Below, in pieces: positions 1 to 64,000 of a stretch of 64,000 nucleotides of DNA. Origin of the DNA: a virus; the IMG/VR virus record IMGVR_UViG_3300042691_026747, positions 22,316 to 86,315 of that record; one strand, given 5' to 3'. Under the pieces are notes generated by a model. The model was not told the origin of the DNA and did no database searches. It saw only the letters and a program-made list of their open reading frames with translations. The stretch's first letter is position 1; each line of letters opens with the position of its first letter. The position numbers were made by a program, and so were the translations under genes.

Positions 1-26
1 ACATTTAACATTAAAAAAAATACAAC

Positions 27-89
27 ATGACGACTAAAGGATGTGGTTGTAAAGGCAACAAAGGTACACCAAAAGGTAATAAGAAGTAA
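27..89 (+). CDS. 20-residue Cys/Gly/Lys-rich peptide
   Basis: A very short frame, ATG to TAA, encodes MTTKGCGCKGNKGTPKGNKK. It follows an A-rich leader and is closed by a strong hairpin terminator about 27 bp downstream, so it looks like the end of a transcription unit. The CGC pair and the Lys/Gly composition suggest a small basic, possibly metal-binding peptide. No family is recognised. It could be chance, but the good start context and the terminator support it. Confidence 0.45.
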   Translation: MTTKGCGCKGNKGTPKGNKK

Positions 90-115
90 TTCGTAACCTT
101 TACAAAAAGTGATTG

Positions 116-145
116 AAACCCCATTATTATATGGGGTTTTTTATT
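116..145 (+). terminator. Rho-independent terminator
   Basis: A 9-bp perfect stem, AAACCCCAT paired with ATGGGGTTT around a 6-nt loop, is followed by a T-rich tract. It separates the upstream unit from the glycosyltransferase genes. Confidence 0.85.
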
Positions 146-176
146 TTATACCCATAATATTTTTAATATATACATA

Positions 177-1499
177 ATGAGTCAAATTAAAGTACTGGTA
201 ATACCTTCGGACCGTTCAGGTGTTAGTAAATTTCGTTCAGTGGATCCACACATAAAATTACAAGAATTATTCCCTAAAGAATTTTTTGTTGATATTGTAA
301 CAGCTGGTACTGACGGTATCGACTGGAACGATGAAAATTATCTCAAACAATTTAACATAATACATTTTCATAGAACAATTAGTGATGTTGTTGATGGTAG
401 GTTACAACCTGTTTACGGTGAAAAAGTTAAAAACGTTTTTGATAGGTTAAAAAAATATGGCATTATAACCATAATGGATTTAGATGATTATTGGATGCCA
501 GGTCCAGAACACCCAGTACACGTTATGTTAAAACAAATGAAAATGGACGAATTAATAAAATCCAATTTTGCCGTAGTAGATTATGTTACAACCACAACAT
601 CAATATTTGCCGAAGAAATTAAAAAATACAACAAAAATGTTGTTGTTTTACCAAACGCTATAGACCCTTCAGAACCACAATTTCAAAAGAAAAAAATTAA
701 ATCCGATAAAAAACTTAGATTTGGTTGGTTAGGTGGTTCTTCTCATTTACATGATTTAGAAATTCTTAGACAAGGTTTAAATATTTGGACTGGCAGTGAA
801 GAAGGAAAAAATTCTCAATTAGTTTTATGTGGTTTTGATTTACGTGGTAATGTTACAGAAACAAACCCTAATACAGGTGAACAAAAAACAAGAAAAATTT
901 TACCACATGAAAGTGTATGGTGCAGATATGAAGAAATTTTTACAAATCATTATAATTCATTATCTAATGATTATAAAAAACATTTATTAAAATATAATCA
1001 AGATGAGGATAATGATTATTCAGATAGTAATGAAACTTACAGAAGAGTATGGACCAAACCTATTACCACATATGCCTCTAATTATAACATGTTTGATGTG
1101 TCTTTGGCTCCTTTAAAAGAAACTTTATTTAATAAAGTAAAATCACAATTAAAGGTTATTGAAGCTGGTTTTCATAAAAAGGCTTTGATAGCTCAAAATT
1201 TTGGTCCTTACACAATTGACTTGGTTAATGTAATTGAATATGGTGGGAAAATTAATGAAAATGGAAACGCTATATTAATCGACTCCAACAAAAACCATAA
1301 GGATTGGTTAAAAGCTATTAAATTTTTATACAATAACCCAGAAATGGTTGATAAAATGGGTGAAAACCTTTATAATACAGTTGTAAAAAGATACCATATC
1401 GATGTTGTTACAAAGTTGAGAGCTGAATTTTATTCCTCAATAGTGAATGGTAAAGAAAAAGAAGTTAAACAATTAGTAAAAGAAACAAATGAAATTTAA
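177..1499 (+). CDS. GT-B fold glycosyltransferase (GT4-like)
   Basis: The 440-residue protein has the layout of a GT-B glycosyltransferase. An N-terminal Rossmann half contains IIHFHRT and the MDLDDYW segment (about residues 98-106). The C-terminal half contains RFGWLGGSSH (about 180-190) and a donor-site region with FDVSLAPL and KVIEAGFHKKALIA (about 300-340), like GT4/GT1 enzymes. It probably transfers a sugar from a nucleotide donor in the cytoplasm. It opens a run of more than 20 plus-strand genes devoted mainly to glycan synthesis and overlaps the next gene by 11 bp. Donor and acceptor cannot be read from sequence. Confidence 0.85.
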   Translation: MSQIKVLVIPSDRSGVSKFRSVDPHIKLQELFPKEFFVDIVTAGTDGIDWNDENYLKQFNIIHFHRTISDVVDGRLQPVYGEKVKNVFDRLKKYGIITIMDLDDYWMPGPEHPVHVMLKQMKMDELIKSNFAVVDYVTTTTSIFAEEIKKYNKNVVVLPNAIDPSEPQFQKKKIKSDKKLRFGWLGGSSHLHDLEILRQGLNIWTGSEEGKNSQLVLCGFDLRGNVTETNPNTGEQKTRKILPHESVWCRYEEIFTNHYNSLSNDYKKHLLKYNQDEDNDYSDSNETYRRVWTKPITTYASNYNMFDVSLAPLKETLFNKVKSQLKVIEAGFHKKALIAQNFGPYTIDLVNVIEYGGKINENGNAILIDSNKNHKDWLKAIKFLYNNPEMVDKMGENLYNTVVKRYHIDVVTKLRAEFYSSIVNGKEKEVKQLVKETNEI

Positions 1500-2199
1500 C
1501 ATTGAAAAACTATTATTCTTTGATGTTGAAACTGTATCCAAATATCAAAGTCTTTATGACATGATAGATATTGAATTGGACATGTGGATGAGATATTATG
1601 AGTCATCTAGAAAAAAAGTTACAGATGAGACTAAACTAGATGGTTTAAAAGAAGGTTCAAAAGAGTATTACAATGAAGTTTACAGACAAACAGCGGCATT
1701 CTTCCCAGAATTTGGGAAGGTTGCCTGTGTGTCAATGGCTTTCGTAAATAAAGGTAAAACTAAATTTGATTCTTATTACGGTAAGGATGAATTAGAAATA
1801 TTAAAAAATGTTAGAAATATATTTGACAAAGTAGATAAATTAGATTTCTCACTTTGTGGTCATAGTATTAAAGTTTTTGATATACCGTTTTTAGGTAAAA
1901 GATATTTCATAAACGGTTTAAGACCACCCACAATATTCCCTAATCATGATACTAAACCTTGGGAACTTAAAGTTTTAGATACTAAGGATATTTGGCAATT
2001 TGGCAATAATTGGTCCTTAGGTTCTTTAGATTTAATATGTTCAGCACTTAATATAGAGTCACCAAAAAATGGTGATGTTAAAGGTGACAATGTAACATCA
2101 AGCTATTGGCTTGATAAACATGAAGAAATAAAAGAATATTGTGAAAGAGATACCAAATCTTTGGTAGATATTATTACGAAATTAAACAATTTACAATAA
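1489..2199 (+). CDS. DnaQ-fold 3'-5' exonuclease (PolB-exo-like, DEDDy)
   Basis: A 236-residue RNase H-fold nuclease. ExoI is FFDVET (D12, E14), ExoII lies in GHSIKVFDIPFLGKR (about 122-136), and ExoIII is Y217-CER-D221, giving a DEDDy set. The length and the stretch around FDIPFLGKRYFINGLRPP match the stand-alone predicted PolB-type exonuclease family (PF10108 type). Likely roles are trimming or proofreading DNA 3' ends or nucleic-acid turnover. It starts inside the end of the preceding glycosyltransferase gene and shares a TAATG with the following dUTPase, so it is co-expressed with nucleotide metabolism. Confidence 0.85.
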   Translation: MKFNIEKLLFFDVETVSKYQSLYDMIDIELDMWMRYYESSRKKVTDETKLDGLKEGSKEYYNEVYRQTAAFFPEFGKVACVSMAFVNKGKTKFDSYYGKDELEILKNVRNIFDKVDKLDFSLCGHSIKVFDIPFLGKRYFINGLRPPTIFPNHDTKPWELKVLDTKDIWQFGNNWSLGSLDLICSALNIESPKNGDVKGDNVTSSYWLDKHEEIKEYCERDTKSLVDIITKLNNLQ

Positions 2200-2846
2200 T
2201 GAGTAACGAAATTGAAAATTACATTAAAGAATTATTACACCTTAAAAGTTTAGGTTTGGTAGTTGGTGAAGATGCTGAAGAATTAGATGGTTTAATAGAA
2301 AAATTAAACCATATAGATGTCGATGAAGAAAATTTAAACCCCAACAATCAGGAATTTAACATACCAATAAAATTTGTTAATACATCTAATAATCCTGATC
2401 CTGTTTACGCAAAAGACGGTGATTCTGGTTTTGATTTAAGAGCTAACTTTACTAGAACCATTTTTAAAAATGGTCAAAATATAGAGGTTAATCACGAATA
2501 TGTTATGAAACCTTTTGAGAGGTCTTTAATACCTACAGGTTTGTTTTTTGAGTTACCTTACGGTTATGAATTACAAATTAGACCAAGAAGTGGTCATTCA
2601 TTTAAGACTGGTTTAATGGCAATTCTAGGTACTGTAGACCGTGATTATAGAGGTGAGGTAAAAGTTATACTTATTAATTTATCTGATAAAGACGTTACGA
2701 TAGAACATGGTGAAAGAATAGCCCAAGGAGTTGTAGCGCCTAGAGTTAGTACAGAATTAGGTAAGTTAGTTAAATTAACATCGGTGGAACAATTAAGTGA
2801 AACTGATCGTGGTGTAAGTGGTTTTGGCTCAACAGGTAATAAATAA
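2199..2846 (+). CDS. dut: dUTP diphosphatase (trimeric type)
   Basis: All five trimeric dUTPase motifs are present in order: DGDSGFDL (73-80), RPRSGHS (128-134), GTVDRDYRGE (144-153), HGERIAQGVV (170-179) and RGVSGFGSTG (204-213, the flexible P-loop-like arm). The catalytic Asp is in the third motif. The enzyme hydrolyses dUTP to dUMP and PPi, keeping uracil out of phage DNA and feeding dTMP synthesis. At 215 residues it is longer than the usual 140-150 because of about 50 extra acidic N-terminal residues of unknown role. It starts on TAATG with the exonuclease stop. Confidence 0.96.
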   Translation: MSNEIENYIKELLHLKSLGLVVGEDAEELDGLIEKLNHIDVDEENLNPNNQEFNIPIKFVNTSNNPDPVYAKDGDSGFDLRANFTRTIFKNGQNIEVNHEYVMKPFERSLIPTGLFFELPYGYELQIRPRSGHSFKTGLMAILGTVDRDYRGEVKVILINLSDKDVTIEHGERIAQGVVAPRVSTELGKLVKLTSVEQLSETDRGVSGFGSTGNK

Positions 2847-2849
2847 AAT

Positions 2850-3344
2850 ATGTCGGTAGTAGCGGTAAAAATAGGTAAAAATAAAATAACCATAGGTGCT
2901 GATAGTATATTAGTTAATGGTTATACACAGGAAAAAGATAAACTAGCCAAACTTTTCAAAAACGAATGGATGGTGGTTGGTGATGTTGGTGAAGCACAAG
3001 AAGGAGCTTTATTCCAAATTTTTTCTAAGACAAGGAAACCTAGGGAGGCCTCGGTAGAAGCTATAACAGAATATTTATTCGATTTTTTTCAATGGAAAAG
3101 GGAAAAAACTGATGCCGATAAATTAGAAAATAGTTATATTATTATATTTGAAAGTAAGGCATTTTTAGTAGAAGGTTTTTATGTTAAAGAAATAACAGAT
3201 TATGCCGCAATTGGTGCGGGTATGGATTTTGCTTTGGCCGCTTTATATTTAGGTTCTTCAGTTAGTGACGCCATTAAAACAGCATGTCATTTATCAATAC
3301 TTTGTGAAGAACCAATAAACATAATAGAAGTAGAAAAGAAATGA
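2850..3344 (+). CDS. HslV/proteasome beta-like Ntn hydrolase
   Basis: The 164-residue protein follows the HslV fold pattern. The N-terminus is MSVVAVKIGKNKITIGADS, then KLAKL, WMVVGDVGEAQEGALFQIF, a C-terminal IGAGMDFALAALYLG and a final INIIEVE strand, as in bacterial HslV (length about 170). If Ser2 is taken as the mature residue 1, the Asp of GADS falls at 17 and the Lys of KLAKL at 33, the positions of catalytic D17 and K33 in proteasome beta subunits. This implies an N-terminal Ser nucleophile in place of Thr. No HslU-type ATPase is seen in the window. The role is inferred to be a self-compartmentalised protease or a derived Ntn protein. Confidence 0.75.
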   Translation: MSVVAVKIGKNKITIGADSILVNGYTQEKDKLAKLFKNEWMVVGDVGEAQEGALFQIFSKTRKPREASVEAITEYLFDFFQWKREKTDADKLENSYIIIFESKAFLVEGFYVKEITDYAAIGAGMDFALAALYLGSSVSDAIKTACHLSILCEEPINIIEVEKK

Positions 3345-4897
3345 TTAGCATAGTATACTCAACAAGGACCCCAAATAAACAATTCCAAGACCATATTAAG
3401 AAAACGATAGGTGTTAAAGATTATGAGATTGTTGAAATTGTTAATAACGGTGAAAAATCACTAACCCAATGTTACAACCACGGTTTAGATGTTACAAAAA
3501 ATAATATAACCGTATTCTGCCATGATGATATTATATTAAGTGATAATTGGGGTAAGAAGGTGGTTAAACATTTTGAAAATACTGATTTCGGTATTTTAGG
3601 TAAAGCAGGTACAACTGATATACCTAGTATTGGTAGGTGGTGGGAAGATACGACTAAAATGATAGGTATTGTTTCACACTCACATGAAGGTAGAACTTGG
3701 GAAAATAGATACTCTTCTAATTTTGAGGGTGATGTGATAGAAACTGTAATGTTAGATGGTCTTTTCTTTGTAGTACATAAAGAACGTATTAAGGAAAGAT
3801 TTGATGAGAATATTAAAGGTTTCCATTTTTATGATATAGATTTCACGTTTAATAACCACTTAAATGGTGTTAAAGTTGGTGTTATGTTTGATTTCAAGAT
3901 AACACATAAATCTATAGGTATGACTAATGATGAGTGGGAAAAAAACAGATTACAGTTTGCTGAAAAATATAAGGATAAATTACCATACAATATCGTACCT
4001 GAAATAAAGGTAGACTTTAAAGAGGTAAAACTAAAAGAAACACCTAAGATTAGTGTTATTATACCAACAAAAGGTAATGTCCATCTACTTAAACAATGTA
4101 TAAATTCTATAGTAGAACAAAACCCATATGATAATTTAAAAGTATATATAGCCGATACAGGATCTACCCCAGAAGAAAAGGAAGAAATAAAATCAACTTA
4201 TGGTATTTTCAATAAAATAAAATTGATTGAGTATGATTTTTATAATTTCGCTGTTATCAATAATGACGTTGTGGAAAACCACGTAGATAAAGACACTGAA
4301 TTGTTGTTGTTCTGTAACAATGACATAAAGGTTATAAACAACGCTATATCCAAAATGGTTGATGTTTATTTAAAGAATAAAAAAACTGTTGGGACTATTG
4401 GTGCTAGGTTACATTTCGGTGATAATACAATACAACATTCAGGTATAATAATGTTCTTAGACCAAAACAGACAAATAAGATTGTCACACCATGGATTAAG
4501 GTCTTATTATTCATACCATAAAGAAATGACTAGGGATGTTTTTGGTAATACAGCAGCGTTTATGATGATGAGTAAGAAACTATTTGACGATATTGGTGGT
4601 TTTAACACATCTTATAGGGAATGTTTTGAAGACGTTGAATTAAATATAGAGTGTATTAATAGAGGTAAAGAAAATATTTTTGTTGGTGACGCTGTTTGTT
4701 ATCATTATGAAAGTCAGACTAGAAATAAGAGTGAAGAAAAACTTAAAAAAGAAGGTGAAGACTACACAAAAAGGTTAATACCTTTTATTATTAACAATAA
4801 GAAAAGTTATAATTATTTTAACAACGTTAAAGCCAAAGACTTTGAAATGTTGTTACAACAAGCAATGAAAAATAATGAAGTTAGGAATTTCGTATAA
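3341..4897 (+). CDS. Two-domain glycosyltransferase (GT2-type tandem)
   Basis: The 518-residue protein carries two GT-A domains. Residues 1 to about 225 begin ISIVYSTRTPN and include VFCHDDIILSDNWG and a C-terminal FYDIDFTF, resembling the GT2-like PF13712 family. From about residue 236, KISVIIPTKGN starts a canonical GT2 domain with IADTGST, LLFCNNDI as the DxD-like site and a later GGFNTSYRECFEDVELN. Such bifunctional GT2 proteins usually build a repeating or branched glycan. It overlaps its neighbours on both sides (4 bp upstream, 23 bp downstream), typical of translational coupling. Confidence 0.85.
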   Translation: MISIVYSTRTPNKQFQDHIKKTIGVKDYEIVEIVNNGEKSLTQCYNHGLDVTKNNITVFCHDDIILSDNWGKKVVKHFENTDFGILGKAGTTDIPSIGRWWEDTTKMIGIVSHSHEGRTWENRYSSNFEGDVIETVMLDGLFFVVHKERIKERFDENIKGFHFYDIDFTFNNHLNGVKVGVMFDFKITHKSIGMTNDEWEKNRLQFAEKYKDKLPYNIVPEIKVDFKEVKLKETPKISVIIPTKGNVHLLKQCINSIVEQNPYDNLKVYIADTGSTPEEKEEIKSTYGIFNKIKLIEYDFYNFAVINNDVVENHVDKDTELLLFCNNDIKVINNAISKMVDVYLKNKKTVGTIGARLHFGDNTIQHSGIIMFLDQNRQIRLSHHGLRSYYSYHKEMTRDVFGNTAAFMMMSKKLFDDIGGFNTSYRECFEDVELNIECINRGKENIFVGDAVCYHYESQTRNKSEEKLKKEGEDYTKRLIPFIINNKKSYNYFNNVKAKDFEMLLQQAMKNNEVRNFV

Positions 4898-5657
4898 TAT
4901 TTGGGACGGGGAAGAATTACTAGAAGGTTCAATAAAACAAATTAGAAACCTAGTAGATTACGTAAGTGTTGTATATCAAACAACATCTAACTTTGGTAAT
5001 CCATGTGACTCAGGGTTGGTACCATTATTGGAAAGATTAAAATCAGAGGGATTAGTCGATGAATTATTCGAATACTCACCAAAAGTTAATAAAGGTGGTC
5101 ACTCTAATGAAACACATAAAAGAAACATAGGTTTAGCCTTATCACAGGGAGCAGGGTGTACACATCACATGTCTATGGATTCCGATGAGTATTATTTACC
5201 GTCAGAGTTCGAATATATGAAAAATAAAATGATAGAGGGTGATTATGATTCATCATATTGTCAAATGCAGACTTACTATAAGTCTTGGGAATACTCTCTG
5301 AACCCACCTGAAGAATATTATGTTTCACTTATTTTTAAAATTAAACAAGATTCTTCCTATATTATAGGTGCACCAGCCCCGGTATTAGTTGACCCAACTA
5401 GAAGGATGTCACCTAGTAATAACCCTTTAATATTAAAAAGAGGAGAAATACAAATGCATCATGGATCATACATTAGAGATAATATACGAACAAAACTAAC
5501 AAATAGTTCAGCCTCTGTCAACTTTAATAAGGATATTGATAGAATCGTTGAACATTACAATACTTGGTCCTACCCGAATAAAGTATTATGGGGAGGACTA
5601 CCAAGTACATTACATAACGTAAAACAAGTTAAAAACCTATTCAATGAAAATAAATGA
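4875..5657 (+). CDS. GT2-like glycosyltransferase
   Basis: The 260-residue protein begins MKLGISYNIWDGEELLEGSI, the start of the GT2-related PF13704-type family. The metal-binding site is MDSDEYYLP (about residues 95-103). Residues around HKRNIGLALSQGAGCTHHM precede it as in related enzymes. The start lies inside the previous gene (23-bp overlap), and the end overlaps the following GT25 gene by 14 bp. Specific substrates are unknown. Confidence 0.75.
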   Translation: MKLGISYNIWDGEELLEGSIKQIRNLVDYVSVVYQTTSNFGNPCDSGLVPLLERLKSEGLVDELFEYSPKVNKGGHSNETHKRNIGLALSQGAGCTHHMSMDSDEYYLPSEFEYMKNKMIEGDYDSSYCQMQTYYKSWEYSLNPPEEYYVSLIFKIKQDSSYIIGAPAPVLVDPTRRMSPSNNPLILKRGEIQMHHGSYIRDNIRTKLTNSSASVNFNKDIDRIVEHYNTWSYPNKVLWGGLPSTLHNVKQVKNLFNENK

Positions 5658-6294
5658 GTTTTTTGATAAAGTTTATTGTATAAATATAGACAGAAGAAAT
5701 GATAGATGGGACTCGTGTTTAAAAGAATTTGATAAACACGGAATTACTGTTGAAAGATTTTCGGCAGTAGATGGGGACACCCAAAATTACAATTTAGGTT
5801 ACCCATATGACAACGAATTAGCTGGTGCTATTAGTCATTTAAACGTTATTAAAAAAGCTAAAGAATTAGGTTTAAAAAACGTTCTTATTTTAGAAGATGA
5901 TGTAGTTTTTCATGATGATGTGGATTATTTATTTGGTGAGTTTGTTAAACAATTACCTGACAATTGGGAGTGTTTCCTTTTTGGTGGTAACCATGTTGGT
6001 GGTAGAATACAAATATCTTCTAACATTAGTAAGGTTAATAGGTCTTACGCTTTACACGCCTACGGTTTAAACGAAAAATCTTATGACTATATTATTAACT
6101 ACATGGAACATAAAATAAATAGAGTTATAAAAGAAGGTAGGGGTGTGATAAGATCATCTGTGGCTGCAGATTTTTTCATGGCTGATACACAACAAGTATT
6201 GAATTGGTATTGTTTTACACCACATCTGGCTTGGCAAAAAGAAGATTTTTCTGATATACAAAAGAATAAGGTAAATTACGATTTTTTAAAATAA
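5644..6294 (+). CDS. GT25-family glycosyltransferase
   Basis: The 216-residue protein matches LPS-type glycosyltransferase family 25. It has VYCINIDRRNDRW near the N-terminus, AVDG after the first helix, the conserved LAGAISHLNVIKKAKELG segment, and VLILEDDVVF (about residues 80-89), which contains the acidic metal-binding cluster. Family members add galactose or other hexoses to LPS cores and related glycans. It sits in the middle of the glycan cluster. Confidence 0.9.
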   Translation: MKINEFFDKVYCINIDRRNDRWDSCLKEFDKHGITVERFSAVDGDTQNYNLGYPYDNELAGAISHLNVIKKAKELGLKNVLILEDDVVFHDDVDYLFGEFVKQLPDNWECFLFGGNHVGGRIQISSNISKVNRSYALHAYGLNEKSYDYIINYMEHKINRVIKEGRGVIRSSVAADFFMADTQQVLNWYCFTPHLAWQKEDFSDIQKNKVNYDFLK

Positions 6295-6300
6295 AAGAAA

Positions 6301-7116
6301 ATGAAAAGAAAAAAAATAAAAATTTTTGATAGTATTTTTTCACACAATCCATACAGTTGTTTTAACTGTGATTCTGACTATATGGAATGGGACGTTAACC
6401 CAACAGAAATAAAAGATGGGGATACTGTCTTTTTTACTGAACATGATTTAGAAAAAGTTTTAAACTATAAAGACAAAAATATTAAATGTGTAGGTTGGTT
6501 ATTAGAATCACCCGCTATTATAAATCAAAATAAAATATTTGACTATATTGATTATTTTGATGAGGTGTACACATGTAGAGAGGATTTTTTAAATTTTTCA
6601 CCTAAATTTAAATTTTTACCTGTTTGGTGTACATGGATATCTGAAAAAGAAAGAAAAATATATAAAAAAAACAAAACAATCTCAATAATAGCATCCTTTA
6701 AAAGACAAACAGAAGGTCATAGATTAAGACACAATGTTATACATGCTTTTAATGATAAAATGGATGTTTATGGAAACGGTTATAGAGCTATTGAAAATAA
6801 ACTTACGGGATTAAGTGATTATAGATTTTCTATTGTGATAGAAAACACTAAACAAAATTTTTATTTTACCGAAAAATTATTAGACTGTTTTGTGACAGGT
6901 ACAGTACCAATTTACTGGGGATGTCCCTCTATTGATAAATTTTTTGATAAAAATGGTATTATTTCTTTTAATAATATGGATGATTTAAATGATATATTAA
7001 ATAATATAACAGAAGAAACATATTTAAAAATGATAAAATCCGTAGAAAATAACTTCAACATTTCTATGAAATATAAAACAGCTGAAGACTATTTAATAAA
7101 TTATAACATATTTTAA
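6301..7116 (+). CDS. GT10 (fucosyltransferase-like) glycosyltransferase
   Basis: The 271-residue protein has the C-terminal signature of alpha-1,3-fucosyltransferases. SIVIENTKQNFYFTEKLLD (about 178-196) is followed by TGTVPIYWGCPSIDKFF (about 199-216), matching the GT10 acceptor/GDP-fucose motif (ENS..Y.TEK..A...G.VP...G). The N-terminal half is less conserved. If the GT10 assignment holds, the donor would be GDP-fucose or a related GDP-6-deoxyhexose. A 6-bp gap separates it from the preceding gene. Confidence 0.85.
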   Translation: MKRKKIKIFDSIFSHNPYSCFNCDSDYMEWDVNPTEIKDGDTVFFTEHDLEKVLNYKDKNIKCVGWLLESPAIINQNKIFDYIDYFDEVYTCREDFLNFSPKFKFLPVWCTWISEKERKIYKKNKTISIIASFKRQTEGHRLRHNVIHAFNDKMDVYGNGYRAIENKLTGLSDYRFSIVIENTKQNFYFTEKLLDCFVTGTVPIYWGCPSIDKFFDKNGIISFNNMDDLNDILNNITEETYLKMIKSVENNFNISMKYKTAEDYLINYNIF

Positions 7117-7119
7117 TTT

Positions 7120-7857
7120 ATGACGACATCCGTTTTTATACCTACCACACCAAGTCATTTATTTTTTTTAGATAATATATTAAATTTATTTTTAAATAAA
7201 TCTACAATAAAACCTAACCAAATTGTGGTATCAATTTCTGACGGTAAAAATATTAACCATACAGAATTAAATATTTTACGTGAAAAATTTAAGGATGTTG
7301 AATTTGTAATACATGAAAATATATTATTAGCAGGACCTAACAGGCAGGTATCAAAAGACTATTGTCATTCTGATATAATAATATACCAAGACTCAGACGA
7401 TTTACCACATAAACAGAGGATTGAAGTCATTCTACATGTGTTTAAAAATAACGATATTGTACATTTAAATCATTCATATCAAAATCTAAACACCAACATC
7501 AATTCTTTAGACATAGAAAATTTGATGGGAAACGATTTTATAGATTTAAGTAATATAAATTATGTGTATAATGAAGAAATACGTAAATTTATGTTACCCA
7601 ATAATGATTTAAATGAATGTATACGATTAAGTAATCATTATGGTCTTAAATATCCTACACATGCCGGAGCTGTTAGTATTAAAAAAGAGGTTTTAAATGA
7701 TATAAAATGGAAGAATAGAGATGAATTAAGGTTTTCACCTAGATGGTTCGATTCATCTTATAAAGGCGCTGAAGATTATGAGTTTTGTGTTGAATGTCTA
7801 AAAAACTATAATAAATCTATGATTATAGATTCTAAAATATACTACTATTACGGTTAA
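7120..7857 (+). CDS. GT2-like glycosyltransferase
   Basis: The 245-residue GT-A protein begins TTSVFIPTTPSHLFFLDNIL and contains IIIYQDSDDLPHKQR (about residues 86-100), where QDSDD provides the DxD metal site. The C-terminal GAEDYEFCVECL (about 212-223) corresponds to the acidic helix following the acceptor site in GT2 enzymes. It abuts and overlaps the next gene by one base. Confidence 0.75.
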   Translation: MTTSVFIPTTPSHLFFLDNILNLFLNKSTIKPNQIVVSISDGKNINHTELNILREKFKDVEFVIHENILLAGPNRQVSKDYCHSDIIIYQDSDDLPHKQRIEVILHVFKNNDIVHLNHSYQNLNTNINSLDIENLMGNDFIDLSNINYVYNEEIRKFMLPNNDLNECIRLSNHYGLKYPTHAGAVSIKKEVLNDIKWKNRDELRFSPRWFDSSYKGAEDYEFCVECLKNYNKSMIIDSKIYYYYG

Positions 7858-8549
7858 TGGGAAAATTTTTTATAAAACAACACTTGGGTATGGGTGATAA
7901 TATAGTCCATAATGGTATGATTAGAAAACTGTCATTGGATAACCCAAACTATGATATATATGTACCTTCTAAAACACATAATTTTAATAACGTTAAATTT
8001 ATGTTTAGAGATACCGAAAAAATTAAAGTTGTGGATATTATTAACGATGAAGGTATGTTTAACCATATAGAGCAAAATCATTATGACCATGTAGTATCTT
8101 CATATCTGATAGGTCAAACCCAGTTTGATTACGGACAGTATTTTGATGATACTTTTTATTTAAAAGTGGGTATGGATCCTAAAGTTAAAAAAGAATTTTT
8201 TAAAATAGAACGTGATCTTATTAAAGAAAATATTGTTTATGAAAAAATAATTAGTATTGTGGGGTCAGAAAAGTTTAACCTGATACATGAGGATGTAGAG
8301 ACCAATAGGGTTATAGATAGAGGTAAAATATCTAATAATTTACCAAATTTCGTAATAACCAAAGACTTCAATTTTTTTGATTTATTATATACTATAGAAA
8401 TGTGTAGTGAGTTTCATATAATAAGTAGTTCATTTTTATCATTATCTATGTGTAAAAAATTTAATGAAAACACTTTTGCACACATGTATAGTGGTAGAAT
8501 GGAGTTAACTAATTACATATCACAGAATGGTATAAATATTATAGTATAA
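7857..8549 (+). CDS. Putative GT9-like glycosyltransferase
   Basis: The 230-residue protein starts GKFFIKQHLGMGDNIVHNGMIRKL, reminiscent of the heptosyltransferase (GT9) N-terminus where a GD pair precedes a helix. A C-terminal segment reading EMCSEFHIISSSFLSLSM resembles the donor-side SSG/SSS loop that locates the target protein or sugar. It is shorter than typical GT9 (about 330) and the match is by pattern only, so another GT-B fold enzyme is possible. Its place in the cluster supports a role in glycan assembly. Confidence 0.5.
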   Translation: MGKFFIKQHLGMGDNIVHNGMIRKLSLDNPNYDIYVPSKTHNFNNVKFMFRDTEKIKVVDIINDEGMFNHIEQNHYDHVVSSYLIGQTQFDYGQYFDDTFYLKVGMDPKVKKEFFKIERDLIKENIVYEKIISIVGSEKFNLIHEDVETNRVIDRGKISNNLPNFVITKDFNFFDLLYTIEMCSEFHIISSSFLSLSMCKKFNENTFAHMYSGRMELTNYISQNGINIIV

Positions 8550-8550
8550 T

Positions 8551-9183
8551 ATGGAAGATATTTACATAATAGGTTCTGGTGGTTTTGCTAAAGAAGTTTA
8601 TTTTCTAATTAAAGAAACTAATCTCTATGAATTTAAAGGATTCGTTGATTATAAACCAAAAAACACTACCTTAACAATAGGTGTGGAATCATTTCCAATT
8701 ATTGATGAAGATGAGTTTTTAAACGGGTATGAATCGTCAAATATAGTCATAGGTGTTGGACGACCACATTTATTAAAAATGTTGTCAGAAAAATTTAAAA
8801 ATTTTAACAAACCAAATATAATTCACCCTAGCTTTATTTCAGATAGTAAAAATATAATAATGGGTGTTGGTAACATAATAACCGCTGGTGTTATTTTTAC
8901 AACAAATATAACAATAGGGTCCTTCAATGTTTTTAATTTAAACATGACAATAGGACATGATTCAATGATAGGTAACCATAATGTTTTTAACCCATCTACA
9001 AATATATCTGGAAACAACAAGATAGGTAATGGTAATTTATTTGGTGTTGGTTCTATTAGTTTAGAAAACATGGAAATAGGTAATAACAACGTTATTGGTG
9101 CTTCAGCTCTTTTAACTAAAAATATAAACAATGATGGTGTATACGTAGGTATCCCAGCTAAAATAATGAAAAATAACAATTAA
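8551..9183 (+). CDS. NeuD/PglD-like sugar O/N-acyltransferase
   Basis: The 210-residue protein begins with a small Rossmann-like sugar-binding domain (IYIIGSGGFAKEVYFLI) followed from about residue 98 by hexapeptide repeats of a left-handed beta helix (VGNIITAGVIFTTNITIGSF, then IGNHNVF and IGNGNLFGVGS). It ends VYVGIPAKIM, the usual terminus of this family. A GHD (about residue 132) provides the catalytic His. It probably acetylates an amino sugar, fitting the PLP aminotransferase encoded two genes downstream. Confidence 0.88.
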   Translation: MEDIYIIGSGGFAKEVYFLIKETNLYEFKGFVDYKPKNTTLTIGVESFPIIDEDEFLNGYESSNIVIGVGRPHLLKMLSEKFKNFNKPNIIHPSFISDSKNIIMGVGNIITAGVIFTTNITIGSFNVFNLNMTIGHDSMIGNHNVFNPSTNISGNNKIGNGNLFGVGSISLENMEIGNNNVIGASALLTKNINNDGVYVGIPAKIMKNNN

Positions 9184-9197
9184 CAAAAAACAAAAAA

Positions 9198-9506
9198 ATG
9201 GCAGATACACTAGGAACTTTAGTCGATAAATTAACAACGGTTGATTTAAAAATGTGGAATAATCAAGAACTTCTTTATGAAATCAGAAGAATGAGCTTTG
9301 AGGAATATAAAGAAAAATATTTTGACACCACAGATGGTGCGGAAAGACTTTGGGACTGTTTAAAAAAGGCTTGTGACTTAAACGTACAAAGAAATCATTT
9401 GATAAATGAAATCGATGAAAAAATAATAGAAATTGTTAACGCCAAATTGAATGGTGAAGACTTGGATAATGGTAAATTTCTACAAAGAACTCATAAAACG
9501 TATTAA
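9198..9506 (+). CDS. Small DUF4254-like helical protein
   Basis: The 102-residue, all-helical protein contains LVDKLTTVDLKMWNNQE and CDLNVQRNHLINEIDEKI. The second segment resembles the C-terminal NQxR...EID helix of DUF4254-type proteins, which occur near capsule and glycosyltransferase genes in Bacteroidota. Function is unknown. The start follows an A-rich leader (aaacaaaaaa) with no Shine-Dalgarno sequence. Confidence 0.6.
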   Translation: MADTLGTLVDKLTTVDLKMWNNQELLYEIRRMSFEEYKEKYFDTTDGAERLWDCLKKACDLNVQRNHLINEIDEKIIEIVNAKLNGEDLDNGKFLQRTHKTY

Positions 9507-9508
9507 TT

Positions 9509-9661
9509 ATGAATGATTGGTCAGTTGTTGGTGGTAGTGGTAGTTTCATTAAAATGTATTTAGAAGATACGAATAATAAAAACTTTGAGATTATTAATGT
9601 TATAGAAGAATCTACTGGGTTTGCTCAATTAAAAAAAAAATTAAATGATACCTATTTATAA
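9509..9661 (+). CDS. 50-residue hypothetical protein
   Basis: A short frame starts with ATG two bases after the previous stop and ends TAA, overlapping the aminotransferase start by 17 bp. It begins MNDWSVVGGSGSFIKMYLED and ends AQLKKKLNDTYL, a plausible small alpha/beta protein. The tight spacing and overlap follow the local packing of genes. The GGSGS loop resembles the start of a nucleotide-sugar Rossmann fold, so it may be a remnant of a longer enzyme. No function can be assigned. Confidence 0.5.
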   Translation: MNDWSVVGGSGSFIKMYLEDTNNKNFEIINVIEESTGFAQLKKKLNDTYL

Positions 9662-10751
9662 ACCATATTTTAATAAACAAAATTTAAGTTACGCACATGA
9701 AGCAATTGATTCAGGTTGGGTCTCATCACAAGGTGAGTATTTGGATTTAGTTAAAAATGAGTTAAAAACAATGTTGGATTGTAAAAAAATAATTTTAACT
9801 AACAATGGTACCACCGCGACACATTTGTTATCCTTAGCTCTAAAATTTAAGCACCCAAATATCAATAAAATTATAGTACCAAATAACGTATATGTTGCAG
9901 CTTGGAACTCTTTTTTATTTGATAAGAACTACCGTTTGATACCTATAGATTGTGATTTAAACACTTGGAATTTTGATATTGATAAAATTAAAGAAAATTT
10001 AGATGAAAATACGGCAATATTAGTTGTACATAATATCGGTAATGTTGTAAATGTACCTAAATTGAAAAGAAAGTTCCCAAACACAGTTATTTTAGAAGAT
10101 AATTGTGAGGGGTTTTTAGGTCAATATGAAGATAAACCTACTGGAACAGAAAGTTTTGCTTCTTCTATATCTTTTTTCGGTAATAAAACACTAACAAGTG
10201 GGGAAGGTGGTGCTTTTATAACTAACGATGATGAAGTGTTCGAATACATAAATTGTGTTAAAAATCAAGGACAATCTGACGTAAAATTTATCCATAAATT
10301 TTTAGGTTATAATTATAGAATGACTAATATACAAGCGGCATTATTGTATGGTCAAATAAAAGATTATGATTTTATAATCAAAAATAAAAATAGGGTTTTT
10401 ATGAGATATAAAGAAATTTTTAATACAAATAAAAATATTTTAACACAAAAAATAGAAAAAAATACTAAACATTCTAATTGGATGTTTGGTATTAGGTTTG
10501 AAGGTATTTCAGTTGAGATGAAAAAAAATTTAGAAAATTATTTGTTTCAAAACGGTATTGACACAAGACCTATGTTTTACAATATAAATAAACATGAATA
10601 TTTAAAAAATATTGACTCATCAAACATTAATGCAGACATTTTACAAAAAGAATGTCTAATACTACCTAGTTTTCCAGACTTAAAAGATGGTCAAATTGAT
10701 TTTATTTCAAATAAAATTTTAAAATATTTACTAATTAACACACATACTTAA
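9645..10751 (+). CDS. DegT/DnrJ/EryC1-type PLP sugar aminotransferase
   Basis: The 368-residue enzyme shows the family order: IPIYKPYF at the N-terminus, GWVSSQGEYL, TNNGTTATHLL (PLP phosphate pocket), VILEDNCEGFLG (Asp of PLP) and FFGNKTLTSGEGG with the Schiff-base lysine at K181. The C-terminal NWMFGIR and GIDTRPMF segments also match. It transfers an amino group to a keto-sugar nucleotide, as in perosamine or 3- or 4-amino-deoxyhexose synthesis. It is probably the source of the substrate for the nearby NeuD-like acyltransferase. Confidence 0.93.
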   Translation: MIPIYKPYFNKQNLSYAHEAIDSGWVSSQGEYLDLVKNELKTMLDCKKIILTNNGTTATHLLSLALKFKHPNINKIIVPNNVYVAAWNSFLFDKNYRLIPIDCDLNTWNFDIDKIKENLDENTAILVVHNIGNVVNVPKLKRKFPNTVILEDNCEGFLGQYEDKPTGTESFASSISFFGNKTLTSGEGGAFITNDDEVFEYINCVKNQGQSDVKFIHKFLGYNYRMTNIQAALLYGQIKDYDFIIKNKNRVFMRYKEIFNTNKNILTQKIEKNTKHSNWMFGIRFEGISVEMKKNLENYLFQNGIDTRPMFYNINKHEYLKNIDSSNINADILQKECLILPSFPDLKDGQIDFISNKILKYLLINTHT

Positions 10752-10763
10752 AAATTATTTACT

Positions 10764-11489
10764 ATGAAAATAATATCTTTTTGTTTATATGGTGATGACC
10801 CTTTATATTCTGTTGGGGCCATTAAAAATGCGAAAGCGGTAAAAGAACTTTTACCTGATTGGAATTCTATGTTTTTTTGTGCTGATAATGTTAATAAAAA
10901 TATTATTGAACAAATAGAAAAAAACGGTGGCATAATAAAAATTATGGACCATAATGAGAGCTTTACAGGGATGTTTTGGAGGTTTTTACCAATATCTTAT
11001 GATAACGTATCTATAATGATGTCTAGAGATTGTGATTCTAGAGTTTTTGAAAGAGATGTTATAGCAATAAGAGAGTTTGAAAATTCAAATTATAATTACT
11101 CTATAATTAGAGACCACCCTATAGGTCATCATTACAGAATTAATGGTGGTATGTGGGGGGCAAAAAAAACCGAATTTATAAAAAAAATAAATGTTTACAT
11201 TGATGAATTTTTAAAAAATAAATTTAATCATATTTATAACACACCAGAATCAAAAAAAGATAGTATAAGAAACCAAGACCAAATATTTCTTGGTCAGGTT
11301 ATTTATCCAAATATTGTAAATGATGCGTTAATACACGACGAGTATTTTAGATACGAACCAAATTGTGTAAAACTAAATCATGACAGAAAATCTTGTGATT
11401 TTGCTTTTATTGGTGAATCTATAGATATAAATGATGAATCTAGAGATGCTCCTTTACAAAGATTACCTACAAAAGAAAAATATAAATAA
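10764..11489 (+). CDS. GT-A-like glycosyltransferase, unassigned family
   Basis: The 241-residue protein begins IISFCLYGDDPLYSVGAIKNA and has MMSRDCDSRV (about residues 89-98), where CDS/DCD gives a DxD-like site as in several GT-A families. INGGMWGAKK (about 127-136) corresponds to the usual GGxxxx acceptor loop. It resembles uncharacterised phage and bacterial GT-A proteins. The context supports a glycan role. Confidence 0.65.
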   Translation: MKIISFCLYGDDPLYSVGAIKNAKAVKELLPDWNSMFFCADNVNKNIIEQIEKNGGIIKIMDHNESFTGMFWRFLPISYDNVSIMMSRDCDSRVFERDVIAIREFENSNYNYSIIRDHPIGHHYRINGGMWGAKKTEFIKKINVYIDEFLKNKFNHIYNTPESKKDSIRNQDQIFLGQVIYPNIVNDALIHDEYFRYEPNCVKLNHDRKSCDFAFIGESIDINDESRDAPLQRLPTKEKYK

Positions 11490-11490
11490 T

Positions 11491-12300
11491 ATGGAGTTAA
11501 CTTATGTAATATACTCACACACAGAGTTTTTAGATTTACTAAAAATAACTTACGACTATTTAGAAAATGTTGATAATAAAATACTTTTGATAAATAAAAG
11601 TAATCATGAACATGATATATATTCTAAATTTAAAAAAGTTTTATTTTATGACGATTCTCTGCCTTACACCAATAAAGTTTCTGAGGCTTTAAGTAAAATA
11701 GACTCTAAATATATATTATTCACACATGAAGTTGATGTCCCTTTAAAACGTGACGAATCTATTTTAGATAAATTTATCCAATTAATGGAATTAGAATCTA
11801 TTGATAGGATTGATTTACAACCAAATGGGGGTCAATCAGGTAGGTTTATAAAAATTTTAAAAGATAAAAAAGTTGAAGAATGGCCTCATATTGAGTTTAA
11901 TGAAATAGATAATGATGATATGTGTTTAGGGTTACATACAAATCCCGATACTTATATTTATAATGTTAACCCATCTATATGGAATAGAAATTCACTTATT
12001 GAAGTATTTGAAACATTTAAGGGTAGGACTTATAGAGATATAGAATATGGTGATGTACAAAATTATTGTACAAAATTTAAGATTTATAATTTATATTCAG
12101 TAAACCACACATTACGTTGTGGTTATATGAATAGTTTACCTTTTTACAAATACATACACATAACACATTATCGTAGATTGTTGAGATTTGATGGTACATG
12201 GAAATGTGAGTTTGGTCACACATATATTGATGCAGCTGAAGAGTATACAGAAATAGTTAACAAATATAATCTAAGAAATTGTGGTAGACCATTTAGTTAA
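11491..12300 (+). CDS. GT-A-like glycosyltransferase, unassigned family
   Basis: The start at 11491 (MELTYVIYSHTEFLDLLKIT) immediately follows the previous stop. A longer upstream frame would overlap the earlier gene by 59 bp and is less likely. The 269-residue protein has a Rossmann-like N-terminus, YILFTHEVDVPLKRDES as the probable DxD-like site (about residues 77-93), and a C-terminal region rich in aromatic residues. No family was recognised with certainty. Confidence 0.6.
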   Translation: MELTYVIYSHTEFLDLLKITYDYLENVDNKILLINKSNHEHDIYSKFKKVLFYDDSLPYTNKVSEALSKIDSKYILFTHEVDVPLKRDESILDKFIQLMELESIDRIDLQPNGGQSGRFIKILKDKKVEEWPHIEFNEIDNDDMCLGLHTNPDTYIYNVNPSIWNRNSLIEVFETFKGRTYRDIEYGDVQNYCTKFKIYNLYSVNHTLRCGYMNSLPFYKYIHITHYRRLLRFDGTWKCEFGHTYIDAAEEYTEIVNKYNLRNCGRPFS

Positions 12301-12303
12301 TAC

Positions 12304-13722
12304 ATGAAAGTTGCTCTATTAATTTCTGGATACTTAAGAAGTTTTAAAAACAACATACCCAATATCAAGGAAAAAATTATTGATAAATTTGACAGGGTAG
12401 ATGTTTATATGCATATAACTAAAAATGAATCAGAAGAGGACAAATATTTAAACAACATAAACGAATCACAAGAGATAGGTTACATTTCTAAAATGTTGAA
12501 CCCTATAGCTTTAATATATGAACCAAATATAGAATGGTTTGAAGATAAAGAGAAAAATAGTTTATATAATAAGTGGTTCAAATTTTTCAAACTTAACCAA
12601 ATTAAAATAGATAATGAAACTAAATTTGGTGACTATGATTTGGTTATAAAATATAGACCAGATTTGGATTTAATATCTGATGGATTAATAATAGATGATC
12701 CATTGAAAGATGTTGTTTACATACCTAAGGACAGTAAGATAGATAAAAATAAATTAACTAAAATAGATGACAAATATCTATGTGATATAATAGCTTACGG
12801 TAACTCTAAAGTTATGAATGAATATTTTTCTTTATATACTCATTTAGATTATATGACAAAAAAATATGGTAATGTGTCTGAAACATTATTATATTGGTAT
12901 TTGGTGGAATATGGTATAAAGTACAAAGAATTACATATAGATTATATGGTTATTTTATCTATGTGTAATGTTTTCGCCATTGCTGGTGATTCTGGTTCTG
13001 GTAAGACTACACTAGGTAATTTACTAAAAAAATATTTTTCAAATTCTCTAATGTTGGAGTGTGATAGATATCATAAATGGGAAAGGGGTCATGATAAATG
13101 GAAAGACTTAACACATTTAAACCCAGAAGCTAATTTCATCACCAAAATGAACGACGACATCTTTGATTTAAAAATAGGTAAAGACATATATCAAGTTGAT
13201 TATGATCACAAAACAGGTAAGTTTACAGAAAAAGAGTATATAGAATCATCCGATAATATAATAGTTTGTGGTTTACACAGTTTATATGTACAAAATGATA
13301 GTATATACAATTTAAAAATATTCATAGATACTGATAGTGAACTTAAAAAAAAGTGGAAAATACAAAGAGATGTTGTAGAACGTGGTTATAGTATGGATAA
13401 AGTTTTAAAACAGATTGAGGGTAGACGTGTAGATTATGAAAAATACATTCTACCACAGAAAGATTTATCTGATATTATAATAAATTTTCATGAAAATGAT
13501 GGTCTGAAATTGAAATTATGTATAAATAAAAAATACAACATAGATAAAGTGGTAGATGAATTGATGGGTGATGGTATACCATTTATTAGGGAAACAAATA
13601 TTAAATTTAATGTACTAACATTCGATACTTATTGTGGGTTTAAAAACTTAAAACCACATTTTAAGGTCGGTAATTACTACGATTATATACTTTATTTTAT
13701 AATGAACGTTAATTATAATTAG
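12304..13722 (+). CDS. Fusion of GT-like domain and PRK/uridine-kinase-like kinase
   Basis: The 472-residue protein has two parts. Residues 1 to about 215 begin KVALLISGYLRSFKNNI, as in glycan-associated proteins of LPS and capsule loci, with a YRPDLDL (about 118-124) possible metal site. From about 220 the frame continues into a P-loop kinase: AIAGDSGSGKTTLGN (Walker A, about 226-240), LECDRYHKW, TGKFTEKEYIES, VVERGY and RRVDYEKYI, the order of phosphoribulokinase/uridine kinases. It probably phosphorylates a sugar or nucleoside for glycan synthesis. No internal stop or frameshift is seen, so the fusion appears genuine. Confidence 0.72.
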   Translation: MKVALLISGYLRSFKNNIPNIKEKIIDKFDRVDVYMHITKNESEEDKYLNNINESQEIGYISKMLNPIALIYEPNIEWFEDKEKNSLYNKWFKFFKLNQIKIDNETKFGDYDLVIKYRPDLDLISDGLIIDDPLKDVVYIPKDSKIDKNKLTKIDDKYLCDIIAYGNSKVMNEYFSLYTHLDYMTKKYGNVSETLLYWYLVEYGIKYKELHIDYMVILSMCNVFAIAGDSGSGKTTLGNLLKKYFSNSLMLECDRYHKWERGHDKWKDLTHLNPEANFITKMNDDIFDLKIGKDIYQVDYDHKTGKFTEKEYIESSDNIIVCGLHSLYVQNDSIYNLKIFIDTDSELKKKWKIQRDVVERGYSMDKVLKQIEGRRVDYEKYILPQKDLSDIIINFHENDGLKLKLCINKKYNIDKVVDELMGDGIPFIRETNIKFNVLTFDTYCGFKNLKPHFKVGNYYDYILYFIMNVNYN

Positions 13723-13725
13723 AGT

Positions 13726-14460
13726 ATGAAAGATGCCGTAATATTCGCGACCTATGTACCTACAGTTGATAGGTTACACATTGGTATAGAAATGTTAGAT
13801 AAAATATGTGAACATTTTAAAGATTGTGATATTTTCATAGGGATTAATCCATCTTGTAGAGAGTGGGTTGAAACCATAGAATCTTATAAAGATAGATTGA
13901 ATATATATTATGAAATCACAGAAGATGATAAGGTGATCAAATCAGACGCCTCCGCATATCAAACGGCTTTAAAATTATACAAAAAAATTGGTTTAGAACA
14001 TAAATTATTATGGTTTATGCATACAAAAGGTGTCACATCTGGTAGTACGTTAAGAAGTTCAGTATATAAAATATTCCACTCAAAAAGAAAGGATATAGAA
14101 ACTTTATTTGATAATAATGATCGTTTAGGTTTATTTATGCCTTGGATGATAAGGCAACTACCTAAGAATAAAGATTATGTTGAAAATAATTTAAAACACA
14201 TATTAATTGGTAATCATTTTAATAGATGTTCAGATTTAACTGGTCATTATACTTTTTACACAATAAAAGGTTCTATTATAAAAAATTTCCTAAATGATGT
14301 TATTGAAGACTTTTTTCAAAAAAATCTACTTACATTAGGTGTTGAACATAAATTTGATTTATATTTTTTTGAACGTGATTTCCCTATGATTGTAGAGAAA
14401 TATGGTTATACGTCATACCCAAACGATCATTCTTGGGCTTTAAAATACGAACACTCTTAA
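13726..14460 (+). CDS. Putative glycan-synthesis protein, RgpF-like features
   Basis: The 244-residue protein begins KDAVIFATYVPTVDRLHIGIE and includes LLWFMHTKGVTSGSTLRSS (about residues 104-122), resembling the HTK signature of rhamnan-synthesis RgpF-type proteins and other GT-A-like enzymes. The C-terminal half (WMIRQL, TGHYTFYTIKGSII) is likewise similar in pattern. The assignment rests on these segments and on location among glycosyltransferase genes. Confidence 0.5.
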   Translation: MKDAVIFATYVPTVDRLHIGIEMLDKICEHFKDCDIFIGINPSCREWVETIESYKDRLNIYYEITEDDKVIKSDASAYQTALKLYKKIGLEHKLLWFMHTKGVTSGSTLRSSVYKIFHSKRKDIETLFDNNDRLGLFMPWMIRQLPKNKDYVENNLKHILIGNHFNRCSDLTGHYTFYTIKGSIIKNFLNDVIEDFFQKNLLTLGVEHKFDLYFFERDFPMIVEKYGYTSYPNDHSWALKYEHS

Positions 14461-14473
14461 TAAAAAAAACAAT

Positions 14474-15199
14474 ATGACAATAGACGAATTAGCTGTTAAA
14501 CACAATACTGATAAAAGTAGTTTAGATCATCAGTATACCCAACATTATCAAAAATATTTTGATAAGTATATTAAGTCCCCAAATAAAATATTAGAACTTG
14601 GAATTTATTCTACTACAGCAGTTCCACAAATAGATACTTGTGGTGCCTCATTAAGAACTTGGTCGGAATATTACCCCGATGCAACAATATATGGGTTAGA
14701 TTTAGTAGACCACACTGTTTTGGATAGACATTATAAAAATATAAAAACTACTTGTTGTAATTGTGAAATAAGAACAAGCAGTGATTTTCAAAACTATGAA
14801 AATACTTTTTTAAAAAATATCCACACCAACATGGAAGGGGGAAAAATAGGGTTAGACCATGTAATAAATACATTTGGCTCTGACTATGATATTATAATTG
14901 ATGACGGTCCACATACTATGGCAGGGCAACAAATTTTTTTAGGTTTTATGTTTAAACATTTAAAATCTGGTGGATTATTTGTAATTGAAGATTTATTTAC
15001 ATCAAGAGATGGAAGGTATAATCAGGGTCCTAGTACAGATAAAACTACTTTATGGATGGCAGAAAATTACCTAAAGACTGGTAAGATAGAATCAGATTTT
15101 ATGGCAAAAGATGAGATCGAATATTTAAATGATAACATATTAGAATTTAATTTAGAAAAAGGTCGATATTCAGAAATAATTTTTATTATAAAAAAATAA
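14474..15199 (+). CDS. SAM-dependent O-methyltransferase, MycE-like
   Basis: The 241-residue enzyme has an N-terminal AVKHNTDKSSLDHQYTQHY helix pair typical of demethylmacrocin-type O-methyltransferases, motif I as ILELGIYST (about residues 39-47), IYGLDLVD for ribose binding, and DIIIDDGPHTMAGQQ (about 139-153) with the metal-binding acidic pair and catalytic His. GGLFVIEDL follows. It probably methylates a sugar hydroxyl. It is followed by a TylF-like methyltransferase one base away. Confidence 0.8.
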   Translation: MTIDELAVKHNTDKSSLDHQYTQHYQKYFDKYIKSPNKILELGIYSTTAVPQIDTCGASLRTWSEYYPDATIYGLDLVDHTVLDRHYKNIKTTCCNCEIRTSSDFQNYENTFLKNIHTNMEGGKIGLDHVINTFGSDYDIIIDDGPHTMAGQQIFLGFMFKHLKSGGLFVIEDLFTSRDGRYNQGPSTDKTTLWMAENYLKTGKIESDFMAKDEIEYLNDNILEFNLEKGRYSEIIFIIKK

Positions 15200-15200
15200 T

Positions 15201-15929
15201 ATGAAAAATACGATAATAGATATAACAAATAAGAATACAAAAAATAACCCAAAAGATGAAATTTATAAATCATTTAATGATTTTATATTTTCAGAAGATA
15301 CTAAGCTAGTTGGTAAACTGTTACATAGATTCCAACACTTTTTAAATATTAAAGATATTCCTGGTGATATAGTAGAGGTAGGGGTGTTTAAAGGTTCGGG
15401 TATTGCCACATTTTCAAAATTTATAGAAGTTTATTGCCCAAACTCAAATAAAAAAGTATTAGGATTTGATATTTTTGGTACTGTTGAGGCCGATGAAATT
15501 TTAAATAAAGATAGTAAATTAGATAAAGAATCTATGAATATAGTATACAATAGAGTTAATGTAGATGACCTATCTTTGGAATCAGTGAAAGGTAGATTAT
15601 TGGGTACTAAAATATCTACCGATAAATACGAATTAATAAAAGGTGATGTAGAGACATCAATACCAAGATTTTTAGAAGAAAATCCTGGTTTTAGAATTTC
15701 AATGTTATATATAGATGTTGATTTAGATAGACCCACTTATTTTGCTTTAAAATATCTTTGGGACAGAATTTTACCTGGTGGCGTAATTTTGTTTGATGAA
15801 TTTGAATACCATAAATTCACGGAAAGTAAAGGTGTAGAGAAGTTTTTAAAAGAAAAAGGTATAGATTTTAGTTTAAAAAGTACAAACTGGATTGCACCCA
15901 CAGCTTATATGTATAAAAAGGGTTTCTAA
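15201..15929 (+). CDS. TylF/MycF-type O-methyltransferase
   Basis: The 242-residue protein matches the macrocin O-methyltransferase family (PF05711 type). It has GDIVEVGVFKGSGIATFSK (SAM motif I, about 54-72), VLGFDIFGT, ISMLYIDVDLDRPTYFALK (about 170-188) with metal-binding Asp residues, and LPGGVILFDEFEY. In mycinamicin and tylosin biosynthesis the MycE and MycF enzymes methylate a deoxyhexose in sequence. The adjacent MycE-like gene suggests a similar two-step methylation here, inferred from gene order. Confidence 0.88.
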   Translation: MKNTIIDITNKNTKNNPKDEIYKSFNDFIFSEDTKLVGKLLHRFQHFLNIKDIPGDIVEVGVFKGSGIATFSKFIEVYCPNSNKKVLGFDIFGTVEADEILNKDSKLDKESMNIVYNRVNVDDLSLESVKGRLLGTKISTDKYELIKGDVETSIPRFLEENPGFRISMLYIDVDLDRPTYFALKYLWDRILPGGVILFDEFEYHKFTESKGVEKFLKEKGIDFSLKSTNWIAPTAYMYKKGF

Positions 15930-17152
15930 TGTTTTTAGATAGTAATTTTTTATATAAAAACATTCACAAAAAAGACCGTAACAATAGGGAAATTAATTTA
16001 TATAAAATAACGGATGTAAGTTTAATCGGACAAAACCTTTACTACCCTAATTGTTTATTAAAAAAAGAAAGTAATGTAATAAACCCAATGGATGAGAAGA
16101 TAATGTCTCTAAAAGATGTTACCACCCAAGAGAACTACAGTATAAATGACACCGTAAAAACCACCGTACTTAATACACCTGTTTTTTATTTTGTATATAA
16201 TACAGATAATTACTACCATTTTATATATGATACTTTACCTTATTTAATGAGTTATAAATTTATTAAAAAAGAAATACCCAGTATAAAATTATTAATGAAC
16301 TACCCCGCTGAAAATAATAATAAATTTTACCCATTTGTTTTAGAATTTTTAAATTTATTAGATATTGATGTTGTGGGGGATGTAGTTATTTGTGATTCAA
16401 ACACTGTCTATAAAGAAATTTACATATCAAATTCATATACTCACGGTATAGATTCAAATCTACCACCAAGGTATGAAGTTTACCAATTATATAAACACAT
16501 AGTAGGTAAAGTCACCAAATCCGTTGTGGATTATAATAATCAACCTAAAAAAATATATGTATCTAGAAGAAGTTGGATGCATAACGACTTCACCAATATA
16601 GGTACTAATTATACCACAAGAAGGAAATTAATCAATGAGGATGAGTTAGTAGAGTCTCTAGTTAAACAAGGATTTGTAGAGGTTTTCACCGAAAATTTAA
16701 CTACCGTTGAGAAGATATTGTTATTTTCACAAGTAGAATATGTGGTTGGTTCAATTGGTGGTGGTATGTGTAACGTTCTATTTTCTAAACCACAAACAAA
16801 AGTATTATCAATAATATCACCAACATTCTTAGACGTTAATAACAGGTTTAAATACTCATTCAGTAATGTTAATGTGTCATATTTCACAGAAACATCACAT
16901 GTATCTAACGATTTATTTAAAAAATATATGAGAGTTAAGTGTAATGATGTTATTGGTGAAATTATTGATGTATCTGAAGATGAACTAACTATAAGTTATT
17001 CTAAAAATTTTGTAGCAGGGTGGAATAATCAAACAAAATATGAAAATAAAATTTTAAATAAAAAATATTGTAAACCATTAGATAACGGTTTAAATTCTGA
17101 ATGGACTCTTAATGTTAAAGATTTAATCACAACTATTTACAATGGTGAATGA
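15929..17152 (+). CDS. GT61-family (DUF563) glycosyltransferase
   Basis: The 407-residue protein has the DUF563 order: VFYFVYNTDNYYHFIYDTLPYL (an aromatic/His site near residues 90-110), KKIYVSRRSWMHND, RKLINEDELVESLVKQGFVEV (about 230-250), FSQVEYVVGSIGGGMCNVLFSKP (about 268-290) and a VLSIISP strand. GT61 enzymes include xylosyl- and GlcNAc-transferases. It begins on the stop of the preceding gene and ends in an ATGA overlap. Confidence 0.9.
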   Translation: MFLDSNFLYKNIHKKDRNNREINLYKITDVSLIGQNLYYPNCLLKKESNVINPMDEKIMSLKDVTTQENYSINDTVKTTVLNTPVFYFVYNTDNYYHFIYDTLPYLMSYKFIKKEIPSIKLLMNYPAENNNKFYPFVLEFLNLLDIDVVGDVVICDSNTVYKEIYISNSYTHGIDSNLPPRYEVYQLYKHIVGKVTKSVVDYNNQPKKIYVSRRSWMHNDFTNIGTNYTTRRKLINEDELVESLVKQGFVEVFTENLTTVEKILLFSQVEYVVGSIGGGMCNVLFSKPQTKVLSIISPTFLDVNNRFKYSFSNVNVSYFTETSHVSNDLFKKYMRVKCNDVIGEIIDVSEDELTISYSKNFVAGWNNQTKYENKILNKKYCKPLDNGLNSEWTLNVKDLITTIYNGE

Positions 17153-17847
17153 AATTGGTAATATTTGGTATGTTTGAGAATAAAATAAAATTGTTAGAAT
17201 TGTCTAAAAAAGTATCTAAGTTTTGTGTAGGTGTCGAAGGAAACGTTTCAACCAAGATAAAAACACCACAAAATTATTTGATAGTGATAAAAGCTAGTGG
17301 CACTAAACTATCTAATTTGTCTGAGGATGATTTAGTTGATTTCGACTCAGAAGGTAAACAAATATCTAATTTAAATAAAAAAGGTAGTATGGAGTTAGGT
17401 TTCCATACATACTTGTTGAGTTTTGATGATATTAATTTTGTATCACACACTCACCCGGTAAATACATTAAAAATATTATGTAGTACACACTCTGAAACAT
17501 TTGCTAAATATAGATTATTTCCAGATCAGGTAGTATTTAACGGTGGTAAATCTTGTTTAATACCATACGTTAAACCTGGTGATGAATTAACCATAATGGT
17601 TAAAAAATATGTCGAGAACTTCATTAAAAAGGAGGGATATTTCCCAAAACTCATATTGTTACAAAATCACGGCATAATCACTTGTGGTAAAAACATCGAA
17701 GAGTGTTTAATATCATCAGAAATTTGTGAAAAATCTGCCGAGGTTTTTATACAAAACACCAATTATTCTAATTTTTTAACAAAAAAACAGGTTATAGATT
17801 TATTGAAGGATAAGCAAGAAAAATATAGACAAGAAAATTTAACATGA
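17149..17847 (+). CDS. Class II aldolase/adducin-domain protein
   Basis: The 232-residue protein has the class II aldolase fold. GVEGNVSTKI (about residues 29-38) binds phosphate, IKASGTKLSNL forms the glycine-rich loop, VSHTHPVNTLKIL (about 99-111) holds the first Zn histidines and LLQNHGIITCGKN (about 170-182) the third. Fuculose- and rhamnulose-phosphate aldolases and ribulose-5-phosphate epimerases share this arrangement. It probably makes or interconverts a sugar phosphate for the glycan. The ATGA start overlaps the previous stop. An internal Met at codon 8 is an alternative start. Confidence 0.85.
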   Translation: MKLVIFGMFENKIKLLELSKKVSKFCVGVEGNVSTKIKTPQNYLIVIKASGTKLSNLSEDDLVDFDSEGKQISNLNKKGSMELGFHTYLLSFDDINFVSHTHPVNTLKILCSTHSETFAKYRLFPDQVVFNGGKSCLIPYVKPGDELTIMVKKYVENFIKKEGYFPKLILLQNHGIITCGKNIEECLISSEICEKSAEVFIQNTNYSNFLTKKQVIDLLKDKQEKYRQENLT

Positions 17848-18137
17848 AAGTTATATACGTGGATATAGATGAAACTATTTGTGAGACACCCTCACCAAGA
17901 AATTATTTCAACGCAAAACCAATAACAGAAAATATAGATAAGATTAATAAATTATATGATAAAGGTTATACTATAGTTTATTGGACAGCACGTGGTAGTA
18001 GAACACAAATAAATTGGTATGAATTAACTAAAAAACAATTATTAGAATGGGGTGCTAAACACCACGAATTGAATGTTAATAAACCTTATTACGATTTGTT
18101 TATCGATGATAAAACATTAAGAATAGAAGAAATATGA
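17844..18137 (+). CDS. Small HAD-type phosphatase
   Basis: The 97-residue protein contains DIDETIC (D7, D9, HAD motif I), YWTARGSRTQ (motif II threonine), a lysine-bearing helix and YDLFIDDKTLR (motif IV acidic pair). It matches the short capless HAD phosphatases of capsular-polysaccharide loci. It would dephosphorylate a small sugar phosphate. ATGA overlaps link it to genes on both sides. Confidence 0.85.
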   Translation: MKVIYVDIDETICETPSPRNYFNAKPITENIDKINKLYDKGYTIVYWTARGSRTQINWYELTKKQLLEWGAKHHELNVNKPYYDLFIDDKTLRIEEI

Positions 18138-18610
18138 AGTTAATTTCTCATAGGGGTAATATACAAGGACCAAAGATAGATAGAGAAAACTCACCGTCTT
18201 ATATAGATACAGCCATTTCTGCTGGTTATGAGGTTGAAATTGATTTAAGATATATCTGTGATAAATTTTATTTGGGTCATGACACCCCAGATTATGAAGT
18301 GTCAGAAACATGGTTGAAATTGAGAAAAGAAAAATTATGGATTCATTGTAAAGATTTAGATTCAGCCAATAAATTAATAGAAATTGGTGGTTTTATGTTT
18401 TTTTGTCATAATTCAGATCCTTATGTTTTGACTAGTAATAAATTTATATGGGTACATGATTTAACTAGGAACTTATCTAGTAAATCGACAATAATACCAC
18501 TTTTAAATATTCAAGACATAGATGATTATAACAAAGATGTTGTATACGCTGTTTGTTCCGATTATGTATTACATGCTGAAAATCAATTAAAAAAGAAGGG
18601 GTTATGTTAA
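18134..18610 (+). CDS. GDPD-like phosphodiesterase-fold protein
   Basis: The 158-residue protein begins KLISHRGNIQG, where HRG is the glycerophosphodiester phosphodiesterase motif, followed by ENSPSYIDTAISAGYEVEIDLR (catalytic/metal E, E and D) and FYLGHDTPDYE (second His). The C-terminal half is shorter than in full enzymes (about 240 residues). Such small GDPD-fold proteins occur in glycan clusters. It overlaps the next gene by 7 bp. Confidence 0.8.
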   Translation: MKLISHRGNIQGPKIDRENSPSYIDTAISAGYEVEIDLRYICDKFYLGHDTPDYEVSETWLKLRKEKLWIHCKDLDSANKLIEIGGFMFFCHNSDPYVLTSNKFIWVHDLTRNLSSKSTIIPLLNIQDIDDYNKDVVYAVCSDYVLHAENQLKKKGLC

Positions 18611-20178
18611 CAAAAAAACCACAAATAATAATACCCATGTCTGGTATTGGTAAAAGATTTATTGAGGCCGGTTATTTAGAACCAAAACCATTAATAGTTG
18701 TTGACGGTAAACCAATAATTCAACATGTTGTAGAATTATTCGATAACCCAGAAGATGTTATTTTTATATGTAATAAAAAACATTTGTCTGAAACTAATAC
18801 GTCAAACATACTTAAGAGCATATCACCAAATTGTAAAATATATGAAGTATCTATAGAAGATAGGAAAGGCCCTGTTGATGCTATAAACCAAATTGTGGAT
18901 TTTTTACATTTAGAGAATGATAGGGATATAATTGTTAGTTATTGTGATTACGGTACTGTATGGGATTATAATAAATTTTTGAATGATGTTAGAAATAACA
19001 ACTATGACGGTGCTATACCTTGTTATACAGGATTTCACCCACATATGTTAGGTAATGATAATTATGCCTTTTGTAAAACTAACAAAAAAAATGAATTATT
19101 AGAGATAAAAGAAAAGGAACCATTCACCAATAATAAAATGAATGAATATGCCTCTAACGGAACCTATTATTTTAAGAATTTAAATATCTTAAAAAAATAT
19201 TTCAAAGAATTAGTCGATTTAAATGTGAATATAAAAGGTGAGTTCTATGTTAGTTTGGTTTATAATCTGTTAGTTCGTGATGGTTTATCTGTTTTAATAT
19301 TTGAAATAAACAAAATGTTACAATGGGGGACACCTTATGATTTGGAAACATATAATAGTTGGTCCGATTTCTTCAAAAAACCTAAGATGAAAAACATATC
19401 TTGTCCAAAGAATACCACGTTAATATTACCAATGGCTGGTAACGGTAGTAGGTTCAGTGAGGAGGGTTATGGTTTGCCAAAACCACTTATAACTGTAGAT
19501 AATAAACCTATGGTCATAAAGGCAATAGAAAACTTACCTAACTGTGATAAAAATGTTTTCATAGTAAGAAATGAACATATACAAGAATATGGTATAGATG
19601 AGGTTTTGAAAAATTTTAACAGGTATTCTGATGTTATAGGTATTGATGGTGTTACTGAAGGTCAGGCTTGTACTTGTGAAATAGGTCTTAAAGATGTTAA
19701 TTTAGATAACCCTATATTAATATCTGCGTGTGATAATGGTATATATTATAACACAGAAATATGTAATGAGATGTTAAAAGATGAAACCATAGACATTATA
19801 GTTTGGTCTTTTAGAAACAATCAAACAAGTAAGGTAAATCCTAACGCATACGCTTGGTTGGATGTAGATGATAATAATAATATAAAACATGTGTCATGTA
19901 AAAAATTTATATATGATAATCCTTTAAAAACACACGCTATAATAGGTACTATGTTTTTCAGGAAGGCTAAATATTTTATAGATGGTTTACATAAGAATTA
20001 TAAAGAAAATGTTAGAACTAACGGTGAGTTCTATGTTGACGATATATTGAACCAAAATATTAACGATAATTTAAACGTAAAAGTATTTGAGGTTGAGGAT
20101 TATATTTGTTGGGGCACACCTAACGATTTAAAAACATATAACTATTGGTTAGATTACCACTTAAATAATAATAAATAA
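18604..20178 (+). CDS. Tandem sugar nucleotidyltransferase (two NTP-transferase domains)
   Basis: The 524-residue protein holds two copies of a sugar-phosphate nucleotidyltransferase domain. Copy 1 begins IIIPMSGIGKRFIEAGY and has LEPKPLIVVDGKPIIQHVV (about residues 27-45). Copy 2 begins near residue 270 with LILPMAGNGSRFSEEGYG and LPKPLITVDNKP. Both keep the signature G-x-G-x-R and the PKP loop, and both end with WGTP(Y/N)DL. It would activate sugar-1-phosphates to nucleotide sugars. Whether the domains use the same substrate is unknown. Confidence 0.85.
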   Translation: MLTKKPQIIIPMSGIGKRFIEAGYLEPKPLIVVDGKPIIQHVVELFDNPEDVIFICNKKHLSETNTSNILKSISPNCKIYEVSIEDRKGPVDAINQIVDFLHLENDRDIIVSYCDYGTVWDYNKFLNDVRNNNYDGAIPCYTGFHPHMLGNDNYAFCKTNKKNELLEIKEKEPFTNNKMNEYASNGTYYFKNLNILKKYFKELVDLNVNIKGEFYVSLVYNLLVRDGLSVLIFEINKMLQWGTPYDLETYNSWSDFFKKPKMKNISCPKNTTLILPMAGNGSRFSEEGYGLPKPLITVDNKPMVIKAIENLPNCDKNVFIVRNEHIQEYGIDEVLKNFNRYSDVIGIDGVTEGQACTCEIGLKDVNLDNPILISACDNGIYYNTEICNEMLKDETIDIIVWSFRNNQTSKVNPNAYAWLDVDDNNNIKHVSCKKFIYDNPLKTHAIIGTMFFRKAKYFIDGLHKNYKENVRTNGEFYVDDILNQNINDNLNVKVFEVEDYICWGTPNDLKTYNYWLDYHLNNNK

Positions 20179-20181
20179 AAT

Positions 20182-20970
20182 ATGACTAAAAGAAGAACTA
20201 AAAAACTTTCAGAAGAAGAAATATTAGAAGTAGAAAATAGCACCAACTATAATCGAAATGGTGATAATTTTTTTACACAAATTAAGGTTGACGTAAAACC
20301 AAAAACTGAAAATCAAAAAAAACTTTTACAAGCAATAAAAGAAAATGAAATTACCATAGCTTCTGGGCTACCAGGAACCGGAAAAACTTTCTTGGCCTGT
20401 GCCGAAGCTTTAAAACTACTAAAAAACCCTGAAACTGCCTATCAAAAAATCATATTAGTTAAATCTGTAACCACATTAAAAGATGAGGAAATAGGTTTTT
20501 TAAAAGGTACTATGGAAGAAAAAATGGAACCTTTTATGGATTCTTTTATTGATAATTTTAGTAAAATTATAGGAGAAGGTTTAACTAACAGACTTAAAGA
20601 AATGAAGTTGATTGAAATTAAGCCTATAGCTTATGTTCGTGGTAGGAGTATTGATAAATCCATTATCATCATTGATGAGGCTCAAAACATATCCTTGGAT
20701 AATATGAGGACGCTAATGACACGTATCGGTGAAAATTCAAAACTAATAATATTAGGTGATGTTAAACAGAAAGACATACGTAATAAAAAAGAAAGTTCTT
20801 TAGAAGTTGTCATAGAACGTTTTAAAGATAAAAAAGGTTTCGGTACTGTAGAATTAAGAAATGAAGAAGATATCGTTAGAAACCCAATTATTAAGGTAAT
20901 AGAGGATATATTTGACCAACTAGAGGAAGAGAAATCTAATAACGGTAAAAAACAAATTCTAAAAGACTAA
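20182..20970 (+). CDS. phoH: PhoH-like P-loop ATPase
   Basis: The 262-residue protein contains KTENQKKLLQAIKENEITIASGLPGTGKTFLA in two parts: the Q-motif helix and Walker A GLPGTGKT (about residues 62-69). SIIIIDEAQNISLDNM is Walker B (about 164-172), followed by TRIGENSKLIILGDVKQ. This matches PhoH, an ATPase related to SF1 helicases and common in marine phages. Its role in infection is not established. It is transcribed with the glycan genes. Confidence 0.93.
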   Translation: MTKRRTKKLSEEEILEVENSTNYNRNGDNFFTQIKVDVKPKTENQKKLLQAIKENEITIASGLPGTGKTFLACAEALKLLKNPETAYQKIILVKSVTTLKDEEIGFLKGTMEEKMEPFMDSFIDNFSKIIGEGLTNRLKEMKLIEIKPIAYVRGRSIDKSIIIIDEAQNISLDNMRTLMTRIGENSKLIILGDVKQKDIRNKKESSLEVVIERFKDKKGFGTVELRNEEDIVRNPIIKVIEDIFDQLEEEKSNNGKKQILKD

Positions 20971-20974
20971 AAAT

Positions 20975-21640
20975 ATGAAAATAGGTGTTTCAATTAATGG
21001 GGTTTTACGTGATTTTTTCGGGAAGATTGAGAAAACACATACAAAATATTTTAATCCAAAGGATGGTGAAGAAATATTCATACAAGACTACGATTTAGAA
21101 AAATGGATTAAGTTCCCTGAAGAAGAAATTGTAAGGAATGAAATAGAATTCAACCCCAACTTCAATGAAAAGGAGTTTGTAAAATCTGAAGCAACATTCG
21201 AACTTACTGAGGTTAAGGAAGAACCAATTACTGTAGAAGAATTTATATACGATAAATGTTGTTTAGAGATTTTTGGTTATTCTGACGAAGTTATAGACGG
21301 TGCTGTACAATCTATAAATGATTTAAATTTACATTTAAAAGATAATGGAAAAAAACATGATATTATTATAACAAGTCGTGAAGTGGGTAGGAGTATTCCT
21401 GCCACACTATTTTTCCTATCTAAAACAGGTTGTATGATACAAGACATTAAATTTACGGTAAATACAACAGACTGTTGGCAACATGTTGATTGTATGATTA
21501 CAGATCACCCAGAAATTTTAAACTCCAAACCTAAAGGTAAAATTGTTATTAAAATCGAAAAAACATATAACAAAGATATACCTTCAGAATATACAATCAA
21601 AACAGTTAAAGAACTTATAGGATTAGATTTATTTAATTAA
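20975..21640 (+). CDS. Degenerate HAD-like protein
   Basis: The 221-residue protein begins KIGVSINGVLRDFFGK, which occupies the place of the HAD nucleophile motif (DxDGVL) but reads S-x-N, so both catalytic Asp residues are missing. Later segments fit HAD motif II (DIIITSREVG, about residues 128-137) and motif IV (VDCMITDHPEIL, about 168-179). It is probably a catalytically dead relative of 5'-deoxynucleotidases. The central acidic insert (about 40-90) is poorly conserved. Its function is unknown. Confidence 0.5.
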   Translation: MKIGVSINGVLRDFFGKIEKTHTKYFNPKDGEEIFIQDYDLEKWIKFPEEEIVRNEIEFNPNFNEKEFVKSEATFELTEVKEEPITVEEFIYDKCCLEIFGYSDEVIDGAVQSINDLNLHLKDNGKKHDIIITSREVGRSIPATLFFLSKTGCMIQDIKFTVNTTDCWQHVDCMITDHPEILNSKPKGKIVIKIEKTYNKDIPSEYTIKTVKELIGLDLFN

Positions 21641-21684
21641 TCTTTTAAAGTTTACTTATTACAATTATTAATTAAATCTATTTT

Positions 21685-22068
21685 ATGAACAAATTTAAAA
21701 ATACGGATAATAAATCTTCATTGTTTGCGATAGCCGGAAATGAATTTTATTTTGATTTAGAAACTTTAAGTCAATTTGTACGTTTAGATAATTCTGAAAG
21801 TATAGAAGATATTTTAGGTGAGGCCAAAAAAGAAATGGAATCCGAAAAAAACAATGAAACGGATGATGTTGTAGATTACACTCAAATAGTAGATTTAACC
21901 AAATGGGAAACTACCAAAGCTTTAATGGATGTAATTTTAAACGAAAATTCAATCGTTGATGAAGCTATGGGTAGAACTAAATTAGGTGAACAATTATCAA
22001 TACCCTTTAGATTATCATTTAACACATTATTAAAACATAATATAATAAAAGAAAACAATGGAAGATAA
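21685..22068 (+). CDS. Hypothetical protein, 127 residues
   Basis: An acidic, mainly helical protein beginning MNKFKNTDNKSSLFAIAGNE. It contains LDNSESIEDILGEAKKEME and a C-terminal RLSFNTLLKHNIIKENNGR. No family recognised. The last 11 bp overlap the following glycosyltransferase gene, suggesting co-expression. Confidence 0.7.
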   Translation: MNKFKNTDNKSSLFAIAGNEFYFDLETLSQFVRLDNSESIEDILGEAKKEMESEKNNETDDVVDYTQIVDLTKWETTKALMDVILNENSIVDEAMGRTKLGEQLSIPFRLSFNTLLKHNIIKENNGR

Positions 22069-23131
22069 CACTAAACAAGTCGTTAAGAACGCAATCTCTA
22101 ATTTAGAGAACAAACAATTTAAAATTTATTTTTTTACAATGGACACCAAAGGTAATCCAATCGCTAGTTTGGCCAACATTTATGATCATGCTAAAATATT
22201 ACGTGATTTAGGTTATGACGCTCAAATTTTACATGAAAAAAATGATTACGTTTCAGTAGCCAACACATTAGGTGAAGTTTACGCTGAAATACCACACGTG
22301 TCAATTGAAGCTCAACAATTAAAAGTTAATCCACAAGATTTTATAATCATACCTGAAGTATTTTCAAATGTAATGGAACAAACTTTAAATTTACCTTCTA
22401 AGAGAATAGTATTTTCACAATCTTACGATTACATTTTTGAAATGTTAATGCCAGGTAAAAGTTGGTCTGATTACGGTATTACAGAAGTTATTACAACAAG
22501 TGAGAAACAAAAAGAATATCTTGAAAATTTGTTTTCTAAAAAAATTAAAGCCGAAGTAGTTCCTGTAAGTATACCAAAATACTTCAAACCCTCAGATAAA
22601 CCAAAAAAACCAATAATAGCGATTTCAACTCGTGACCAAAGGGATTTAGTTAAACTTTACAAGGCATTTTATTTAAAATACCCTCATTTAAAATGGGTTT
22701 CTTTCCGCGACATGAGAGGTTTACCTAGAGAAACTTTTGCTAAATCTTTATCAGAATCCTGTTTAGCTATTTGGATTGATAAGGATTCCTCTTTTGGTAC
22801 ATTTCCGTTAGAAGCTATGAAATGTAATGTACCCGTTTTAGGGTTAGTACCAAACATGGTACCTGAATGGATGTCAGATAAAAACGGTCTTTGGACACAT
22901 GACCCATTGATGATTGTTGATTTAATAGCTAACTATTTTCAAGCTTGGTTAGAAGATGGTGAACCTTCTGAATTATATGAAGAAATGTCTAAACAAAAAG
23001 ATACTTACTCTTATGAAGAACAAAAATCAAAAATAAAAGAAGTTTATGAAAAATTCTTTACAAATAGAATTAATGAATTAAAATCTTCACTACCGTTAGA
23101 AGTGGAAAATAATGTAGAAACAGAAAAATAA
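22058..23131 (+). CDS. GT-B glycosyltransferase (GT4-like)
   Basis: The 357-residue protein has a Rossmann-type N-terminus (KIYFFTMDTKGNPIASLANI), a central QSYDYIFEML and a C-terminal GT4-like half: PIIAISTRDQRDLVKLYKAF (about residues 185-205), then DSSFGTFPLEAMKCNVPVLG (about 245-265), which corresponds to the donor-binding E-x7-E-like loop. It resembles the first glycosyltransferase gene of the window in general layout. It probably acts in glycan assembly. Confidence 0.8.
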   Translation: MEDNTKQVVKNAISNLENKQFKIYFFTMDTKGNPIASLANIYDHAKILRDLGYDAQILHEKNDYVSVANTLGEVYAEIPHVSIEAQQLKVNPQDFIIIPEVFSNVMEQTLNLPSKRIVFSQSYDYIFEMLMPGKSWSDYGITEVITTSEKQKEYLENLFSKKIKAEVVPVSIPKYFKPSDKPKKPIIAISTRDQRDLVKLYKAFYLKYPHLKWVSFRDMRGLPRETFAKSLSESCLAIWIDKDSSFGTFPLEAMKCNVPVLGLVPNMVPEWMSDKNGLWTHDPLMIVDLIANYFQAWLEDGEPSELYEEMSKQKDTYSYEEQKSKIKEVYEKFFTNRINELKSSLPLEVENNVETEK

Positions 23132-23139
23132 TTTAAAAA

Positions 23140-23940
23140 ATGGCAGAAAATAAAACAACAATTATAATTCCAATCCATAAAATGGATGACACTCTAAGTT
23201 CTTATTTTGAAAAGGCTATAAAAAGTGTTGAAAATCAAAAAATTAACCCAGAAGAAGTTATTATTGTAACAGCAAAAGGTGTTAAAATTAATGAAGAATA
23301 TTTAAAAAACGTAAATTATAGAATAGTAGTTAATGAAGGTAATACTGATTTTTGTTCACAAATTAATTTTGGTGTTGAACAAGTTAAAACCACTTTCTTT
23401 TCTATATTAGAAGTTGATGACGAGTATTCAAAAATATGGTTTGATAATGTTAACAAATATGTAGAGGCTTACGATGAAACAGATGTTTTCTTACCAATTG
23501 TTTTAGATGTAAGTCCTGAAGGTCGTTTTTTACATTTTAGTAATGAACCTGTATGGGCTAAAGACTTTTCTGATAAATTAGGGTTTTTAGACAATGATGC
23601 TTTATTGAACTTCCCCAACTTTCAATTGTCGGGTGCTGTTATTAAGGTAGACGCTTTCAAAGCCGTGGGTGGTTTAAAACCTAGTATTAAACTTCACTTT
23701 ATATATGAGTTTTTATTAAGAATGACTTATTATGATAAAAAAATAATGACCATCCCTAAATTAGGGTATAAAAAAGTTAATATGAGACCAGATTCTTTAT
23801 TTTTTAATTATCAAAATAAAGAAACGGATAAAATCGATGTTATTGAGGCCAGATTTTGGTTTAGTACTTCCCGTAAGGAATGTTATTTTAAAGCCGATAG
23901 AAACATAAAGTTTGATAGAGAGATTTCTACAATAGTATAA
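23140..23940 (+). CDS. GT2 glycosyltransferase
   Basis: The 266-residue GT-A protein starts TTIIIPIHKMDDTLSSYFEKA and has ILEVDDEYSKIWFD (about residues 88-101), whose VDDE is the metal-binding site. FQLSGAVIKVDAFKAVGG (about 164-181) is the acceptor-side loop typical of GT2. It ends at the first base of the sigma-factor start codon. Confidence 0.85.
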   Translation: MAENKTTIIIPIHKMDDTLSSYFEKAIKSVENQKINPEEVIIVTAKGVKINEEYLKNVNYRIVVNEGNTDFCSQINFGVEQVKTTFFSILEVDDEYSKIWFDNVNKYVEAYDETDVFLPIVLDVSPEGRFLHFSNEPVWAKDFSDKLGFLDNDALLNFPNFQLSGAVIKVDAFKAVGGLKPSIKLHFIYEFLLRMTYYDKKIMTIPKLGYKKVNMRPDSLFFNYQNKETDKIDVIEARFWFSTSRKECYFKADRNIKFDREISTIV

Positions 23941-24713
23941 TGTCCACAGAAAGAAAAAGAGGAAGAAAACCGTCAAAAGATCCTTATTTTGGACATGTAG
24001 AAGAATTAGCTGTTAAAGAATTTTTATCTTTAGGTAGTTTAATACATGATTCAAAATCATTAGAGGGATACAGATGGACTGGTAGTACAAAAGATGAATT
24101 TAGAAGAAATGAAATTTATCGCCAACACTTACAAGCTCCATTAAATAAAATGATAGAAAGTATCATTAGAAGATATAAGTTATATTCTAAAAGTATGACT
24201 TTTGAAGATTTACATTCTGATACACTATCATTTTTAATGATGAAATTTCATAAATTTAAACCATCAAAAGGTAAAAAATCATATTCTTATTATGGTACTG
24301 TTTGTAAACATTATTTATTAGGTAAACTAATAAAAGATGATAAAAAACTAAAAACTTTGATATCATATGAAGATATCGCCCCAGATTTAGAAGAAAATGA
24401 AGAATACTCTTATGAGATAGATAATCAAGAACTAGATTTAACTTTATTAATAGATGAAATATCAACTTCAATTAAAGAAGAATTACAAAATAAAATTTTA
24501 ACCGAAAATGAAATAAAAGTTGGTAACGCTTTGGTTTCTATTTTGGAAAATTGGGAAAATGTTTTTGAGGGTAAGGAAGCGACTAATAAGTATAATAAAA
24601 ATTTAATTCTTTATTATATGAGAGAAATGACATCACTAAGTACCAAAGATATTAGAAACGCAATGAAAAGATATCGTGGTATTTATAAGTTTATAAAAGA
24701 TGGTGGTTTGTAA
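23940..24713 (+). CDS. Late sigma factor, T4 gp55-like
   Basis: The 257-residue protein has a basic N-terminus (MSTERKRGRKPSKDP) and a region resembling sigma-70 region 2 and T4 gp55. FEDLHSDTLSFLMMKFHKF (about residues 88-106) is followed by KPSKGKKSYSYYGTVCKHYLLGKLIKDDKK (about 107-136 in two blocks). T4 gp55 recruits host RNA polymerase to late promoters (TATAAATA) as a reduced sigma. A GATATTTATAAATA box lies 14 bp beyond its stop and similar boxes precede many late genes here, fitting the same role. It overlaps the preceding gene by one base. Confidence 0.72.
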   Translation: MSTERKRGRKPSKDPYFGHVEELAVKEFLSLGSLIHDSKSLEGYRWTGSTKDEFRRNEIYRQHLQAPLNKMIESIIRRYKLYSKSMTFEDLHSDTLSFLMMKFHKFKPSKGKKSYSYYGTVCKHYLLGKLIKDDKKLKTLISYEDIAPDLEENEEYSYEIDNQELDLTLLIDEISTSIKEELQNKILTENEIKVGNALVSILENWENVFEGKEATNKYNKNLILYYMREMTSLSTKDIRNAMKRYRGIYKFIKDGGL

Positions 24714-24726
24714 AAACCACCATTTT

Positions 24727-24740
24727 GATATTTATAAATA
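24727..24740 (+). promoter_or_regulatory. Late-promoter-like box GATATTTATAAATA
   Basis: It contains the T4 late consensus TATAAATA. The next ATG (24750) is 9 bp downstream, so the leader is very short. This is the best match to the motif repeated before many late genes in the window. Confidence 0.6.
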
Positions 24741-24749
24741 AAAGAAATC

Positions 24750-24851
24750 ATGGGAAGACCACAAAAAAAACAAGTTAAATTAAATACCGAAAGTTTTTTA
24801 GGCATAACTCAGGAAAGTTATAGTACAAATAAAATTGGGTTATGGTGGTAA
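24750..24851 (+). pseudogene. 33-residue ORF, orphan copy of the downstream gene's N-terminus
   Basis: The frame encodes a peptide beginning MGRPQKKQVKLNTESF and ending NKIGLWW before TAA. Its first 24 residues align without gaps to the start of the gene at 25756 (MARPTKKKIELTKQSF...), sharing 11 positions: M, R, P, K, K, L, S, F, Q, E, Y. After that the similarity stops. It carries the only strong late-type promoter of this locus. I read it as the stranded 5' end of a gene that was interrupted, or replaced, when the adjacent endonuclease gene arrived. A small functional paralogue is the alternative. Confidence 0.5.
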
Positions 24852-24866
24852 AAAACCATTTACCTT

Positions 24867-24875
24867 ATATTTATA
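24867..24875 (+). promoter_or_regulatory. ATATTTATA box before the endonuclease start
   Basis: ATATTTATA lies 5 bp before the ATG at 24881. Its position supports that Met as the start of the endonuclease rather than the upstream in-frame Met at 24842. Confidence 0.4.
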
Positions 24876-24880
24876 TGTAT

Positions 24881-25783
24881 ATGCCTAAAAAATTAACAAC
24901 ATATGATTTCATAAATAAGGCAAATAAAATACACCATAATGTGTATGATTATTCTTTAGTTGATTACGTTAACACAAATACTAAAGTTAAAATAATATGT
25001 AACATTCATGGTGTTTTCGAACAACGTCCATGTTCACATATAAAACAAAAACACGGATGTCCTTATTGTGCTAAAAATAAAAAGTTATCTACAGAGGTTT
25101 TTATCCGTGAGGCTAAAAAAATACATAAAAATAAGTACGATTATTCTTTATCTGAATATGTTGATTGTTGTTCTACTAAAATAAAAATTATATGCCCAAA
25201 TCATGGTATTTTTGAACAAAGATCGTGTGATCATCTATTGAAAAAATGTGGGTGCCCACATTGTAGTAATAACCAAAAACTAACAACTAATATTTTCATA
25301 GATAGAGCAAATAAAATACATAATAATAAATTTGACTATTCATTAGTGGATTATGTGAATTCACATAAAAAAGTATTTATTATATGCCCAAATCATGGTA
25401 TTTTTGAACAAAAACCATATAGCCATTTACAGGGTTTTGGATGTAAAATGTGTAATGTATCTAAGGGTGAACTGAGGATTAAAAAAATTTTAGAAGAAGA
25501 AAAAATTAAATATATACAACAACACAGTTTTCCTGATTGTAAAAATAAATTCCCTCTAAAGTTCGATTTTTATCTACCAAAACTCAACGTATGTATTGAA
25601 TATGATGGGTATCAACATTTTCAACCTCATTGGGGTGATCATAGTGGTAAAAATTTTATTAAAACCAAAGAAAGGGATGAAATTAAAAATAAATACTGTA
25701 CAGAAAATAATATTAAATTAATTAGAATTACTGATACGAATATAAATAACGAATTATGGCTAGACCAACTAAGAAAAAAATAG
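24881..25783 (+). CDS. Free-standing homing-endonuclease-like protein with zinc repeats
   Basis: The 300-residue protein has three repeats of about 52 residues. Each has (F)xxxAxKIHxNxxDYSLxxYV, then IIC(P/N)xHGxFEQ, then HLxxxxGCPxC, a Cys/His pattern like the DUF723-type repeats of phage endonucleases. The C-terminal domain (about 200-300) carries KFDFYLPKLNVCIEYDGYQHF, a PD-(D/E)xK/Vsr-like nuclease core. The last 28 bp overlap the first codons of the next gene, which keeps its own ATG. The role is inferred to be mobility by homing. An ATG at 24842 would lengthen it by 13 residues. Confidence 0.8.
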   Translation: MPKKLTTYDFINKANKIHHNVYDYSLVDYVNTNTKVKIICNIHGVFEQRPCSHIKQKHGCPYCAKNKKLSTEVFIREAKKIHKNKYDYSLSEYVDCCSTKIKIICPNHGIFEQRSCDHLLKKCGCPHCSNNQKLTTNIFIDRANKIHNNKFDYSLVDYVNSHKKVFIICPNHGIFEQKPYSHLQGFGCKMCNVSKGELRIKKILEEEKIKYIQQHSFPDCKNKFPLKFDFYLPKLNVCIEYDGYQHFQPHWGDHSGKNFIKTKERDEIKNKYCTENNIKLIRITDTNINNELWLDQLRKK

Positions 25784-26151
25784 AGTTAACTAAACAAAGT
25801 TTTCAAATTGTGGCTCAGGAGGCCTACAATGAACTTGTAGAACAAAGAAGTACATGTATTAGGACAATTAACGAAAACAAAAACAAAGTTAATGTTGAAG
25901 ATATGCATGATTTAACCAATTTAAACAAAGCTAATACTGACCTTCTTAAAATTATTGATTCTACCATTGATAAAAAAATATCCTTGGTTAAACTAATGAG
26001 CCAACTAATTTTTAAAGGTGGTGAATCCGATACTGGTGGAAATGGAAATGGTTCTTTAACACCTGAAGATATGGCTTTATTACGTAATATTTTTAATGAA
26101 GGTGACGATAAAGAGGGTGGGAATGATAAAAAAAACTATAACATTAAATAA
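25756..26151 (+). CDS. Hypothetical protein, possible small terminase or DNA-binding protein
   Basis: The 131-residue protein begins MARPTKKKIELTKQSFQIVA and contains a long helical part with DLTNLNKANTDLLKIIDSTI and KKISLVKLMSQLIFK, then a Gly/Asn linker and an acidic C-terminus with TPEDMALLRNIF. The basic start and helical hairpin would fit a small terminase subunit or other DNA-binding oligomer, but no diagnostic motif is visible. Its start is embedded in the end of the endonuclease gene. A second copy of its N-terminal 24 residues lies 1 kb upstream. Confidence 0.7.
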   Translation: MARPTKKKIELTKQSFQIVAQEAYNELVEQRSTCIRTINENKNKVNVEDMHDLTNLNKANTDLLKIIDSTIDKKISLVKLMSQLIFKGGESDTGGNGNGSLTPEDMALLRNIFNEGDDKEGGNDKKNYNIK

Positions 26152-27596
26152 TGGGGTTTATTGACGATAAAACACAATCTATTAATAATGTGGCTTTATT
26201 AGAAGTGTTAAACAACTTGCCAAAAAGTAAAGTAACATCTTCATTGGAGTCTGTGAACTCAAAAAGTAAAAATTTATTACCTTTTTTATTAGATTTATTA
26301 AGTACTACTTGTAAAGATAAAGATAAAAATAATAGAGCAAAATGTGAGGCAACAAGTATATTAACTGATATTTTGGTTGAATTTTATCCGGTGTTAATTA
26401 GAATTCTAAAAGATGGTATTAATAAAGGTATAAAATCTTGTTTAGCCTGTGGTGTAGATTTTAAAATACCAAGCAATAATCCACCATCTATTAGGGTTAA
26501 AGTAAATAATATTGATTTTGGTGATTTATTAAAAATTAACCCAAATAGTAAAATAGGTTCTATGTTTTATAATAAAAGTCCTAATGAAGATTTTAATTGG
26601 TTTTTATATAATTTAATACAAACAGGTGGTTCTGGTAGTTGGAAAAATATTGACGGTGTTAATATTGTAGATGTTACTTATTTTAATACCAGTCAAGAAT
26701 TTGAAATGTCTGTCAGTCAACCTTATCATGGCAAATCTTTTAATAAATTTTTGTTTGATTATACAAACTCTATCGATTTAATACCATTACAAAACATGTT
26801 ACCTAAAATTAATGATATGATGACAGGATCACTAACATCAAATTTGGAAGGTATAAATTTTAGTTTGGATAAATTAATTAGTATTGAAAAAATTAATGTT
26901 TTACAAGATAAAATAAATAATTCAGATCCTTGTAAAGAGGAATATACTTACGATGATAGTTATTTTTCATTTACGAATGAAGAAAATTTTGAAGTGGAAA
27001 ATACGTCAAACCAAAAAAAAGTTGGTGTTGTTTACTTGGATTTGGGTTGTGGTACCTTACCAGTAACATCTTCACCAGATGTTATGAAAAATATTTCTGA
27101 CAACATATTAAATACACCAGTTTCTAAAGTAGATGTCGTAATAAAACAATCAATTAATTTAATGAACGATAATTTGACTATTAACGTCCCAGATGAGGAT
27201 AGAACTGTAGCTAAACAATCATTAAATTTAAAAATGATTGAATCTTTACCTAAAGTATTTACTAGTGTTATTTTGGAACCTAAAATAGTATCACTATATC
27301 AACTATCTTCAAAAACTGTTAACGATACAACAGTAGATGAAACAAATGGTTTTGATTTTGTTAAAATAACTAGAGTTTTTTTTGAATACGTAACTAGAGA
27401 AAGTCTAGCTGCCTTAGTTGAGATTGTTTTTAAAAGAGTTAAAAAAGAAATATTAGCCTTAGTTGAAGAAATAACTTTAAAAATAGTTAAGGAAAAAGTT
27501 AAAATAAGAATAAAATCAATAAATAGTATAATATCAGGGGCTTCAAATGGTTTATTAAATACCATACCAACACCCAACTCATCAAAATATATTTAA
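26151..27596 (+). CDS. Putative virion (baseplate/tail) protein
   Basis: The 481-residue protein is not recognised. It begins MGFIDDKTQSINNVALLEVL, has a pair of Cys (CLACGVDF, about residue 102) and a long helical C-terminus (residues about 395-460: LAALVEIVFKRVKKEIL, ALVEEITLKIVKEK). It starts on TAATG with its upstream neighbour and is followed one base later by another small gene and then the gp5-like OB-fold protein. That order is consistent with a baseplate or tail-assembly protein. Confidence 0.65.
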   Translation: MGFIDDKTQSINNVALLEVLNNLPKSKVTSSLESVNSKSKNLLPFLLDLLSTTCKDKDKNNRAKCEATSILTDILVEFYPVLIRILKDGINKGIKSCLACGVDFKIPSNNPPSIRVKVNNIDFGDLLKINPNSKIGSMFYNKSPNEDFNWFLYNLIQTGGSGSWKNIDGVNIVDVTYFNTSQEFEMSVSQPYHGKSFNKFLFDYTNSIDLIPLQNMLPKINDMMTGSLTSNLEGINFSLDKLISIEKINVLQDKINNSDPCKEEYTYDDSYFSFTNEENFEVENTSNQKKVGVVYLDLGCGTLPVTSSPDVMKNISDNILNTPVSKVDVVIKQSINLMNDNLTINVPDEDRTVAKQSLNLKMIESLPKVFTSVILEPKIVSLYQLSSKTVNDTTVDETNGFDFVKITRVFFEYVTRESLAALVEIVFKRVKKEILALVEEITLKIVKEKVKIRIKSINSIISGASNGLLNTIPTPNSSKYI

Positions 27597-27597
27597 T

Positions 27598-28026
27598 ATG
27601 GCAAAGTGTAAAGATATAGATCCAAACAAAACCGACTTTAAAAATCCCAACTCGGTTTTAAACTCACTTTTAAATTTATTTAAAATAGCCTCTACTAGAT
27701 CAAGAGCCATCCCCAACCCTTTAATACTGGCCTCAAAAGCCAGACCAGGATTAAGCCCTTCAAAAATTGCAGCAAAAATAATACAAAGACAAGCTGAAGC
27801 CGGTATACCAGTAGGTCCATTACCGAGTGGTGAAATTTCACCTGACGAAATTATGGAAAAAATTAGAGTAGAAGAAATAGTCAATGCTATAACATCAGAA
27901 ATGGTGATAGATGTTGCCATACAACCAGGTACTATTATACAAGGTACTGGTGGTAATGCAGGGGGGCCGGTACAAGTTGCCGGTACTGTTGTTGGTATAG
28001 CTTCTGGTAACGCTACAGCTAGATAG
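27598..28026 (+). CDS. Putative small baseplate/tail protein
   Basis: The 142-residue protein starts MAKCKDIDPNKTDFKNPNSV. It has a helical middle (SKIAAKIIQRQAEAGIP, EIMEKIRVEEIVNAITSEM) and an Ala/Gly/Thr/Val-rich C-terminus ending GIASGNATAR. No family recognised. A longer open frame on the opposite strand is a shadow. Location between two virion-type genes supports a structural role. Confidence 0.65.
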   Translation: MAKCKDIDPNKTDFKNPNSVLNSLLNLFKIASTRSRAIPNPLILASKARPGLSPSKIAAKIIQRQAEAGIPVGPLPSGEISPDEIMEKIRVEEIVNAITSEMVIDVAIQPGTIIQGTGGNAGGPVQVAGTVVGIASGNATAR

Positions 28027-28028
28027 TT

Positions 28029-28211
28029 ATGGAAAAAATTAAAAATAAAAGTAATGCCGAACTTATTGAAATGCAAAAAAAATTAAAAGATGAGTTTGAA
28101 AAAGTTAGAATTGATTTGGTCAAAATCTATGATTATTGGTCTTTAATCGAAAAAAAATATAATGAAATAAATAATGAATTAAACGATAGATTTGGAATTA
28201 ACAACAAATGA
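28029..28211 (+). CDS. 60-residue coiled-coil protein
   Basis: A small charged protein (MEKIKNKSNAELIEMQKKLK...) with heptad spacing over most of its length, ending LNDRFGINNK. It overlaps the following gene by 4 bp (ATGA). It is probably a minor structural or chaperone-like factor for the adjacent baseplate gene, by position only. Confidence 0.65.
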   Translation: MEKIKNKSNAELIEMQKKLKDEFEKVRIDLVKIYDYWSLIEKKYNEINNELNDRFGINNK

Positions 28212-29299
28212 GTGACGAAAGAAGATACGACCTTGGTTATGCGGATTCAAGATTGGATAAAATGTCATTTCCGTTATGGTATTACGGTGTAGTAATAAGA
28301 ATTGATGATCCTTACGATGCGGGACGTATTAAGGTTAGACTTGAGGGTGTTGATAAAAACATTGTTTTACAAGGTGGTGGCAATAGTAAACAACAAAATC
28401 AAAACTTGGGTAATAACGAAACTGATGCTTATTTGCCTTGGTGTGAACCTTTATTACCTAAATTTCTTAACATGATACCTAAAGTCGGTGAAATGGTTAA
28501 GGTGGCTGTTTTTGATTATCGTAATAAACAACAAAGAAGGCAATATATTGGTCCTGTTATTGGACAAGAAAACCCTTTAGATTACCAACAAAGTAATTAC
28601 AATGTAGCTAAAATACAAGTAGAAAATTCTGGTTATAACCCTGCTATAAGTAAATGGCCAGATTCTAAACAAGGTGTTTGGGGGGTATATCCTAATAAAA
28701 GTGATATAGCTTTATTAGGTAGAAGAAATACTGATTTAATATTAAGAAATAAATCTAATTATGATGAAATAATATTAAGATCAGGTAAGATTGATTATAG
28801 AAATTTAAATCAACCTTATCCGGTAAGTTTAAACAAAAAAAACCCTGCTTATGTAACAATTAACCATACTTTTCCTAAAAAAAATAAAACAACAACACAA
28901 ATAGGATTAGGTTTGAATGATGATAGGACACATGTTAATTTAGTTGCTGATAAATTAAATTTAATAAGTCATATGGGATCATCTTCTAAAGGTAAATCTC
29001 CGGCTATATTAAATGGTGATAACATAGATTTACAAATTATTACCGAAAACAGTAAATTACACCCAGTTATCTATGGTGACCTTATTTGGGATATGTTGGA
29101 AAAATTAAGGGCTTATGTTGAGGGTCACATTCATAAAGCTTCTAGGAGAGAACCTGATGGTGATAAAACAAAAAACGATTTAATAAAATGGTTTAACCAA
29201 AACATGGGTACAAGAAAAACAAAGTTAAACCCAGATGGTACCTCTTATATAGATTATGAAAACTGTAAGTTCTTAAGTAAAGGTGTTAAAACAAATTAA
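28208..29299 (+). CDS. Baseplate hub/spike protein with gp5-type OB fold
   Basis: The 363-residue protein has an N-terminal OB-fold as in T4 gp5: WYYGVVIRIDDPYDAGRIKVR (about residues 24-44), LPWCEPLLPK, MIPKVGEMVKVAVFD (about 93-107) and YIGPVIGQENP. The central part holds repeated short strands (IALLGRRNTDLILRN, DEIILRSGKIDYR), as in VgrG/gp5-like needles. A C-terminal helical segment (LIWDMLEKLRAYVEGHIHK) follows. It would sit in the tail spike and pierce the cell envelope. Confidence 0.75.
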   Translation: MSDERRYDLGYADSRLDKMSFPLWYYGVVIRIDDPYDAGRIKVRLEGVDKNIVLQGGGNSKQQNQNLGNNETDAYLPWCEPLLPKFLNMIPKVGEMVKVAVFDYRNKQQRRQYIGPVIGQENPLDYQQSNYNVAKIQVENSGYNPAISKWPDSKQGVWGVYPNKSDIALLGRRNTDLILRNKSNYDEIILRSGKIDYRNLNQPYPVSLNKKNPAYVTINHTFPKKNKTTTQIGLGLNDDRTHVNLVADKLNLISHMGSSSKGKSPAILNGDNIDLQIITENSKLHPVIYGDLIWDMLEKLRAYVEGHIHKASRREPDGDKTKNDLIKWFNQNMGTRKTKLNPDGTSYIDYENCKFLSKGVKTN

Positions 29300-29307
29300 T
29301 TCCCGAT

Positions 29308-29318
29308 GATATTTATAG
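29308..29318 (+). promoter_or_regulatory. Late-promoter-like box GATATTTATAG
   Basis: GATATTTATAG lies 12 bp upstream of the ATG at 29331 in a 31-bp intergenic gap. It matches the motif repeated across the window. Confidence 0.5.
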
Positions 29319-29330
29319 TAAAAAAGATTA

Positions 29331-30878
29331 ATGGGAATTTTAAGAACATATTTCGATAAAGACACCACTTTAATTAGGGATTCTTATGTTAACACAGGTA
29401 GAAACCCTATTGTAGAATTATTTCATGGTGGATCATTAAAAGCGGAGGAAGTAAAATATTCAAGATATATATTTGATTTAAATTTTAATGAGATATTAAA
29501 AAGGGTTAATTCTAAAGATATACCTTACGTAAGTGGAATGACCCATACTTTAAAAATGACCAACACATCTTGTTTTGACCAAGAACAATTGTGTAAAACA
29601 GTTTCGTCATGCGTAGGTGACATTAAAAGAGCCACTTGTTTCGAGTTAATATTGTTTGAAGTTCCAGAATCATGGTGTGAAGGAAATGGTTATGATTATA
29701 CACAAACTATTGTTTCTTGTGCTGAAGGTGATAAGGTATATTGTGAAGGACCTGCAAATTGGTTTGTTAGGGGTGACGTTACAACATGTTGGTCCAATGA
29801 AGGTGTTTATGCCACAGACCCAAGTAATTGGTGTGCGTCAGCAACCACTAGTGGTACCTCTGGTACTACAATATGTAGCGGTGGTACAAATTTAATTATT
29901 GCGACACAACATTTTAATTTTGGTAACGAAAATGTATGTATTGATATTACAGATTATATTAACGGTTTAATTTTAAGTGGTTATACAGGTTTAACTTATG
30001 GTTTAGGTTTAGCATTTAAACCATCTTTAGAACAGGCTCCATTAGAAGACGCTGAATATGTAGGTTTCTTTAGTAGGGAAACTAATACGGTGTTTGAACC
30101 GTTCTTAGAAACTAAATGGAATGATAGAATTAGTGATGATAGAAATAAATTTTATTTAAATAAATCAAACAATATTTGTTTATATGTTAACGCTGGTGGA
30201 CAAAACACTAATGCAACGTTTAGTGGTGTAGATGTCTATGACCAAAACGACGACTTATTTACAACAATACCTTCATCAGGTATTACCCAAATAACTAGGG
30301 GTGTTTATTGTATTAATTTAACGGTTGACGATAACCCGACATCAGGATATTGTGGTAACATACAATTCCGTGATGTATGGAAAGACGTTACCGTTGGTAC
30401 TAAGAATTTAGGCAACGTAGAATTAGATTTTATTGTATTAGACGATACAGATTACTATAGAATTGGATCCACTAACAGTGCAAATGCCAATGGGTTAGGT
30501 GTGGGTTCAGCAAGTAACATGTCAATATATGATTACGACTTTAATGTTGTTGGAATAAAAAGAAAAGAAAAAATCAAAAGAGGTGACACTAGACGTGTAA
30601 ACGTTAATGTACGTATACCTTATACATACGACCAAACAGCTTTATTAGATAAGGTTTATTATAGAATATTCATCAAAGAAGGTGGTCACATACAAATAGA
30701 TTACATAGATTGGCAAGAAGTTAGTAGAACACCTGATGGTAATTTCTTCTTAGTTGATACGTCTTGGTTCATACCTAATGATTATTTTATAGAAATTAAG
30801 ATAGAATCTGGTGGGGAAGTTAGGACTTATGGTGATATAATACCTTTTGAGGTAGTTTCAGAAAAAGATTGGTGTTAA
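29331..30878 (+). CDS. Cys-rich putative tail/fibre protein
   Basis: The 515-residue protein begins MGILRTYFDKDTTLIRDSYV, with an opening pattern (D-T-x-I-R-D, then KYSRYIFDLNFNEI) like beta-sandwich carbohydrate-binding modules of the CBM96/DNRLRE type. Most of its numerous cysteines lie at residues 80-210, alternating with short Trp/Gly motifs (ESWCEG, PANWF, PSNWCAS). The C-terminal third is beta-rich with EGGHIQIDYIDWQEV. It is probably an exposed tail or fibre component. The next gene starts on TAATG at its stop. Confidence 0.6.
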   Translation: MGILRTYFDKDTTLIRDSYVNTGRNPIVELFHGGSLKAEEVKYSRYIFDLNFNEILKRVNSKDIPYVSGMTHTLKMTNTSCFDQEQLCKTVSSCVGDIKRATCFELILFEVPESWCEGNGYDYTQTIVSCAEGDKVYCEGPANWFVRGDVTTCWSNEGVYATDPSNWCASATTSGTSGTTICSGGTNLIIATQHFNFGNENVCIDITDYINGLILSGYTGLTYGLGLAFKPSLEQAPLEDAEYVGFFSRETNTVFEPFLETKWNDRISDDRNKFYLNKSNNICLYVNAGGQNTNATFSGVDVYDQNDDLFTTIPSSGITQITRGVYCINLTVDDNPTSGYCGNIQFRDVWKDVTVGTKNLGNVELDFIVLDDTDYYRIGSTNSANANGLGVGSASNMSIYDYDFNVVGIKRKEKIKRGDTRRVNVNVRIPYTYDQTALLDKVYYRIFIKEGGHIQIDYIDWQEVSRTPDGNFFLVDTSWFIPNDYFIEIKIESGGEVRTYGDIIPFEVVSEKDWC

Positions 30879-31156
30879 TGAAAGATTTAATTAAGAAAAT
30901 ATTAAAAGAAGATGTGGTTAAAACAAAACCATATAAATTTACAAAGGGTGGTTATTTAGTACCATCCACTGATAAATTTTATCCTGAACAAATAAATACT
31001 AACATCATGTTAACTGATGAAGAATATGAAACCATTAAACAACTTAATGATAATTGTAAGGAGTTGTACGATTTACATGTACATAAAACAAATTTAATCG
31101 AAAAACACAATAAAGGTGTTATCTATAAGTTTTTAGAAAAGAAATTTAATAAATAA
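30878..31156 (+). CDS. Small protein with capsid-targeting-like N-terminus
   Basis: Starting at the TAATG overlap with the previous stop, the 92-residue protein begins MKDLIKKILKEDVVKTKPYK. MKDLIKKILKE is the clearest copy of the N-terminal peptide seen on several proteins in this window, and its LKE fits the (L/I)-x-E cleavage pattern of T4-type prohead proteases. The remainder (helical, ending IYKFLEKKFNK) is unrecognised. It is the last gene of the plus-strand tail block and faces a minus-strand gene across a bidirectional terminator. Confidence 0.65.
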   Translation: MKDLIKKILKEDVVKTKPYKFTKGGYLVPSTDKFYPEQINTNIMLTDEEYETIKQLNDNCKELYDLHVHKTNLIEKHNKGVIYKFLEKKFNK

Positions 31157-31182
31157 AAAAACCCCGATTTCTCGGGGTTTTT
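31157..31182. terminator. Bidirectional terminator
   Basis: An 11-bp stem, AAAAACCCCGA with TCGGGGTTTTT around a TTTC loop, has A and T runs on both flanks. It separates convergent genes and can end transcripts in either direction. Confidence 0.88.
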
Positions 31183-31186
31183 AATT

Positions 31187-32131
31187 TTATGCGTAGAATC
31201 TACCTTTTTCAACAGCTTCTTCTTTCTTCCTCATATAATCCATCTGTTTCTGTTTTTGATGTCTCATATGGTCTTCTTTACTTTTTTGTTGAACAAATTT
31301 ACCAACAGTTTCTTTAGATTTTCTAACCTTATCCTCCAACTTAGTGAAATCATTAACTATCCCATCAATCTCTTTAGAGTAACCATCTTGCCCTGTTAAC
31401 TTAGAGTTACATAAATCTTCAAAAGCCATCTTAGCTTGTTGAATAGACCTAACAATACCATCTATTGTTGATAACTCACCATTATTTGTTCTTAATAAGG
31501 AAACTTGTTTTTCCTGTTTTTGTTCAGGTTGATTATTCTCTTCTTCCTTAATAATTTTCTTTACTAATTTTTCTATATCGTTCTCTGTTAATTTGATCAC
31601 CTTTTTTAGTTTCATATTTTCTTTCATACCTTTATTATCTTTATCATCATAATCACCTAAATAAACTTTTTTGCCATTTAAAAATTTATCTATTTTTGGT
31701 CCTAAAACTTTTCTACGATACTTTTCGTAAGTTTTAGTACTACTAAAAATCCAAGATATGATTACAGCTAAAATAACAAATGGATTAAAGTCGGTTAAAT
31801 AAATGGTAACTGCTTCAATATATCTCATTAAATCCGATAATAAAATAGATGTTGTTAAACTAAGGAATTCTCTTAAAATTTTCTTTAATAAACTAGCATC
31901 ACCACCAGTTTTTTTAATAAGAATATCCTGAATATCTTCTTTAGAAGAATTTTCATCAATACCCAGACCATCTGATAACTCTTGTTTAATTGTTTCAGCC
32001 TTTTCAGGTGATATCTTTTTTTTGATTAAATTAGTAATTTCATGAAATATATTTTCAGTTAGTAAACCATTAGTTTCCAACACTAAAGACTCAAATAATT
32101 TTTGTTCTTTTAAAGTTAATGTGTTATTCAT
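31187..32131 (-). CDS. Membrane-segment protein with internal LTEND-type targeting peptide
   Basis: The 314-residue protein seems to be two pieces. Residues 1-165 are helical and contain a hydrophobic segment (FNPFVILAVIISWIF, about 115-130), probably one or two membrane passes. Near residue 173 a Met begins MKLKKVIKLTENDIEKLVKK, which repeats almost exactly the N-terminus of the gene at 41713-42102. A coiled-coil tail with a MDYMRKKEE motif follows. This suggests fusion of two once-separate genes, or a second internal start. An ATATTTATATAA box is upstream of the main start. Confidence 0.65.
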   Translation of the reverse strand: MNNTLTLKEQKLFESLVLETNGLLTENIFHEITNLIKKKISPEKAETIKQELSDGLGIDENSSKEDIQDILIKKTGGDASLLKKILREFLSLTTSILLSDLMRYIEAVTIYLTDFNPFVILAVIISWIFSSTKTYEKYRRKVLGPKIDKFLNGKKVYLGDYDDKDNKGMKENMKLKKVIKLTENDIEKLVKKIIKEEENNQPEQKQEKQVSLLRTNNGELSTIDGIVRSIQQAKMAFEDLCNSKLTGQDGYSKEIDGIVNDFTKLEDKVRKSKETVGKFVQQKSKEDHMRHQKQKQMDYMRKKEEAVEKGRFYA

Positions 32132-32144
32132 AATAAAATGTTTT

Positions 32145-32156
32145 TTATATAAATAT
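32145..32156 (-). promoter_or_regulatory. Late-promoter-like box for the 31187-32131 gene
   Basis: On the minus strand it reads ATATTTATATAA, 13 bp before the start codon at 32131. It also overlaps, by one base, the TTTG element of a plus-strand promoter that serves the divergent gene. Confidence 0.45.
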
Positions 32157-32186
32157 TTGTATGTTAAGAAAAAATCTGTATCTTTG
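32156..32186 (+). promoter_or_regulatory. Bacteroidota housekeeping-type promoter
   Basis: TTTG (32156-32159), 19 nt, then TATCTTTG (32179-32186) matches the Bacteroidota primary sigma consensus TTTG / TAnnTTTG. The start codon at 32194 lies 8 bp after the -7 element, so the transcript would be nearly leaderless. It implies expression by host polymerase without phage factors. Confidence 0.65.
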
Positions 32187-32193
32187 TGTCATT

Positions 32194-32544
32194 ATGGAAA
32201 AGATATTCAGATTTTATAAAGAACCAAGTAATAGGTGGTATATTGATTTACCTGAATGGCCGGGTGATAAAGCAGATTTGGAAATGGTTGAGGGTGCTGA
32301 TGACATGTTGGATTACATATCAGAAGGTAATGACAGTGTTAGTTTACTTTTATCTGTTAAAGAAATAGAAGGTGGTAGTAAATTAAAATTAATTAGAGAA
32401 GCCACAGAATATGGTAATGGTTCATTTTATTTTTTAAAATCTCATATGGGTGTTGATTTGGATAAAGAACTTTGGTTATGTGATGTAACTAAATTTATTT
32501 TTGGTGGTTTTCCTGATGAAATTTTTTTCATAAAAGTTGATTGA
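32194..32544 (+). CDS. DUF6717-like protein
   Basis: Starting at 32194, just after a host-type promoter, the 116-residue protein begins MEKIFRFYKEPSNRWYIDLP and continues with EWPGDKADLEMVEGADDMLD (residues about 21-40) and a final WLCDVTKFIFGG. This matches the compact DUF6717 family (about 110-120 residues) found in Bacteroidota and their phages. Function is unknown. A start 11 codons upstream would place the -7 element inside the gene, so the shorter form is preferred. Confidence 0.75.
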   Translation: MEKIFRFYKEPSNRWYIDLPEWPGDKADLEMVEGADDMLDYISEGNDSVSLLLSVKEIEGGSKLKLIREATEYGNGSFYFLKSHMGVDLDKELWLCDVTKFIFGGFPDEIFFIKVD

Positions 32545-32599
32545 TTTTAAAAAAATTATTAATTTTACAAAACAATTAAAGATATTAAATAGTTTAAAT

Positions 32600-33361
32600 A
32601 TGGCTAAGAAAAAAGACCTTAAAGAACAAAATCCTAAATTTACAATCGATTTGATTGAACTTTTGGCTGAAAACGATCCTTCTTCTACAAATAAGTATTT
32701 ACCTTTTATGGTTAAACAAACTGAAAATTGGGTTGATTGGTTAAAAGAAGAATTAAAAAACAATACATTCAAAGAAATGTTTGATATTGTAAAAGAATTC
32801 GAAGAATTATCCAATAAAAATTTATTGGAAAATAAAGACATTTATTCTTATCCGTCCAATCAAGAAATTGTTGACACTATTAAATTGGCTCGTGAAAAAG
32901 TAACAAAAAGTCATGTTAAAAAACATGAAACATTATCTTTGTTTGAAGATGATAACTTTTTAGTGTTACAACCATTAACTTCTCGTTCTTCTAATATTTA
33001 CGGTAAATCAACAAAATGGTGTGTTTCTTCAGATCAAAATGATTTTAAAAAGTATTTTAATCAATATACTGAAAATGGTGTTTTAGTATTTTTCATTGAT
33101 AAACGTGTTAAAGAAGAAGAAACTCGTGATAAAATTTATTCCAAGGTGGCTTTTCATCATGACAAATCTAAATCCACAAGTAATGAGGCTACAACTATAT
33201 GGGATTCCAAAGATATTAAACTTAATGCTGTCAACATGATGGACTTAATGACAATTATACCATCTGAAGTTATGACAGTTATTAATACAACCCTAAAAGG
33301 TAAATCTAACAAAGAATTGGCCCGTGAAAAAGGTATTAAAGATGACGTATATAATGGATAA
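32600..33361 (+). CDS. Protein with 'DPSSxNKYL' and 'DDN...TKWC' modules (copy A)
   Basis: Starting at MAKKKDLKEQNPKFT, the 253-residue protein contains two modules shared with other genes here. Residues about 20-45 hold ELLAENDPSSTNKYLPFMVK, like the 54489-57260 protein. Residues about 115-150 hold LFEDDNFLVLQPLT, then IYGKSTKWCVSS, like that protein and the one at 34295-35140. The rest is helical with a DKIYSKVAFHHD strand. No family could be named. The DDN and WC positions are conserved and may form an active or binding site. A terminator follows. Confidence 0.65.
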   Translation: MAKKKDLKEQNPKFTIDLIELLAENDPSSTNKYLPFMVKQTENWVDWLKEELKNNTFKEMFDIVKEFEELSNKNLLENKDIYSYPSNQEIVDTIKLAREKVTKSHVKKHETLSLFEDDNFLVLQPLTSRSSNIYGKSTKWCVSSDQNDFKKYFNQYTENGVLVFFIDKRVKEEETRDKIYSKVAFHHDKSKSTSNEATTIWDSKDIKLNAVNMMDLMTIIPSEVMTVINTTLKGKSNKELAREKGIKDDVYNG

Positions 33362-33375
33362 TCTTTATGTGTTTT

Positions 33376-33410
33376 AAAAAGGTGGTGTTTACATTAACAT
33401 CACCTTTTTT
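33376..33410 (+). terminator. Terminator after copy A of the WC-module family
   Basis: A long stem with one mismatch, AAAAAGGTGGTGTT against AACATCACCTTTTTT, sits 14 bp past the stop at 33361 and ends in a T run. Confidence 0.75.
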
Positions 33411-33421
33411 ATTGTTAAAAC

Positions 33422-33730
33422 ATGGTAAATAAGAAATTAAAAAAATTCCATTTTATTAAAAAAAACAGTATTTTTGAGTTTGAAGAAACTAACAATCTAT
33501 TTGATGATTTGGTAGCTGTAGGTTTAGCGACTGAAGGTCAGATATTAAACCACAATATGGGCAATGCTTTTACCATTAATGACGGATTAACCACCACTAT
33601 GATTGTGGGTAATGGTGGTAATATTTTTACACAAGGTCAAATTAGAGCTTTAGGTTCGGTAATATTTAATATAGAAACAAGAAGGTTAAATTATTGGGAC
33701 GGAAACGAATGGATAGAAATAAACCAATAA
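33422..33730 (+). CDS. Small putative virion protein
   Basis: The 102-residue protein begins MVNKKLKKFHFIKKNSIFEF and has a beta-rich C-terminus: GSVIFNIETRRLNYWDGNEWIEI (about residues 77-99). That pattern ends many tail-fibre-type phage proteins (G-x-hydrophobic-F/Y-N ... L-x-Y-W/Y-D/N-G-x-x-W). It is possibly a small fibre-associated domain. It overlaps the next gene by 22 bp. Confidence 0.5.
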   Translation: MVNKKLKKFHFIKKNSIFEFEETNNLFDDLVAVGLATEGQILNHNMGNAFTINDGLTTTMIVGNGGNIFTQGQIRALGSVIFNIETRRLNYWDGNEWIEINQ

Positions 33731-34023
33731 CATTTAAAGATTTAAAATTTGAACCACATCCGGTATCAATGTTTTTTGGTGGTCATGCTAAAATTTTTAT
33801 CGATAAAGTCGGTACCGTTTCTATTGTGGGACCATATAAAAACCCTTACAACATCAATCCAATGGATGATAAAATTGGTACTTATGAAATATGGGCCATA
33901 AATTTATGGGAAGAACCCATAATTTATTTAACAATAGAAGAATTGGATGAAATTCTTTTGGACCTACAGAGAAATCCTTTAGATATTAAAAAAGGTTTAA
34001 ACAAATTTAATTTCTTAAAATAA
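33709..34023 (+). CDS. Hypothetical protein, 104 residues
   Basis: Starting from ATG at 33709 (MDRNKPITFKDLKFEPHPVS), it encodes a compact beta-rich protein with GGHAKIFIDKVGTVSIVGPY and a C-terminal helix YLTIEELDEILLDLQ. An upstream TTG at 33694 is a less likely start. Family unrecognised. Confidence 0.6.
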   Translation: MDRNKPITFKDLKFEPHPVSMFFGGHAKIFIDKVGTVSIVGPYKNPYNINPMDDKIGTYEIWAINLWEEPIIYLTIEELDEILLDLQRNPLDIKKGLNKFNFLK

Positions 34024-34030
34024 TTTTTAT

Positions 34031-34038
34031 TACCTTTG
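34031..34038 (+). promoter_or_regulatory. TAnnTTTG-type -7 element (TACCTTTG)
   Basis: TACCTTTG lies 4 bp before the ATG at 34043. A partial -33 element (TTTA) is 21 nt upstream. It is a second, weaker host-type promoter in the accessory region. Confidence 0.4.
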
Positions 34039-34042
34039 TTTT

Positions 34043-34303
34043 ATGGAAATCAAATCACTTAAGGAACAATATATAAAATTAATGGCGGATAAAATATCTA
34101 TTAGCATAGAAGATTTATCCCAAACCGAAAAAGAATTAATTGATTTTGGTTATGAACTTTTTTCAGAAAAAATGGAAGATATTAAAATTCTTAATGATGA
34201 ATTAAGAAGGGTATCAGTTGATTTGGCAAACATGAAATCATATAGAGATGATATTCAACGTGATAAATGGAATGATGATTATGATGATGATTTCTTAGAT
34301 TAG
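34043..34303 (+). CDS. Small acidic helical protein, 86 residues
   Basis: The protein begins MEIKSLKEQYIKLMADKISI and is helical with a strongly acidic end (WNDDYDDDFLD). It has no recognised family. A possible host-type -7 element precedes it. It ends 9 bp inside the end of a convergent minus-strand gene. Confidence 0.6.
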   Translation: MEIKSLKEQYIKLMADKISISIEDLSQTEKELIDFGYELFSEKMEDIKILNDELRRVSVDLANMKSYRDDIQRDKWNDDYDDDFLD

Positions 34304-35140
34304 ACTATTGATATAATGTCTAATTGTACGTCTTAAAACACTTTTAACTACATGGTTAAATTCATCCTCAATCTCCCAATATATTTTATTTAATATTAAT
34401 TTTTTGGAGCTATAATCAAAATAATATGGTTTATCATCAATTATGATAAAAGATTTTAACCCAAAATAAGGCGTTGATTCGGTTTTTTTTGGATAATTTG
34501 TTTTTAAATAATTTAAAACCTCAGTATTAATACCATCAGCATCAATTAATTCTTTAGCCCAATCAAAACCGTCTTCTGATTCTTTTAATGAGGAACTTCT
34601 CCAAAGATAATCATCCATAATATGGACAACATTTGGTGTTACGTTTGGTATATCAGATATTTCGTAATGAAAGTTCCATAAGAAATTATCTTCTTGGTCG
34701 TATATACCATTTTCTGGTGAGTAATAAACTATATTGGTCGCGAAGTTATTTATGTCATTTGTAACTGTTACATAATAATCACCCATATCGGTTTCATTTT
34801 TAAATTGATAACCTAATATATCACAAACATCTTTAAAAGTGTAACCACCTTCATCCCACCTGCCCATAAGTAAAATCTCTTCAGCCACACGATGTCCTGT
34901 TATACCGATTTTATCTTTTTTTGGATTTCTTTGGATGATTATAGCATGCATTCCTTTATGGTAATCTTCCCATTCACCTAAATCACTATTAATACACCAT
35001 TGACATTGGTTTGCGTACTTTTGTAAGGCTTTATGAGTTAGTGGAACAACAACAATTATATTATCGTCCTTATATAGTTCCACCCTTTCTTCCCTAGGTA
35101 CACGTGCCTCTTTTAATATTTTCTTAATTAATTCTCTCAT
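34295..35140 (-). CDS. Targeted protein with 'DDN...QWC' module (copy C)
   Basis: The 281-residue protein begins MRELIKKILKEARVPREERV, a close relative of the MKDLIKKILKE targeting peptide with an LKE cleavage-type site. Residues about 22-50 hold LYKDDNIIVVVPLTHKALQ, then YANQCQWCINSD, the same module as in the genes at 32600 and 54489 (there Y-G-x-x-T-K-W-C). The rest is rich in Tyr/Asp and unrecognised. A late-type ATATTTATATAA box precedes it. It probably goes into the virion if the targeting interpretation is right. Confidence 0.65.
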   Translation of the reverse strand: MRELIKKILKEARVPREERVELYKDDNIIVVVPLTHKALQKYANQCQWCINSDLGEWEDYHKGMHAIIIQRNPKKDKIGITGHRVAEEILLMGRWDEGGYTFKDVCDILGYQFKNETDMGDYYVTVTNDINNFATNIVYYSPENGIYDQEDNFLWNFHYEISDIPNVTPNVVHIMDDYLWRSSSLKESEDGFDWAKELIDADGINTEVLNYLKTNYPKKTESTPYFGLKSFIIIDDKPYYFDYSSKKLILNKIYWEIEDEFNHVVKSVLRRTIRHYINSLI

Positions 35141-35143
35141 GTG

Positions 35144-35156
35144 TTATATAAATATT
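35144..35156 (-). promoter_or_regulatory. Late-promoter-like box for the 34295-35140 gene
   Basis: Reads AATATTTATATAA on the minus strand, 3 bp before the start codon at 35140. The transcript would be leaderless or nearly so, or the box may be displaced relative to T4 spacing. Confidence 0.45.
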
Positions 35157-35173
35157 ATCTTTTTGGGTATTCT

Positions 35174-36778
35174 TTAATCTATATTTAATTCGTATTTGTA
35201 GTTACCACAATCCCAAACTGACAGATACCCCATATCTATCATAATTTGTTTTTCAGTTTTATTCTTATCATACCCCTCTTTAACCAAAATATCCTTTCTA
35301 AAATTATACCTGTGATATCTTTTACTATCACCTATTGTGTACCAATAGTTAGGTTTTGTCTCTGATACCAACTTAAACCCTATTTTTTCGTATAAATTAC
35401 CATCTAAAGTCCATCTTTTATCCGCATAACTTACTATTTTTTTAGGTTGTTGTTTTCTAATAAAATATTTTAACATTTTAGAGGCTACACCTACCACGTT
35501 TTTAGAAGAAAACCTTACCAATTCATAAACACCATCTTCCTTTTTAGAACCTAAAACATTCCTTAAGTCAGAAAATGTCATAACAGCCACTAATTCATCT
35601 TTATGGAAAGCACCTAACTTATATTTAGATTTATCACCACCCTGTATGTGATTTTTATTTAGAAAATCCTCTTTTTCTTTTGAGTTAATTTCTTTTATTA
35701 CACAGTTTCTTGCGTATAATTTTTCTTCAGATAACTTTAATATATGTTTAATTTTTTTCTTAACAATATCACAATTTTTAATCCACTCATCAGAAAAAAT
35801 GTGATATAGTTTTATACCGTGACTTTTGGCTAGTTTTTGTTTATCTAAATGATAGTTTTTGTCTTTACCCATTTTTTCTGAATGCCAAAATAAACCGTTA
35901 TACTCGAAACCTATCTTTAGTTCCGGAACATATATATCTATTTCAACACCGTTTAAAGATTTTTTGTGGTTATTTATAACAGTAACACCTAAACTTTGTA
36001 TGTATTCCGATATTTCTTTTTGATGTTTTGAGGTGAAATTATTCTCTATATTATTTCTACCGACATCTAAATATGTTTTACATTCGGTTTTAAAATCTTC
36101 TGAAAAAACCTCACCGTATTTAGTTTTATATTCTTCTAAACTAATGTTATGTGATTTTAAATGAGTATTAGATATAGATCTAAAAGGTTGGTTACATATT
36201 TTACAATTTATAAAAGACTTTGGGTTATCTAAAAATATTTTTTCCTCTTTTAAATTAATACGTACATTTGGGTGGTATTCAAAAAACTCTCTTATGTTAT
36301 TATAATCATGTTGTCTTATGTGTTTAGTAATAAAACCACCTTTATTTTCAGTGTCATTAGTAGACCATTCACATAGAGGGCAATTCCATTTTTCTTTCTC
36401 AACTGTGACATCATCCATTACATCAAAATAATCTTCATACCATAATTTACCAGTGGTTTTTGTTACCATATTCCTTTTGAAGGTGGACGGTAATTCAATG
36501 TTGTAGACATTTTTTAAATGTATAACAACAAACCCCGATCTATTTAAAACATCTTTTATGATTTTACCTGTTTTCTTACATTTAAGTATTTTATTATCAT
36601 ATTTAGTGTAATCAACATCCACCAATACGTGTTTAACCTTACCGCCTTTTTTGTTTAAACTTACACCATTATTACTTAAAATGGATTTAACTTTTAGTTT
36701 ACCTACGTGTAATAACTCACATATTTGATTAATTGATAATTTTTCTTCTGTATATAATTTGACTATATCTTGTTCCAT
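35174..36778 (-). CDS. Homing-endonuclease-like protein (Vsr-like core, zinc fingers)
   Basis: With the start at 36778 (MEQDIVKLYTEEKLSINQ), the protein has 534 residues. It has an N-terminal helix-turn-helix-like segment (INQICELLHVGKLKVKSIL), two Cys/His finger-like motifs (CPLCEW...HIRQH; CKICNQPF...HLKSH) and a nuclease core with GVEIDIYVPELKIGFEYNGL and WHSE. The C-terminal region (about 380-480) is conserved in T4-type free-standing endonucleases (AVMTFSDLR, SYADKRW, YEKIGF). It lies beside the major capsid gene, a favoured site for such elements. Confidence 0.78.
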   Translation of the reverse strand: MEQDIVKLYTEEKLSINQICELLHVGKLKVKSILSNNGVSLNKKGGKVKHVLVDVDYTKYDNKILKCKKTGKIIKDVLNRSGFVVIHLKNVYNIELPSTFKRNMVTKTTGKLWYEDYFDVMDDVTVEKEKWNCPLCEWSTNDTENKGGFITKHIRQHDYNNIREFFEYHPNVRINLKEEKIFLDNPKSFINCKICNQPFRSISNTHLKSHNISLEEYKTKYGEVFSEDFKTECKTYLDVGRNNIENNFTSKHQKEISEYIQSLGVTVINNHKKSLNGVEIDIYVPELKIGFEYNGLFWHSEKMGKDKNYHLDKQKLAKSHGIKLYHIFSDEWIKNCDIVKKKIKHILKLSEEKLYARNCVIKEINSKEKEDFLNKNHIQGGDKSKYKLGAFHKDELVAVMTFSDLRNVLGSKKEDGVYELVRFSSKNVVGVASKMLKYFIRKQQPKKIVSYADKRWTLDGNLYEKIGFKLVSETKPNYWYTIGDSKRYHRYNFRKDILVKEGYDKNKTEKQIMIDMGYLSVWDCGNYKYELNID

Positions 36779-36843
36779 AAATATAATTATACCATAATTA
36801 GGTATTAAAGTAAATAGGTTATATGGTATTAATAAGACATAAA

Positions 36844-36869
36844 AAAAGAGGGACAATTGTCCCTCTTTT
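36844..36869 (-). terminator. Terminator downstream of the capsid gene
   Basis: A perfect 26-bp palindrome: 13-bp stem, AAAAGAGGGACAA with TTGTCCCTCTTTT. It lies 29 bp past the capsid stop on the minus strand and is followed there by a T run, consistent with strong termination of a highly expressed gene. Confidence 0.88.
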
Positions 36870-36897
36870 ATATTAGAATATTAGTTTTTTACACTAA

Positions 36898-38667
36898 TTA
36901 ACGTAATTCTCTTACGTCGAATGTACGTAATCCATCTACACGAATATGGCCATAGAAGCGATTATTAACCATTTTTTTGGCGTAACGTGTCATTATACCC
37001 TTTACTGGTACGAAGTTGAACGGATTGTACATTGTAGGAGTCAACTGCATTGGTACATACGGAGCGTAGATGTAACCAGTGTCAAGTAATGACTTACCTT
37101 TATGTCCGATGATAACAGAGTACGCTGGAGCGTATGGGTCACGGTAAACAGTGTAACGACCATTTAATGAACCTACTCTTTCAATACCCATGTTATATTG
37201 GTCTTGCTCAGGAGCTGCGTTAGATACGTGGAAGTATTCTAAATCGTCTAATACTGCTGATACCTCAGAAGATACAACAACGAAGTTAGCTCCACCTCTT
37301 AACGTAGATTTGTGGATTTGAGCTGAGATTTGGTTGACAGCCGTCATCAAAGTTTGGTTCCAATCTTTTTGAGTGTAACCATTGTTGTTTGGTAAACGCT
37401 TCCATCCGTTGTAATCCCAACGTAATTGCCATGCTGCACCTTTACGTAAATCCATTAAGATTTCACGGTCAATTTCAGCCGCAACTTGCTCAGATAATAA
37501 TGCTGTTAATTCAGCTTCAGCATCGATGTTGTGGAATGCACTAACGTCTTGTGCTAATTCAGGAGTCCAAGTAGCTCTTAACTTACGTTCAGTAACCGAT
37601 ACAGTTACAGATTCAAGTTCAAAAGAAACTTCACCCATGTTAGATTCAGCTTCTAAATCAGCGTATTGTCTCCAAGCGATAGCTACGAAAGATGCTGATG
37701 TTACAGAAGTTCCTGTATAATTAGCCCCGATATATCCATCAAATGTTTTAGTTGAACAAGAAACACAATTTGGACTTGTGAAATCTAATTCAATATACAA
37801 TTTACCATCTGCTGAACAAATATCACCGTAGTCAACAATACCTCTACCGTATTTTTGAGTTACTAAACGGAAAGGAATTTGGTCACCTTGATTGAAAATT
37901 ACATTTCCAGAAGGATCTAATACTTGAGTACCAGCTACAACTGTTAATGAAGCTAAGAAAGATTCTGTATCCATTTCATTTCCATCAGGACCTACTAAAC
38001 GTCCAGGAGCTGTACTGCTAAAACCTTTAACTTCAAATTTTTGGTAACGTAATGAACCATCAGAAGCTGCTGGAGTTTTTCCTGCTACATATTCACTTCC
38101 ACTTGTACAAGCTGTTAATACAACTGCTGTACCAGAAACAACTTTAAGAGTAATTTCACCTTTTGATTGATCGTATAATCCATCGTTATAGAAAATATCA
38201 TAAAGGTTTTTAGTACAACCACTAAATGTAGATTCAGGACAGTTAACACAACTAGCGATAGCTAAACCTCTATGTTTAGATGTACCACCGTTTGTACCAG
38301 CTAAGAAAGCTGCGTCATCAACTCTATCAGACGTTTTTGGAACGAAGTAGAATAATTTACCGATTGGTAAATTTAAAGCTTGAACCGATACGATATCGTT
38401 AGCTAATAATTTAGAGAATACACGTCTTACGATTGGAAACACTACAGTTTCAAAAGATCCAGTAGATCCTCCACCTGCAGTAGATGTTTCACTGATAAGA
38501 GTTGATGCTTGGTTTTCATATAACAAAGCGATGTTTTCTCTGATGTGGCCTTCAAGACCCTCTAAGAACCCTAAAGATTCCCATTTGTTTACAGTTGCCT
38601 CACGGATTGCTTTTTGATGCTTTAATCCGATATTACCAACCTCACCTGATTTTAATAAATATCCCAT
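36898..38667 (-). CDS. Major capsid protein, T4 gp23-like
   Basis: The 589-residue protein has the gp23 signature: VVFPIVRRVFSKLLANDIVS (about residues 74-93), then VQALNLPIGKLFYF. Its N-terminal 60 residues form a charged propeptide ending TLISE|TST (E60), matching the (L/I)-x-E cut site and position (65 in T4) of gp21 processing. WTPELAQDVSAFH and DGLRTFDVREL near the C-terminus also fit. Its codons are visibly less AT-biased than those of its neighbours, as expected for high expression. It forms the head shell. A scaffold gene lies upstream. Confidence 0.93.
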   Translation of the reverse strand: MGYLLKSGEVGNIGLKHQKAIREATVNKWESLGFLEGLEGHIRENIALLYENQASTLISETSTAGGGSTGSFETVVFPIVRRVFSKLLANDIVSVQALNLPIGKLFYFVPKTSDRVDDAAFLAGTNGGTSKHRGLAIASCVNCPESTFSGCTKNLYDIFYNDGLYDQSKGEITLKVVSGTAVVLTACTSGSEYVAGKTPAASDGSLRYQKFEVKGFSSTAPGRLVGPDGNEMDTESFLASLTVVAGTQVLDPSGNVIFNQGDQIPFRLVTQKYGRGIVDYGDICSADGKLYIELDFTSPNCVSCSTKTFDGYIGANYTGTSVTSASFVAIAWRQYADLEAESNMGEVSFELESVTVSVTERKLRATWTPELAQDVSAFHNIDAEAELTALLSEQVAAEIDREILMDLRKGAAWQLRWDYNGWKRLPNNNGYTQKDWNQTLMTAVNQISAQIHKSTLRGGANFVVVSSEVSAVLDDLEYFHVSNAAPEQDQYNMGIERVGSLNGRYTVYRDPYAPAYSVIIGHKGKSLLDTGYIYAPYVPMQLTPTMYNPFNFVPVKGIMTRYAKKMVNNRFYGHIRVDGLRTFDVRELR

Positions 38668-38698
38668 TTTTTATTGGTTTTTTAATTGTTATTTGTTA

Positions 38699-40180
38699 TT
38701 ATTTTTTGTAACTGTAACCCCAAAGTTTTTTCATTTTTTCAATCTCTGGGTGTACAAAAACACTTTGTTCACTGATTAATGCTCCACTAGAAGAAGTGTT
38801 ATTGATTTTTTCTTCAATAGTTTCCTTTATAGGTGCCTTACTGTTAGAAATTTCTTTAACAAGTTGTTTATAAATTGATTGAGATTCTTTTAAAGATTTA
38901 GCCGAATCCAATCTTTTTAATATGTCATTCTTTTCTTCTTTAGTAGTTGTATTTTCAGTGAATAATCTTACTGCGTAAGTAAGATTGCTGTTGAACACAG
39001 CCACTTCTTGAAGTTTTGTTCTGAACTGTTTAAGAGCGTCTACCATTTTTTCGTAGTTTTCTTTTAGTTCCTTATTTTCTACTTCAAGTTCAGAATTTCT
39101 GGTATTTAAGTTTGTGTTTTCTTTGATGAGTTTTGAAATCTGTGGAGTTTTAGATTCACCAACATAAAGATGTCTTGGAGCAGCTTTTGGTTTGTCTAAA
39201 CCATTACGTCCAAATCTTCTGCCAGCACCTAAAGTACGTGACATATAATCCATGTGATCTTCATCATCATGTTTCATATAATCCATATGGTCTTCACCCT
39301 CGTCTTCCATAGATTTTTCGATAGCCATACCTCTTTTCTTTTCATAAGGTGTAATATCGTGGTCTTTGTCTAAATCAGCCTTTTCAGGATTTTTTAAACC
39401 ACTTTTCTTATAGTTCATATAAGACATTTTATCACCCATGTAAGACATTTCGTCTTCGGCATAATCCATGTAAGACATTTCGTCTTCCATTTCTTCCTCA
39501 CCATCATCCACAACTATTTCGTAGATAACGTTATCAGAACCTTCTTCACCCTCACCAAGTTCAATTTCACCAGCTTCAACGCTAGCAACTTCACCTGCCG
39601 GGTTCATTTCGATTCTGTATTCAGAACCAGATTTGTTGTCTTTAAGAGTTACGATACCGTTGTCGTTAACAACTTCGATTTCATCTTCAGGACCCATTTT
39701 TTTGAATACTGAGATTACGTCTGATAATGGTTCTTGTGTAAGATCCACAGTTTCAACGTCACCCATAACTTCTTCAGTTTCATCACCAAGATCTAAATCC
39801 ATTTCCCCCTCTTCTTCACCTTCTTCGGTTTCAAAGTCAAGGTCTAAATCTTCAATCTCAGTTTCCTCTTCTTCACCACCTAAGTCAAGATCCATTTCGG
39901 TTTCTTCAGTCTCGTCTTCACCTTCTTCTTCAGTGTCTAAACCCAAGTCTAATTCTTCCTCTTCTTCTTCAGTGTCTAAGTCAAGGTCTAATTCTTCTTC
40001 CTCTTCTTCATCCTCTTTCAATCTTTTTTTCGAACCAGTTAATGATTCCTTTACCATTTCTTCAATTTCTGAACTCATCGTCTGAGACAGTATTTCTTTT
40101 GCGTTTGATTTGAAAGTGGCGTCAATTTCTTGTGCCTCAAGAAGAGCTTCCTCAATAATTGATTTCTTTTCGTTTGCCAT
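38699..40180 (-). CDS. Prohead core scaffold protein, gp22-like
   Basis: The 493-residue protein starts MANEKKSIIEEALLEAQEID and is extremely acidic at about residues 56-140 (runs of E/D with repeated LDLDTEEE). Next comes a region with repeated SYM/DYM motifs (EMSYM, HMDYM). The C-terminal coiled coil (about 340-450, ENTNLNTRNSELEVENKELK) is typical of phage scaffolds. LISEQSV near the end would be a protease cut site. Its place between protease and capsid genes and its composition fit T4 gp22. It carries a 5' hairpin and a late-type box upstream. Confidence 0.8.
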   Translation of the reverse strand: MANEKKSIIEEALLEAQEIDATFKSNAKEILSQTMSSEIEEMVKESLTGSKKRLKEDEEEEEELDLDLDTEEEEEELDLGLDTEEEGEDETEETEMDLDLGGEEEETEIEDLDLDFETEEGEEEGEMDLDLGDETEEVMGDVETVDLTQEPLSDVISVFKKMGPEDEIEVVNDNGIVTLKDNKSGSEYRIEMNPAGEVASVEAGEIELGEGEEGSDNVIYEIVVDDGEEEMEDEMSYMDYAEDEMSYMGDKMSYMNYKKSGLKNPEKADLDKDHDITPYEKKRGMAIEKSMEDEGEDHMDYMKHDDEDHMDYMSRTLGAGRRFGRNGLDKPKAAPRHLYVGESKTPQISKLIKENTNLNTRNSELEVENKELKENYEKMVDALKQFRTKLQEVAVFNSNLTYAVRLFTENTTTKEEKNDILKRLDSAKSLKESQSIYKQLVKEISNSKAPIKETIEEKINNTSSSGALISEQSVFVHPEIEKMKKLWGYSYKK

Positions 40181-40212
40181 TTTCTTTTTTTATTGTTTTT
40201 AATGGTTATATT

Positions 40213-40244
40213 ATCTCGCTTACACGAGATTTATAAATAAATAT
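40213..40244 (-). promoter_or_regulatory. Late-type box with downstream hairpin for the scaffold-capsid unit
   Basis: On the minus strand, ATATTTATTTATAAA (40230-40244) is followed at once by a 6-bp hairpin, ATCTCG with CGAGAT around a 6-nt loop (40213-40230). The start codon is 32 bp downstream. The leader hairpin may protect the mRNA. Confidence 0.5.
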
Positions 40245-40309
40245 GTATTAAGACGGCAAAGTGCAATAACTTGATAATAAAAAAGTTAAAAATTTTTATA
40301 AAAAATTGT

Positions 40310-40320
40310 GATATTTATTA
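40310..40320 (+). promoter_or_regulatory. Late-promoter-like box GATATTTATTA
   Basis: GATATTTATTA lies 3 bp before the ATG at 40324 of the metallopeptidase gene. It is arranged exactly as before the genes at 42962 and 62937. Confidence 0.5.
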
Positions 40321-40323
40321 AAT

Positions 40324-40797
40324 ATGAAAGATAAAATCAGACTTATTTTAAGGGAATTTGTAGAAAATCAATCAAAAAACGACGTTTCTGATAAAGCAGA
40401 TTATATGCAAAAAAAAATTATTAAAAAGTCAAAATATCCTGCTGAGACTAAAAAAATTAGTCATATGAAAGATGAGATTGGTAAAAAAGTAAAAAATGCT
40501 TATAAAGATATAACTGGTGAAGAACCAGTTAGTGATGATAATATTGTGGTAAAAGTTGATGACAATATTAAAGCTGGTAAAATTGGATCATTTAAACACC
40601 CTGAAAACGAAAAAGACCTTGGAATTATGAAAATTCATCCCAAAGCCTTAGAAGATAAAGAATATGTTGAAGATATTCTGAAACATGAATTAATACACGC
40701 TTCACATGGACATAAAAACACTGAAGCCAGAAATCATAAAGGTATATTTCAAGATTTGGCAGATCGTGTTGGTCTACCTAAAAAATATAGACATTAA
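40324..40797 (+). CDS. HExxH metallopeptidase with targeting-like N-terminus
   Basis: The 157-residue protein begins MKDKIRLILREFVENQSKND, a variant of the targeting peptide with an LRE cut-type site. Residues 121-125 are HELIH with a third ligand candidate at H138 (HASHGHKNTEARNH). The following helix (GIFQDLADRVGL) resembles SprT/WLM-type minimal zinc peptidases. A DYM motif (residues 26-28) recurs in other virion proteins here. It probably acts on a protein target after injection or in the head, by inference. A late-type box precedes it. It overlaps the convergent DUF4494 gene by 4 bp. Confidence 0.75.
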   Translation: MKDKIRLILREFVENQSKNDVSDKADYMQKKIIKKSKYPAETKKISHMKDEIGKKVKNAYKDITGEEPVSDDNIVVKVDDNIKAGKIGSFKHPENEKDLGIMKIHPKALEDKEYVEDILKHELIHASHGHKNTEARNHKGIFQDLADRVGLPKKYRH

Positions 40798-41054
40798 TTT
40801 TTACTTACAACTTTCGGTTGTAATTCAGGATCTGGTACTAAGATAATATCCTCAATAGGGCTCTTAGTTGTACTAACAATTTCATAATCCATTACAGAAT
40901 CTTTTAAATAAACACGTGTACGTGCCTCAGCCTCAGTACATGTCATAGCATCAACAAGATACTGTGTTCTAATCTTTTTTGGTTTACCATTATTTTCGTT
41001 GATGGTTTCAAATTCTACTTTCACTAAGAAGTATTTTGCTACATTATCATTCAT
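40794..41054 (-). CDS. DUF4494-like protein
   Basis: The 86-residue protein contains KYFLVKVEFETINENNGKPK, then QYLVDAMTCTEAEARTRVYL (about residues 30-49) and a final IVSTTKSPIEDIIL. This matches the compact DUF4494 family common in Bacteroidota and their phages. Function is unknown. A TATAAATATA box (41069-41078, minus strand) precedes it. Confidence 0.82.
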   Translation of the reverse strand: MNDNVAKYFLVKVEFETINENNGKPKKIRTQYLVDAMTCTEAEARTRVYLKDSVMDYEIVSTTKSPIEDIILVPDPELQPKVVSKN

Positions 41055-41094
41055 TGTTTTAATTTTTTATATTTATACAACAATTCTACAAAAA

Positions 41095-41127
41095 AATAAG
41101 GGATATGTAAACCACATATCCCTTATT
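41095..41127 (-). terminator. Terminator after the 41149-41634 gene
   Basis: A 14-bp stem, AATAAGGGATATGT with ACATATCCCTTATT around a 5-nt loop, lies 21 bp past the minus-strand stop. A T-rich stretch follows on that strand. Confidence 0.78.
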
Positions 41128-41148
41128 TATATTAAAATATTATATTGA

Positions 41149-41634
41149 TTATTCTTCGTCAAAATCTCTTGGTGAAGGTCTTCCACCTCTAAGACTTCCT
41201 AAATGTCTTTTTTCTGCCTCAATAGCTTCTTTACCTAAATTTCTAACAGAACCTTCCATCTTAGTTAAAAAATTTTCTAAAGCCACCCTAAGTTGGTCAT
41301 CTAAAACCTCAGGTGATAAATCATTTAATTCATTTAAAGAACTAACTATGGTATTATAATGATGTTTGATAGTTCCCATATATCCACCAGCGTGTGTGGC
41401 AAACATACTTGGATCATCATAACCACCATATTCATTTATATAATCTTCTTTTATTGGTGATTTTTTCTTAACATCCTTAACACATCTTTCATATCTTTCT
41501 TTTTGTGCTTTGGTCCATTTACTTCTTTCTGTAGTACCTATTTTATCACCAACTGATTTTGTACAAACAGACCAAGGATTTACTTTCTTACCTTTTTTCT
41601 TGGCCTCTAATATTACTCTGTCTATAAAATTCAT
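41149..41634 (-). CDS. Small virion-type protein, possible targeted cargo
   Basis: The 161-residue protein begins MNFIDRVILEAKKKGKKVNP. IDRVILEA resembles the T4-type capsid-targeting peptide with an ILE cut site. Next is NPWSVCTKSVGDKIGTTERS and a basic helical region with two Cys (VCTKS, ERCVKDV), then a helical half ending RPSPRDFDEE. No known family. It is one of several small genes between capsid and protease genes. The upstream 78 bp hold an unusual array of palindromes. Confidence 0.65.
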   Translation of the reverse strand: MNFIDRVILEAKKKGKKVNPWSVCTKSVGDKIGTTERSKWTKAQKERYERCVKDVKKKSPIKEDYINEYGGYDDPSMFATHAGGYMGTIKHHYNTIVSSLNELNDLSPEVLDDQLRVALENFLTKMEGSVRNLGKEAIEAEKRHLGSLRGGRPSPRDFDEE

Positions 41635-41661
41635 TTTTAAAAATTTTTTCTTGCTGCTTAG

Positions 41662-41709
41662 GATCTTTTTGATCTTTGCAAAGCTGCTTTTGCAAAAGCG
41701 CAGCTGCGC
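41662..41709. repeat. Cluster of four adjacent palindromes, GC-rich
   Basis: In 48 bp of an intergenic gap sit GATCTTTTTGATC (41662-41674), CTTTGCAAAG (41674-41683), GCTTTTGCAAAAGC (41686-41699) and GCGCAGCTGCGC (41698-41709), nearly end to end. GC content is far above the surroundings. Function unknown; a protein-binding site, regulatory hairpins or a recombination site are possible. Confidence 0.7.
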
Positions 41710-41712
41710 AAA

Positions 41713-42102
41713 TTAAATATCTAATTTTTTGTTAGATTTATTTTTTTCTGAAATTATTTCATCAAAGTTATAATTCTCTTGAACTTGATTTACTGAAGCC
41801 TTATCCAAATAACCTTGTATCCTGTCATAACCATAGATATCAACTAACCTCTTAACTATTGTTCCAGGTATTTTTCTTAAATATTGGATTACTTGAGGTG
41901 GTACATCTTCAGCGTATTTACCAAAAAGTTTTTGAATTTGTTTTTCTCTGTTATAAGGTTGAAATTCTCTTCTACGGAAACTAGTATCTTTTCTTTCCTG
42001 TTCTCTTTCTGGTAAATCTTCATTGATAGTTTTACCTTCGTTGATTATTTTTTTAACCAACTTTTCAATATCGTTTTCTGTTAATTTAATTACTTTTTTC
42101 AT
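41713..42102 (-). CDS. Small virion-type protein with KVIKLTENDIEKLVKKI peptide
   Basis: The 129-residue protein begins MKKVIKLTENDIEKLVKKII, then NEGKTINEDLPEREQERK. The first 20 residues match, with only minor changes, an internal segment of the gene at 31187-32131, and they resemble the targeting class (IINE cut-type site). The remainder is helical (FGKYAEDVPPQVIQYLRKIP, IYGYDRIQGYLDKA). It overlaps the protease gene by 4 bp, suggesting coupled synthesis. Confidence 0.7.
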   Translation of the reverse strand: MKKVIKLTENDIEKLVKKIINEGKTINEDLPEREQERKDTSFRRREFQPYNREKQIQKLFGKYAEDVPPQVIQYLRKIPGTIVKRLVDIYGYDRIQGYLDKASVNQVQENYNFDEIISEKNKSNKKLDI

Positions 42103-42911
42103 TTTAAAAATTTATTTAAGCTATTTAATATTTTATTATTTGATGTAGGTATTGAATTAAAATGGATTTCGGTTGGTTCATTTTCTTCCATTAAATTCCA
42201 TTGACATGTGTAACCATTACAACCGTTATCTTTTATATAAGATTCTGTAAACTGTTTTAAATCACCTTCCTCAGAAGATATCCAAGAACCTGGGGTAGAC
42301 GGTGATGTAACAATATCCCAACATATTAATTCGAAATCATCTTGTACAACATTTTTACCACCTTCTTGTTTAAGGGATCCAACACCACGAGATGAAATAC
42401 CAACTGTCCAACCTTTTCTAATCATGTTAACCACTTTATCACCAACAGAAGATATAATACCCATTTTGTGGTAACCCGGTGTTGTGTCAAGTTCTAATTT
42501 ACCCATTAAAGTTTTACCATCCCACCATGTTTCAGTAATTCTATGTGATACTCTATCGGCGTCAATGATTGAAGACTCTGGGTGGTTTAACTCACCTAAA
42601 GATGTACCCATTTTTATATATTCCTGATATCTTTTGTTTTCTCTTTCTAGAATTTCTTTAGGGTAAATTCTACCGTTTTTATTTTCAATTCCCCATTTTT
42701 GTAATACAGCGTATACTATGATTGTTTCTGGTAAACTACCATCTTTCCCTATGTTTGTACCCGATTTAAACTCGTTTAAATATTGTAGGTGTTCTTTAAT
42801 TAAATCAGAATTTGTTTTACCTTTATAAGATAAATTAGAGGCCACAAATCCGGAATCATATTCAACTAAAAATCCCCTAGTATTTGTTTCACCTGGTTTT
42901 AAAATTTTCAT
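42099..42911 (-). CDS. Prohead protease, T4 gp21-like
   Basis: The 270-residue protein has the gp21-type serine protease motifs: VLQKWGIENKNGRIYPKEIL (about 69-88), SLGELNHPESS with His110, VGISSRGVGSL with a Ser at 173 or 174, and FELICWDIVTSPSTPGSW (about 193-210). It matures prohead proteins at (L/I)-x-E sites. Candidate sites of that form occur in the capsid (E60), the scaffold and the targeting peptides. A box ATATTTATATAA lies upstream. Confidence 0.9.
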   Translation of the reverse strand: MKILKPGETNTRGFLVEYDSGFVASNLSYKGKTNSDLIKEHLQYLNEFKSGTNIGKDGSLPETIIVYAVLQKWGIENKNGRIYPKEILERENKRYQEYIKMGTSLGELNHPESSIIDADRVSHRITETWWDGKTLMGKLELDTTPGYHKMGIISSVGDKVVNMIRKGWTVGISSRGVGSLKQEGGKNVVQDDFELICWDIVTSPSTPGSWISSEEGDLKQFTESYIKDNGCNGYTCQWNLMEENEPTEIHFNSIPTSNNKILNSLNKFLK

Positions 42912-42923
42912 TTTTAAAGTTTA

Positions 42924-42935
42924 TTATATAAATAT
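42924..42935 (-). promoter_or_regulatory. Late-promoter-like box for the prohead protease
   Basis: Reads ATATTTATATAA on the minus strand, 12 bp before the start codon at 42911. Confidence 0.45.
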
Positions 42936-42947
42936 GCAGTAGTTGTA

Positions 42948-42960
42948 GATATTTACTATA
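42948..42960 (+). promoter_or_regulatory. Late-promoter-like box GATATTTACTATA
   Basis: GATATTTACTATA ends 1 bp before the ATG at 42962. A divergent late-type box lies 12 bp upstream on the other strand, so this gap is a back-to-back promoter. Confidence 0.45.
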
Positions 42961-42961
42961 T

Positions 42962-45271
42962 ATGAAAGATCTTATTAAAAAAATGTTAAAAGAATTTGAT
43001 GATTTTGAATGGGTTAATGATACACTAGGTAGTGGGTTTGTCCCTGCAGTATCAAAAGAAATGTTAAATATTAATGATACTGTTTTGGTAAATGGTTATG
43101 ATTTACAAGATGAAGATGTTATTTTTAATGATGATATTGGTTTTATTATCGGTATTAGACAGCATGTGGGTAACGATGTTATTTTAGTTAAATTTAACGA
43201 TAAAAAATTTGACGAGAATGTAATCAACATGTCAACACCTATGTGGGATAGCTACAAAGAAGATTGTCGTGGTAAAAAATGTTGGTCATTTATGAGAGAT
43301 TATACAAAATTTGAGGATTCTGAACATTTAAAAATATTAGTTTCAACCAAAATAAATGAAAGTATAGTAAAAGAATATGATGAATATAGTTGGGTGGAAG
43401 ATGTTATTGGTGATGATGAAACTGATAAAGAATTTATCATACCCACAATTGGTTTGTTAAAAAAAGGTATGGAGGTATTAATTAACGGTGATGATATTGA
43501 TGCTGAGTTTAATATGGATTTGGGGGTCATAATAGATGAAGGTATAACAACTCTTGGTAAAGATTTAATTTTAGTTAAATTTTATAATAAAGATGATTTG
43601 GGTTCTGATTACTTAGGTCGGGTGGGTTATAACAACCATGATAATAGTGAGTGTTATGATAATAAATGTTGGTCTTTTTTTAAAGATTTTAGATACTATA
43701 AATCAAACGAACAAGATTTAACAATATATATAAAAAATCCTTTATATAAAAAACCTAACATAAATGAAAATGTTGTAAGGAAAAAGATAAATATGGATTT
43801 ACCTAACTCGGTAAAACAAATGAACCAAATCTTTAAAGATAACGGTTATGAGTTATATGTTGTTGGTGGTGCTGTTAGAGATTTATTATTAGGTCAGGAA
43901 CCTAAGGATTTTGATTTGGCCACAAATGCCACACCTGAAGTTGTTAAATCCATGTTAAACATGTTTAGAACAATTGAAGTTGGTGAACAATTTGGTGTAG
44001 TTAATGTTATAACACCTGATGGTGAGTTTGAACTCGCTTCGTTCCGGAAAGATGTGGGAAAAGGACGTAGACCAGACTCTGTTGAGTTTACAACAATAGA
44101 CCAAGATGTTAAAAGACGTGACTTAACCATTAACGCTTTATTTTATGATATAGATAAAGGGGAGGTTGTGGATTTAGTTGGTGGTATTGGTGATATAGAA
44201 GGTAATGTGGTTAGAACAGTTGGTTCAGCCTCAGAACGTTTTGATGAGGATAAATTACGTATACTTAGAGCAATTAGATTTGCGTCTAGAGTTGGTTCAC
44301 AATTAGATAAGGATATTGTTGACGCTATAACTAAAGATAAAACACCAATAAGTGGTAACGGTTTACCACTATCACAGGAAAGAATTAGGGATGAATTCTT
44401 AAAAGGTGTTAAACAATCACAGTCTGTTGGTTATTTCACACAAATGATAACCAACCTAAACCTATGGGATTGGATATTCGGTAGACTTGTAGTGACTACG
44501 GATCCATTAATAGAAACTAGAAATCCATTGGTACTTATAGCTACTTTACTTGTAAGTAATGAACCTAAGTTGGTTGAAAAGTACTTGGTTGACACACTTA
44601 AGTATACGTCTGAAGAAGGTAAAAAGATTGCCTTCTTAATACAATTTTTTAAGACTAATAGTGGTGATTTATATAAACTTAGAGAAAGATATGACGCTAT
44701 AAAAATGGATGACGATACGTTAAGAATTTTTGGTCAAATGAACAACATAAACCCAAAATCAGTTGAAGCATTCATAAATTATAAAGTAACAACATCTGGT
44801 GAAGAATTAATAAAACAAGGTTTTAAAGGTAGGGAAATAGGTGTTGAGAAAGATAGAATTGAGAGGGAGATTTTCAAAAAGTTAATAAAAGAAGAAGTTA
44901 AAAAAGTATCTTATTCTGCTGTTGTATTAACAGAAGAATCTAGAATTAGGTTGATTAAATCTTTAAACATACCTAAGGGTTGGGAAGTTATTGCACACCA
45001 TATGACAATAAACATGGGTCCTATAAAAGAAGTTTATAAACCACTGTTAGGTCAATCAATTGACTTAGTTGTGACACATGTAGGTGAGTTAGATAATGTA
45101 ATGGCAGTCAAAGTAGATACGGAATTAGTTACAAAAACAACAACACCACATATAACAATCGCTGTAGATAGAAGTAAGGGTGGTAAACCTGTTATGTCTA
45201 ATAATATAAAAGATTGGATTGGTGTACCGCCTTTAGAATTAGAAGGTATAATTAAAGAAATTTATTTTTAA
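42962..45271 (+). CDS. RNA-repair-type fusion: targeting peptide, duplicated domain, CCA/poly(A)-type nucleotidyltransferase, 2H phosphoesterase
   Basis: The 769-residue protein has four parts. (1) Residues 1-12, MKDLIKKMLKEF, the targeting-type peptide. (2) Two copies of a domain of about 110 residues (about 14-125, 140-265), sharing F/Y-x-WVxD, VLxNGxD, GxII, DxILVKF and KCWSF(M/F)xD. (3) From about 280, a class II nucleotidyltransferase: VVGGAVRDLLLG, DFDLATNA (the two Asp), RRDLTINAL and DEDKLRILRAIRFASR. (4) From about 650, a 2H-type domain with HMT (about 680) and HIT (about 729). IFKKLIKEE (about 636-646) joins parts 3 and 4 like a second targeting peptide. Probable role: repair or modification of RNA 3' ends. 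Confidence 0.8.
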   Translation: MKDLIKKMLKEFDDFEWVNDTLGSGFVPAVSKEMLNINDTVLVNGYDLQDEDVIFNDDIGFIIGIRQHVGNDVILVKFNDKKFDENVINMSTPMWDSYKEDCRGKKCWSFMRDYTKFEDSEHLKILVSTKINESIVKEYDEYSWVEDVIGDDETDKEFIIPTIGLLKKGMEVLINGDDIDAEFNMDLGVIIDEGITTLGKDLILVKFYNKDDLGSDYLGRVGYNNHDNSECYDNKCWSFFKDFRYYKSNEQDLTIYIKNPLYKKPNINENVVRKKINMDLPNSVKQMNQIFKDNGYELYVVGGAVRDLLLGQEPKDFDLATNATPEVVKSMLNMFRTIEVGEQFGVVNVITPDGEFELASFRKDVGKGRRPDSVEFTTIDQDVKRRDLTINALFYDIDKGEVVDLVGGIGDIEGNVVRTVGSASERFDEDKLRILRAIRFASRVGSQLDKDIVDAITKDKTPISGNGLPLSQERIRDEFLKGVKQSQSVGYFTQMITNLNLWDWIFGRLVVTTDPLIETRNPLVLIATLLVSNEPKLVEKYLVDTLKYTSEEGKKIAFLIQFFKTNSGDLYKLRERYDAIKMDDDTLRIFGQMNNINPKSVEAFINYKVTTSGEELIKQGFKGREIGVEKDRIEREIFKKLIKEEVKKVSYSAVVLTEESRIRLIKSLNIPKGWEVIAHHMTINMGPIKEVYKPLLGQSIDLVVTHVGELDNVMAVKVDTELVTKTTTPHITIAVDRSKGGKPVMSNNIKDWIGVPPLELEGIIKEIYF

Positions 45272-45275
45272 AAAT

Positions 45276-45302
45276 AAAAACCCCGAAATTTCGGGGTTTT
45301 TT
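45276..45302. terminator. Bidirectional terminator
   Basis: A 13-bp perfect stem, AAAAACCCCGAAA with TTTCGGGGTTTTT, lies between the convergent stops at 45271 and 45304. Confidence 0.9.
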
Positions 45303-45303
45303 G

Positions 45304-45735
45304 TTAACTCTTTTTTTTGTAAAATTTAAAATCTTCATCCTTTTCAAAAATATCTTTTATAATTATTTCAGATATTTTATTTAATTTAGGTATTAATTCT
45401 TCTGAATTAACTGGTAGTGGTATCTTTTGAAATAAAGTCAATTCTACCGACATAAAACTTCTTTTATCATAAGAAATACCCGATGATGCCATATTAAAAT
45501 CCACAATTGCTTTTGGTAAAAATTGTTCGGTATCTAAAACCTCAAACAACTTACGTTTTACTTTTTTTGATTTTTGTTTAATAATCGTGTCAAAATTTTC
45601 TTCTTCTTTATTTTTTGGTTTACCCCAAGCAGATATCTGTATGTATATAGATTCTGGGTTTCTATTATCAACCGCACCTGATATAACATTGTAATTATAA
45701 GGTAGGTTAAGTTTAATTTCTTTTCCTCTTTTCAT
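45304..45735 (-). CDS. Hypothetical protein, 143 residues
   Basis: The protein begins MKRGKEIKLNLPYNYNVISG and continues with SIYIQISAWGKPKNKEEEN, AIVDFNMASSGISYDKRSFM and a long helical C-terminus ending DEDFKFYKKKS. The conserved-looking beta region suggests a single domain. Not recognised. It is downstream of and probably co-transcribed with the glutamine synthetase gene (11-bp gap). Confidence 0.65.
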   Translation of the reverse strand: MKRGKEIKLNLPYNYNVISGAVDNRNPESIYIQISAWGKPKNKEEENFDTIIKQKSKKVKRKLFEVLDTEQFLPKAIVDFNMASSGISYDKRSFMSVELTLFQKIPLPVNSEELIPKLNKISEIIIKDIFEKDEDFKFYKKKS

Positions 45736-45746
45736 AAAACTATTAG

Positions 45747-46883
45747 TTACTCAACTGTTATTGCAGCTTTATCAAAAACAGTTTCAATCATAACTAAAGA
45801 AACTTTGTATGGGTCACAGTTTGCTGCTGGTCGTCTGTCTTCGAAATAACCCTTTTTATCGTTATATGTTTGTACGGGAATTCTTATACTAGAACCACGG
45901 TCACTATTACCAAAACTAAAATCATTAATACTAGATGTTTCATGATTACCTGTTAAACGTAATTCATTATGTTCACCATAGACTTCAATATGTTCTTTGT
46001 GTCTAACTTTTAATTTTTCACAAGCCTTTAATATAACATCTAAACCTCTATAATCTCTCATTTCTTTTGTTGAAAAATTAACATGACACCCACTACCATT
46101 CCAATCACCTTTTACAGGTTTAGGGTGTAAACTAATATCATAGCCATAATTTTCAGCAACTCTTTGTAAAATGTATCTAGAAATCCATAATTGGTCTGAA
46201 CCGTTTAATGCTGTCACAGGACCTATTTGGTATTCCCACTGACCTATCAATACTTCAGCGTTAATACCACCAATAGATAAACCTATTTGAGAACATTTGT
46301 TAAGATGATCCTCAACAATATCTCTACCAATGACATTCAACCCTCCAATACCACAATAATAATCACCTTGAGGTCTAGGTTTATCAGCATCTTTATTAAA
46401 ACCTAAAGGTATACCACCATCATATTGAAATGGACTACTTTCATTTGCCGGATGAGTTATTATATACTCTTGTTCCCAACCAAACCAAGGTACTTCATTG
46501 TGATTGGCATCGTACTCCTTAAACTTAAGTTCTTTTAATAATTTAGTAAGTTTGGATCTTGTGTTTGTTTTATGAGGTGTTTTACCGTCTGGGTTATATA
46601 CCTCACATAGAACTAATTTGTGTGGAGACCCTCTTAAAGGGTCATCTACCACATAGACGGGTTTAAGTACACAATCAGTACCTTTAAAATCAAATTCTTT
46701 GCCAGCTTGTTTAGTGGAACTACCATCAAAACTCCATAGTGGGTAAGCTTCTGGATAACCCTGATTTTTTGTACCTTCTGAAGTTACAATATCTTGAGCG
46801 TCCACAACTTTAGTTTTACTACGAAGTTTTTGTGGTACATTACCATCTAACCAAATGTACTCTAAGAAAACTTTGTCATTCAT
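45747..46883 (-). CDS. glnA: Glutamine synthetase, eukaryotic-type (GSII)
   Basis: The 378-residue protein is a GSII-type enzyme. It has EYIWLDG and PLWSFDGSSTKQAG (N-terminal beta-grasp), WFGWEQEYII (about residues 127-136), GGINAEVLIGQWEYQIGP (about 198-215), GDWNGSGCHVNFSTKEMR (about 258-275), RLTGNHETSSINDFSFGN and SSIRIP, then YFEDRRPAANCDPY (about 350-363). These include the ATP/Glu-binding and Arg positions of the family. It makes glutamine from glutamate, ammonia and ATP. Size (350-380) and layout suit GSII rather than GSI. It is an unusual phage metabolic gene. Start ATG follows an A-rich leader. Confidence 0.93.
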   Translation of the reverse strand: MNDKVFLEYIWLDGNVPQKLRSKTKVVDAQDIVTSEGTKNQGYPEAYPLWSFDGSSTKQAGKEFDFKGTDCVLKPVYVVDDPLRGSPHKLVLCEVYNPDGKTPHKTNTRSKLTKLLKELKFKEYDANHNEVPWFGWEQEYIITHPANESSPFQYDGGIPLGFNKDADKPRPQGDYYCGIGGLNVIGRDIVEDHLNKCSQIGLSIGGINAEVLIGQWEYQIGPVTALNGSDQLWISRYILQRVAENYGYDISLHPKPVKGDWNGSGCHVNFSTKEMRDYRGLDVILKACEKLKVRHKEHIEVYGEHNELRLTGNHETSSINDFSFGNSDRGSSIRIPVQTYNDKKGYFEDRRPAANCDPYKVSLVMIETVFDKAAITVE

Positions 46884-46958
46884 AAATTTTGTTATTTTAT
46901 TTTTTATTATTAAAACAAGTATAATAAAAATTTATTATGTTGGAAACTATTTAAAATA

Positions 46959-46982
46959 AAAAAACCCCTTTAGGGGTTTTTT
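46959..46982 (-). terminator. Terminator after the membrane gene cassette
   Basis: AAAAAACCCC with GGGGTTTTTT around a TTTA loop, at the stop of the holin-like gene on the minus strand. Confidence 0.85.
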
Positions 46983-47254
46983 TAAGTTTCTTCTTGTTTA
47001 TCAGTTTTTTTACTTTCGGATATTGATTTGTAAGCATCAATAAATTTACCACCAAAGACATACCCACCAAATAGTGTCATAGCGTATTCTAATGCATCCA
47101 CAATCATTTTAAACTTATCCATATCAACTTCACTTTTTTTAAAACCAACATAAGTTAATATACCTAAAGTTATATAATAAGATACTATTGATAAAAATAA
47201 ATAAACACGCCCTTGTGACCATTTACCTTTTTCTTTTAAAATTTCTTTTAACAT
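46982..47254 (-). CDS. Holin-like small membrane protein
   Basis: The 90-residue protein begins MLKEILKEKGKWSQGRVYLF. It has two hydrophobic segments: VYLFLSIVSYYITLGILTYV (about residues 17-36) and DALEYAMTLFGGYVFGG (about 52-68), then a short charged tail. The size, two-pass topology and association with a coiled-coil, C-terminally anchored neighbour fit a holin. No conserved holin motif allows certainty; it could be another inner-membrane factor. Confidence 0.5.
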   Translation of the reverse strand: MLKEILKEKGKWSQGRVYLFLSIVSYYITLGILTYVGFKKSEVDMDKFKMIVDALEYAMTLFGGYVFGGKFIDAYKSISESKKTDKQEET

Positions 47255-47255
47255 A

Positions 47256-47609
47256 TTAAAATAATTTATCTTTAAAAGCTAATAATAAACCCACAACAAC
47301 TTGTGATGCAATAACAATACCAATAACTTTTTGCCATTCATTTTTTTGTTTATAAATTTCATTCTTACCTTGTTGCATTTGTGTTACTGACCATACTTCT
47401 ATAACACTCTCTTTCCATTTTTTAAGGTCCTCAACATCCTTTTCAGTGTTTTTAAAATCTGACATTTTTTGGTTTAATTCTTGAAATTTTTTATCTAAAT
47501 CTCTTTTAATTTCTTCTTGTCCGGCATTTAGTCTTTCTAATTCTTTAAGAACCAAACGACCATACTCAGACCAACCATTTTTTGATATGTTTTCGTCATC
47601 TAAACTCAT
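47256..47609 (-). CDS. Coiled-coil protein with C-terminal membrane anchor
   Basis: The 117-residue protein has a helical body with heptads (LVLKELERLNAGQEEIKRDL, LNQKMSDFKNTEKDVEDLKK) and a C-terminal hydrophobic segment VIGIVIASQVVVGLLLAF (about residues 93-110). Such proteins accompany holins in marine phages and resemble XhlA-type lysis helpers. It is overlapped by the next gene and precedes the holin-like gene by one base. Confidence 0.6.
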   Translation of the reverse strand: MSLDDENISKNGWSEYGRLVLKELERLNAGQEEIKRDLDKKFQELNQKMSDFKNTEKDVEDLKKWKESVIEVWSVTQMQQGKNEIYKQKNEWQKVIGIVIASQVVVGLLLAFKDKLF

Positions 47610-47830
47610 ACTTTAACTGATGAAATAATCGAAAGTATATTCTTACAAATACTTTCGTAATGTTTTATTTTAATTTCATTACCTTTTAACCCACATATAA
47701 TATTTTGTTCTTCGTTTATAATTTGAACTATACTATTTAATATTTTATGATATTCATCACTCATTCTATCTTGTTTGTCCAACTCATCTATTAAATGTCT
47801 AAGTTGTACGATATTTTCGGATTCCATCAT
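47606..47830 (-). CDS. Small helical protein, 74 residues
   Basis: The protein begins MMESENIVQLRHLIDELDKQ and is predicted helical throughout with two Cys (ICGL, ICKN). ATG at 47827 is an alternative start. It overlaps the next gene by 4 bp and forms a small operon with the membrane genes. Not recognised. Confidence 0.6.
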   Translation of the reverse strand: MMESENIVQLRHLIDELDKQDRMSDEYHKILNSIVQIINEEQNIICGLKGNEIKIKHYESICKNILSIISSVKV

Positions 47831-47887
47831 TATGTAAACTTTTTTTTGTAGGTTATATTTATTTTAATAAATATTAAGAAAAAATAA

Positions 47888-47921
47888 AAAAGGTCTGAAT
47901 TTTTTATTTCAGACCCTTTAC
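47888..47921 (-). terminator. Terminator after the 47941-48948 gene
   Basis: An 11-bp stem, AAAGGTCTGAA with TTCAGACC-c-TTT around an A/T-rich loop, lies 20 bp past the minus-strand stop. It is followed on that strand by A/T-rich sequence with short T runs. Confidence 0.75.
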
Positions 47922-47940
47922 TTTTTTAAATTATTTTTAA

Positions 47941-48948
47941 TTAACTTAAATTTTTCATTAAATCGTATATTTTAACAACATCATCTTTAAAAGTTTCTTT
48001 ATTAAAACCCATATTATAAATAAAATCTTTTGATTCCAATAACTTAACTTTAACCTCTAAATTATTATCATATTCTTTTACTAATTTAGTGATTAAATTA
48101 ATAGACTCCTTTTTTAAATTATTTAATAATGTTTCTTTTTCTTTTTCATTACTAGATAAAATTGTTTTAATGATTTTTTTATCTTGTTCATCCATGTTGG
48201 AGTATTTTTCATTGTATTTTTCAACTACAATATTTAAAAATTTGTTTGGGTTTACTTTATTTTCTTTTAATTTTTTACCAGTTAAATTTTCTACGTCATA
48301 ATTAGATAAACCATAATTATCACTAAAATCTGTACCGTAAATCACACCTTCAGTGTTACTCCATATTTTATTAACTGTCAATACATCACCTATTTTAAGA
48401 TTTTCATAACCTCTAGGTAGTCTGTCATTAGGTTTTTCTTCTGGTAATCTAGTTACTTTTATTTTATCACCCTCTTTAAAAAATTTAGTTTTAGAGTATA
48501 GGTTTTCATTTAATTTTGTTTTGGGGGTAATTAAATGTTTTTTAAGAATATTTGTGGATTCTATAATAGTATCAATTGTTGTAACATCTTTATTCGTGCG
48601 AATTAAATTATTTAAAGCTTTATGTAAATCGTTTGGTTTTTGTGTAATTTTATAACCATTACTTTCTAATAAGTTAATAAGTTTTTTATTTTCATTAAAA
48701 ATACTTTTTTGACCTTTATATTTTTTTAAAATACTTACATGTTCTTTAATGTACTCGGTGGCCTCATTTTCTGTATTAAAAGTTTTATCTTCTAAATTTT
48801 TGTAAGCAACAAAATATGTTTTTAACGTCTCACTTTCTTTAAGTGTTCTTAAAAATTTTTTATATAAGTTTTTACCTTTGTCATCACCTTTAATGTGAGA
48901 TTCAATTAAAATCTCTGTGAATGTATTTTTTATTGTTCCAAAATCCAT
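47941..48948 (-). CDS. Putative internal/prohead protein downstream of portal
   Basis: The 335-residue protein begins MDFGTIKNTFTEILIESHIK. The start (IKNTFTEILIES) fits the T4 capsid-targeting style with an ILIE cut-type site. The rest is helical and Lys/Asn/Glu-rich with a possible SH3-like stretch (KVTRLPEEKP...RGYENLKIGDVLTVNKIW, about residues 162-190). It lies directly downstream of the portal gene, preceded by a GATATTTATAAT box (48961-48973). Candidate core or injected protein; family unknown. Confidence 0.6.
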   Translation of the reverse strand: MDFGTIKNTFTEILIESHIKGDDKGKNLYKKFLRTLKESETLKTYFVAYKNLEDKTFNTENEATEYIKEHVSILKKYKGQKSIFNENKKLINLLESNGYKITQKPNDLHKALNNLIRTNKDVTTIDTIIESTNILKKHLITPKTKLNENLYSKTKFFKEGDKIKVTRLPEEKPNDRLPRGYENLKIGDVLTVNKIWSNTEGVIYGTDFSDNYGLSNYDVENLTGKKLKENKVNPNKFLNIVVEKYNEKYSNMDEQDKKIIKTILSSNEKEKETLLNNLKKESINLITKLVKEYDNNLEVKVKLLESKDFIYNMGFNKETFKDDVVKIYDLMKNLS

Positions 48949-48960
48949 CTTTATTTTTTA

Positions 48961-48973
48961 ATTATAAATATCG
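48961..48973 (-). promoter_or_regulatory. Late-promoter-like box CGATATTTATAAT
   Basis: On the minus strand this lies between the portal stop and the start codon at 48948, 12 bp from the latter. Confidence 0.5.
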
Positions 48974-50935
48974 TTATGATTGTAATAAATCTAATTCATC
49001 ATCATCTTCATCTATTTCTTCCTCACCAATTAAATCTTTAATACCATCTGTCATCATCATTATATCTTCATTTTTACGAATACCTTCCATAAGTAGTTTG
49101 TCTATTATAGATTTATCCTTATATCTAAAACTTTCACCAAATCCACCACCACCAGCTTCTTCTGTGCCAGCCTCTCCACCGCCTGTTTCACCTTCACCAC
49201 CTTCTCCACCGCCTAAATCACCGCCAAGGTCTCCACCAAGGTCTCCACCTCCGAAGCCTCCGCCTCCACCACCAAAGCCTCCACCACCAAAGCCTCCACC
49301 GCCTCCTGTTTCTTCATCACCTGAAGTACCTTCAGCACCAGTCTCAGTTTTAGCCGGAGAACCAATTTCACCGTATAGTTTATCAACTCTTTCAAAATAA
49401 CCTGTCTTTTTAATTGTTTCAGGCGTGTTTTCTAACTCTTTAGCTGCAGCCCTTTCCATACGTTGTTGTTCAAGGTCAATTTTAATATCGTCATCAGTCC
49501 AATTAAAAATATTCTTTTTTGCCCAAGTATGAGATGTTGGGGCAATACCGCCGTCTATTTGTGAAACAAGATCCTTATAAAGAAGAACTTTTTCTTTCCA
49601 CTGTTCAACCTTTAACATTTCACCTTGAGTTGAAGGGTTGGTTAAATTAAGTGTAAAGTTATTTAAATCATCGTGAAAACCAAGAACATATAAATGTATA
49701 ATAGCCAACTTATTAAGTTCTTGTATCATTGATTGTTGTATACGATTAATAGTACGTGCAAATCTAATATCCAATAAAGCTAAACTTTTACCGTCACCAG
49801 CCGCTTCGTCAAACCCTAAGAAAGGTTTAGGAACGCGTAATGCTGTTAATAGTTTTCTTTGTATGTATTCAATATCAGCAATTTGGTCCAAATTTGAAGC
49901 ACCCGCCAAAGTATCTATTGGGTTTGGTGCGTTAGGGTCACGAACTGGTACAAAATAATCTTGGTCTACCGCCAATGTATTATAACGCAAATCTACTTGA
50001 CCTGTTTTTTGGTCTACTATTTGGTTTCTTTTAAATTTATTAGCAACTTTTTGTACATATGCATCAACATCCTTATCATCTATATTACCAACATATATTT
50101 TAAATACACGTCTTTCCGGTGCTCTAACAACACGATATACTAACATTGCATCCTCAGATAATAATAATTGTTTCCAAATACGTCTAGCTTTTTCTAATAT
50201 TGAAGTACCATAAGGTAAACGTCTATCATCACCTAATAAACGAAAATGAGCAACTTCCCAAGGATTAAAATCCATAGATTTGTCCCTCCAATGAAACATA
50301 ACTTGTTTTTTCTTTTCAGGTAATTGAGTAACTCCGTCACCTTTATTAGATGATGGTGTGGTACCAAATAAACCTTCTTCCTTACGTTCAATTTCTATAT
50401 TAGTTAATTGAGCAGAACCAATAATACCCTTTTGTCTATCTATTTTTAAGTAAACAAAATTATCACCATACTTACACGTATTACGTGTCCACATTGGTAA
50501 ATTAGTTTGAATGTCTAATATGTTGTAGAATAAATCCTCCAATATATTTTTAACACGTTTAGAATTAGATTGTATTGTTAATATTTTACCTTGTTCACTA
50601 GGTGTACAAGATTCCTCTGACATTATATCTAAAGCAGCTGCAATTTCAGGTGAAAATTCCATTGCCTCATAATCCATATAAGACGCTATTCTGGATGTTT
50701 CATAATAAACAGCCTTTTGATATAACTCACTATCTACTCTTGCCCATTGTGCCTCAAGATAATTTTGTTGTTGTAACTCTAATTTTTGTTTATTATAATC
50801 TTGTTGAGATTGCGTGGTAATTAAGTCACCATCACTAAAAGTGTATTTAGGGGTAGTATTTCTTTGTTCGGGTTTATTTTGCCCAAACATATAGAATAAC
50901 TTTTGATAGACTGTTAGATTTTTATTGTCTGCCAT
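48974..50935 (-). CDS. Portal protein, T4 gp20-like, with Gly-rich tail
   Basis: The 653-residue protein has the portal layout: TPKYTFSDGDLIT and RIASYMDYEAME near the N-terminus, NTCKYGDNFVYLKID, FNPWEVAHFRLLGDDRRLPYG (about 233-253), LLLSEDAMLVYRVVRAPERR, and IQRKLLTALRVPKPFLGFDE (about 366-385). From about residue 540 to 600 it has a run of Gly, with Phe, Asp and Glu (GGGGFGGG blocks), absent from T4 gp20. A final targeting-like FRYKDKSIIDKLLMEGI and an acidic tip follow. It forms the ring through which DNA enters and leaves. Confidence 0.9.
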   Translation of the reverse strand: MADNKNLTVYQKLFYMFGQNKPEQRNTTPKYTFSDGDLITTQSQQDYNKQKLELQQQNYLEAQWARVDSELYQKAVYYETSRIASYMDYEAMEFSPEIAAALDIMSEESCTPSEQGKILTIQSNSKRVKNILEDLFYNILDIQTNLPMWTRNTCKYGDNFVYLKIDRQKGIIGSAQLTNIEIERKEEGLFGTTPSSNKGDGVTQLPEKKKQVMFHWRDKSMDFNPWEVAHFRLLGDDRRLPYGTSILEKARRIWKQLLLSEDAMLVYRVVRAPERRVFKIYVGNIDDKDVDAYVQKVANKFKRNQIVDQKTGQVDLRYNTLAVDQDYFVPVRDPNAPNPIDTLAGASNLDQIADIEYIQRKLLTALRVPKPFLGFDEAAGDGKSLALLDIRFARTINRIQQSMIQELNKLAIIHLYVLGFHDDLNNFTLNLTNPSTQGEMLKVEQWKEKVLLYKDLVSQIDGGIAPTSHTWAKKNIFNWTDDDIKIDLEQQRMERAAAKELENTPETIKKTGYFERVDKLYGEIGSPAKTETGAEGTSGDEETGGGGGFGGGGFGGGGGGFGGGDLGGDLGGDLGGGEGGEGETGGGEAGTEEAGGGGFGESFRYKDKSIIDKLLMEGIRKNEDIMMMTDGIKDLIGEEEIDEDDDELDLLQS

Positions 50936-50967
50936 TAATGAATTTTTCCAAAACTTGTTATTTTTAA

Positions 50968-50976
50968 CATAAATAT
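50968..50976 (-). promoter_or_regulatory. ATATTTATG box for the portal gene
   Basis: Reads ATATTTATG on the minus strand, 32 bp before the start codon at 50935. A weaker member of the motif set. Confidence 0.3.
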
Positions 50977-51014
50977 TCAGTTTAAATCTAAACCAACATG
51001 TTTAAATGTGAATG

Positions 51015-51260
51015 TTACTCAACATAATCACAATTAACATAAGCCAAATGATTACCGTTAGCCGGATCTATATCATAAACATATGTTGTAATGTTATCGA
51101 CAACATTATCACAAATTAATTTTAAACCAGTTTGTTTTAAATTACCACCCTTTTCAAACGGTAAAGGTTTCCATTTATAATAAACTGGTCCAGCACCTCT
51201 TCTCATATTGGGTTGACCTTTAAATGGTTGGTTTTGTGAAATATTTCTTCCTGTTGCCAT
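51015..51260 (-). CDS. Small protein between terminase and portal genes
   Basis: The 81-residue protein begins MATGRNISQNQPFKGQPNMR, is Pro/Gly-rich at the start and beta-rich at the end (ICDNVVDNITTYVYDIDPAN). It starts on the stop codon of the terminase gene (shared TAATG). Not recognised. Position suggests a virion or packaging accessory protein. Confidence 0.65.
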   Translation of the reverse strand: MATGRNISQNQPFKGQPNMRRGAGPVYYKWKPLPFEKGGNLKQTGLKLICDNVVDNITTYVYDIDPANGNHLAYVNCDYVE

Positions 51261-54200
51261 TATTTTATTAATTTTTTATTACTGTTTTTATCGGTAAATC
51301 CCGCCATACCAAAAAATACCCAATTATGTTCAGAGTTGGCATATTGAACTTGTTTGGATAAATCACCACGCGAATTCATATGGTTATTTTCCGTAACATT
51401 TAACTCTTGTATTGTATCAGTTGTGTTTGTAGAAACAACCCAAGAATCCAACATAGCTTTAGTTTGCCCCTGACTTTTTTGTAAGTCTTTAAATGATGTT
51501 TGTGCAACGTAACAGCACATCGCAATACCCATCAACAAATCATCATGATAACCTTTCATATGGTCAGCACGGCCACCTTTAAACACAAAAGTATCCATTT
51601 CAGCCAAAGCTCTAATAGACCTAACTTTAAAAGAATTTAAACGTACAGATTCCTCTAATTTTGTAACTATAGTATTTCTATTTTTTTGAAAATTAAGACC
51701 TGGTAATTTACCATCCCTCATGTGTTTTTCTAACGTTTTATTGTTAGTTACGGCATCTATACCTATGATTTGGTCATAGTACATTCTTTTAACCGGATAA
51801 CTAAGTTCTATCATTTTTAATACGGAAGAAACACCATAACCACCTGTAATATCGACAACAGCGAAAGCCTCATATCTATTACCATATTCTACAGCTATTT
51901 CACCTAATATATCTGGGGCCACCTTACCGTGGTATTCAGCAACTTGATTACCTGTGGTGAAATCCATTATACAAATAGTAGAAAAGTCATCTGCTGAACC
52001 TGAAGAGGCATCTATAGCCATTATATATTCATGACCTAATTGTGGGTCTTCCCATATCCACATACCACCATCCAACCACTCCATTCTAACCGGATCTTGT
52101 ATATTATTCTTTCTGTGGTAATCTATATATTTTTCATTAATTACGTTATCACCTGAACCGTTAAACGTACAGTTCAACTCTTGTGCAATCTTACGTTGAT
52201 TATGGTTAAGTTGGGCACACATTTTTTCATACCAAGGTGAAATTGGTTGCCAACCTTCAGACTCTAACCTATCGAAATTGTCATAATTCATATCAACAAT
52301 TTCTTCTATCACTTCTCCGGCATCATTAAATTTTAACCATTTCATATCTTTGTTGTAACGTGGATCTTGAAACCATCTCATTTCAACAATATTAAATGGA
52401 TTGTTAGTTTTTTCTTTTGTTTTGGCCGCCATATATGTTTTATAATATAAGGCGTCCATACCGTTTGGTGTTTGGTGACCTAATATACCGTTATATAAAA
52501 CACTGTGACACCACATATCATCATCATTATTAGGTAATGAGAAATCGTAGGTATCGTTTTTACCATCTTCTATAGATTTAACCTCAACCCACATAATATT
52601 GTGAGATATGTTATTATAGGATTCGTTTACGATATCCAAATAACTTAATAATAATCCTCTACTAACGTGATTTACTTTACTGTTTGTTCTAGTTATGTGA
52701 CTTATTTTACAACCTCTATCCGAAAAATATTTTAAACCTAACCCATTTTTATGGTAATTATTACGGATTATATCACCACCCATTGGTACAACGTCATGTG
52801 GTTCATGTATTTTATACATTACTAAGTTATGTTTTTTTACATCTTTACGTTTTAAATTAAAACCTATTAAATCGTAAAAAAGTTTAGAATTTTTACTGTT
52901 CATATGTAATCTATAATTCATAGACTCAACCTTAACCCTTTTGGTTGGTGGTGTTAATTTTTCTTGGTATTCACATAGTATACCCAAGTTCATAAATAAC
53001 ACCCTAAACTGTTCCACCAATCTTTTAGAAGACGAACAAAGACCTACATTACCGTTATCAGACCTACTATAACCGTCACCGTCCATAAACCCTCTGATAA
53101 AAGATATCACATTTTTTTTAGACAAAGAAAAAATACGTTTAGGTATTGTTTTTAGTTTAGCTTTTAGAGCTAAATCAAAACCCATGTATTCTAAAAATCC
53201 ACCTAATTCTTTGGATGATGTGGTGTAATGAAATTTACCGTCGAAACTATATTTTAAACCTAATTTTTTGAATATACCGGATATGTCATCACCACAACTA
53301 ATAGTTATTGAAGTACCTACATGTTTACCGTTTTTTATTGATTTATATGAACTACCTTCTGCTAAAAATAAACCCATAAAATAACTAACATCTTCGGTTA
53401 TTTTATTTATTTTAAATTTGTTCCTATTTCTTTTGTTTTCGGTAATAATGAAATCAGAACAATCATCATTATCACCCCATATGTTTTGGTTATAAACAAC
53501 AGGCACATAATCACCAACAGACAAATCTTTCAATTGATACCACCCAAAAGATTTGTTTTTATCCGAATACACGTAAAGTTTATGATTTAAACTCCCTTCT
53601 AAATTGGTTATTTTAGTTTTTATTATTTTAGTATCTACATTACCGTTGTTAAACATAATATTAGAACCTCGTAAACCACCGTAACCTAAAACTTCATAAT
53701 TATCTATGTTGTACCCACCTTTTCTATTTTCATCAACGAAATCACCAACCTCTCTAATACCTTTATTAGTAAATACAAAAGTGTCTTTTGTTACACAAGA
53801 AATTAAAATAGCTCCACCACCTGTTGATAAAGCTGGTTGAGCCGCCGCATAAACCTCTTCACCGCCTTCAATATACGCCGCCTCATCCATGACTAGTAAT
53901 GTAGGTGTATAACCACGTAATGCATCCATTGATGTAGCTACGGCTTTAACCTCTGAACCGTTTGTTAATCTATAATGTTTAGCTGAATTCTTTTCGGCAT
54001 CATACCATGAAGGTTCATCACCTGGTTTAGTAGGTGGTGCCCAAACATTCATCCATGATGGTAATTGTGAAGTAAAGTCTTTAACTTTTTTAAGGAATTC
54101 TATAGCTGTTTCCTGTTTATTAGCTAAAATTAGAACCCTTTGAGGGCTTTGTGGGTCAGCCAGTGCTGTCATGACAGCTATATAAGCCGCCGTTGTTGTG

Positions 54201-54418
54201 GAAACACCCGCCTGACGGGGTTTCATCACTATATTAAACTGTTCTTTCTTGTATGCTTTAATTAATTCCTTTTGTTTGGGGAATAATTTAAAACTAACAA
54301 ATCCTTTTTGTGTTTGGTCAAATGTGGTTAAATAGTTTTCTATTGTATAAATAGGATCTTTTATACATTTGGCAAGTTCAAGAAGTTTTTGTGTTTTATT
54401 TTGTTGTATATTAGACAT
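51260..54418 (-). CDS. Large terminase subunit (gp17-like) interrupted by an intein
   Basis: The 1052-residue precursor contains terminase ATPase motifs: IVMKPRQAGVST (Walker A-like, about 63-74), VLILANKQ, TLLVMDEAAYIEGG (Walker B, about 172-185) and motif III, which reads ILIS...TPNG but is split by a 442-residue intein. After it come the nuclease part with EYIMAIDASSG and FAVVDITGGYG (RNase H-type Asp residues). Extein length is 610, normal for gp17-like proteins. It cuts concatemeric DNA and pumps it through the portal. A GATATTTATATA box lies upstream. Confidence 0.92.
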   Translation of the reverse strand: MSNIQQNKTQKLLELAKCIKDPIYTIENYLTTFDQTQKGFVSFKLFPKQKELIKAYKKEQFNIVMKPRQAGVSTTTAAYIAVMTALADPQSPQRVLILANKQETAIEFLKKVKDFTSQLPSWMNVWAPPTKPGDEPSWYDAEKNSAKHYRLTNGSEVKAVATSMDALRGYTPTLLVMDEAAYIEGGEEVYAAAQPALSTGGGAILISCVTKDTFVFTNKGIREVGDFVDENRKGGYNIDNYEVLGYGGLRGSNIMFNNGNVDTKIIKTKITNLEGSLNHKLYVYSDKNKSFGWYQLKDLSVGDYVPVVYNQNIWGDNDDCSDFIITENKRNRNKFKINKITEDVSYFMGLFLAEGSSYKSIKNGKHVGTSITISCGDDISGIFKKLGLKYSFDGKFHYTTSSKELGGFLEYMGFDLALKAKLKTIPKRIFSLSKKNVISFIRGFMDGDGYSRSDNGNVGLCSSSKRLVEQFRVLFMNLGILCEYQEKLTPPTKRVKVESMNYRLHMNSKNSKLFYDLIGFNLKRKDVKKHNLVMYKIHEPHDVVPMGGDIIRNNYHKNGLGLKYFSDRGCKISHITRTNSKVNHVSRGLLLSYLDIVNESYNNISHNIMWVEVKSIEDGKNDTYDFSLPNNDDDMWCHSVLYNGILGHQTPNGMDALYYKTYMAAKTKEKTNNPFNIVEMRWFQDPRYNKDMKWLKFNDAGEVIEEIVDMNYDNFDRLESEGWQPISPWYEKMCAQLNHNQRKIAQELNCTFNGSGDNVINEKYIDYHRKNNIQDPVRMEWLDGGMWIWEDPQLGHEYIMAIDASSGSADDFSTICIMDFTTGNQVAEYHGKVAPDILGEIAVEYGNRYEAFAVVDITGGYGVSSVLKMIELSYPVKRMYYDQIIGIDAVTNNKTLEKHMRDGKLPGLNFQKNRNTIVTKLEESVRLNSFKVRSIRALAEMDTFVFKGGRADHMKGYHDDLLMGIAMCCYVAQTSFKDLQKSQGQTKAMLDSWVVSTNTTDTIQELNVTENNHMNSRGDLSKQVQYANSEHNWVFFGMAGFTDKNSNKKLIK
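52472..53797 (-). mobile_element. Intein with LAGLIDADG-type endonuclease in the terminase gene
   Basis: The insert runs from Cys208 (CVTKDTFVFTNKG, block A) to Gln649 (VLYNGILGHQ, block G), followed by Thr as +1 residue: ILIS|C...HQ|TPNG. Removing it restores the ISTPNG motif. The 442-residue length suits a bifunctional intein. The endonuclease signatures are YFMGLFLAEGSS and FIRGFMDGDGYS, two LAGLIDADG-type motifs. The C-terminal residue is Gln rather than the usual Asn. TYDFSLPNNDDDMW is block F-like. It probably splices itself out. Confidence 0.93.
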
Positions 54419-54436
54419 GAAATAATGTTCTTTTAA

Positions 54437-54448
54437 TATATAAATATC
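54437..54448 (-). promoter_or_regulatory. Late-promoter-like box GATATTTATATA
   Basis: Reads GATATTTATATA on the minus strand, 18 bp before the terminase start. Confidence 0.5.
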
Positions 54449-54488
54449 GAGAACATTATTTAAATCATTTATTCTTTATTTTACGTAA

Positions 54489-57260
54489 TTACAAACCATA
54501 AATTCTGTCTTTTAAAATATCTATAAGAACTGGTTTTAAGTCTTCCGTATATGGATAAAAAGTTTCCACAGTATAATCAACATTTAAATCTACCTTACCA
54601 TCAAATCTACCAATACCCTCTTCCATCATTTCTTCTATTAAACTTACATAAGTCGCCGTAGGTATATTGGATTCACGATTAACTTTTTCTAAAGCGTAAT
54701 CTATAACATCGTCCACAATATAATTTAATTTTATAACAAATACATTTTTTTCTTTCATGGTATTATCATTACCATACTTCATTGTCACATCTTGCCACTC
54801 ACCCTTACTACCAAAAATTTCTTCAATTGAATTTTTAGCCTTTTTATATAATTTATCGGACAATAAACCATTTACAGCATCATTAAAAGACCAGCTTATT
54901 TCTCTTTTAAGTTTAATTAACTCATCACCATTCATTATTAATGTTAATAAATTATCATTAGACATTCCCACAATTCTTTCATCATATAACGTAATTGAAA
55001 ATTTACCGTTATCTTCATCGTAATCCTCCACCCAACTTTCAAAATCGTCAATATAATAGTCTTTTAAAGTTATTTTTTTATTACGCATTTCTTCCATCAA
55101 ATAGTCTCTAATTAATTCGGAAACACCCTTTACTTCTAAAACACTTGGGACAGCTTCATCAGCATCATAACCATACCAATCTATAATATCTTCACCACAG
55201 ACAATTTTACCAGAAACTTCAGTATACAAATCTTCTAAATAACATAAATCATCGATTGTTAAATAAAAACTTCCACCCTCTTCCCTAATTTGACCGTTAC
55301 GGTAACCCCCAAAACTATGTTCAATAATAGATAGAACTTCTTCTTTAATTTCTTTATCTTCTGGTGGTGCGGAATTGTAAGCACAAATTTTAAATAAATC
55401 ATCAAAATCATCCAAGATATCTAATTTTTTATAATTTAAATAAGCTTCATAATAATTTTTGTTAAAAAAATCATCCACAACAACTTGAGTTGAGACGTTG
55501 TACAACACATCAACTATATTATCACCATCTTCGTCCAAACCAACTAAGTCGTTTATAGATTTTTGTAAATCATCAAGTGTTGGGAATATTTTTCTAACCC
55601 CTGTTACAAATAAATAAGTTTCAACAAAATCTCTAGTATTAATTAATCTATATTTTATAATATCAATATGTAACCCTGTTATATGTGAAATATACCTCCA
55701 ATAAGTTTCTGGTGAATTACCAAAAACTTTTATGTACAAATCTAAATTAATATCACTAAGTAAATTCTTTGATAATATTAGTTTAATTTCTTCTTCATCA
55801 CAATAAGCAAATATTTGTCCATCATCTATACCGTATTTGTATAATTCAACGTCATTTGGTACTAAATTAATATTTTTTAAAATAAAATCTATTTTTTCCT
55901 CAATACTATAAACATCTAAAATAATTTTTATAACTCTTTGGTTTAAATTATTAAAAGGGTTTATATCAGCCTCAAAACAAAAATTAAAAAATAAATTAAC
56001 AGCCTCTTTATTACTATCAGTATTATTTGTTTTAAAAAGTTTAATAATATATTCAGCGGTGGTAGCATTACTAAGATGACCGAAAAGGTTATTTATACTG
56101 TATTTATGTTTCATGATTTCGTTTAAAAAATCATCTAAACTTATAATATTTTCTATTATTGCATTTAATAATGATTTAACACTAGAAGAAGAAAAATCTA
56201 AAAAATCAAAAGGGTTGTAATTTCTTTTTTTGGCTAATTCCCATAAGGTTTTAACAGTTTTAAGTTCATCCTTAATTAATTGTGAGTAAAAATAAAATAT
56301 ATTATCAGCACCTTCAATGTAATCTATAGGATCAACTTGTTTTTTAACCATATATTCATATGCCTTATCAACCCCTAATTCTTTAATAAATCTATCATAA
56401 GATAAAGTTTTTAATGGATCCAAACCTAATGAATCAACCCAAGTTATTAGTTCATCACCGAAATATAACTTATCAATACCTTTTTTGTTGTTAGATGATA
56501 AGTAATCCACAATAACATCACGAACAGTATCCCAATTAGGTATACTATCTTTAGCTACTTTAATAGATGTTGGTTTATCTGGAGCATCATAAGCTTCAGC
56601 ATTGCCGTCATTGTTGAAAAAAATGGCCGCTTTATACCAAGGGTTTGATTGAGGTTCTTTTTTGTTTATTATATAGAATAGGGTGCCTTTTGAACTGTAA
56701 CTTTTAAAATAATTGTCAGATTCCTTATTTGTTGTACACCATTTAGTGCCAGAACCATAAAAACAAGACGCTTTATGTGATAAAGGTATTAATATTAATA
56801 AATTATCATCATTATATAATGTTTTAGTTTCTAATTTTTTAACGTCAGATTTAGTTAGTAATTCATCAATGAATTTTACTACCTCAACAAATAAAACCCA
56901 ATCCGTATATTGATTTATATCTTTTGGTGATTTATATATTTTTTGAAATTCCTTAGCGATTGGACTGTCGTCTGTTAACAACCAATCAAATCTACTACTA
57001 CTTTTAACAAACTCATCTAAATTTTCTTTAGTTAGTTTATTTAAATTTTTATGGAATAAATTTGTGTATTTAACAATCATAGGTATTGTTACATCAGACG
57101 ATTTCCGTTTAACCATCCAATCCAAATACTTGTTATTACCTGAAGGGTCTTTCCTTGATAATTCTTCTACAAACTCTTCAGGTACTTCAGGATATTTTTT
57201 TTTAACATCCTCCAACCTACCTTCAAATATTAATTCTTCTAACAAAAATTTAGTCCTCAT
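54489..57260 (-). CDS. Large protein with targeting-like N-terminus and 'DDN...TKWC' module (copy B)
   Basis: The 923-residue protein begins MRTKFLLEELIFEGRLEDVK, a leucine/acid-rich start that resembles a prohead-targeting peptide (FLLEELIFE). Next is EFVEELSRKDPSGNNKYLDW (about residues 28-47), shared with the gene at 32600. LYNDDNLLILIPLS, then FYGSGTKWCTTN (about 149-177) is the shared WC module. The following 700 residues are helix-rich repeats without recognised domains, ending in a region with repeated aromatic/acid motifs. It is probably an injected or internal protein. It follows a three-hairpin RNA element and a late-type box. Confidence 0.7.
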   Translation of the reverse strand: MRTKFLLEELIFEGRLEDVKKKYPEVPEEFVEELSRKDPSGNNKYLDWMVKRKSSDVTIPMIVKYTNLFHKNLNKLTKENLDEFVKSSSRFDWLLTDDSPIAKEFQKIYKSPKDINQYTDWVLFVEVVKFIDELLTKSDVKKLETKTLYNDDNLLILIPLSHKASCFYGSGTKWCTTNKESDNYFKSYSSKGTLFYIINKKEPQSNPWYKAAIFFNNDGNAEAYDAPDKPTSIKVAKDSIPNWDTVRDVIVDYLSSNNKKGIDKLYFGDELITWVDSLGLDPLKTLSYDRFIKELGVDKAYEYMVKKQVDPIDYIEGADNIFYFYSQLIKDELKTVKTLWELAKKRNYNPFDFLDFSSSSVKSLLNAIIENIISLDDFLNEIMKHKYSINNLFGHLSNATTAEYIIKLFKTNNTDSNKEAVNLFFNFCFEADINPFNNLNQRVIKIILDVYSIEEKIDFILKNINLVPNDVELYKYGIDDGQIFAYCDEEEIKLILSKNLLSDINLDLYIKVFGNSPETYWRYISHITGLHIDIIKYRLINTRDFVETYLFVTGVRKIFPTLDDLQKSINDLVGLDEDGDNIVDVLYNVSTQVVVDDFFNKNYYEAYLNYKKLDILDDFDDLFKICAYNSAPPEDKEIKEEVLSIIEHSFGGYRNGQIREEGGSFYLTIDDLCYLEDLYTEVSGKIVCGEDIIDWYGYDADEAVPSVLEVKGVSELIRDYLMEEMRNKKITLKDYYIDDFESWVEDYDEDNGKFSITLYDERIVGMSNDNLLTLIMNGDELIKLKREISWSFNDAVNGLLSDKLYKKAKNSIEEIFGSKGEWQDVTMKYGNDNTMKEKNVFVIKLNYIVDDVIDYALEKVNRESNIPTATYVSLIEEMMEEGIGRFDGKVDLNVDYTVETFYPYTEDLKPVLIDILKDRIYGL

Positions 57261-57263
57261 ATG

Positions 57264-57274
57264 TAATAAATATC
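57264..57274 (-). promoter_or_regulatory. Late-promoter-like box GATATTTATTA
   Basis: Reads GATATTTATTA on the minus strand, 3 bp before the start codon at 57260, identical in spacing to the boxes at 40310 and similar to 42948. Confidence 0.5.
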
Positions 57275-57300
57275 ATCATTTATAATATAAAATAAACATT

Positions 57301-57331
57301 AAAAAACCCGTATGGAGCGAACACACGGGTT
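57301..57331 (-). terminator. Terminator after the 57383-59194 gene
   Basis: On the minus strand, AACCCGT and ACGGGTT form a 7-bp stem with a 13-nt loop, followed by TTTT. It is the last of three hairpins in this gap. Confidence 0.75.
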
Positions 57332-57380
57332 AGTCGGGGGCTTTCACCCCACATAACTTAACGGTCCTAAACGTTAAGAT
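57304..57380. ncRNA. Structured element of three successive hairpins
   Basis: Within 77 bp lie three stem-loops: 57305-57331 (7-bp stem AACCCGT/ACGGGTT), 57337-57350 (GGGG/CCCC with loop CTTTCA) and 57357-57378 (7-bp stem CTTAACG/CGTTAAG). Reading on the minus strand, the last is a terminator; the other two form a structured 3' end. The segment contains TAACGGTCCTAA, a 12-mer also found in the helix 69 region of bacterial 23S rRNA. I do not recognise an RNA family. Confidence 0.45.
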
Positions 57381-57382
57381 TT

Positions 57383-59194
57383 TTAATATTTTCTATTCAG
57401 TATATCGGTTAATTTTTTAACCAACCCATAGTCTTCGTCATCTAAAGCCTGATCAATAGCCGATTCTAATTCTTTTTTAGACCAAGTTTCAGGACTATCC
57501 ACAACATCTTCTGGTTCTTGTTTACCCATTATACGTTTTAATATATCATCCTCCTCTTCTTCCTCGTCATCAGCTGTAGGTGTTTCACCTTTATCATCGA
57601 TTGGTTCATCGTCATCTCCACCAAAAGAAGATTGCATTTCTTCTTCTCTTAGTTCTCTTATAGCCTCATCAGCCAACCTTCTAACTTTTGTTTGAGCTTC
57701 GGTTTTGTTGGCTATTAAACCCTCAACTATTTTATTATACTCATCGTCTTCTAATTCTTGTAATTTATGCCAAGTTAATGATATAGCTTCTTGATTGTCT
57801 ACTGGTATTTGTTGAACGAATTTTTCCCAAATTTTAGTACCTAAACGAATATCATTGGTTTCATTTTCTAATGTGTCCACTTTTTCGGCCACATATTTTC
57901 TAATTTCAGGATCCTTAGACTTACCCCAATCCGACATTAGATCTATAACACCTTTACCTAATTCATGTAAAAGTATTGGGAATGTCATACCTTGTGCTAT
58001 AATTTTATATTTACCTTCACTTGTTGTGGTTATCTTAACATTTCCCGCATGAACACCACTACTTCCTTGGTCTTTTATAGTTTCATCATCCAATAAAAAA
58101 TAACTAGCGTCGTTGGCCGCCATTAAATCACTATAATCTTTAGCCAAACGTTGATTTTGTCTACGGAATTCATCATCTAGCATATGTAAATTTTGTGATT
58201 TCCTTGCCGCACCATGTGTCATAGCGTTAGTGTATCTACGTCTTTTAACCGCCGATTTTAATTGGTCTTCATTTTTACCTCTTGGTTTTTGAGGTTCTGG
58301 GGTATTTATTCTAAGATTACCACGATTAATTTTACCAATTTTAAAACCATTTTGTTCAGAAGCCTGTCTCATTTCTTCTTCAGAAATATCTTCAGGTAAA
58401 CCTAACATAGCTGGTGGTAAACCTGATATTGTGGCCTCAAACTCGATAGAACCTTCAGGGATTTTAAAACTTTTTTTAACCATTTCAACTGCTTTAGCCT
58501 CTAAATTTTGAATACCCATACGATATTCTTGTTTTGCCGCACTAACCAAGGAATTACTCATAATTCTTTGAACATCATTAAATGTTACATTTTGTTTACC
58601 AGTTTTTTCTCTGATATTTCTAGCTATTTCTTCGAAGGATTCCCTAGCTAATTGATTGGTTAAATCCCTACCTAAAATTTCTGAAAAGTCATTTTCACCA
58701 CTTTCAAATTTTCTTCTTACATCGTCATTCATGTCTTCTGTTAATATTTTTTTTGATATTGTTTCTACTAGTTCACTTTTAGTCATTATAGCTGACTGTG
58801 AAGACTCCAATATACGTAAAATATCTTGTTTAGTTAAGTTAGCCATAGTATTTTCTTGTTGTATATTTTTATTTTTTAATAAATTAGCCTTTTCCACTTC
58901 AACTGATTTAATTTCATCTTTAACCTTGTCTAATTCACCTTGAAAGTATTTGGCCTCTTCTCTAGATTTTTTTGCTAGTGCTGTTTTCATTTGTCTGTCT
59001 TGAGCCTCAACTTCTGGTGTTACACCGACAGCTCTACTAGCTTGTGTGGATGCGGCTGTAGATTGTGCTTTACTATTAATAATTTGATTATTTACTTCTT
59101 TTGATTTGTTTTTAAGATTTAAAATCTTATCATCTAAAGATTTAACTTTATCTTCGAAACTAGTTTCTTCTATTTCTCTTAATTTTTTAGACAT
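57383..59194 (-). CDS. Putative internal virion protein, 603 residues
   Basis: The protein begins with a long coiled coil (to about residue 110) and then MANLTKQDILRILESSQSAI (about 116-135) and SELVETISKKILTEDMNDD, which look like a second, internal targeting-type start and may be the true N-terminus of an ancestral gene. The C-terminal half has KRRRYTNAMTHGAARKSQNL, LLHELGKGVIDLM (about 411-423; HEL resembles a metallopeptidase but the second His is absent) and a strongly acidic EEEEEDD run (about 555-560). It is probably a virion protein. Not recognised. Confidence 0.65.
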   Translation of the reverse strand: MSKKLREIEETSFEDKVKSLDDKILNLKNKSKEVNNQIINSKAQSTAASTQASRAVGVTPEVEAQDRQMKTALAKKSREEAKYFQGELDKVKDEIKSVEVEKANLLKNKNIQQENTMANLTKQDILRILESSQSAIMTKSELVETISKKILTEDMNDDVRRKFESGENDFSEILGRDLTNQLARESFEEIARNIREKTGKQNVTFNDVQRIMSNSLVSAAKQEYRMGIQNLEAKAVEMVKKSFKIPEGSIEFEATISGLPPAMLGLPEDISEEEMRQASEQNGFKIGKINRGNLRINTPEPQKPRGKNEDQLKSAVKRRRYTNAMTHGAARKSQNLHMLDDEFRRQNQRLAKDYSDLMAANDASYFLLDDETIKDQGSSGVHAGNVKITTTSEGKYKIIAQGMTFPILLHELGKGVIDLMSDWGKSKDPEIRKYVAEKVDTLENETNDIRLGTKIWEKFVQQIPVDNQEAISLTWHKLQELEDDEYNKIVEGLIANKTEAQTKVRRLADEAIRELREEEMQSSFGGDDDEPIDDKGETPTADDEEEEEDDILKRIMGKQEPEDVVDSPETWSKKELESAIDQALDDEDYGLVKKLTDILNRKY

Positions 59195-59607
59195 TATGTT
59201 TTAATTTTTTTATCTTTGTCGAATACCAAATCTAATGAATATAGTTTTTCTTCAACTGATTTTAAAGTATCACCAAATTTAAATACTAAACGTTCTTCAG
59301 GATAATCACCATTATCTTCTAATTTTTCCCAACCTAAAGCCACGATACCTTCTACAGCATTGTATATTTGAAATACACCTGAATTTTGTATTAATTCTAA
59401 ATCAAAGTCGGATGTTTTAATATTTCCAACAAATTTAATAAAACTTGGGTCTGGTGTTAAATCGTTCTTATCTGTAACAACCGAGGATTCGTACCAACTT
59501 TCATCCCAATCATAATTTACGGAATTTGAAAAGAGGAACTCAAAAATGTGTTCCCCTTTATGATTAGTACCTACTTTATTTATATATATTAAATACAATT
59601 CTTTCAT
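59194..59607 (-). CDS. Hypothetical protein, 137 residues
   Basis: The protein begins MKELYLIYINKVGTNHKGEH and is beta-rich, with FEFLFSNSVNYDWDESW and GIVALGWEKLEDNGDYPEER. It shares a TAATG start/stop with its neighbours on both sides. No family recognised. Position suggests a virion-associated role. Confidence 0.65.
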   Translation of the reverse strand: MKELYLIYINKVGTNHKGEHIFEFLFSNSVNYDWDESWYESSVVTDKNDLTPDPSFIKFVGNIKTSDFDLELIQNSGVFQIYNAVEGIVALGWEKLEDNGDYPEERLVFKFGDTLKSVEEKLYSLDLVFDKDKKIKT

Positions 59608-61823
59608 TATTGATTTTTAGAAATGTATTCCTTAGCTAAAGTTTCAGTATTGTCAGCCACAAAGTCAAATTCTGTATCTAATACGTTGTCTATTAATTTT
59701 TTTAAATAATCTAAATCATTTAGTTTCTCATTACTAAGATTTTTTTTGTCTAATGATTTAAAAAGTTGTGTTTTAGTCACTTTTACTGCCTCACTAATCT
59801 TTTTTTTATTAGTCGCTATATAACCTTCTGTTTTTGCTTTAGGGGCTGATTCTTCATCTGGTGGAATATGTGGTGGACGAGTAAAAGGACGTTTTGACGG
59901 TGTTGGCTTGTCAGTACCAGGTTTAACATCGGGTTTTGTTGTTGGTTTTGTTGGTGCTGTTTTTGGACTCATTTCTATATTTTTTTCACCCAAATATTCG
60001 TAAAAATCATTAAGATTGTCAAGAGGTTGTCCTTTAAAAGATTTTTTCATAGGCCCACCAACTTCAACATCACCAACAGCGTTAATTCTAACACTACCCA
60101 CAATTTTATTACCACGTTTAAGGTTTAAATAAATAGTTTCTTCTTCAGGATCTGAGGACTTATCTTTTTTATCCCACGATATTTCTAAACCATTTTGTCT
60201 AGCCATAGATTCAACATCTTCATAAGCCATTTCTTGTTCTATAGTAGCCATTTTAGTATTTAAATGATCTTCTTTCATTACATAATCATTCATGTAATCT
60301 ATTTCAGAACGTTTAATAATATTTGGATTATCTCCCATATAATCTATGGTTTCATCATTGTCATAGTTTATACCGTAAAAATCTTCATCTTCTAAAGCTT
60401 TAGGGGCTGATTCTTCATCTGGTGGAATATGTGGTGGACGAGTAAAAGGTTTTTTACTAGGACTTGGTCTGTCCGTACCAGGTTTAACGTCAGGTTTTGT
60501 TGTTGGTTTTGTTGGTGCTGTTTTTGGCATCATATAAGGGTCATCCATGTAATCTTTACAACCACTCATATAATCGGTACAACCACTCATATAATCTTCT
60601 TTTGGATTTAAAACCATTGTTTTTTCTTCATCGGATAAACTATTCCAATCAACTAAGTCGTCATCACTATCTTCCATATAATCATCTAAAATAATTTCAG
60701 AACCTTCAACCTCTTCACCACCCGGACCGTAATCAATTTCTTCATCCTCAGTAGTCATTAATCTAGATTTTTCTGCATCACTTAATTTACTCCAATCAAA
60801 TTCAACATCATCATCTTCTATATAATCACCTTCATCATGTGCCGATAAAAATCTTGTTTTAAAATCTTGATCCGGATACCAAATATCGTAATCATCTTCA
60901 TCATCTTCAGGATCATTACTCATAAAATCAAATTCAGCGTCGGAATCTTCTTTACCTTTTTTCTTAATTGCACGAATAATATCTTTTTTATCCTCACTAT
61001 CCATAAGGTCTAAATCTAATGCGGATATAACACTTTTAGCCACCCATTTACTTAAATCTGAAGAAACATCTTCAGTGTCTCTAAGTTTTTGACCTAACTT
61101 ACCAGTTAATTTTTGTATATCTTTAATGTTATCTTCACTATCACTTTCTAAATCTAAATCTTCATCAGTTTCATCATCAGTAATTTCTGTTTCAGTGTCA
61201 GTAGTTTCTTCTTCACCCCCGAAATCAAATTCTTCACCACCTTCTGTTTCTGTGTCAGTTGTTTCTTCTTCACCTTCAGTATCACCACCAAAATCAAATT
61301 CTTCACCACCTTCTGTTTCAGTATCGGTATCAGTTGTTTCTTCTCCGCCACCAAAGTCAAATTCTTCACCGCCTTCTGTTTCTGTATCAGTTGTTTCTTC
61401 TTCACCGCCAAAGTCAAAACCTGTCGCTTCTTCCGAACCTTTAGATTTTTTTTTCTTTTTTGTTTTAATTACAAACTTTTTTTCTTGGATTAAATCAGGT
61501 GTTAAAATATTAGTACCTTTTTCAACACCATAAGTTCTATTAAAATCCTCAAACATTAAATTTAAACGTCTAGTGGCCTCTTCATATGAATTGAATTGGT
61601 TTTTATTTTTATTACCTAAACCACCGATATAGTCATAGTTAACACCGTCTATTGATTCCTTAATGAAATATTTATTAATTTCTTTAACAATACCATAATA
61701 CTTATCGTTAGGTGCTTTTTTTGTTAAAGTGATAGAAGAAAGATTAACACCTTCATTAACAGGTTTAACACCGCCCATTAAAGCTTTCATTCTTTCTAAT
61801 TGTTTATTTGTTATATTTCCCAT
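59607..61823 (-). CDS. Large acidic, repeat-rich putative prohead/virion protein
   Basis: The 738-residue protein begins MGNITNKQLERMKALMGGVK. About residues 131-215 form an acidic tandem repeat (unit like TDTETEGGEEFDFGG, about four copies). It then has DYM/YM motifs (EDYMSGC, TDYMSGC, KDYMDDPYMM) and a duplicated Pro/Thr/Lys-rich block of about 44 residues (SKKPFTRPPHIPPDEESAP and a near-copy). A C-terminal coiled coil (KTQLFKSLDKKNLSNEKLND) ends it. Acidic DYM-rich composition resembles the scaffold protein encoded near the capsid gene. It is probably a second core or decoration protein. Not recognised. Confidence 0.65.
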   Translation of the reverse strand: MGNITNKQLERMKALMGGVKPVNEGVNLSSITLTKKAPNDKYYGIVKEINKYFIKESIDGVNYDYIGGLGNKNKNQFNSYEEATRRLNLMFEDFNRTYGVEKGTNILTPDLIQEKKFVIKTKKKKKSKGSEEATGFDFGGEEETTDTETEGGEEFDFGGGEETTDTDTETEGGEEFDFGGDTEGEEETTDTETEGGEEFDFGGEEETTDTETEITDDETDEDLDLESDSEDNIKDIQKLTGKLGQKLRDTEDVSSDLSKWVAKSVISALDLDLMDSEDKKDIIRAIKKKGKEDSDAEFDFMSNDPEDDEDDYDIWYPDQDFKTRFLSAHDEGDYIEDDDVEFDWSKLSDAEKSRLMTTEDEEIDYGPGGEEVEGSEIILDDYMEDSDDDLVDWNSLSDEEKTMVLNPKEDYMSGCTDYMSGCKDYMDDPYMMPKTAPTKPTTKPDVKPGTDRPSPSKKPFTRPPHIPPDEESAPKALEDEDFYGINYDNDETIDYMGDNPNIIKRSEIDYMNDYVMKEDHLNTKMATIEQEMAYEDVESMARQNGLEISWDKKDKSSDPEEETIYLNLKRGNKIVGSVRINAVGDVEVGGPMKKSFKGQPLDNLNDFYEYLGEKNIEMSPKTAPTKPTTKPDVKPGTDKPTPSKRPFTRPPHIPPDEESAPKAKTEGYIATNKKKISEAVKVTKTQLFKSLDKKNLSNEKLNDLDYLKKLIDNVLDTEFDFVADNTETLAKEYISKNQ
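59836..59966 (-). repeat. 131-bp duplicated Pro-rich block, copy 1
   Basis: Near-identical to 60397-60527; differences cluster around the codons for SKRPFTR/SKKPFTR. Encodes a block ending in PPHIPPDEESAPKA. The copies are about 560 bp apart inside one gene. Confidence 0.85.
60397..60527 (-). repeat. 131-bp duplicated Pro-rich block, copy 2
   Basis: Partner of 59836-59966, same strand and same frame. A prolonged identical stretch (59841-59892 against 60402-60453) suggests recent duplication or conversion. Confidence 0.85.
61190..61425 (-). repeat. Tandem coding repeats, acidic unit EETTDTETEGGEEFDFGG-like
   Basis: Approximately four imperfect units of 57-66 bp, in frame within the 59607-61823 gene. 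Units differ in length by short inserts of TDTD or DTEG. Confidence 0.8.
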
Positions 61824-61826
61824 AGT

Positions 61827-62096
61827 TTATTTTATCGAATAAGTTCCGTCAGCATTACCTGGATCGTTAGACAAGAAATCTGCCATAGCTTCTGGTTTTT
61901 TCCTACCAATTAAAAACACACTACCAGTTACATTAGATTTTTGTGAAATACCAACGTTAACTGTTATTGGTGCAGCCATAGATGGTAAAGATTGTCCGTA
62001 AATAGTGCAAGCAACACCATTAGGTATTAATACGGCAAAATAATAGTAATCATCAAAATCACTATTAGCCAATGAGTGTATAATATCTCCTGTCAT
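61827..62096 (-). CDS. Small virion-type protein, 89 residues
   Basis: The protein begins MTGDIIHSLANSDFDDYYYF, then a beta-rich middle (GVACTIYGQSLPSMAAPITV, SVFLIGRKKPEA) and DGTYSIK at the end. Non-charged beta-sandwich-like composition fits a small structural or decoration protein. Not recognised. It sits two bases after the stop of the nucleotidyltransferase gene. Confidence 0.6.
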   Translation of the reverse strand: MTGDIIHSLANSDFDDYYYFAVLIPNGVACTIYGQSLPSMAAPITVNVGISQKSNVTGSVFLIGRKKPEAMADFLSNDPGNADGTYSIK

Positions 62097-62098
62097 TA

Positions 62099-62899
62099 TT
62101 AAATTTTATTTTTATATAAATATCTGTTATTTTCTAATGTTACAGATTTATCATAGGAAACAGTTTTAATATCAGATAATCTCTCTAACATACCGTTACG
62201 TCTTAAAACTTTAAAAACCATATTCTCAACCGAAAACTCGCCAACCTCATCTAATCCTGCTTGACGCATTTTTTTTATTTTATCTTTAATTTTATCTGCT
62301 TTTTTTACTATAGTATCGTAATTTTTTTCATCTTTCATTTCATCATATAAATCATCAATAGAATCCATTATACGATTGGCCTTTAACTTTACATTTATAT
62401 CATCAACAGTAATTTTTTTTCTACTTGGTTGTGTTAACCATTTATCGTATAATATAGAATAAACACCTGTTGAGACATGTTCTTCGGTGATATCTTGAAC
62501 ATATAATTCAACGTCATAACCATATATTTTTATATCATGATTATTATTCCAAGCAGTACTTTTAGTTTTTAAAAAATCTTGTACCAAATTTTCGTCTACA
62601 GGTACTTCTTTATAATCTATTAATATATGTAAATCTACATCTGAATATTGTGACCAATTATAATTAGCTAAACTACCAGTAAATGTCACATCTTCTATAT
62701 CAACACCCTCAAGTTCCAAACCTTCAAAATAATCATCAGCTATTTTAAGTAAAGTTTTTCTAATTTCAGGACGTAATTTTTGATTATCATCCCATATTTT
62801 AGGATTAAGATGGTCTTGCATCTTAAAACCAGTTAGGTCGATGGTTCTATCACTTTTAGTTATTTTCTTTACTTCTTTTATTTTTACCTTTGATTTCAT
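62099..62899 (-). CDS. Pol-beta-fold nucleotidyltransferase
   Basis: The 266-residue protein has the nucleotidyltransferase signature: GSLANYNWSQYSDVDLHI (G75, S76, D87, D89) and a third acidic site in YDVELYVQD (about residues 129-137). The N-terminus (TGFKMQDHLNPKIWDDNQKL) and helical C-terminus are as in uncharacterised phage predicted nucleotidyltransferases. The substrate is unknown. It and the fusion protein at 42962-45271 give the window two enzymes of this superfamily. A GAATATTTATAATG-type box precedes it. Confidence 0.85.
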   Translation of the reverse strand: MKSKVKIKEVKKITKSDRTIDLTGFKMQDHLNPKIWDDNQKLRPEIRKTLLKIADDYFEGLELEGVDIEDVTFTGSLANYNWSQYSDVDLHILIDYKEVPVDENLVQDFLKTKSTAWNNNHDIKIYGYDVELYVQDITEEHVSTGVYSILYDKWLTQPSRKKITVDDINVKLKANRIMDSIDDLYDEMKDEKNYDTIVKKADKIKDKIKKMRQAGLDEVGEFSVENMVFKVLRRNGMLERLSDIKTVSYDKSVTLENNRYLYKNKI

Positions 62900-62905
62900 A
62901 CTACA

Positions 62906-62917
62906 TTATAAATATTC
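62906..62917 (-). promoter_or_regulatory. Late-promoter-like box for the nucleotidyltransferase
   Basis: Reads GAATATTTATAA on the minus strand, 6 bp before the start codon at 62899. The plus-strand box at 62920 is only 2 bp away, so the two genes have a back-to-back promoter. Confidence 0.45.
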
Positions 62918-62919
62918 CG

Positions 62920-62930
62920 GATATTTATTA
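62920..62930 (+). promoter_or_regulatory. Late-promoter-like box GATATTTATTA
   Basis: GATATTTATTA lies 6 bp before the ATG at 62937; identical to the box at 40310 and matched by the divergent box for 62899. Confidence 0.5.
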
Positions 62931-62936
62931 AAATAT

Positions 62937-63269
62937 ATGGCAAAAAAGATAATTTTAAAAGAAAGTCAGATAAAAAAGTTAATAGAAGCTCGTATTAACG
63001 ACTTTAACGTTGAGGATATTGCATCTAGATTAGATTCGATAACTTGTACTGGTGAAGATTTAAAATATTTGGTTAAAAAAATATTAGGTGAATATGGTTA
63101 TGATGATGTTAGGGTTATGTTTTTAGGTCATGATGAAGAAACTAAAAATCTTCGTTATATTACATATACAGAAGGACCTATTTTTGTTTATAAAACAAAA
63201 TCTGAAGTGACAGCTGAAGACAAACCTTGTTTATCTGTTTACGATGTTCACGTATATAGAGAAGTTTAG
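62937..63269 (+). CDS. Small protein with ILKESQIKKLIEARI-type N-terminus
   Basis: Starting from MAKKIILKESQIKKLIEARI, the 110-residue protein has a variant of the targeting class (IxKLIEA, an LIE cut-type site), then a helical/beta domain (EDLKYLVKKILGEYGYDDVR and VMFLGHDEETKNLRYITYTE). The domain is unrecognised. A late-type box lies 6 bp upstream. It runs against a minus-strand block, as do the other plus-strand targeted genes at 40324 and 42962. It overlaps the convergent thioesterase by 4 bp. Confidence 0.65.
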   Translation: MAKKIILKESQIKKLIEARINDFNVEDIASRLDSITCTGEDLKYLVKKILGEYGYDDVRVMFLGHDEETKNLRYITYTEGPIFVYKTKSEVTAEDKPCLSVYDVHVYREV

Positions 63270-63712
63270 TTATTTTCAACCAATTTTTCTTCTGTAGTTA
63301 ACAATCCCTTACCGAATTTTTTTAATCTTTCGTAATATCTTTTTTTAACACGTTCAGATATAGGTATTGGATTACCTTCATCGTCTATTCTAACAAACTT
63401 TATATTGGTGTGTAAAACAATTTCCTGTTCACCTGTATATACATTATGTTTTCTAAGTTCAACATATAAAGTAACTGAAGTATTACCAAATTCAGTTACT
63501 TTAGCGTACAATTTAATAATATTACCAACCTTTACCGCTCTTTTAAAAATTAACTCATCTATTTTTACTGTGACCATTCTCGGTGTGTCACAGATTTGGG
63601 AAGCGTAAGCACCAGATCCTTCATCTATCATTGATAATAGAACGCCACCAAAAATGTTACCATGAACACCTTCTTCTTTACCTTTACAAATATGCGTTGA
63701 TATTAATTCCAT
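63266..63712 (-). CDS. Hotdog-fold acyl-CoA thioesterase, YciA-like
   Basis: The 148-residue protein has the YciA/acyl-CoA thioesterase signature: HGNIFGGVLLSMIDEGSGAY (about residues 17-36, with the Asn and Asp of the active site), then MVTVKIDELIFKRAVKVGNI and FGNTSVTLYVELRK. It hydrolyses acyl-CoA thioesters and would affect host lipid or CoA pools. Such a metabolic gene is unusual in phages. It follows the lipoprotein gene directly, stop and start abutting. Confidence 0.85.
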   Translation of the reverse strand: MELISTHICKGKEEGVHGNIFGGVLLSMIDEGSGAYASQICDTPRMVTVKIDELIFKRAVKVGNIIKLYAKVTEFGNTSVTLYVELRKHNVYTGEQEIVLHTNIKFVRIDDEGNPIPISERVKKRYYERLKKFGKGLLTTEEKLVENN

Positions 63713-64000
63713 TTAATCAAATTTATAATTTTCAACAGGATAATCAATTTCAATTTCCCAATCAGATTTCTTTTGGTGTATGTAATAAATCATGTTTTCG
63801 ACATTCTGACCATGCCTCATATCAAGTAATTTAAATGTCATTTCCTTAACAAATTTACCACCATCCAAAGAATATTCAATATTACTTAACTTCGCCACTG
63901 TATCTGAATTATATAGTATATAATGACCATTACTGGAGAATCCAGAAGTATTATACTTTTTAAGTGTTACACATCCAGTTAATAACACACTTGTAATAAT
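63713..64000 (-). CDS. Lipoprotein, N-terminus cut by the window edge
   Basis: The frame continues through the edge. At the start of the visible part are codons for IITSVLLTGCVTLKK, where LLTGC is a lipobox and VLL part of a signal peptide h-region; the signal's N-terminus lies beyond 64000. The mature part of about 85 residues is beta-rich with charged clusters (MIYYIHQKKSDWEIEIDYP). A short GTG start at 63988 inside the h-region is unlikely. It may be an outer-membrane lipoprotein or an Rz1/superinfection-exclusion type protein; not decided by sequence. Confidence 0.6.
   Translation of the reverse strand: MITSVLLTGCVTLKKYNTSGFSSNGHYILYNSDTVAKLSNIEYSLDGGKFVKEMTFKLLDMRHGQNVENMIYYIHQKKSDWEIEIDYPVENYKFD

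Follow-up and report, generated by a model that had tools for sequence, protein, structure and literature searches.

A stretch of viral DNA of 64,000 nucleotides (the window) contains an ORF of 769 codons, from a T4-like jumbo phage, whose product is in our view likely to be a two-enzyme protein repairing tRNA 3′ ends; its enzymatic activity and substrate, its packaging and injection, and its purpose are inferred. The ORF encodes a complete class II nucleotidyltransferase followed by a 2H phosphoesterase domain, both with their catalytic residues in place (Table 1). It starts with ATG, its stop codon occupies 45269-45271, and no minus-strand ORF of 80 residues or more lies within 42962-45271. 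This is the single chain, of the same length and at the same place, that an earlier reading of the sequence alone (the original prediction) had pointed out.

Table 1. Features of the ORF and of its neighbourhood in the window.
Feature	Position	Strand	Evidence
Whole ORF (769 aa), with targeting-like peptide, repeat pair, tRNA nucleotidyltransferase and 2H phosphoesterase domain	42962..45271	+	
Capsid-targeting-like peptide MKDLIKKMLKE, residues 1-11, with LxE at its end	42962..42994	+	
Module 1, residues 12-133, of unknown fold and function	42995..43360	+	
Module 2, residues 134-269, repeat of module 1 with diverged sequence	43361..43768	+	
Class II tRNA nucleotidyltransferase, residues 270-644, fold nearest to CCA-adding enzymes	43769..44893	+	PF01743, phrog_2244, 1miv
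Nucleotidyltransferase catalytic DFD (D316, D318)	43907..43915	+	alignment and motif positions
IKE, residues 642-644, resembling a prohead protease motif, at the border of nucleotidyltransferase and 2H domain	44885..44893	+	
2H phosphoesterase domain, residues 645-769, CNPase / tRNA-ligase CPD class by fold	44894..45268	+	
First 2H motif HMT, residues 680-682	44999..45007	+	
Second 2H motif HIT, residues 730-732	45149..45157	+	
Prohead core protease gene, adjacent to the ORF	42099..42911	-	PF03420 Peptidase_S77, E 8.1e-30
T4-type major capsid protein gene (context)	36898..38667	-	PF07068 Gp23, E 4.2e-72

The original prediction placed a class II nucleotidyltransferase core in this chain. Indeed, PF01743 matches residues 298-418 (E 2.3e-35), corresponding to the nucleotidyltransferase head, and phrog_2244 matches residues 295-643 (E 1.9e-53). 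The motifs GGAVRD (302-307), DFD (316-318), RRD (385-387) and ED..R (429-433) are present. The catalytic carboxylates, whose absence on close alignment would have refuted the assignment, are found at D316 and D318. Comparison of the predicted fold with solved structures gave a CCA-adding enzyme, 1miv, as best match (Z 27.0, rmsd 4.2, 345 aligned, residues 277-640). The domain has the features of a class II tRNA nucleotidyltransferase, with GG..RD, DxD and RRD in its head and a whole-enzyme fold extending past the head. None of the NCBIfam CCA or poly(A) models scored over its own cut-off for the window ORF, so the nucleotides added are not known.

The C-terminal part had been proposed to be a 2H phosphoesterase with paired HMT and HIT motifs. 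Because a sequence search of this domain against solved structures gave no match up to E 10, a fold search was necessary. A 2H fold was predicted with a pLDDT of 94.5, so that the failure of structure prediction that would have refuted the proposal did not occur. The best structural match was CNPase (Z 13.3), followed by the fungal RNA kinase entry 6u05 (11.4), Acb1 (7.3) and LigT (6.2). The closest solved folds are therefore CNPase and the fungal tRNA-ligase type, and the domain falls into the CNPase / tRNA-ligase CPD fold class. With two HxT/S motifs on a 2H fold, the domain meets the features of the superfamily. H680, T682, H730 and T732 are invariant in 25 sequences (alignment A3), as are the same two histidines and two threonines across 56 2H domains (alignment A2). 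With PF08302 (tRNA_lig_CPD), the window domain scored 14.5 bits, below the gathering cut-off of 23, which the relatives L003 (24.1 bits), L131 (26.9 bits) and L120 (25.5 bits) passed. PF23474 (Acb1) gave no match up to E 5.

Upstream of the two enzymes, residues 8-122 align to residues 135-251 with 32% identity (E 6e-14), a duplication absent from the original prediction. Module 2 has VKE near its start and INE at its end. Profile searches gave no convincing family match for either module, and residues 1-269 were predicted with a pLDDT below 50, yielding no confident model.

In order to examine the linkage of the two enzymes in other phages, the best 80 of 191 viral relatives were taken together with two genomic ones, giving 82 loci. 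Nine were left out because they had no ORF with the 2H pattern; the 73 ORFs gave 60 distinct 2H domains. Linkage was counted with purpose-built HMMs, a locus being scored as fused when the nucleotidyltransferase HMM matched within the 2H ORF (L087 has no such match). In an earlier count, seven loci had been assigned to the fused class manually; the recount used the same-ORF rule. For the HAD HMM, four phage HAD proteins were used, three from 2H-locus records and one from LR756511.

Within this sample (the best 80 of 191 viral relatives), nucleotidyltransferase and 2H domain share one ORF in 25 of the 60 distinct loci, so the architecture sought in other phages was found. Of the 25 loci in which the 2H domain stands alone, 15 have a nucleotidyltransferase upstream on the same strand. 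An RNA-repair-type HAD is encoded downstream or within the ORF in 35/60 loci: 20/25 fused, 15/25 standalone, 0/6 kinase-2H and 0/4 other. Counted over the 73 loci of the same sample, 40 HAD matches are downstream on the same strand, one is upstream and none is on the opposite strand. The lone upstream match is taken to be the domain within the ORF of L136 itself, in which 2H, nucleotidyltransferase and HAD are all on one chain, the 2H domain coming first. Five of eight HAD proteins tested scored above the cut-off of HAD_SAK_1 (Pfam), that of L103 lay at the cut-off (25.6 bits) and those of L094 and L105 fell below. The single HAD copy of the window's phage (G001) exceeded it, with 53.8 bits. 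Its gene is about 176 kb away from the 2H ORF, and no HAD gene was found within the retrieved flanks of the four distinct loci of the window clade. The same 2H family also occurs behind a P-loop kinase (PF13671 above cut-off in 4/4 tested). Domains beyond the window architecture are seen in L085, L113 and L136; L085 and L113 carry a separate LigT/Acb1-like 2H domain (PF13563) between the nucleotidyltransferase and the 2H domain of the family.

Other repair functions were searched in six records, G001 among them. KptA was detected in none. AAA_33 was found in two (G005 and G009), not in G001, and the RNA_ligase cut-off was reached in the same two, the match in G001 being sub-threshold. The ORF that holds this weak match reads like an intein-containing DNA ligase. 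As separate observations, L117 combines a 2H domain with a weak RNA_ligase match (17.6 bits versus 27) for which no PDB relative was found, an uncounted lead, and the intron of L058 had no match in Rfam.

The origin of the fusion was examined with two trees. The nucleotidyltransferase tree comprised 30 rows; L012 and L088 were missed by the cut pattern, and L071, L083, L084, L100, L128 and L136 were left out. In this tree, the window clade joins the unfused L010/L011 at support 100/99, and a topology with all 19 fused rows in one group is rejected (p-AU 0.006). In the 2H tree (63 rows), the fused label needs at least three changes on well-supported branches. As judged from the nucleotidyltransferase tree, which has long branches, fusion probably took place on two or more occasions, in nucleotidyltransferase lineages distant from each other. 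Overall, the joining of one 2H family to two such lineages, together with its HAD and kinase partners, supports the original view that the protein serves RNA-end repair.

The chain had also been said to have a targeting-type start. In T4, capsid targeting follows an (L/I)xE protease rule. We searched the first 22 residues of ORFs for [ILVM][KR]x[IMLV][ILV]xE, with limited choices at x. On a 318-kb contig that includes the window sequence with 100% identity, 31 of 389 ORFs had the motif, as compared to 3 of 6800 random internal windows of 22 aa, which bears out the claim; the motif is common to unrelated ORFs of the window's phage. In the relative L003, MKNLIRKILKE immediately precedes the nucleotidyltransferase. 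The peptide is also borne by a small gene (41713-42102) adjoining the S77 protease gene, and in the L002, L003 and L008 contigs the prohead protease likewise adjoins the ORF. The major capsid protein has ISE at its likely maturation site, and INE is at the same place in G005. An N-terminal peptide ending in a protease motif on several proteins of one phage is a feature of T4-type internal proteins. Packaging into the head is inferred from this peptide and from the adjoining prohead protease gene, without virion proteomics; on these grounds the most likely role of the peptide is to send the protein to the prohead.

Protease-like motifs are found inside the chain as well. Among fusions from the best 80 of 191 viral relatives, 17 of 20 distinct cases have [LI]xE in the 20 aa that precede the 2H domain, versus 19% of other windows. 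The count covers distinct loci with the RRD motif in the 2H ORF, L136 being excluded; since its P-values ignore the kinship of the sequences, it serves as a description only. Because such motifs lie at module borders, the ORF may encode a packaged polyprotein.

Taken together, these elements would form a pathway. Metal-independent RNases leave a 2′,3′-cyclic phosphate on cut RNA, which the 2H domain would open. According to the available part of PMC9503650, opening by 2H enzymes leaves a 2′-phosphate, so a phosphatase is needed before CCA addition. A Swiss-Army-Knife-type HAD phosphatase, encoded elsewhere in the window's phage and adjacent or on the same chain in relatives, would remove this phosphate, after which the nucleotidyltransferase would rebuild the CCA end. 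The original pairing of 2H domain and nucleotidyltransferase is thus supported as to its repair role, but the phosphatase step must be added. A parallel is given by angiogenin-cut tRNAs, whose ends carry a cyclic phosphate and were healed with T4 PNK before CCA repair (PMC3757041, consulted in part). By inference, the protein may mend tRNAs cut by bacterial defences. The neighbouring protease would trim it in the prohead, so that it would enter the cell with the DNA. A more specific version can be put forward only tentatively. The chain would be a head-packaged repair polyprotein whose modules bear capsid-signal remnants; it would be cut by the protease at [LI]xE borders into separate enzymes and injected, and cut tRNAs would be healed and given their CCA ends before phage expression, relatives carrying the same kit as one chain (L136) or as neighbouring genes.

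Several other readings have to be weighed. The enzyme could simply finish or maintain the 3′ ends of tRNAs that the phage itself encodes, with the 2H domain tidying them and no counter-defence role. G001 indeed has 22 predicted tRNA genes, 18 of them without an encoded CCA as read from their 3′ ends. However, a head-targeting peptide makes little sense on a protein needed only after phage tRNA synthesis, and maturation has no obvious need for a domain opening cyclic phosphates, which has nevertheless been joined to two nucleotidyltransferase lineages; we regard this reading as rather unlikely. Less plausible still is that the nucleotidyltransferase adds poly(A) or another tail, the protein acting on other RNA ends. 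The pcnB model TIGR01942 (175.8 bits) scores near the CCA equivalog NF009814 of NCBIfam (180.5 bits against a cut-off of 290), neither reaching its cut-off, and a Z score of 26.7 puts the E. coli poly(A) polymerase 3aqm level with 1miv. In contrast, rows 1 to 7 of the Foldseek search are all CCA-adding enzymes, and in L120, from the second fusion lineage, the CCA model clearly outscores pcnB (150.8 versus 91.0 bits). An equally improbable reading makes the 2H domain a destroyer of signalling nucleotides (CBASS, 2′-5′ oligonucleotides), fused for convenience of delivery. Acb1 is such a phage enzyme, with HxT/HxT motifs (PMC9117128, in part), RNase or signal-degrading roles have been proposed for polyvalent 2H domains in the accessible text of PMC5512222, and L085 and L113 do contain a LigT/Acb1-like domain. 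Against this, the window's fold is closer to CNPase than to Acb1, and the family recurs with a tRNA nucleotidyltransferase, with a kinase and with an RNA-repair HAD.

The peptide itself could be a common protein start, acting as a translation or regulatory tag, on an enzyme that is cytoplasmic after expression. The absence of proteomics support for packaging leaves room for this. Moreover, the strict [LI]xE at the 2H border is kept in only one of four distinct window-clade members, the other three having MxE, and in the second fusion lineage the nucleotidyltransferase-2H ORF of G005 is without the peptide. There, the motif occurs in 1/288 ORFs, without enrichment; a looser form (17/266 ORFs versus 12/266 internal) is not clearly enriched either, and a T4-like pattern is found in 3/288 ORFs versus 9/5320 internal windows, being borne by a giant ORF upstream of the nucleotidyltransferase. 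The idea that the peptide is general to all fusions was dropped for lack of clear enrichment in G005. The tag hypothesis nevertheless appears doubtful, because the peptide has a glutamate motif at its end, is shared by the small gene adjoining the S77 protease and is matched by ISE/INE at the likely capsid maturation site in two phages. Capsid targeting of a tRNA 3′-end repair protein remains our preferred reading.

Bacterial defences often disable tRNAs. In one survey (PMC7824862, seen in part), the phage answers described best are the supply of spare tRNAs and the resealing of cut tRNAs by ligases. The present data point to another answer, tRNA 3′-end repair by linked 2H domain, phosphatase and CCA enzyme in many uncultured phages, and suggest that certain defences cleave tRNA close to its CCA terminus. 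A direct prediction is that, in one lineage or more, the repair activity is delivered by the virion. The original prediction held the domain combination with a capsid-type signal to be undescribed, and in the literature searched, which was covered partially, we did not find this combination of domains.

The 2H domain shares its fold class with vertebrate CNPase and with the kinase-CPD portion of the fungal tRNA ligase, and phage relatives place it behind a P-loop kinase. Unlike CNPase, with about 207 residues in its chain, the phage domain has about 125, and that of the window is joined to a nucleotidyltransferase. T4 Pnkp and Rnl1 repair host-cut tRNA by resealing the anticodon loop. The inferred purpose of the window ORF is the same, whereas it would rebuild the 3′ end with no ligase step. 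Acb1 is likewise a phage 2H enzyme with HxT/HxT (PMC9117128, from the portion available), but its fold match is weaker and the window family has RNA-repair partners. As with T4 internal proteins and Alt, an N-terminal peptide with a protease motif accompanies an S77-type protease and T4-type capsid genes (PMC5694885, PMC9958956, PMC10229621, each in part); here the cargo is RNA repair, the peptide sequence differs and motifs are also found at inner borders. Multidomain virion-delivered 'polyvalent proteins' are already a known kind: several unrelated enzyme domains, some of them 2H, on one phage polypeptide thought to be packaged and injected (PMC5512222, partial text). The window ORF has this multidomain make-up, as have L085, L113 and L136 with their further domains. 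In the sections of that survey available, pol-beta NTases are listed in conjugative elements only, and no 2H domain of the window's kind appears beside the RNA ligases. Zincin peptidases, present in about 36% of polyvalent proteins and not obligatory, are expected there to separate the domains. No peptidase family was among the Pfam matches of the window ORF up to E 1; the candidate here is the prohead protease, which would be a second way of taking multidomain virion proteins apart into their domains. Finally, in the E. coli CCA-adding enzyme a class II nucleotidyltransferase is joined to an RNA 3′-end healing domain, the HD domain, which has 2′,3′-cyclic phosphodiesterase, 2′-nucleotidase and phosphatase activities (PMC10673834, citing Yakunin 2004; available in part). 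The phage protein has the same pairing, but its healing domain is 2H instead of HD, and it is phage-encoded, with a targeting-like peptide and repeated modules.

The ORF under study lies in a T4-type gene neighbourhood. Its source virus record is 86 kb long, and the window is 100% identical over its full length to part of a 318-kb viral contig, IMGVR_UViG_3300027793_000052 (G001). The place beside the S77 prohead protease gene is kept in the contigs of three relatives (L002, L003, L008). A glutamine synthetase gene is found within the head gene cluster, a position that it also occupies in three relatives. The ORF for the large terminase contains an insert that resembles an intein and has a LAGLIDADG domain; the intein model stayed below its cut-off, and the terminase relatives at loci L059 and L058 have about 610 residues. 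A run of about 25 genes precedes the structural genes, and many of the 25 look like glycosyltransferases (reading only).

Coordinates and matches of the features discussed
Feature	Location	Match or size
ORF under study	window 42962-45271 (+)	769 residues
N-terminal modules	residues 8-122 and 135-251	32% identity to each other, E 6e-14
Nucleotidyltransferase domain	residues 298-418	PF01743, 2.3e-35
Nucleotidyltransferase domain	residues 295-643	phrog_2244, 1.9e-53
Capsid protein	adjoining region	PF07068, 4.2e-72
Portal	adjoining region	PF07230, 1.4e-74
S77 prohead protease	beside ORF, opposite strand	PF03420, 8.1e-30
Glutamine synthetase	window 45747-46883 (-)	PF00120, 9.1e-18
Large terminase	window 51260-54418 (-)	1052 aa; PF14528, 2e-11 (insert)
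SprT-like protein	window 40324-40797 (+)	20.8 bits, below cut-off 25.6
Run of about 25 genes	window 177-20178 (+)	
L136 nucleotidyltransferase	residues 477-839 of 1031	
L136 HAD domain	residues 863-1008 of 1031	1.9e-46 (custom HMM); Pfam 17.5 bits, below cut-off
L117 2H-first ORF	L117 5498-7981	827 aa; RNA_ligase 17.6 bits, cut-off 27
L155 site with SpoT-like gene beside nucleotidyltransferase	L155 2240-3760	
L058 interrupted gene	L058 9396-12015	

The full-length structure model was confident from about residue 270 to residue 769, and not before. Using VIA-align, residues 277-640 of the model matched the Bacillus CCA-adding enzyme 1miv (Z 27.0, rmsd 4.2, 345 aligned), tied with E. coli poly(A) polymerase 3aqm (Z 26.7). 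With the two profile matches and the motifs GGAVRD, DFD, RRD and ED..R, this bears out the class II nucleotidyltransferase core of the original prediction, DFD carboxylates included. The 2H fold proposed for the C-terminus was recovered as well: modelled alone, the last 130 residues reached a pLDDT of 94.5, with CNPase as best match (Z 13.3, rmsd 2.3, 123 aligned), followed by the fungal RNA kinase entry 6u05 (Z 11.4), Acb1 7t26 (Z 7.3) and LigT (Z 6.2). The His and Thr of both HxT motifs are invariant among aligned relatives. With PF08302, the Pfam fungal tRNA-ligase phosphodiesterase, the window domain scored 14.5 bits, below the cut-off of 23, which is exceeded in relatives L003, L131 and L120.

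The N-terminal part consists of two diverged copies of one module, whose alignment starts at an LKE/VKE motif. In L003, the peptide MKNLIRKILKE immediately precedes the nucleotidyltransferase. Because the closing E of this peptide lines up with E269 of the window protein, the latter resembles, from this alignment, an L003-type protein with a pair of modules inserted behind the peptide. The targeting-type start that had been predicted is supported by its distribution: 31 of 389 G001 ORFs have this peptide type in their first 22 residues, versus 3 of 6800 random internal windows (looser pattern, 55/340 ORF starts versus 13/340 internal). One further G001 ORF has a second copy mid-protein. The T4 protease cleaves after (L/I)xE; the capsid protein encoded in the window carries ISE at a likely maturation site, and that of G005, another phage contig, has INE. 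The proteases of T4, phiKZ, 201phi2-1 and SPN3US cleave after glutamate (PMC5694885), and a 10-residue T4 targeting sequence brings foreign proteins into heads and is then removed (PMC10229621; also PMC9958956). A SprT-like protein of the window also starts with a targeting-type sequence, MKDKIRLILRE.

Scanning with the 2H alignment pattern gave 191 relatives in the viral collection versus 2 among 84,980 cellular genomes; the 2H domain is therefore mainly phage-borne. From the best 80 of the 191 viral relatives and the 2 cellular ones, 82 loci were fetched; 9 without an ORF were dropped, and duplicates account for the remaining gap to 60 distinct loci. In this sample, to which all locus counts here refer, the architecture that the original prediction had proposed to seek in other phages was found repeatedly: 25 of the 60 loci carry 2H and nucleotidyltransferase in one ORF, a P-loop kinase is present in 6, another 25 are standalone, and the last 4 fit none of these classes. 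Fifteen of the 25 standalone 2H genes have an upstream same-strand nucleotidyltransferase ORF. A gene for a HAD protein akin to the Swiss-Army-Knife RNA-repair phosphatases accompanies 20/25 fused and 15/25 standalone loci, lying nearby or within them, and 0/6 kinase and 0/4 other loci. Each of the contigs that were read completely, G001 and G005, has one copy of this gene; in the window clade (the window ORF and three fused relatives), it is not adjacent to the fusion ORF. Among eight HAD proteins tested in Pfam, five exceeded the PF10307 cut-off (G001's at 53.8 bits), that of L103 was at it, and those of L094 and L105 were below. At locus L136, a single ORF carries 2H at its start, then nucleotidyltransferase and HAD.

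At six loci (L131, L133, L144, L024, L027, L028), the same 2H domain is preceded by a P-loop kinase (tested with Pfam at L131 and L144), with an N-terminal IKxILRE peptide; these phage proteins resemble the kinase-CPD part of fungal tRNA ligase. At L085, L098, L113 and L148, the nucleotidyltransferase is followed by a second, LigT/Acb1-like 2H domain; two 2H kinds thus occur together in some chains or operons. The L117 ORF begins with 2H and has a weak RNA_ligase match and an EKVDG motif; a heal-and-seal fusion is possible. Giant ORFs at L057, L113, L118, L143 and L145 end in nucleotidyltransferase plus 2H, contain kinase-like modules seemingly repeated (by eye) and start MT[YF]xEF...FLPE, resembling a T4 targeting peptide. 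In L058, an ORF resembling a GIY-YIG nuclease (by eye) interrupts the nucleotidyltransferase gene; no Rfam match was found at the split site. The annotation of L155 (Microbacterium phage Cece) places a SpoT-like gene beside a tRNA nucleotidyltransferase. Because there are known alarmone-synthetase toxins whose target is the tRNA CCA end, which they modify (PMC11559606), this pair may, by analogy, be another CCA-end repair set.

At the domain border, [LI]xE occurs within 20 residues ahead of the 2H domain in 17 of the 20 distinct fusions among the relatives examined ([LIM]xE in all 20), against a background of 19% of other 20-residue windows in the same proteins. Exactly seven residues separate E from the 2H domain in 10 of the 17. 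Within the window clade, the strict motif is confined to the window sequence; the other three members have MxE. As the fused sequences are related, the computed P-value cannot be taken as a fair probability. Some junctions, for instance LNEDMKNVSYSAVVL (locus L100), contain the apparent start methionine of a standalone 2H gene.

In a tree of the nucleotidyltransferases, the window clade groups (100/99) with unfused proteins from two phages of 635-642 kb, apart from 16 other fusions, and a single grouping of all fusions was rejected (p-AU 0.006); the tree has long branches and must be treated with care. Both phages encode, about 1.0 and 0.4 kb downstream, a 2H protein from a different family (PF22547 2H-SAK). 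The domain order in L136 is reversed compared to other fusions. What chiefly speaks for a shared pathway is that the same activities have been joined repeatedly.

Genes for 2H, HAD phosphatase and nucleotidyltransferase are all present in this phage, and they would act in that order. The order is coherent, with inferred enzymatic activities, because a 2H enzyme opening a cyclic phosphate leaves a 2'-phosphate (PMC9503650), the cyclic phosphate left by angiogenin cutting in CCA was treated with T4 PNK before CCA-enzyme repair (PMC3757041), and the E. coli CCA enzyme has an HD domain with comparable healing activities (cited in PMC10673834). Plain tRNA maturation is still a real rival as the enzyme's role, since 18 of the 22 tRNA genes of G001 lack CCA (3' ends read by hand). 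End healing by this 2H family, an inferred activity, is argued for by the linkage of 2H to a CCA-type enzyme, a kinase and an RNA-repair HAD. Overall, the case is strong on architecture; packaging and purpose are unproven.

Polyvalent proteins are described in PMC5512222 as injected multidomain phage proteins that include 2H domains; an RNA-ligase link of these domains was not seen there, and RNase or signal-degrading roles were suggested. The original prediction had held the domain combination, together with a capsid-type signal, to be undescribed to its knowledge. Section 21 and the other portions consulted of a jumbo-phage survey (PMC7824862) contain no CCA-2H fusion and no capsid targeting; CCA enzymes and 2H enzymes are listed there separately as RNA-repair genes. 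Phage RaK2 is reported to encode its CCA-adding enzyme, kinase and ligase in separate genes (PMC3622015).
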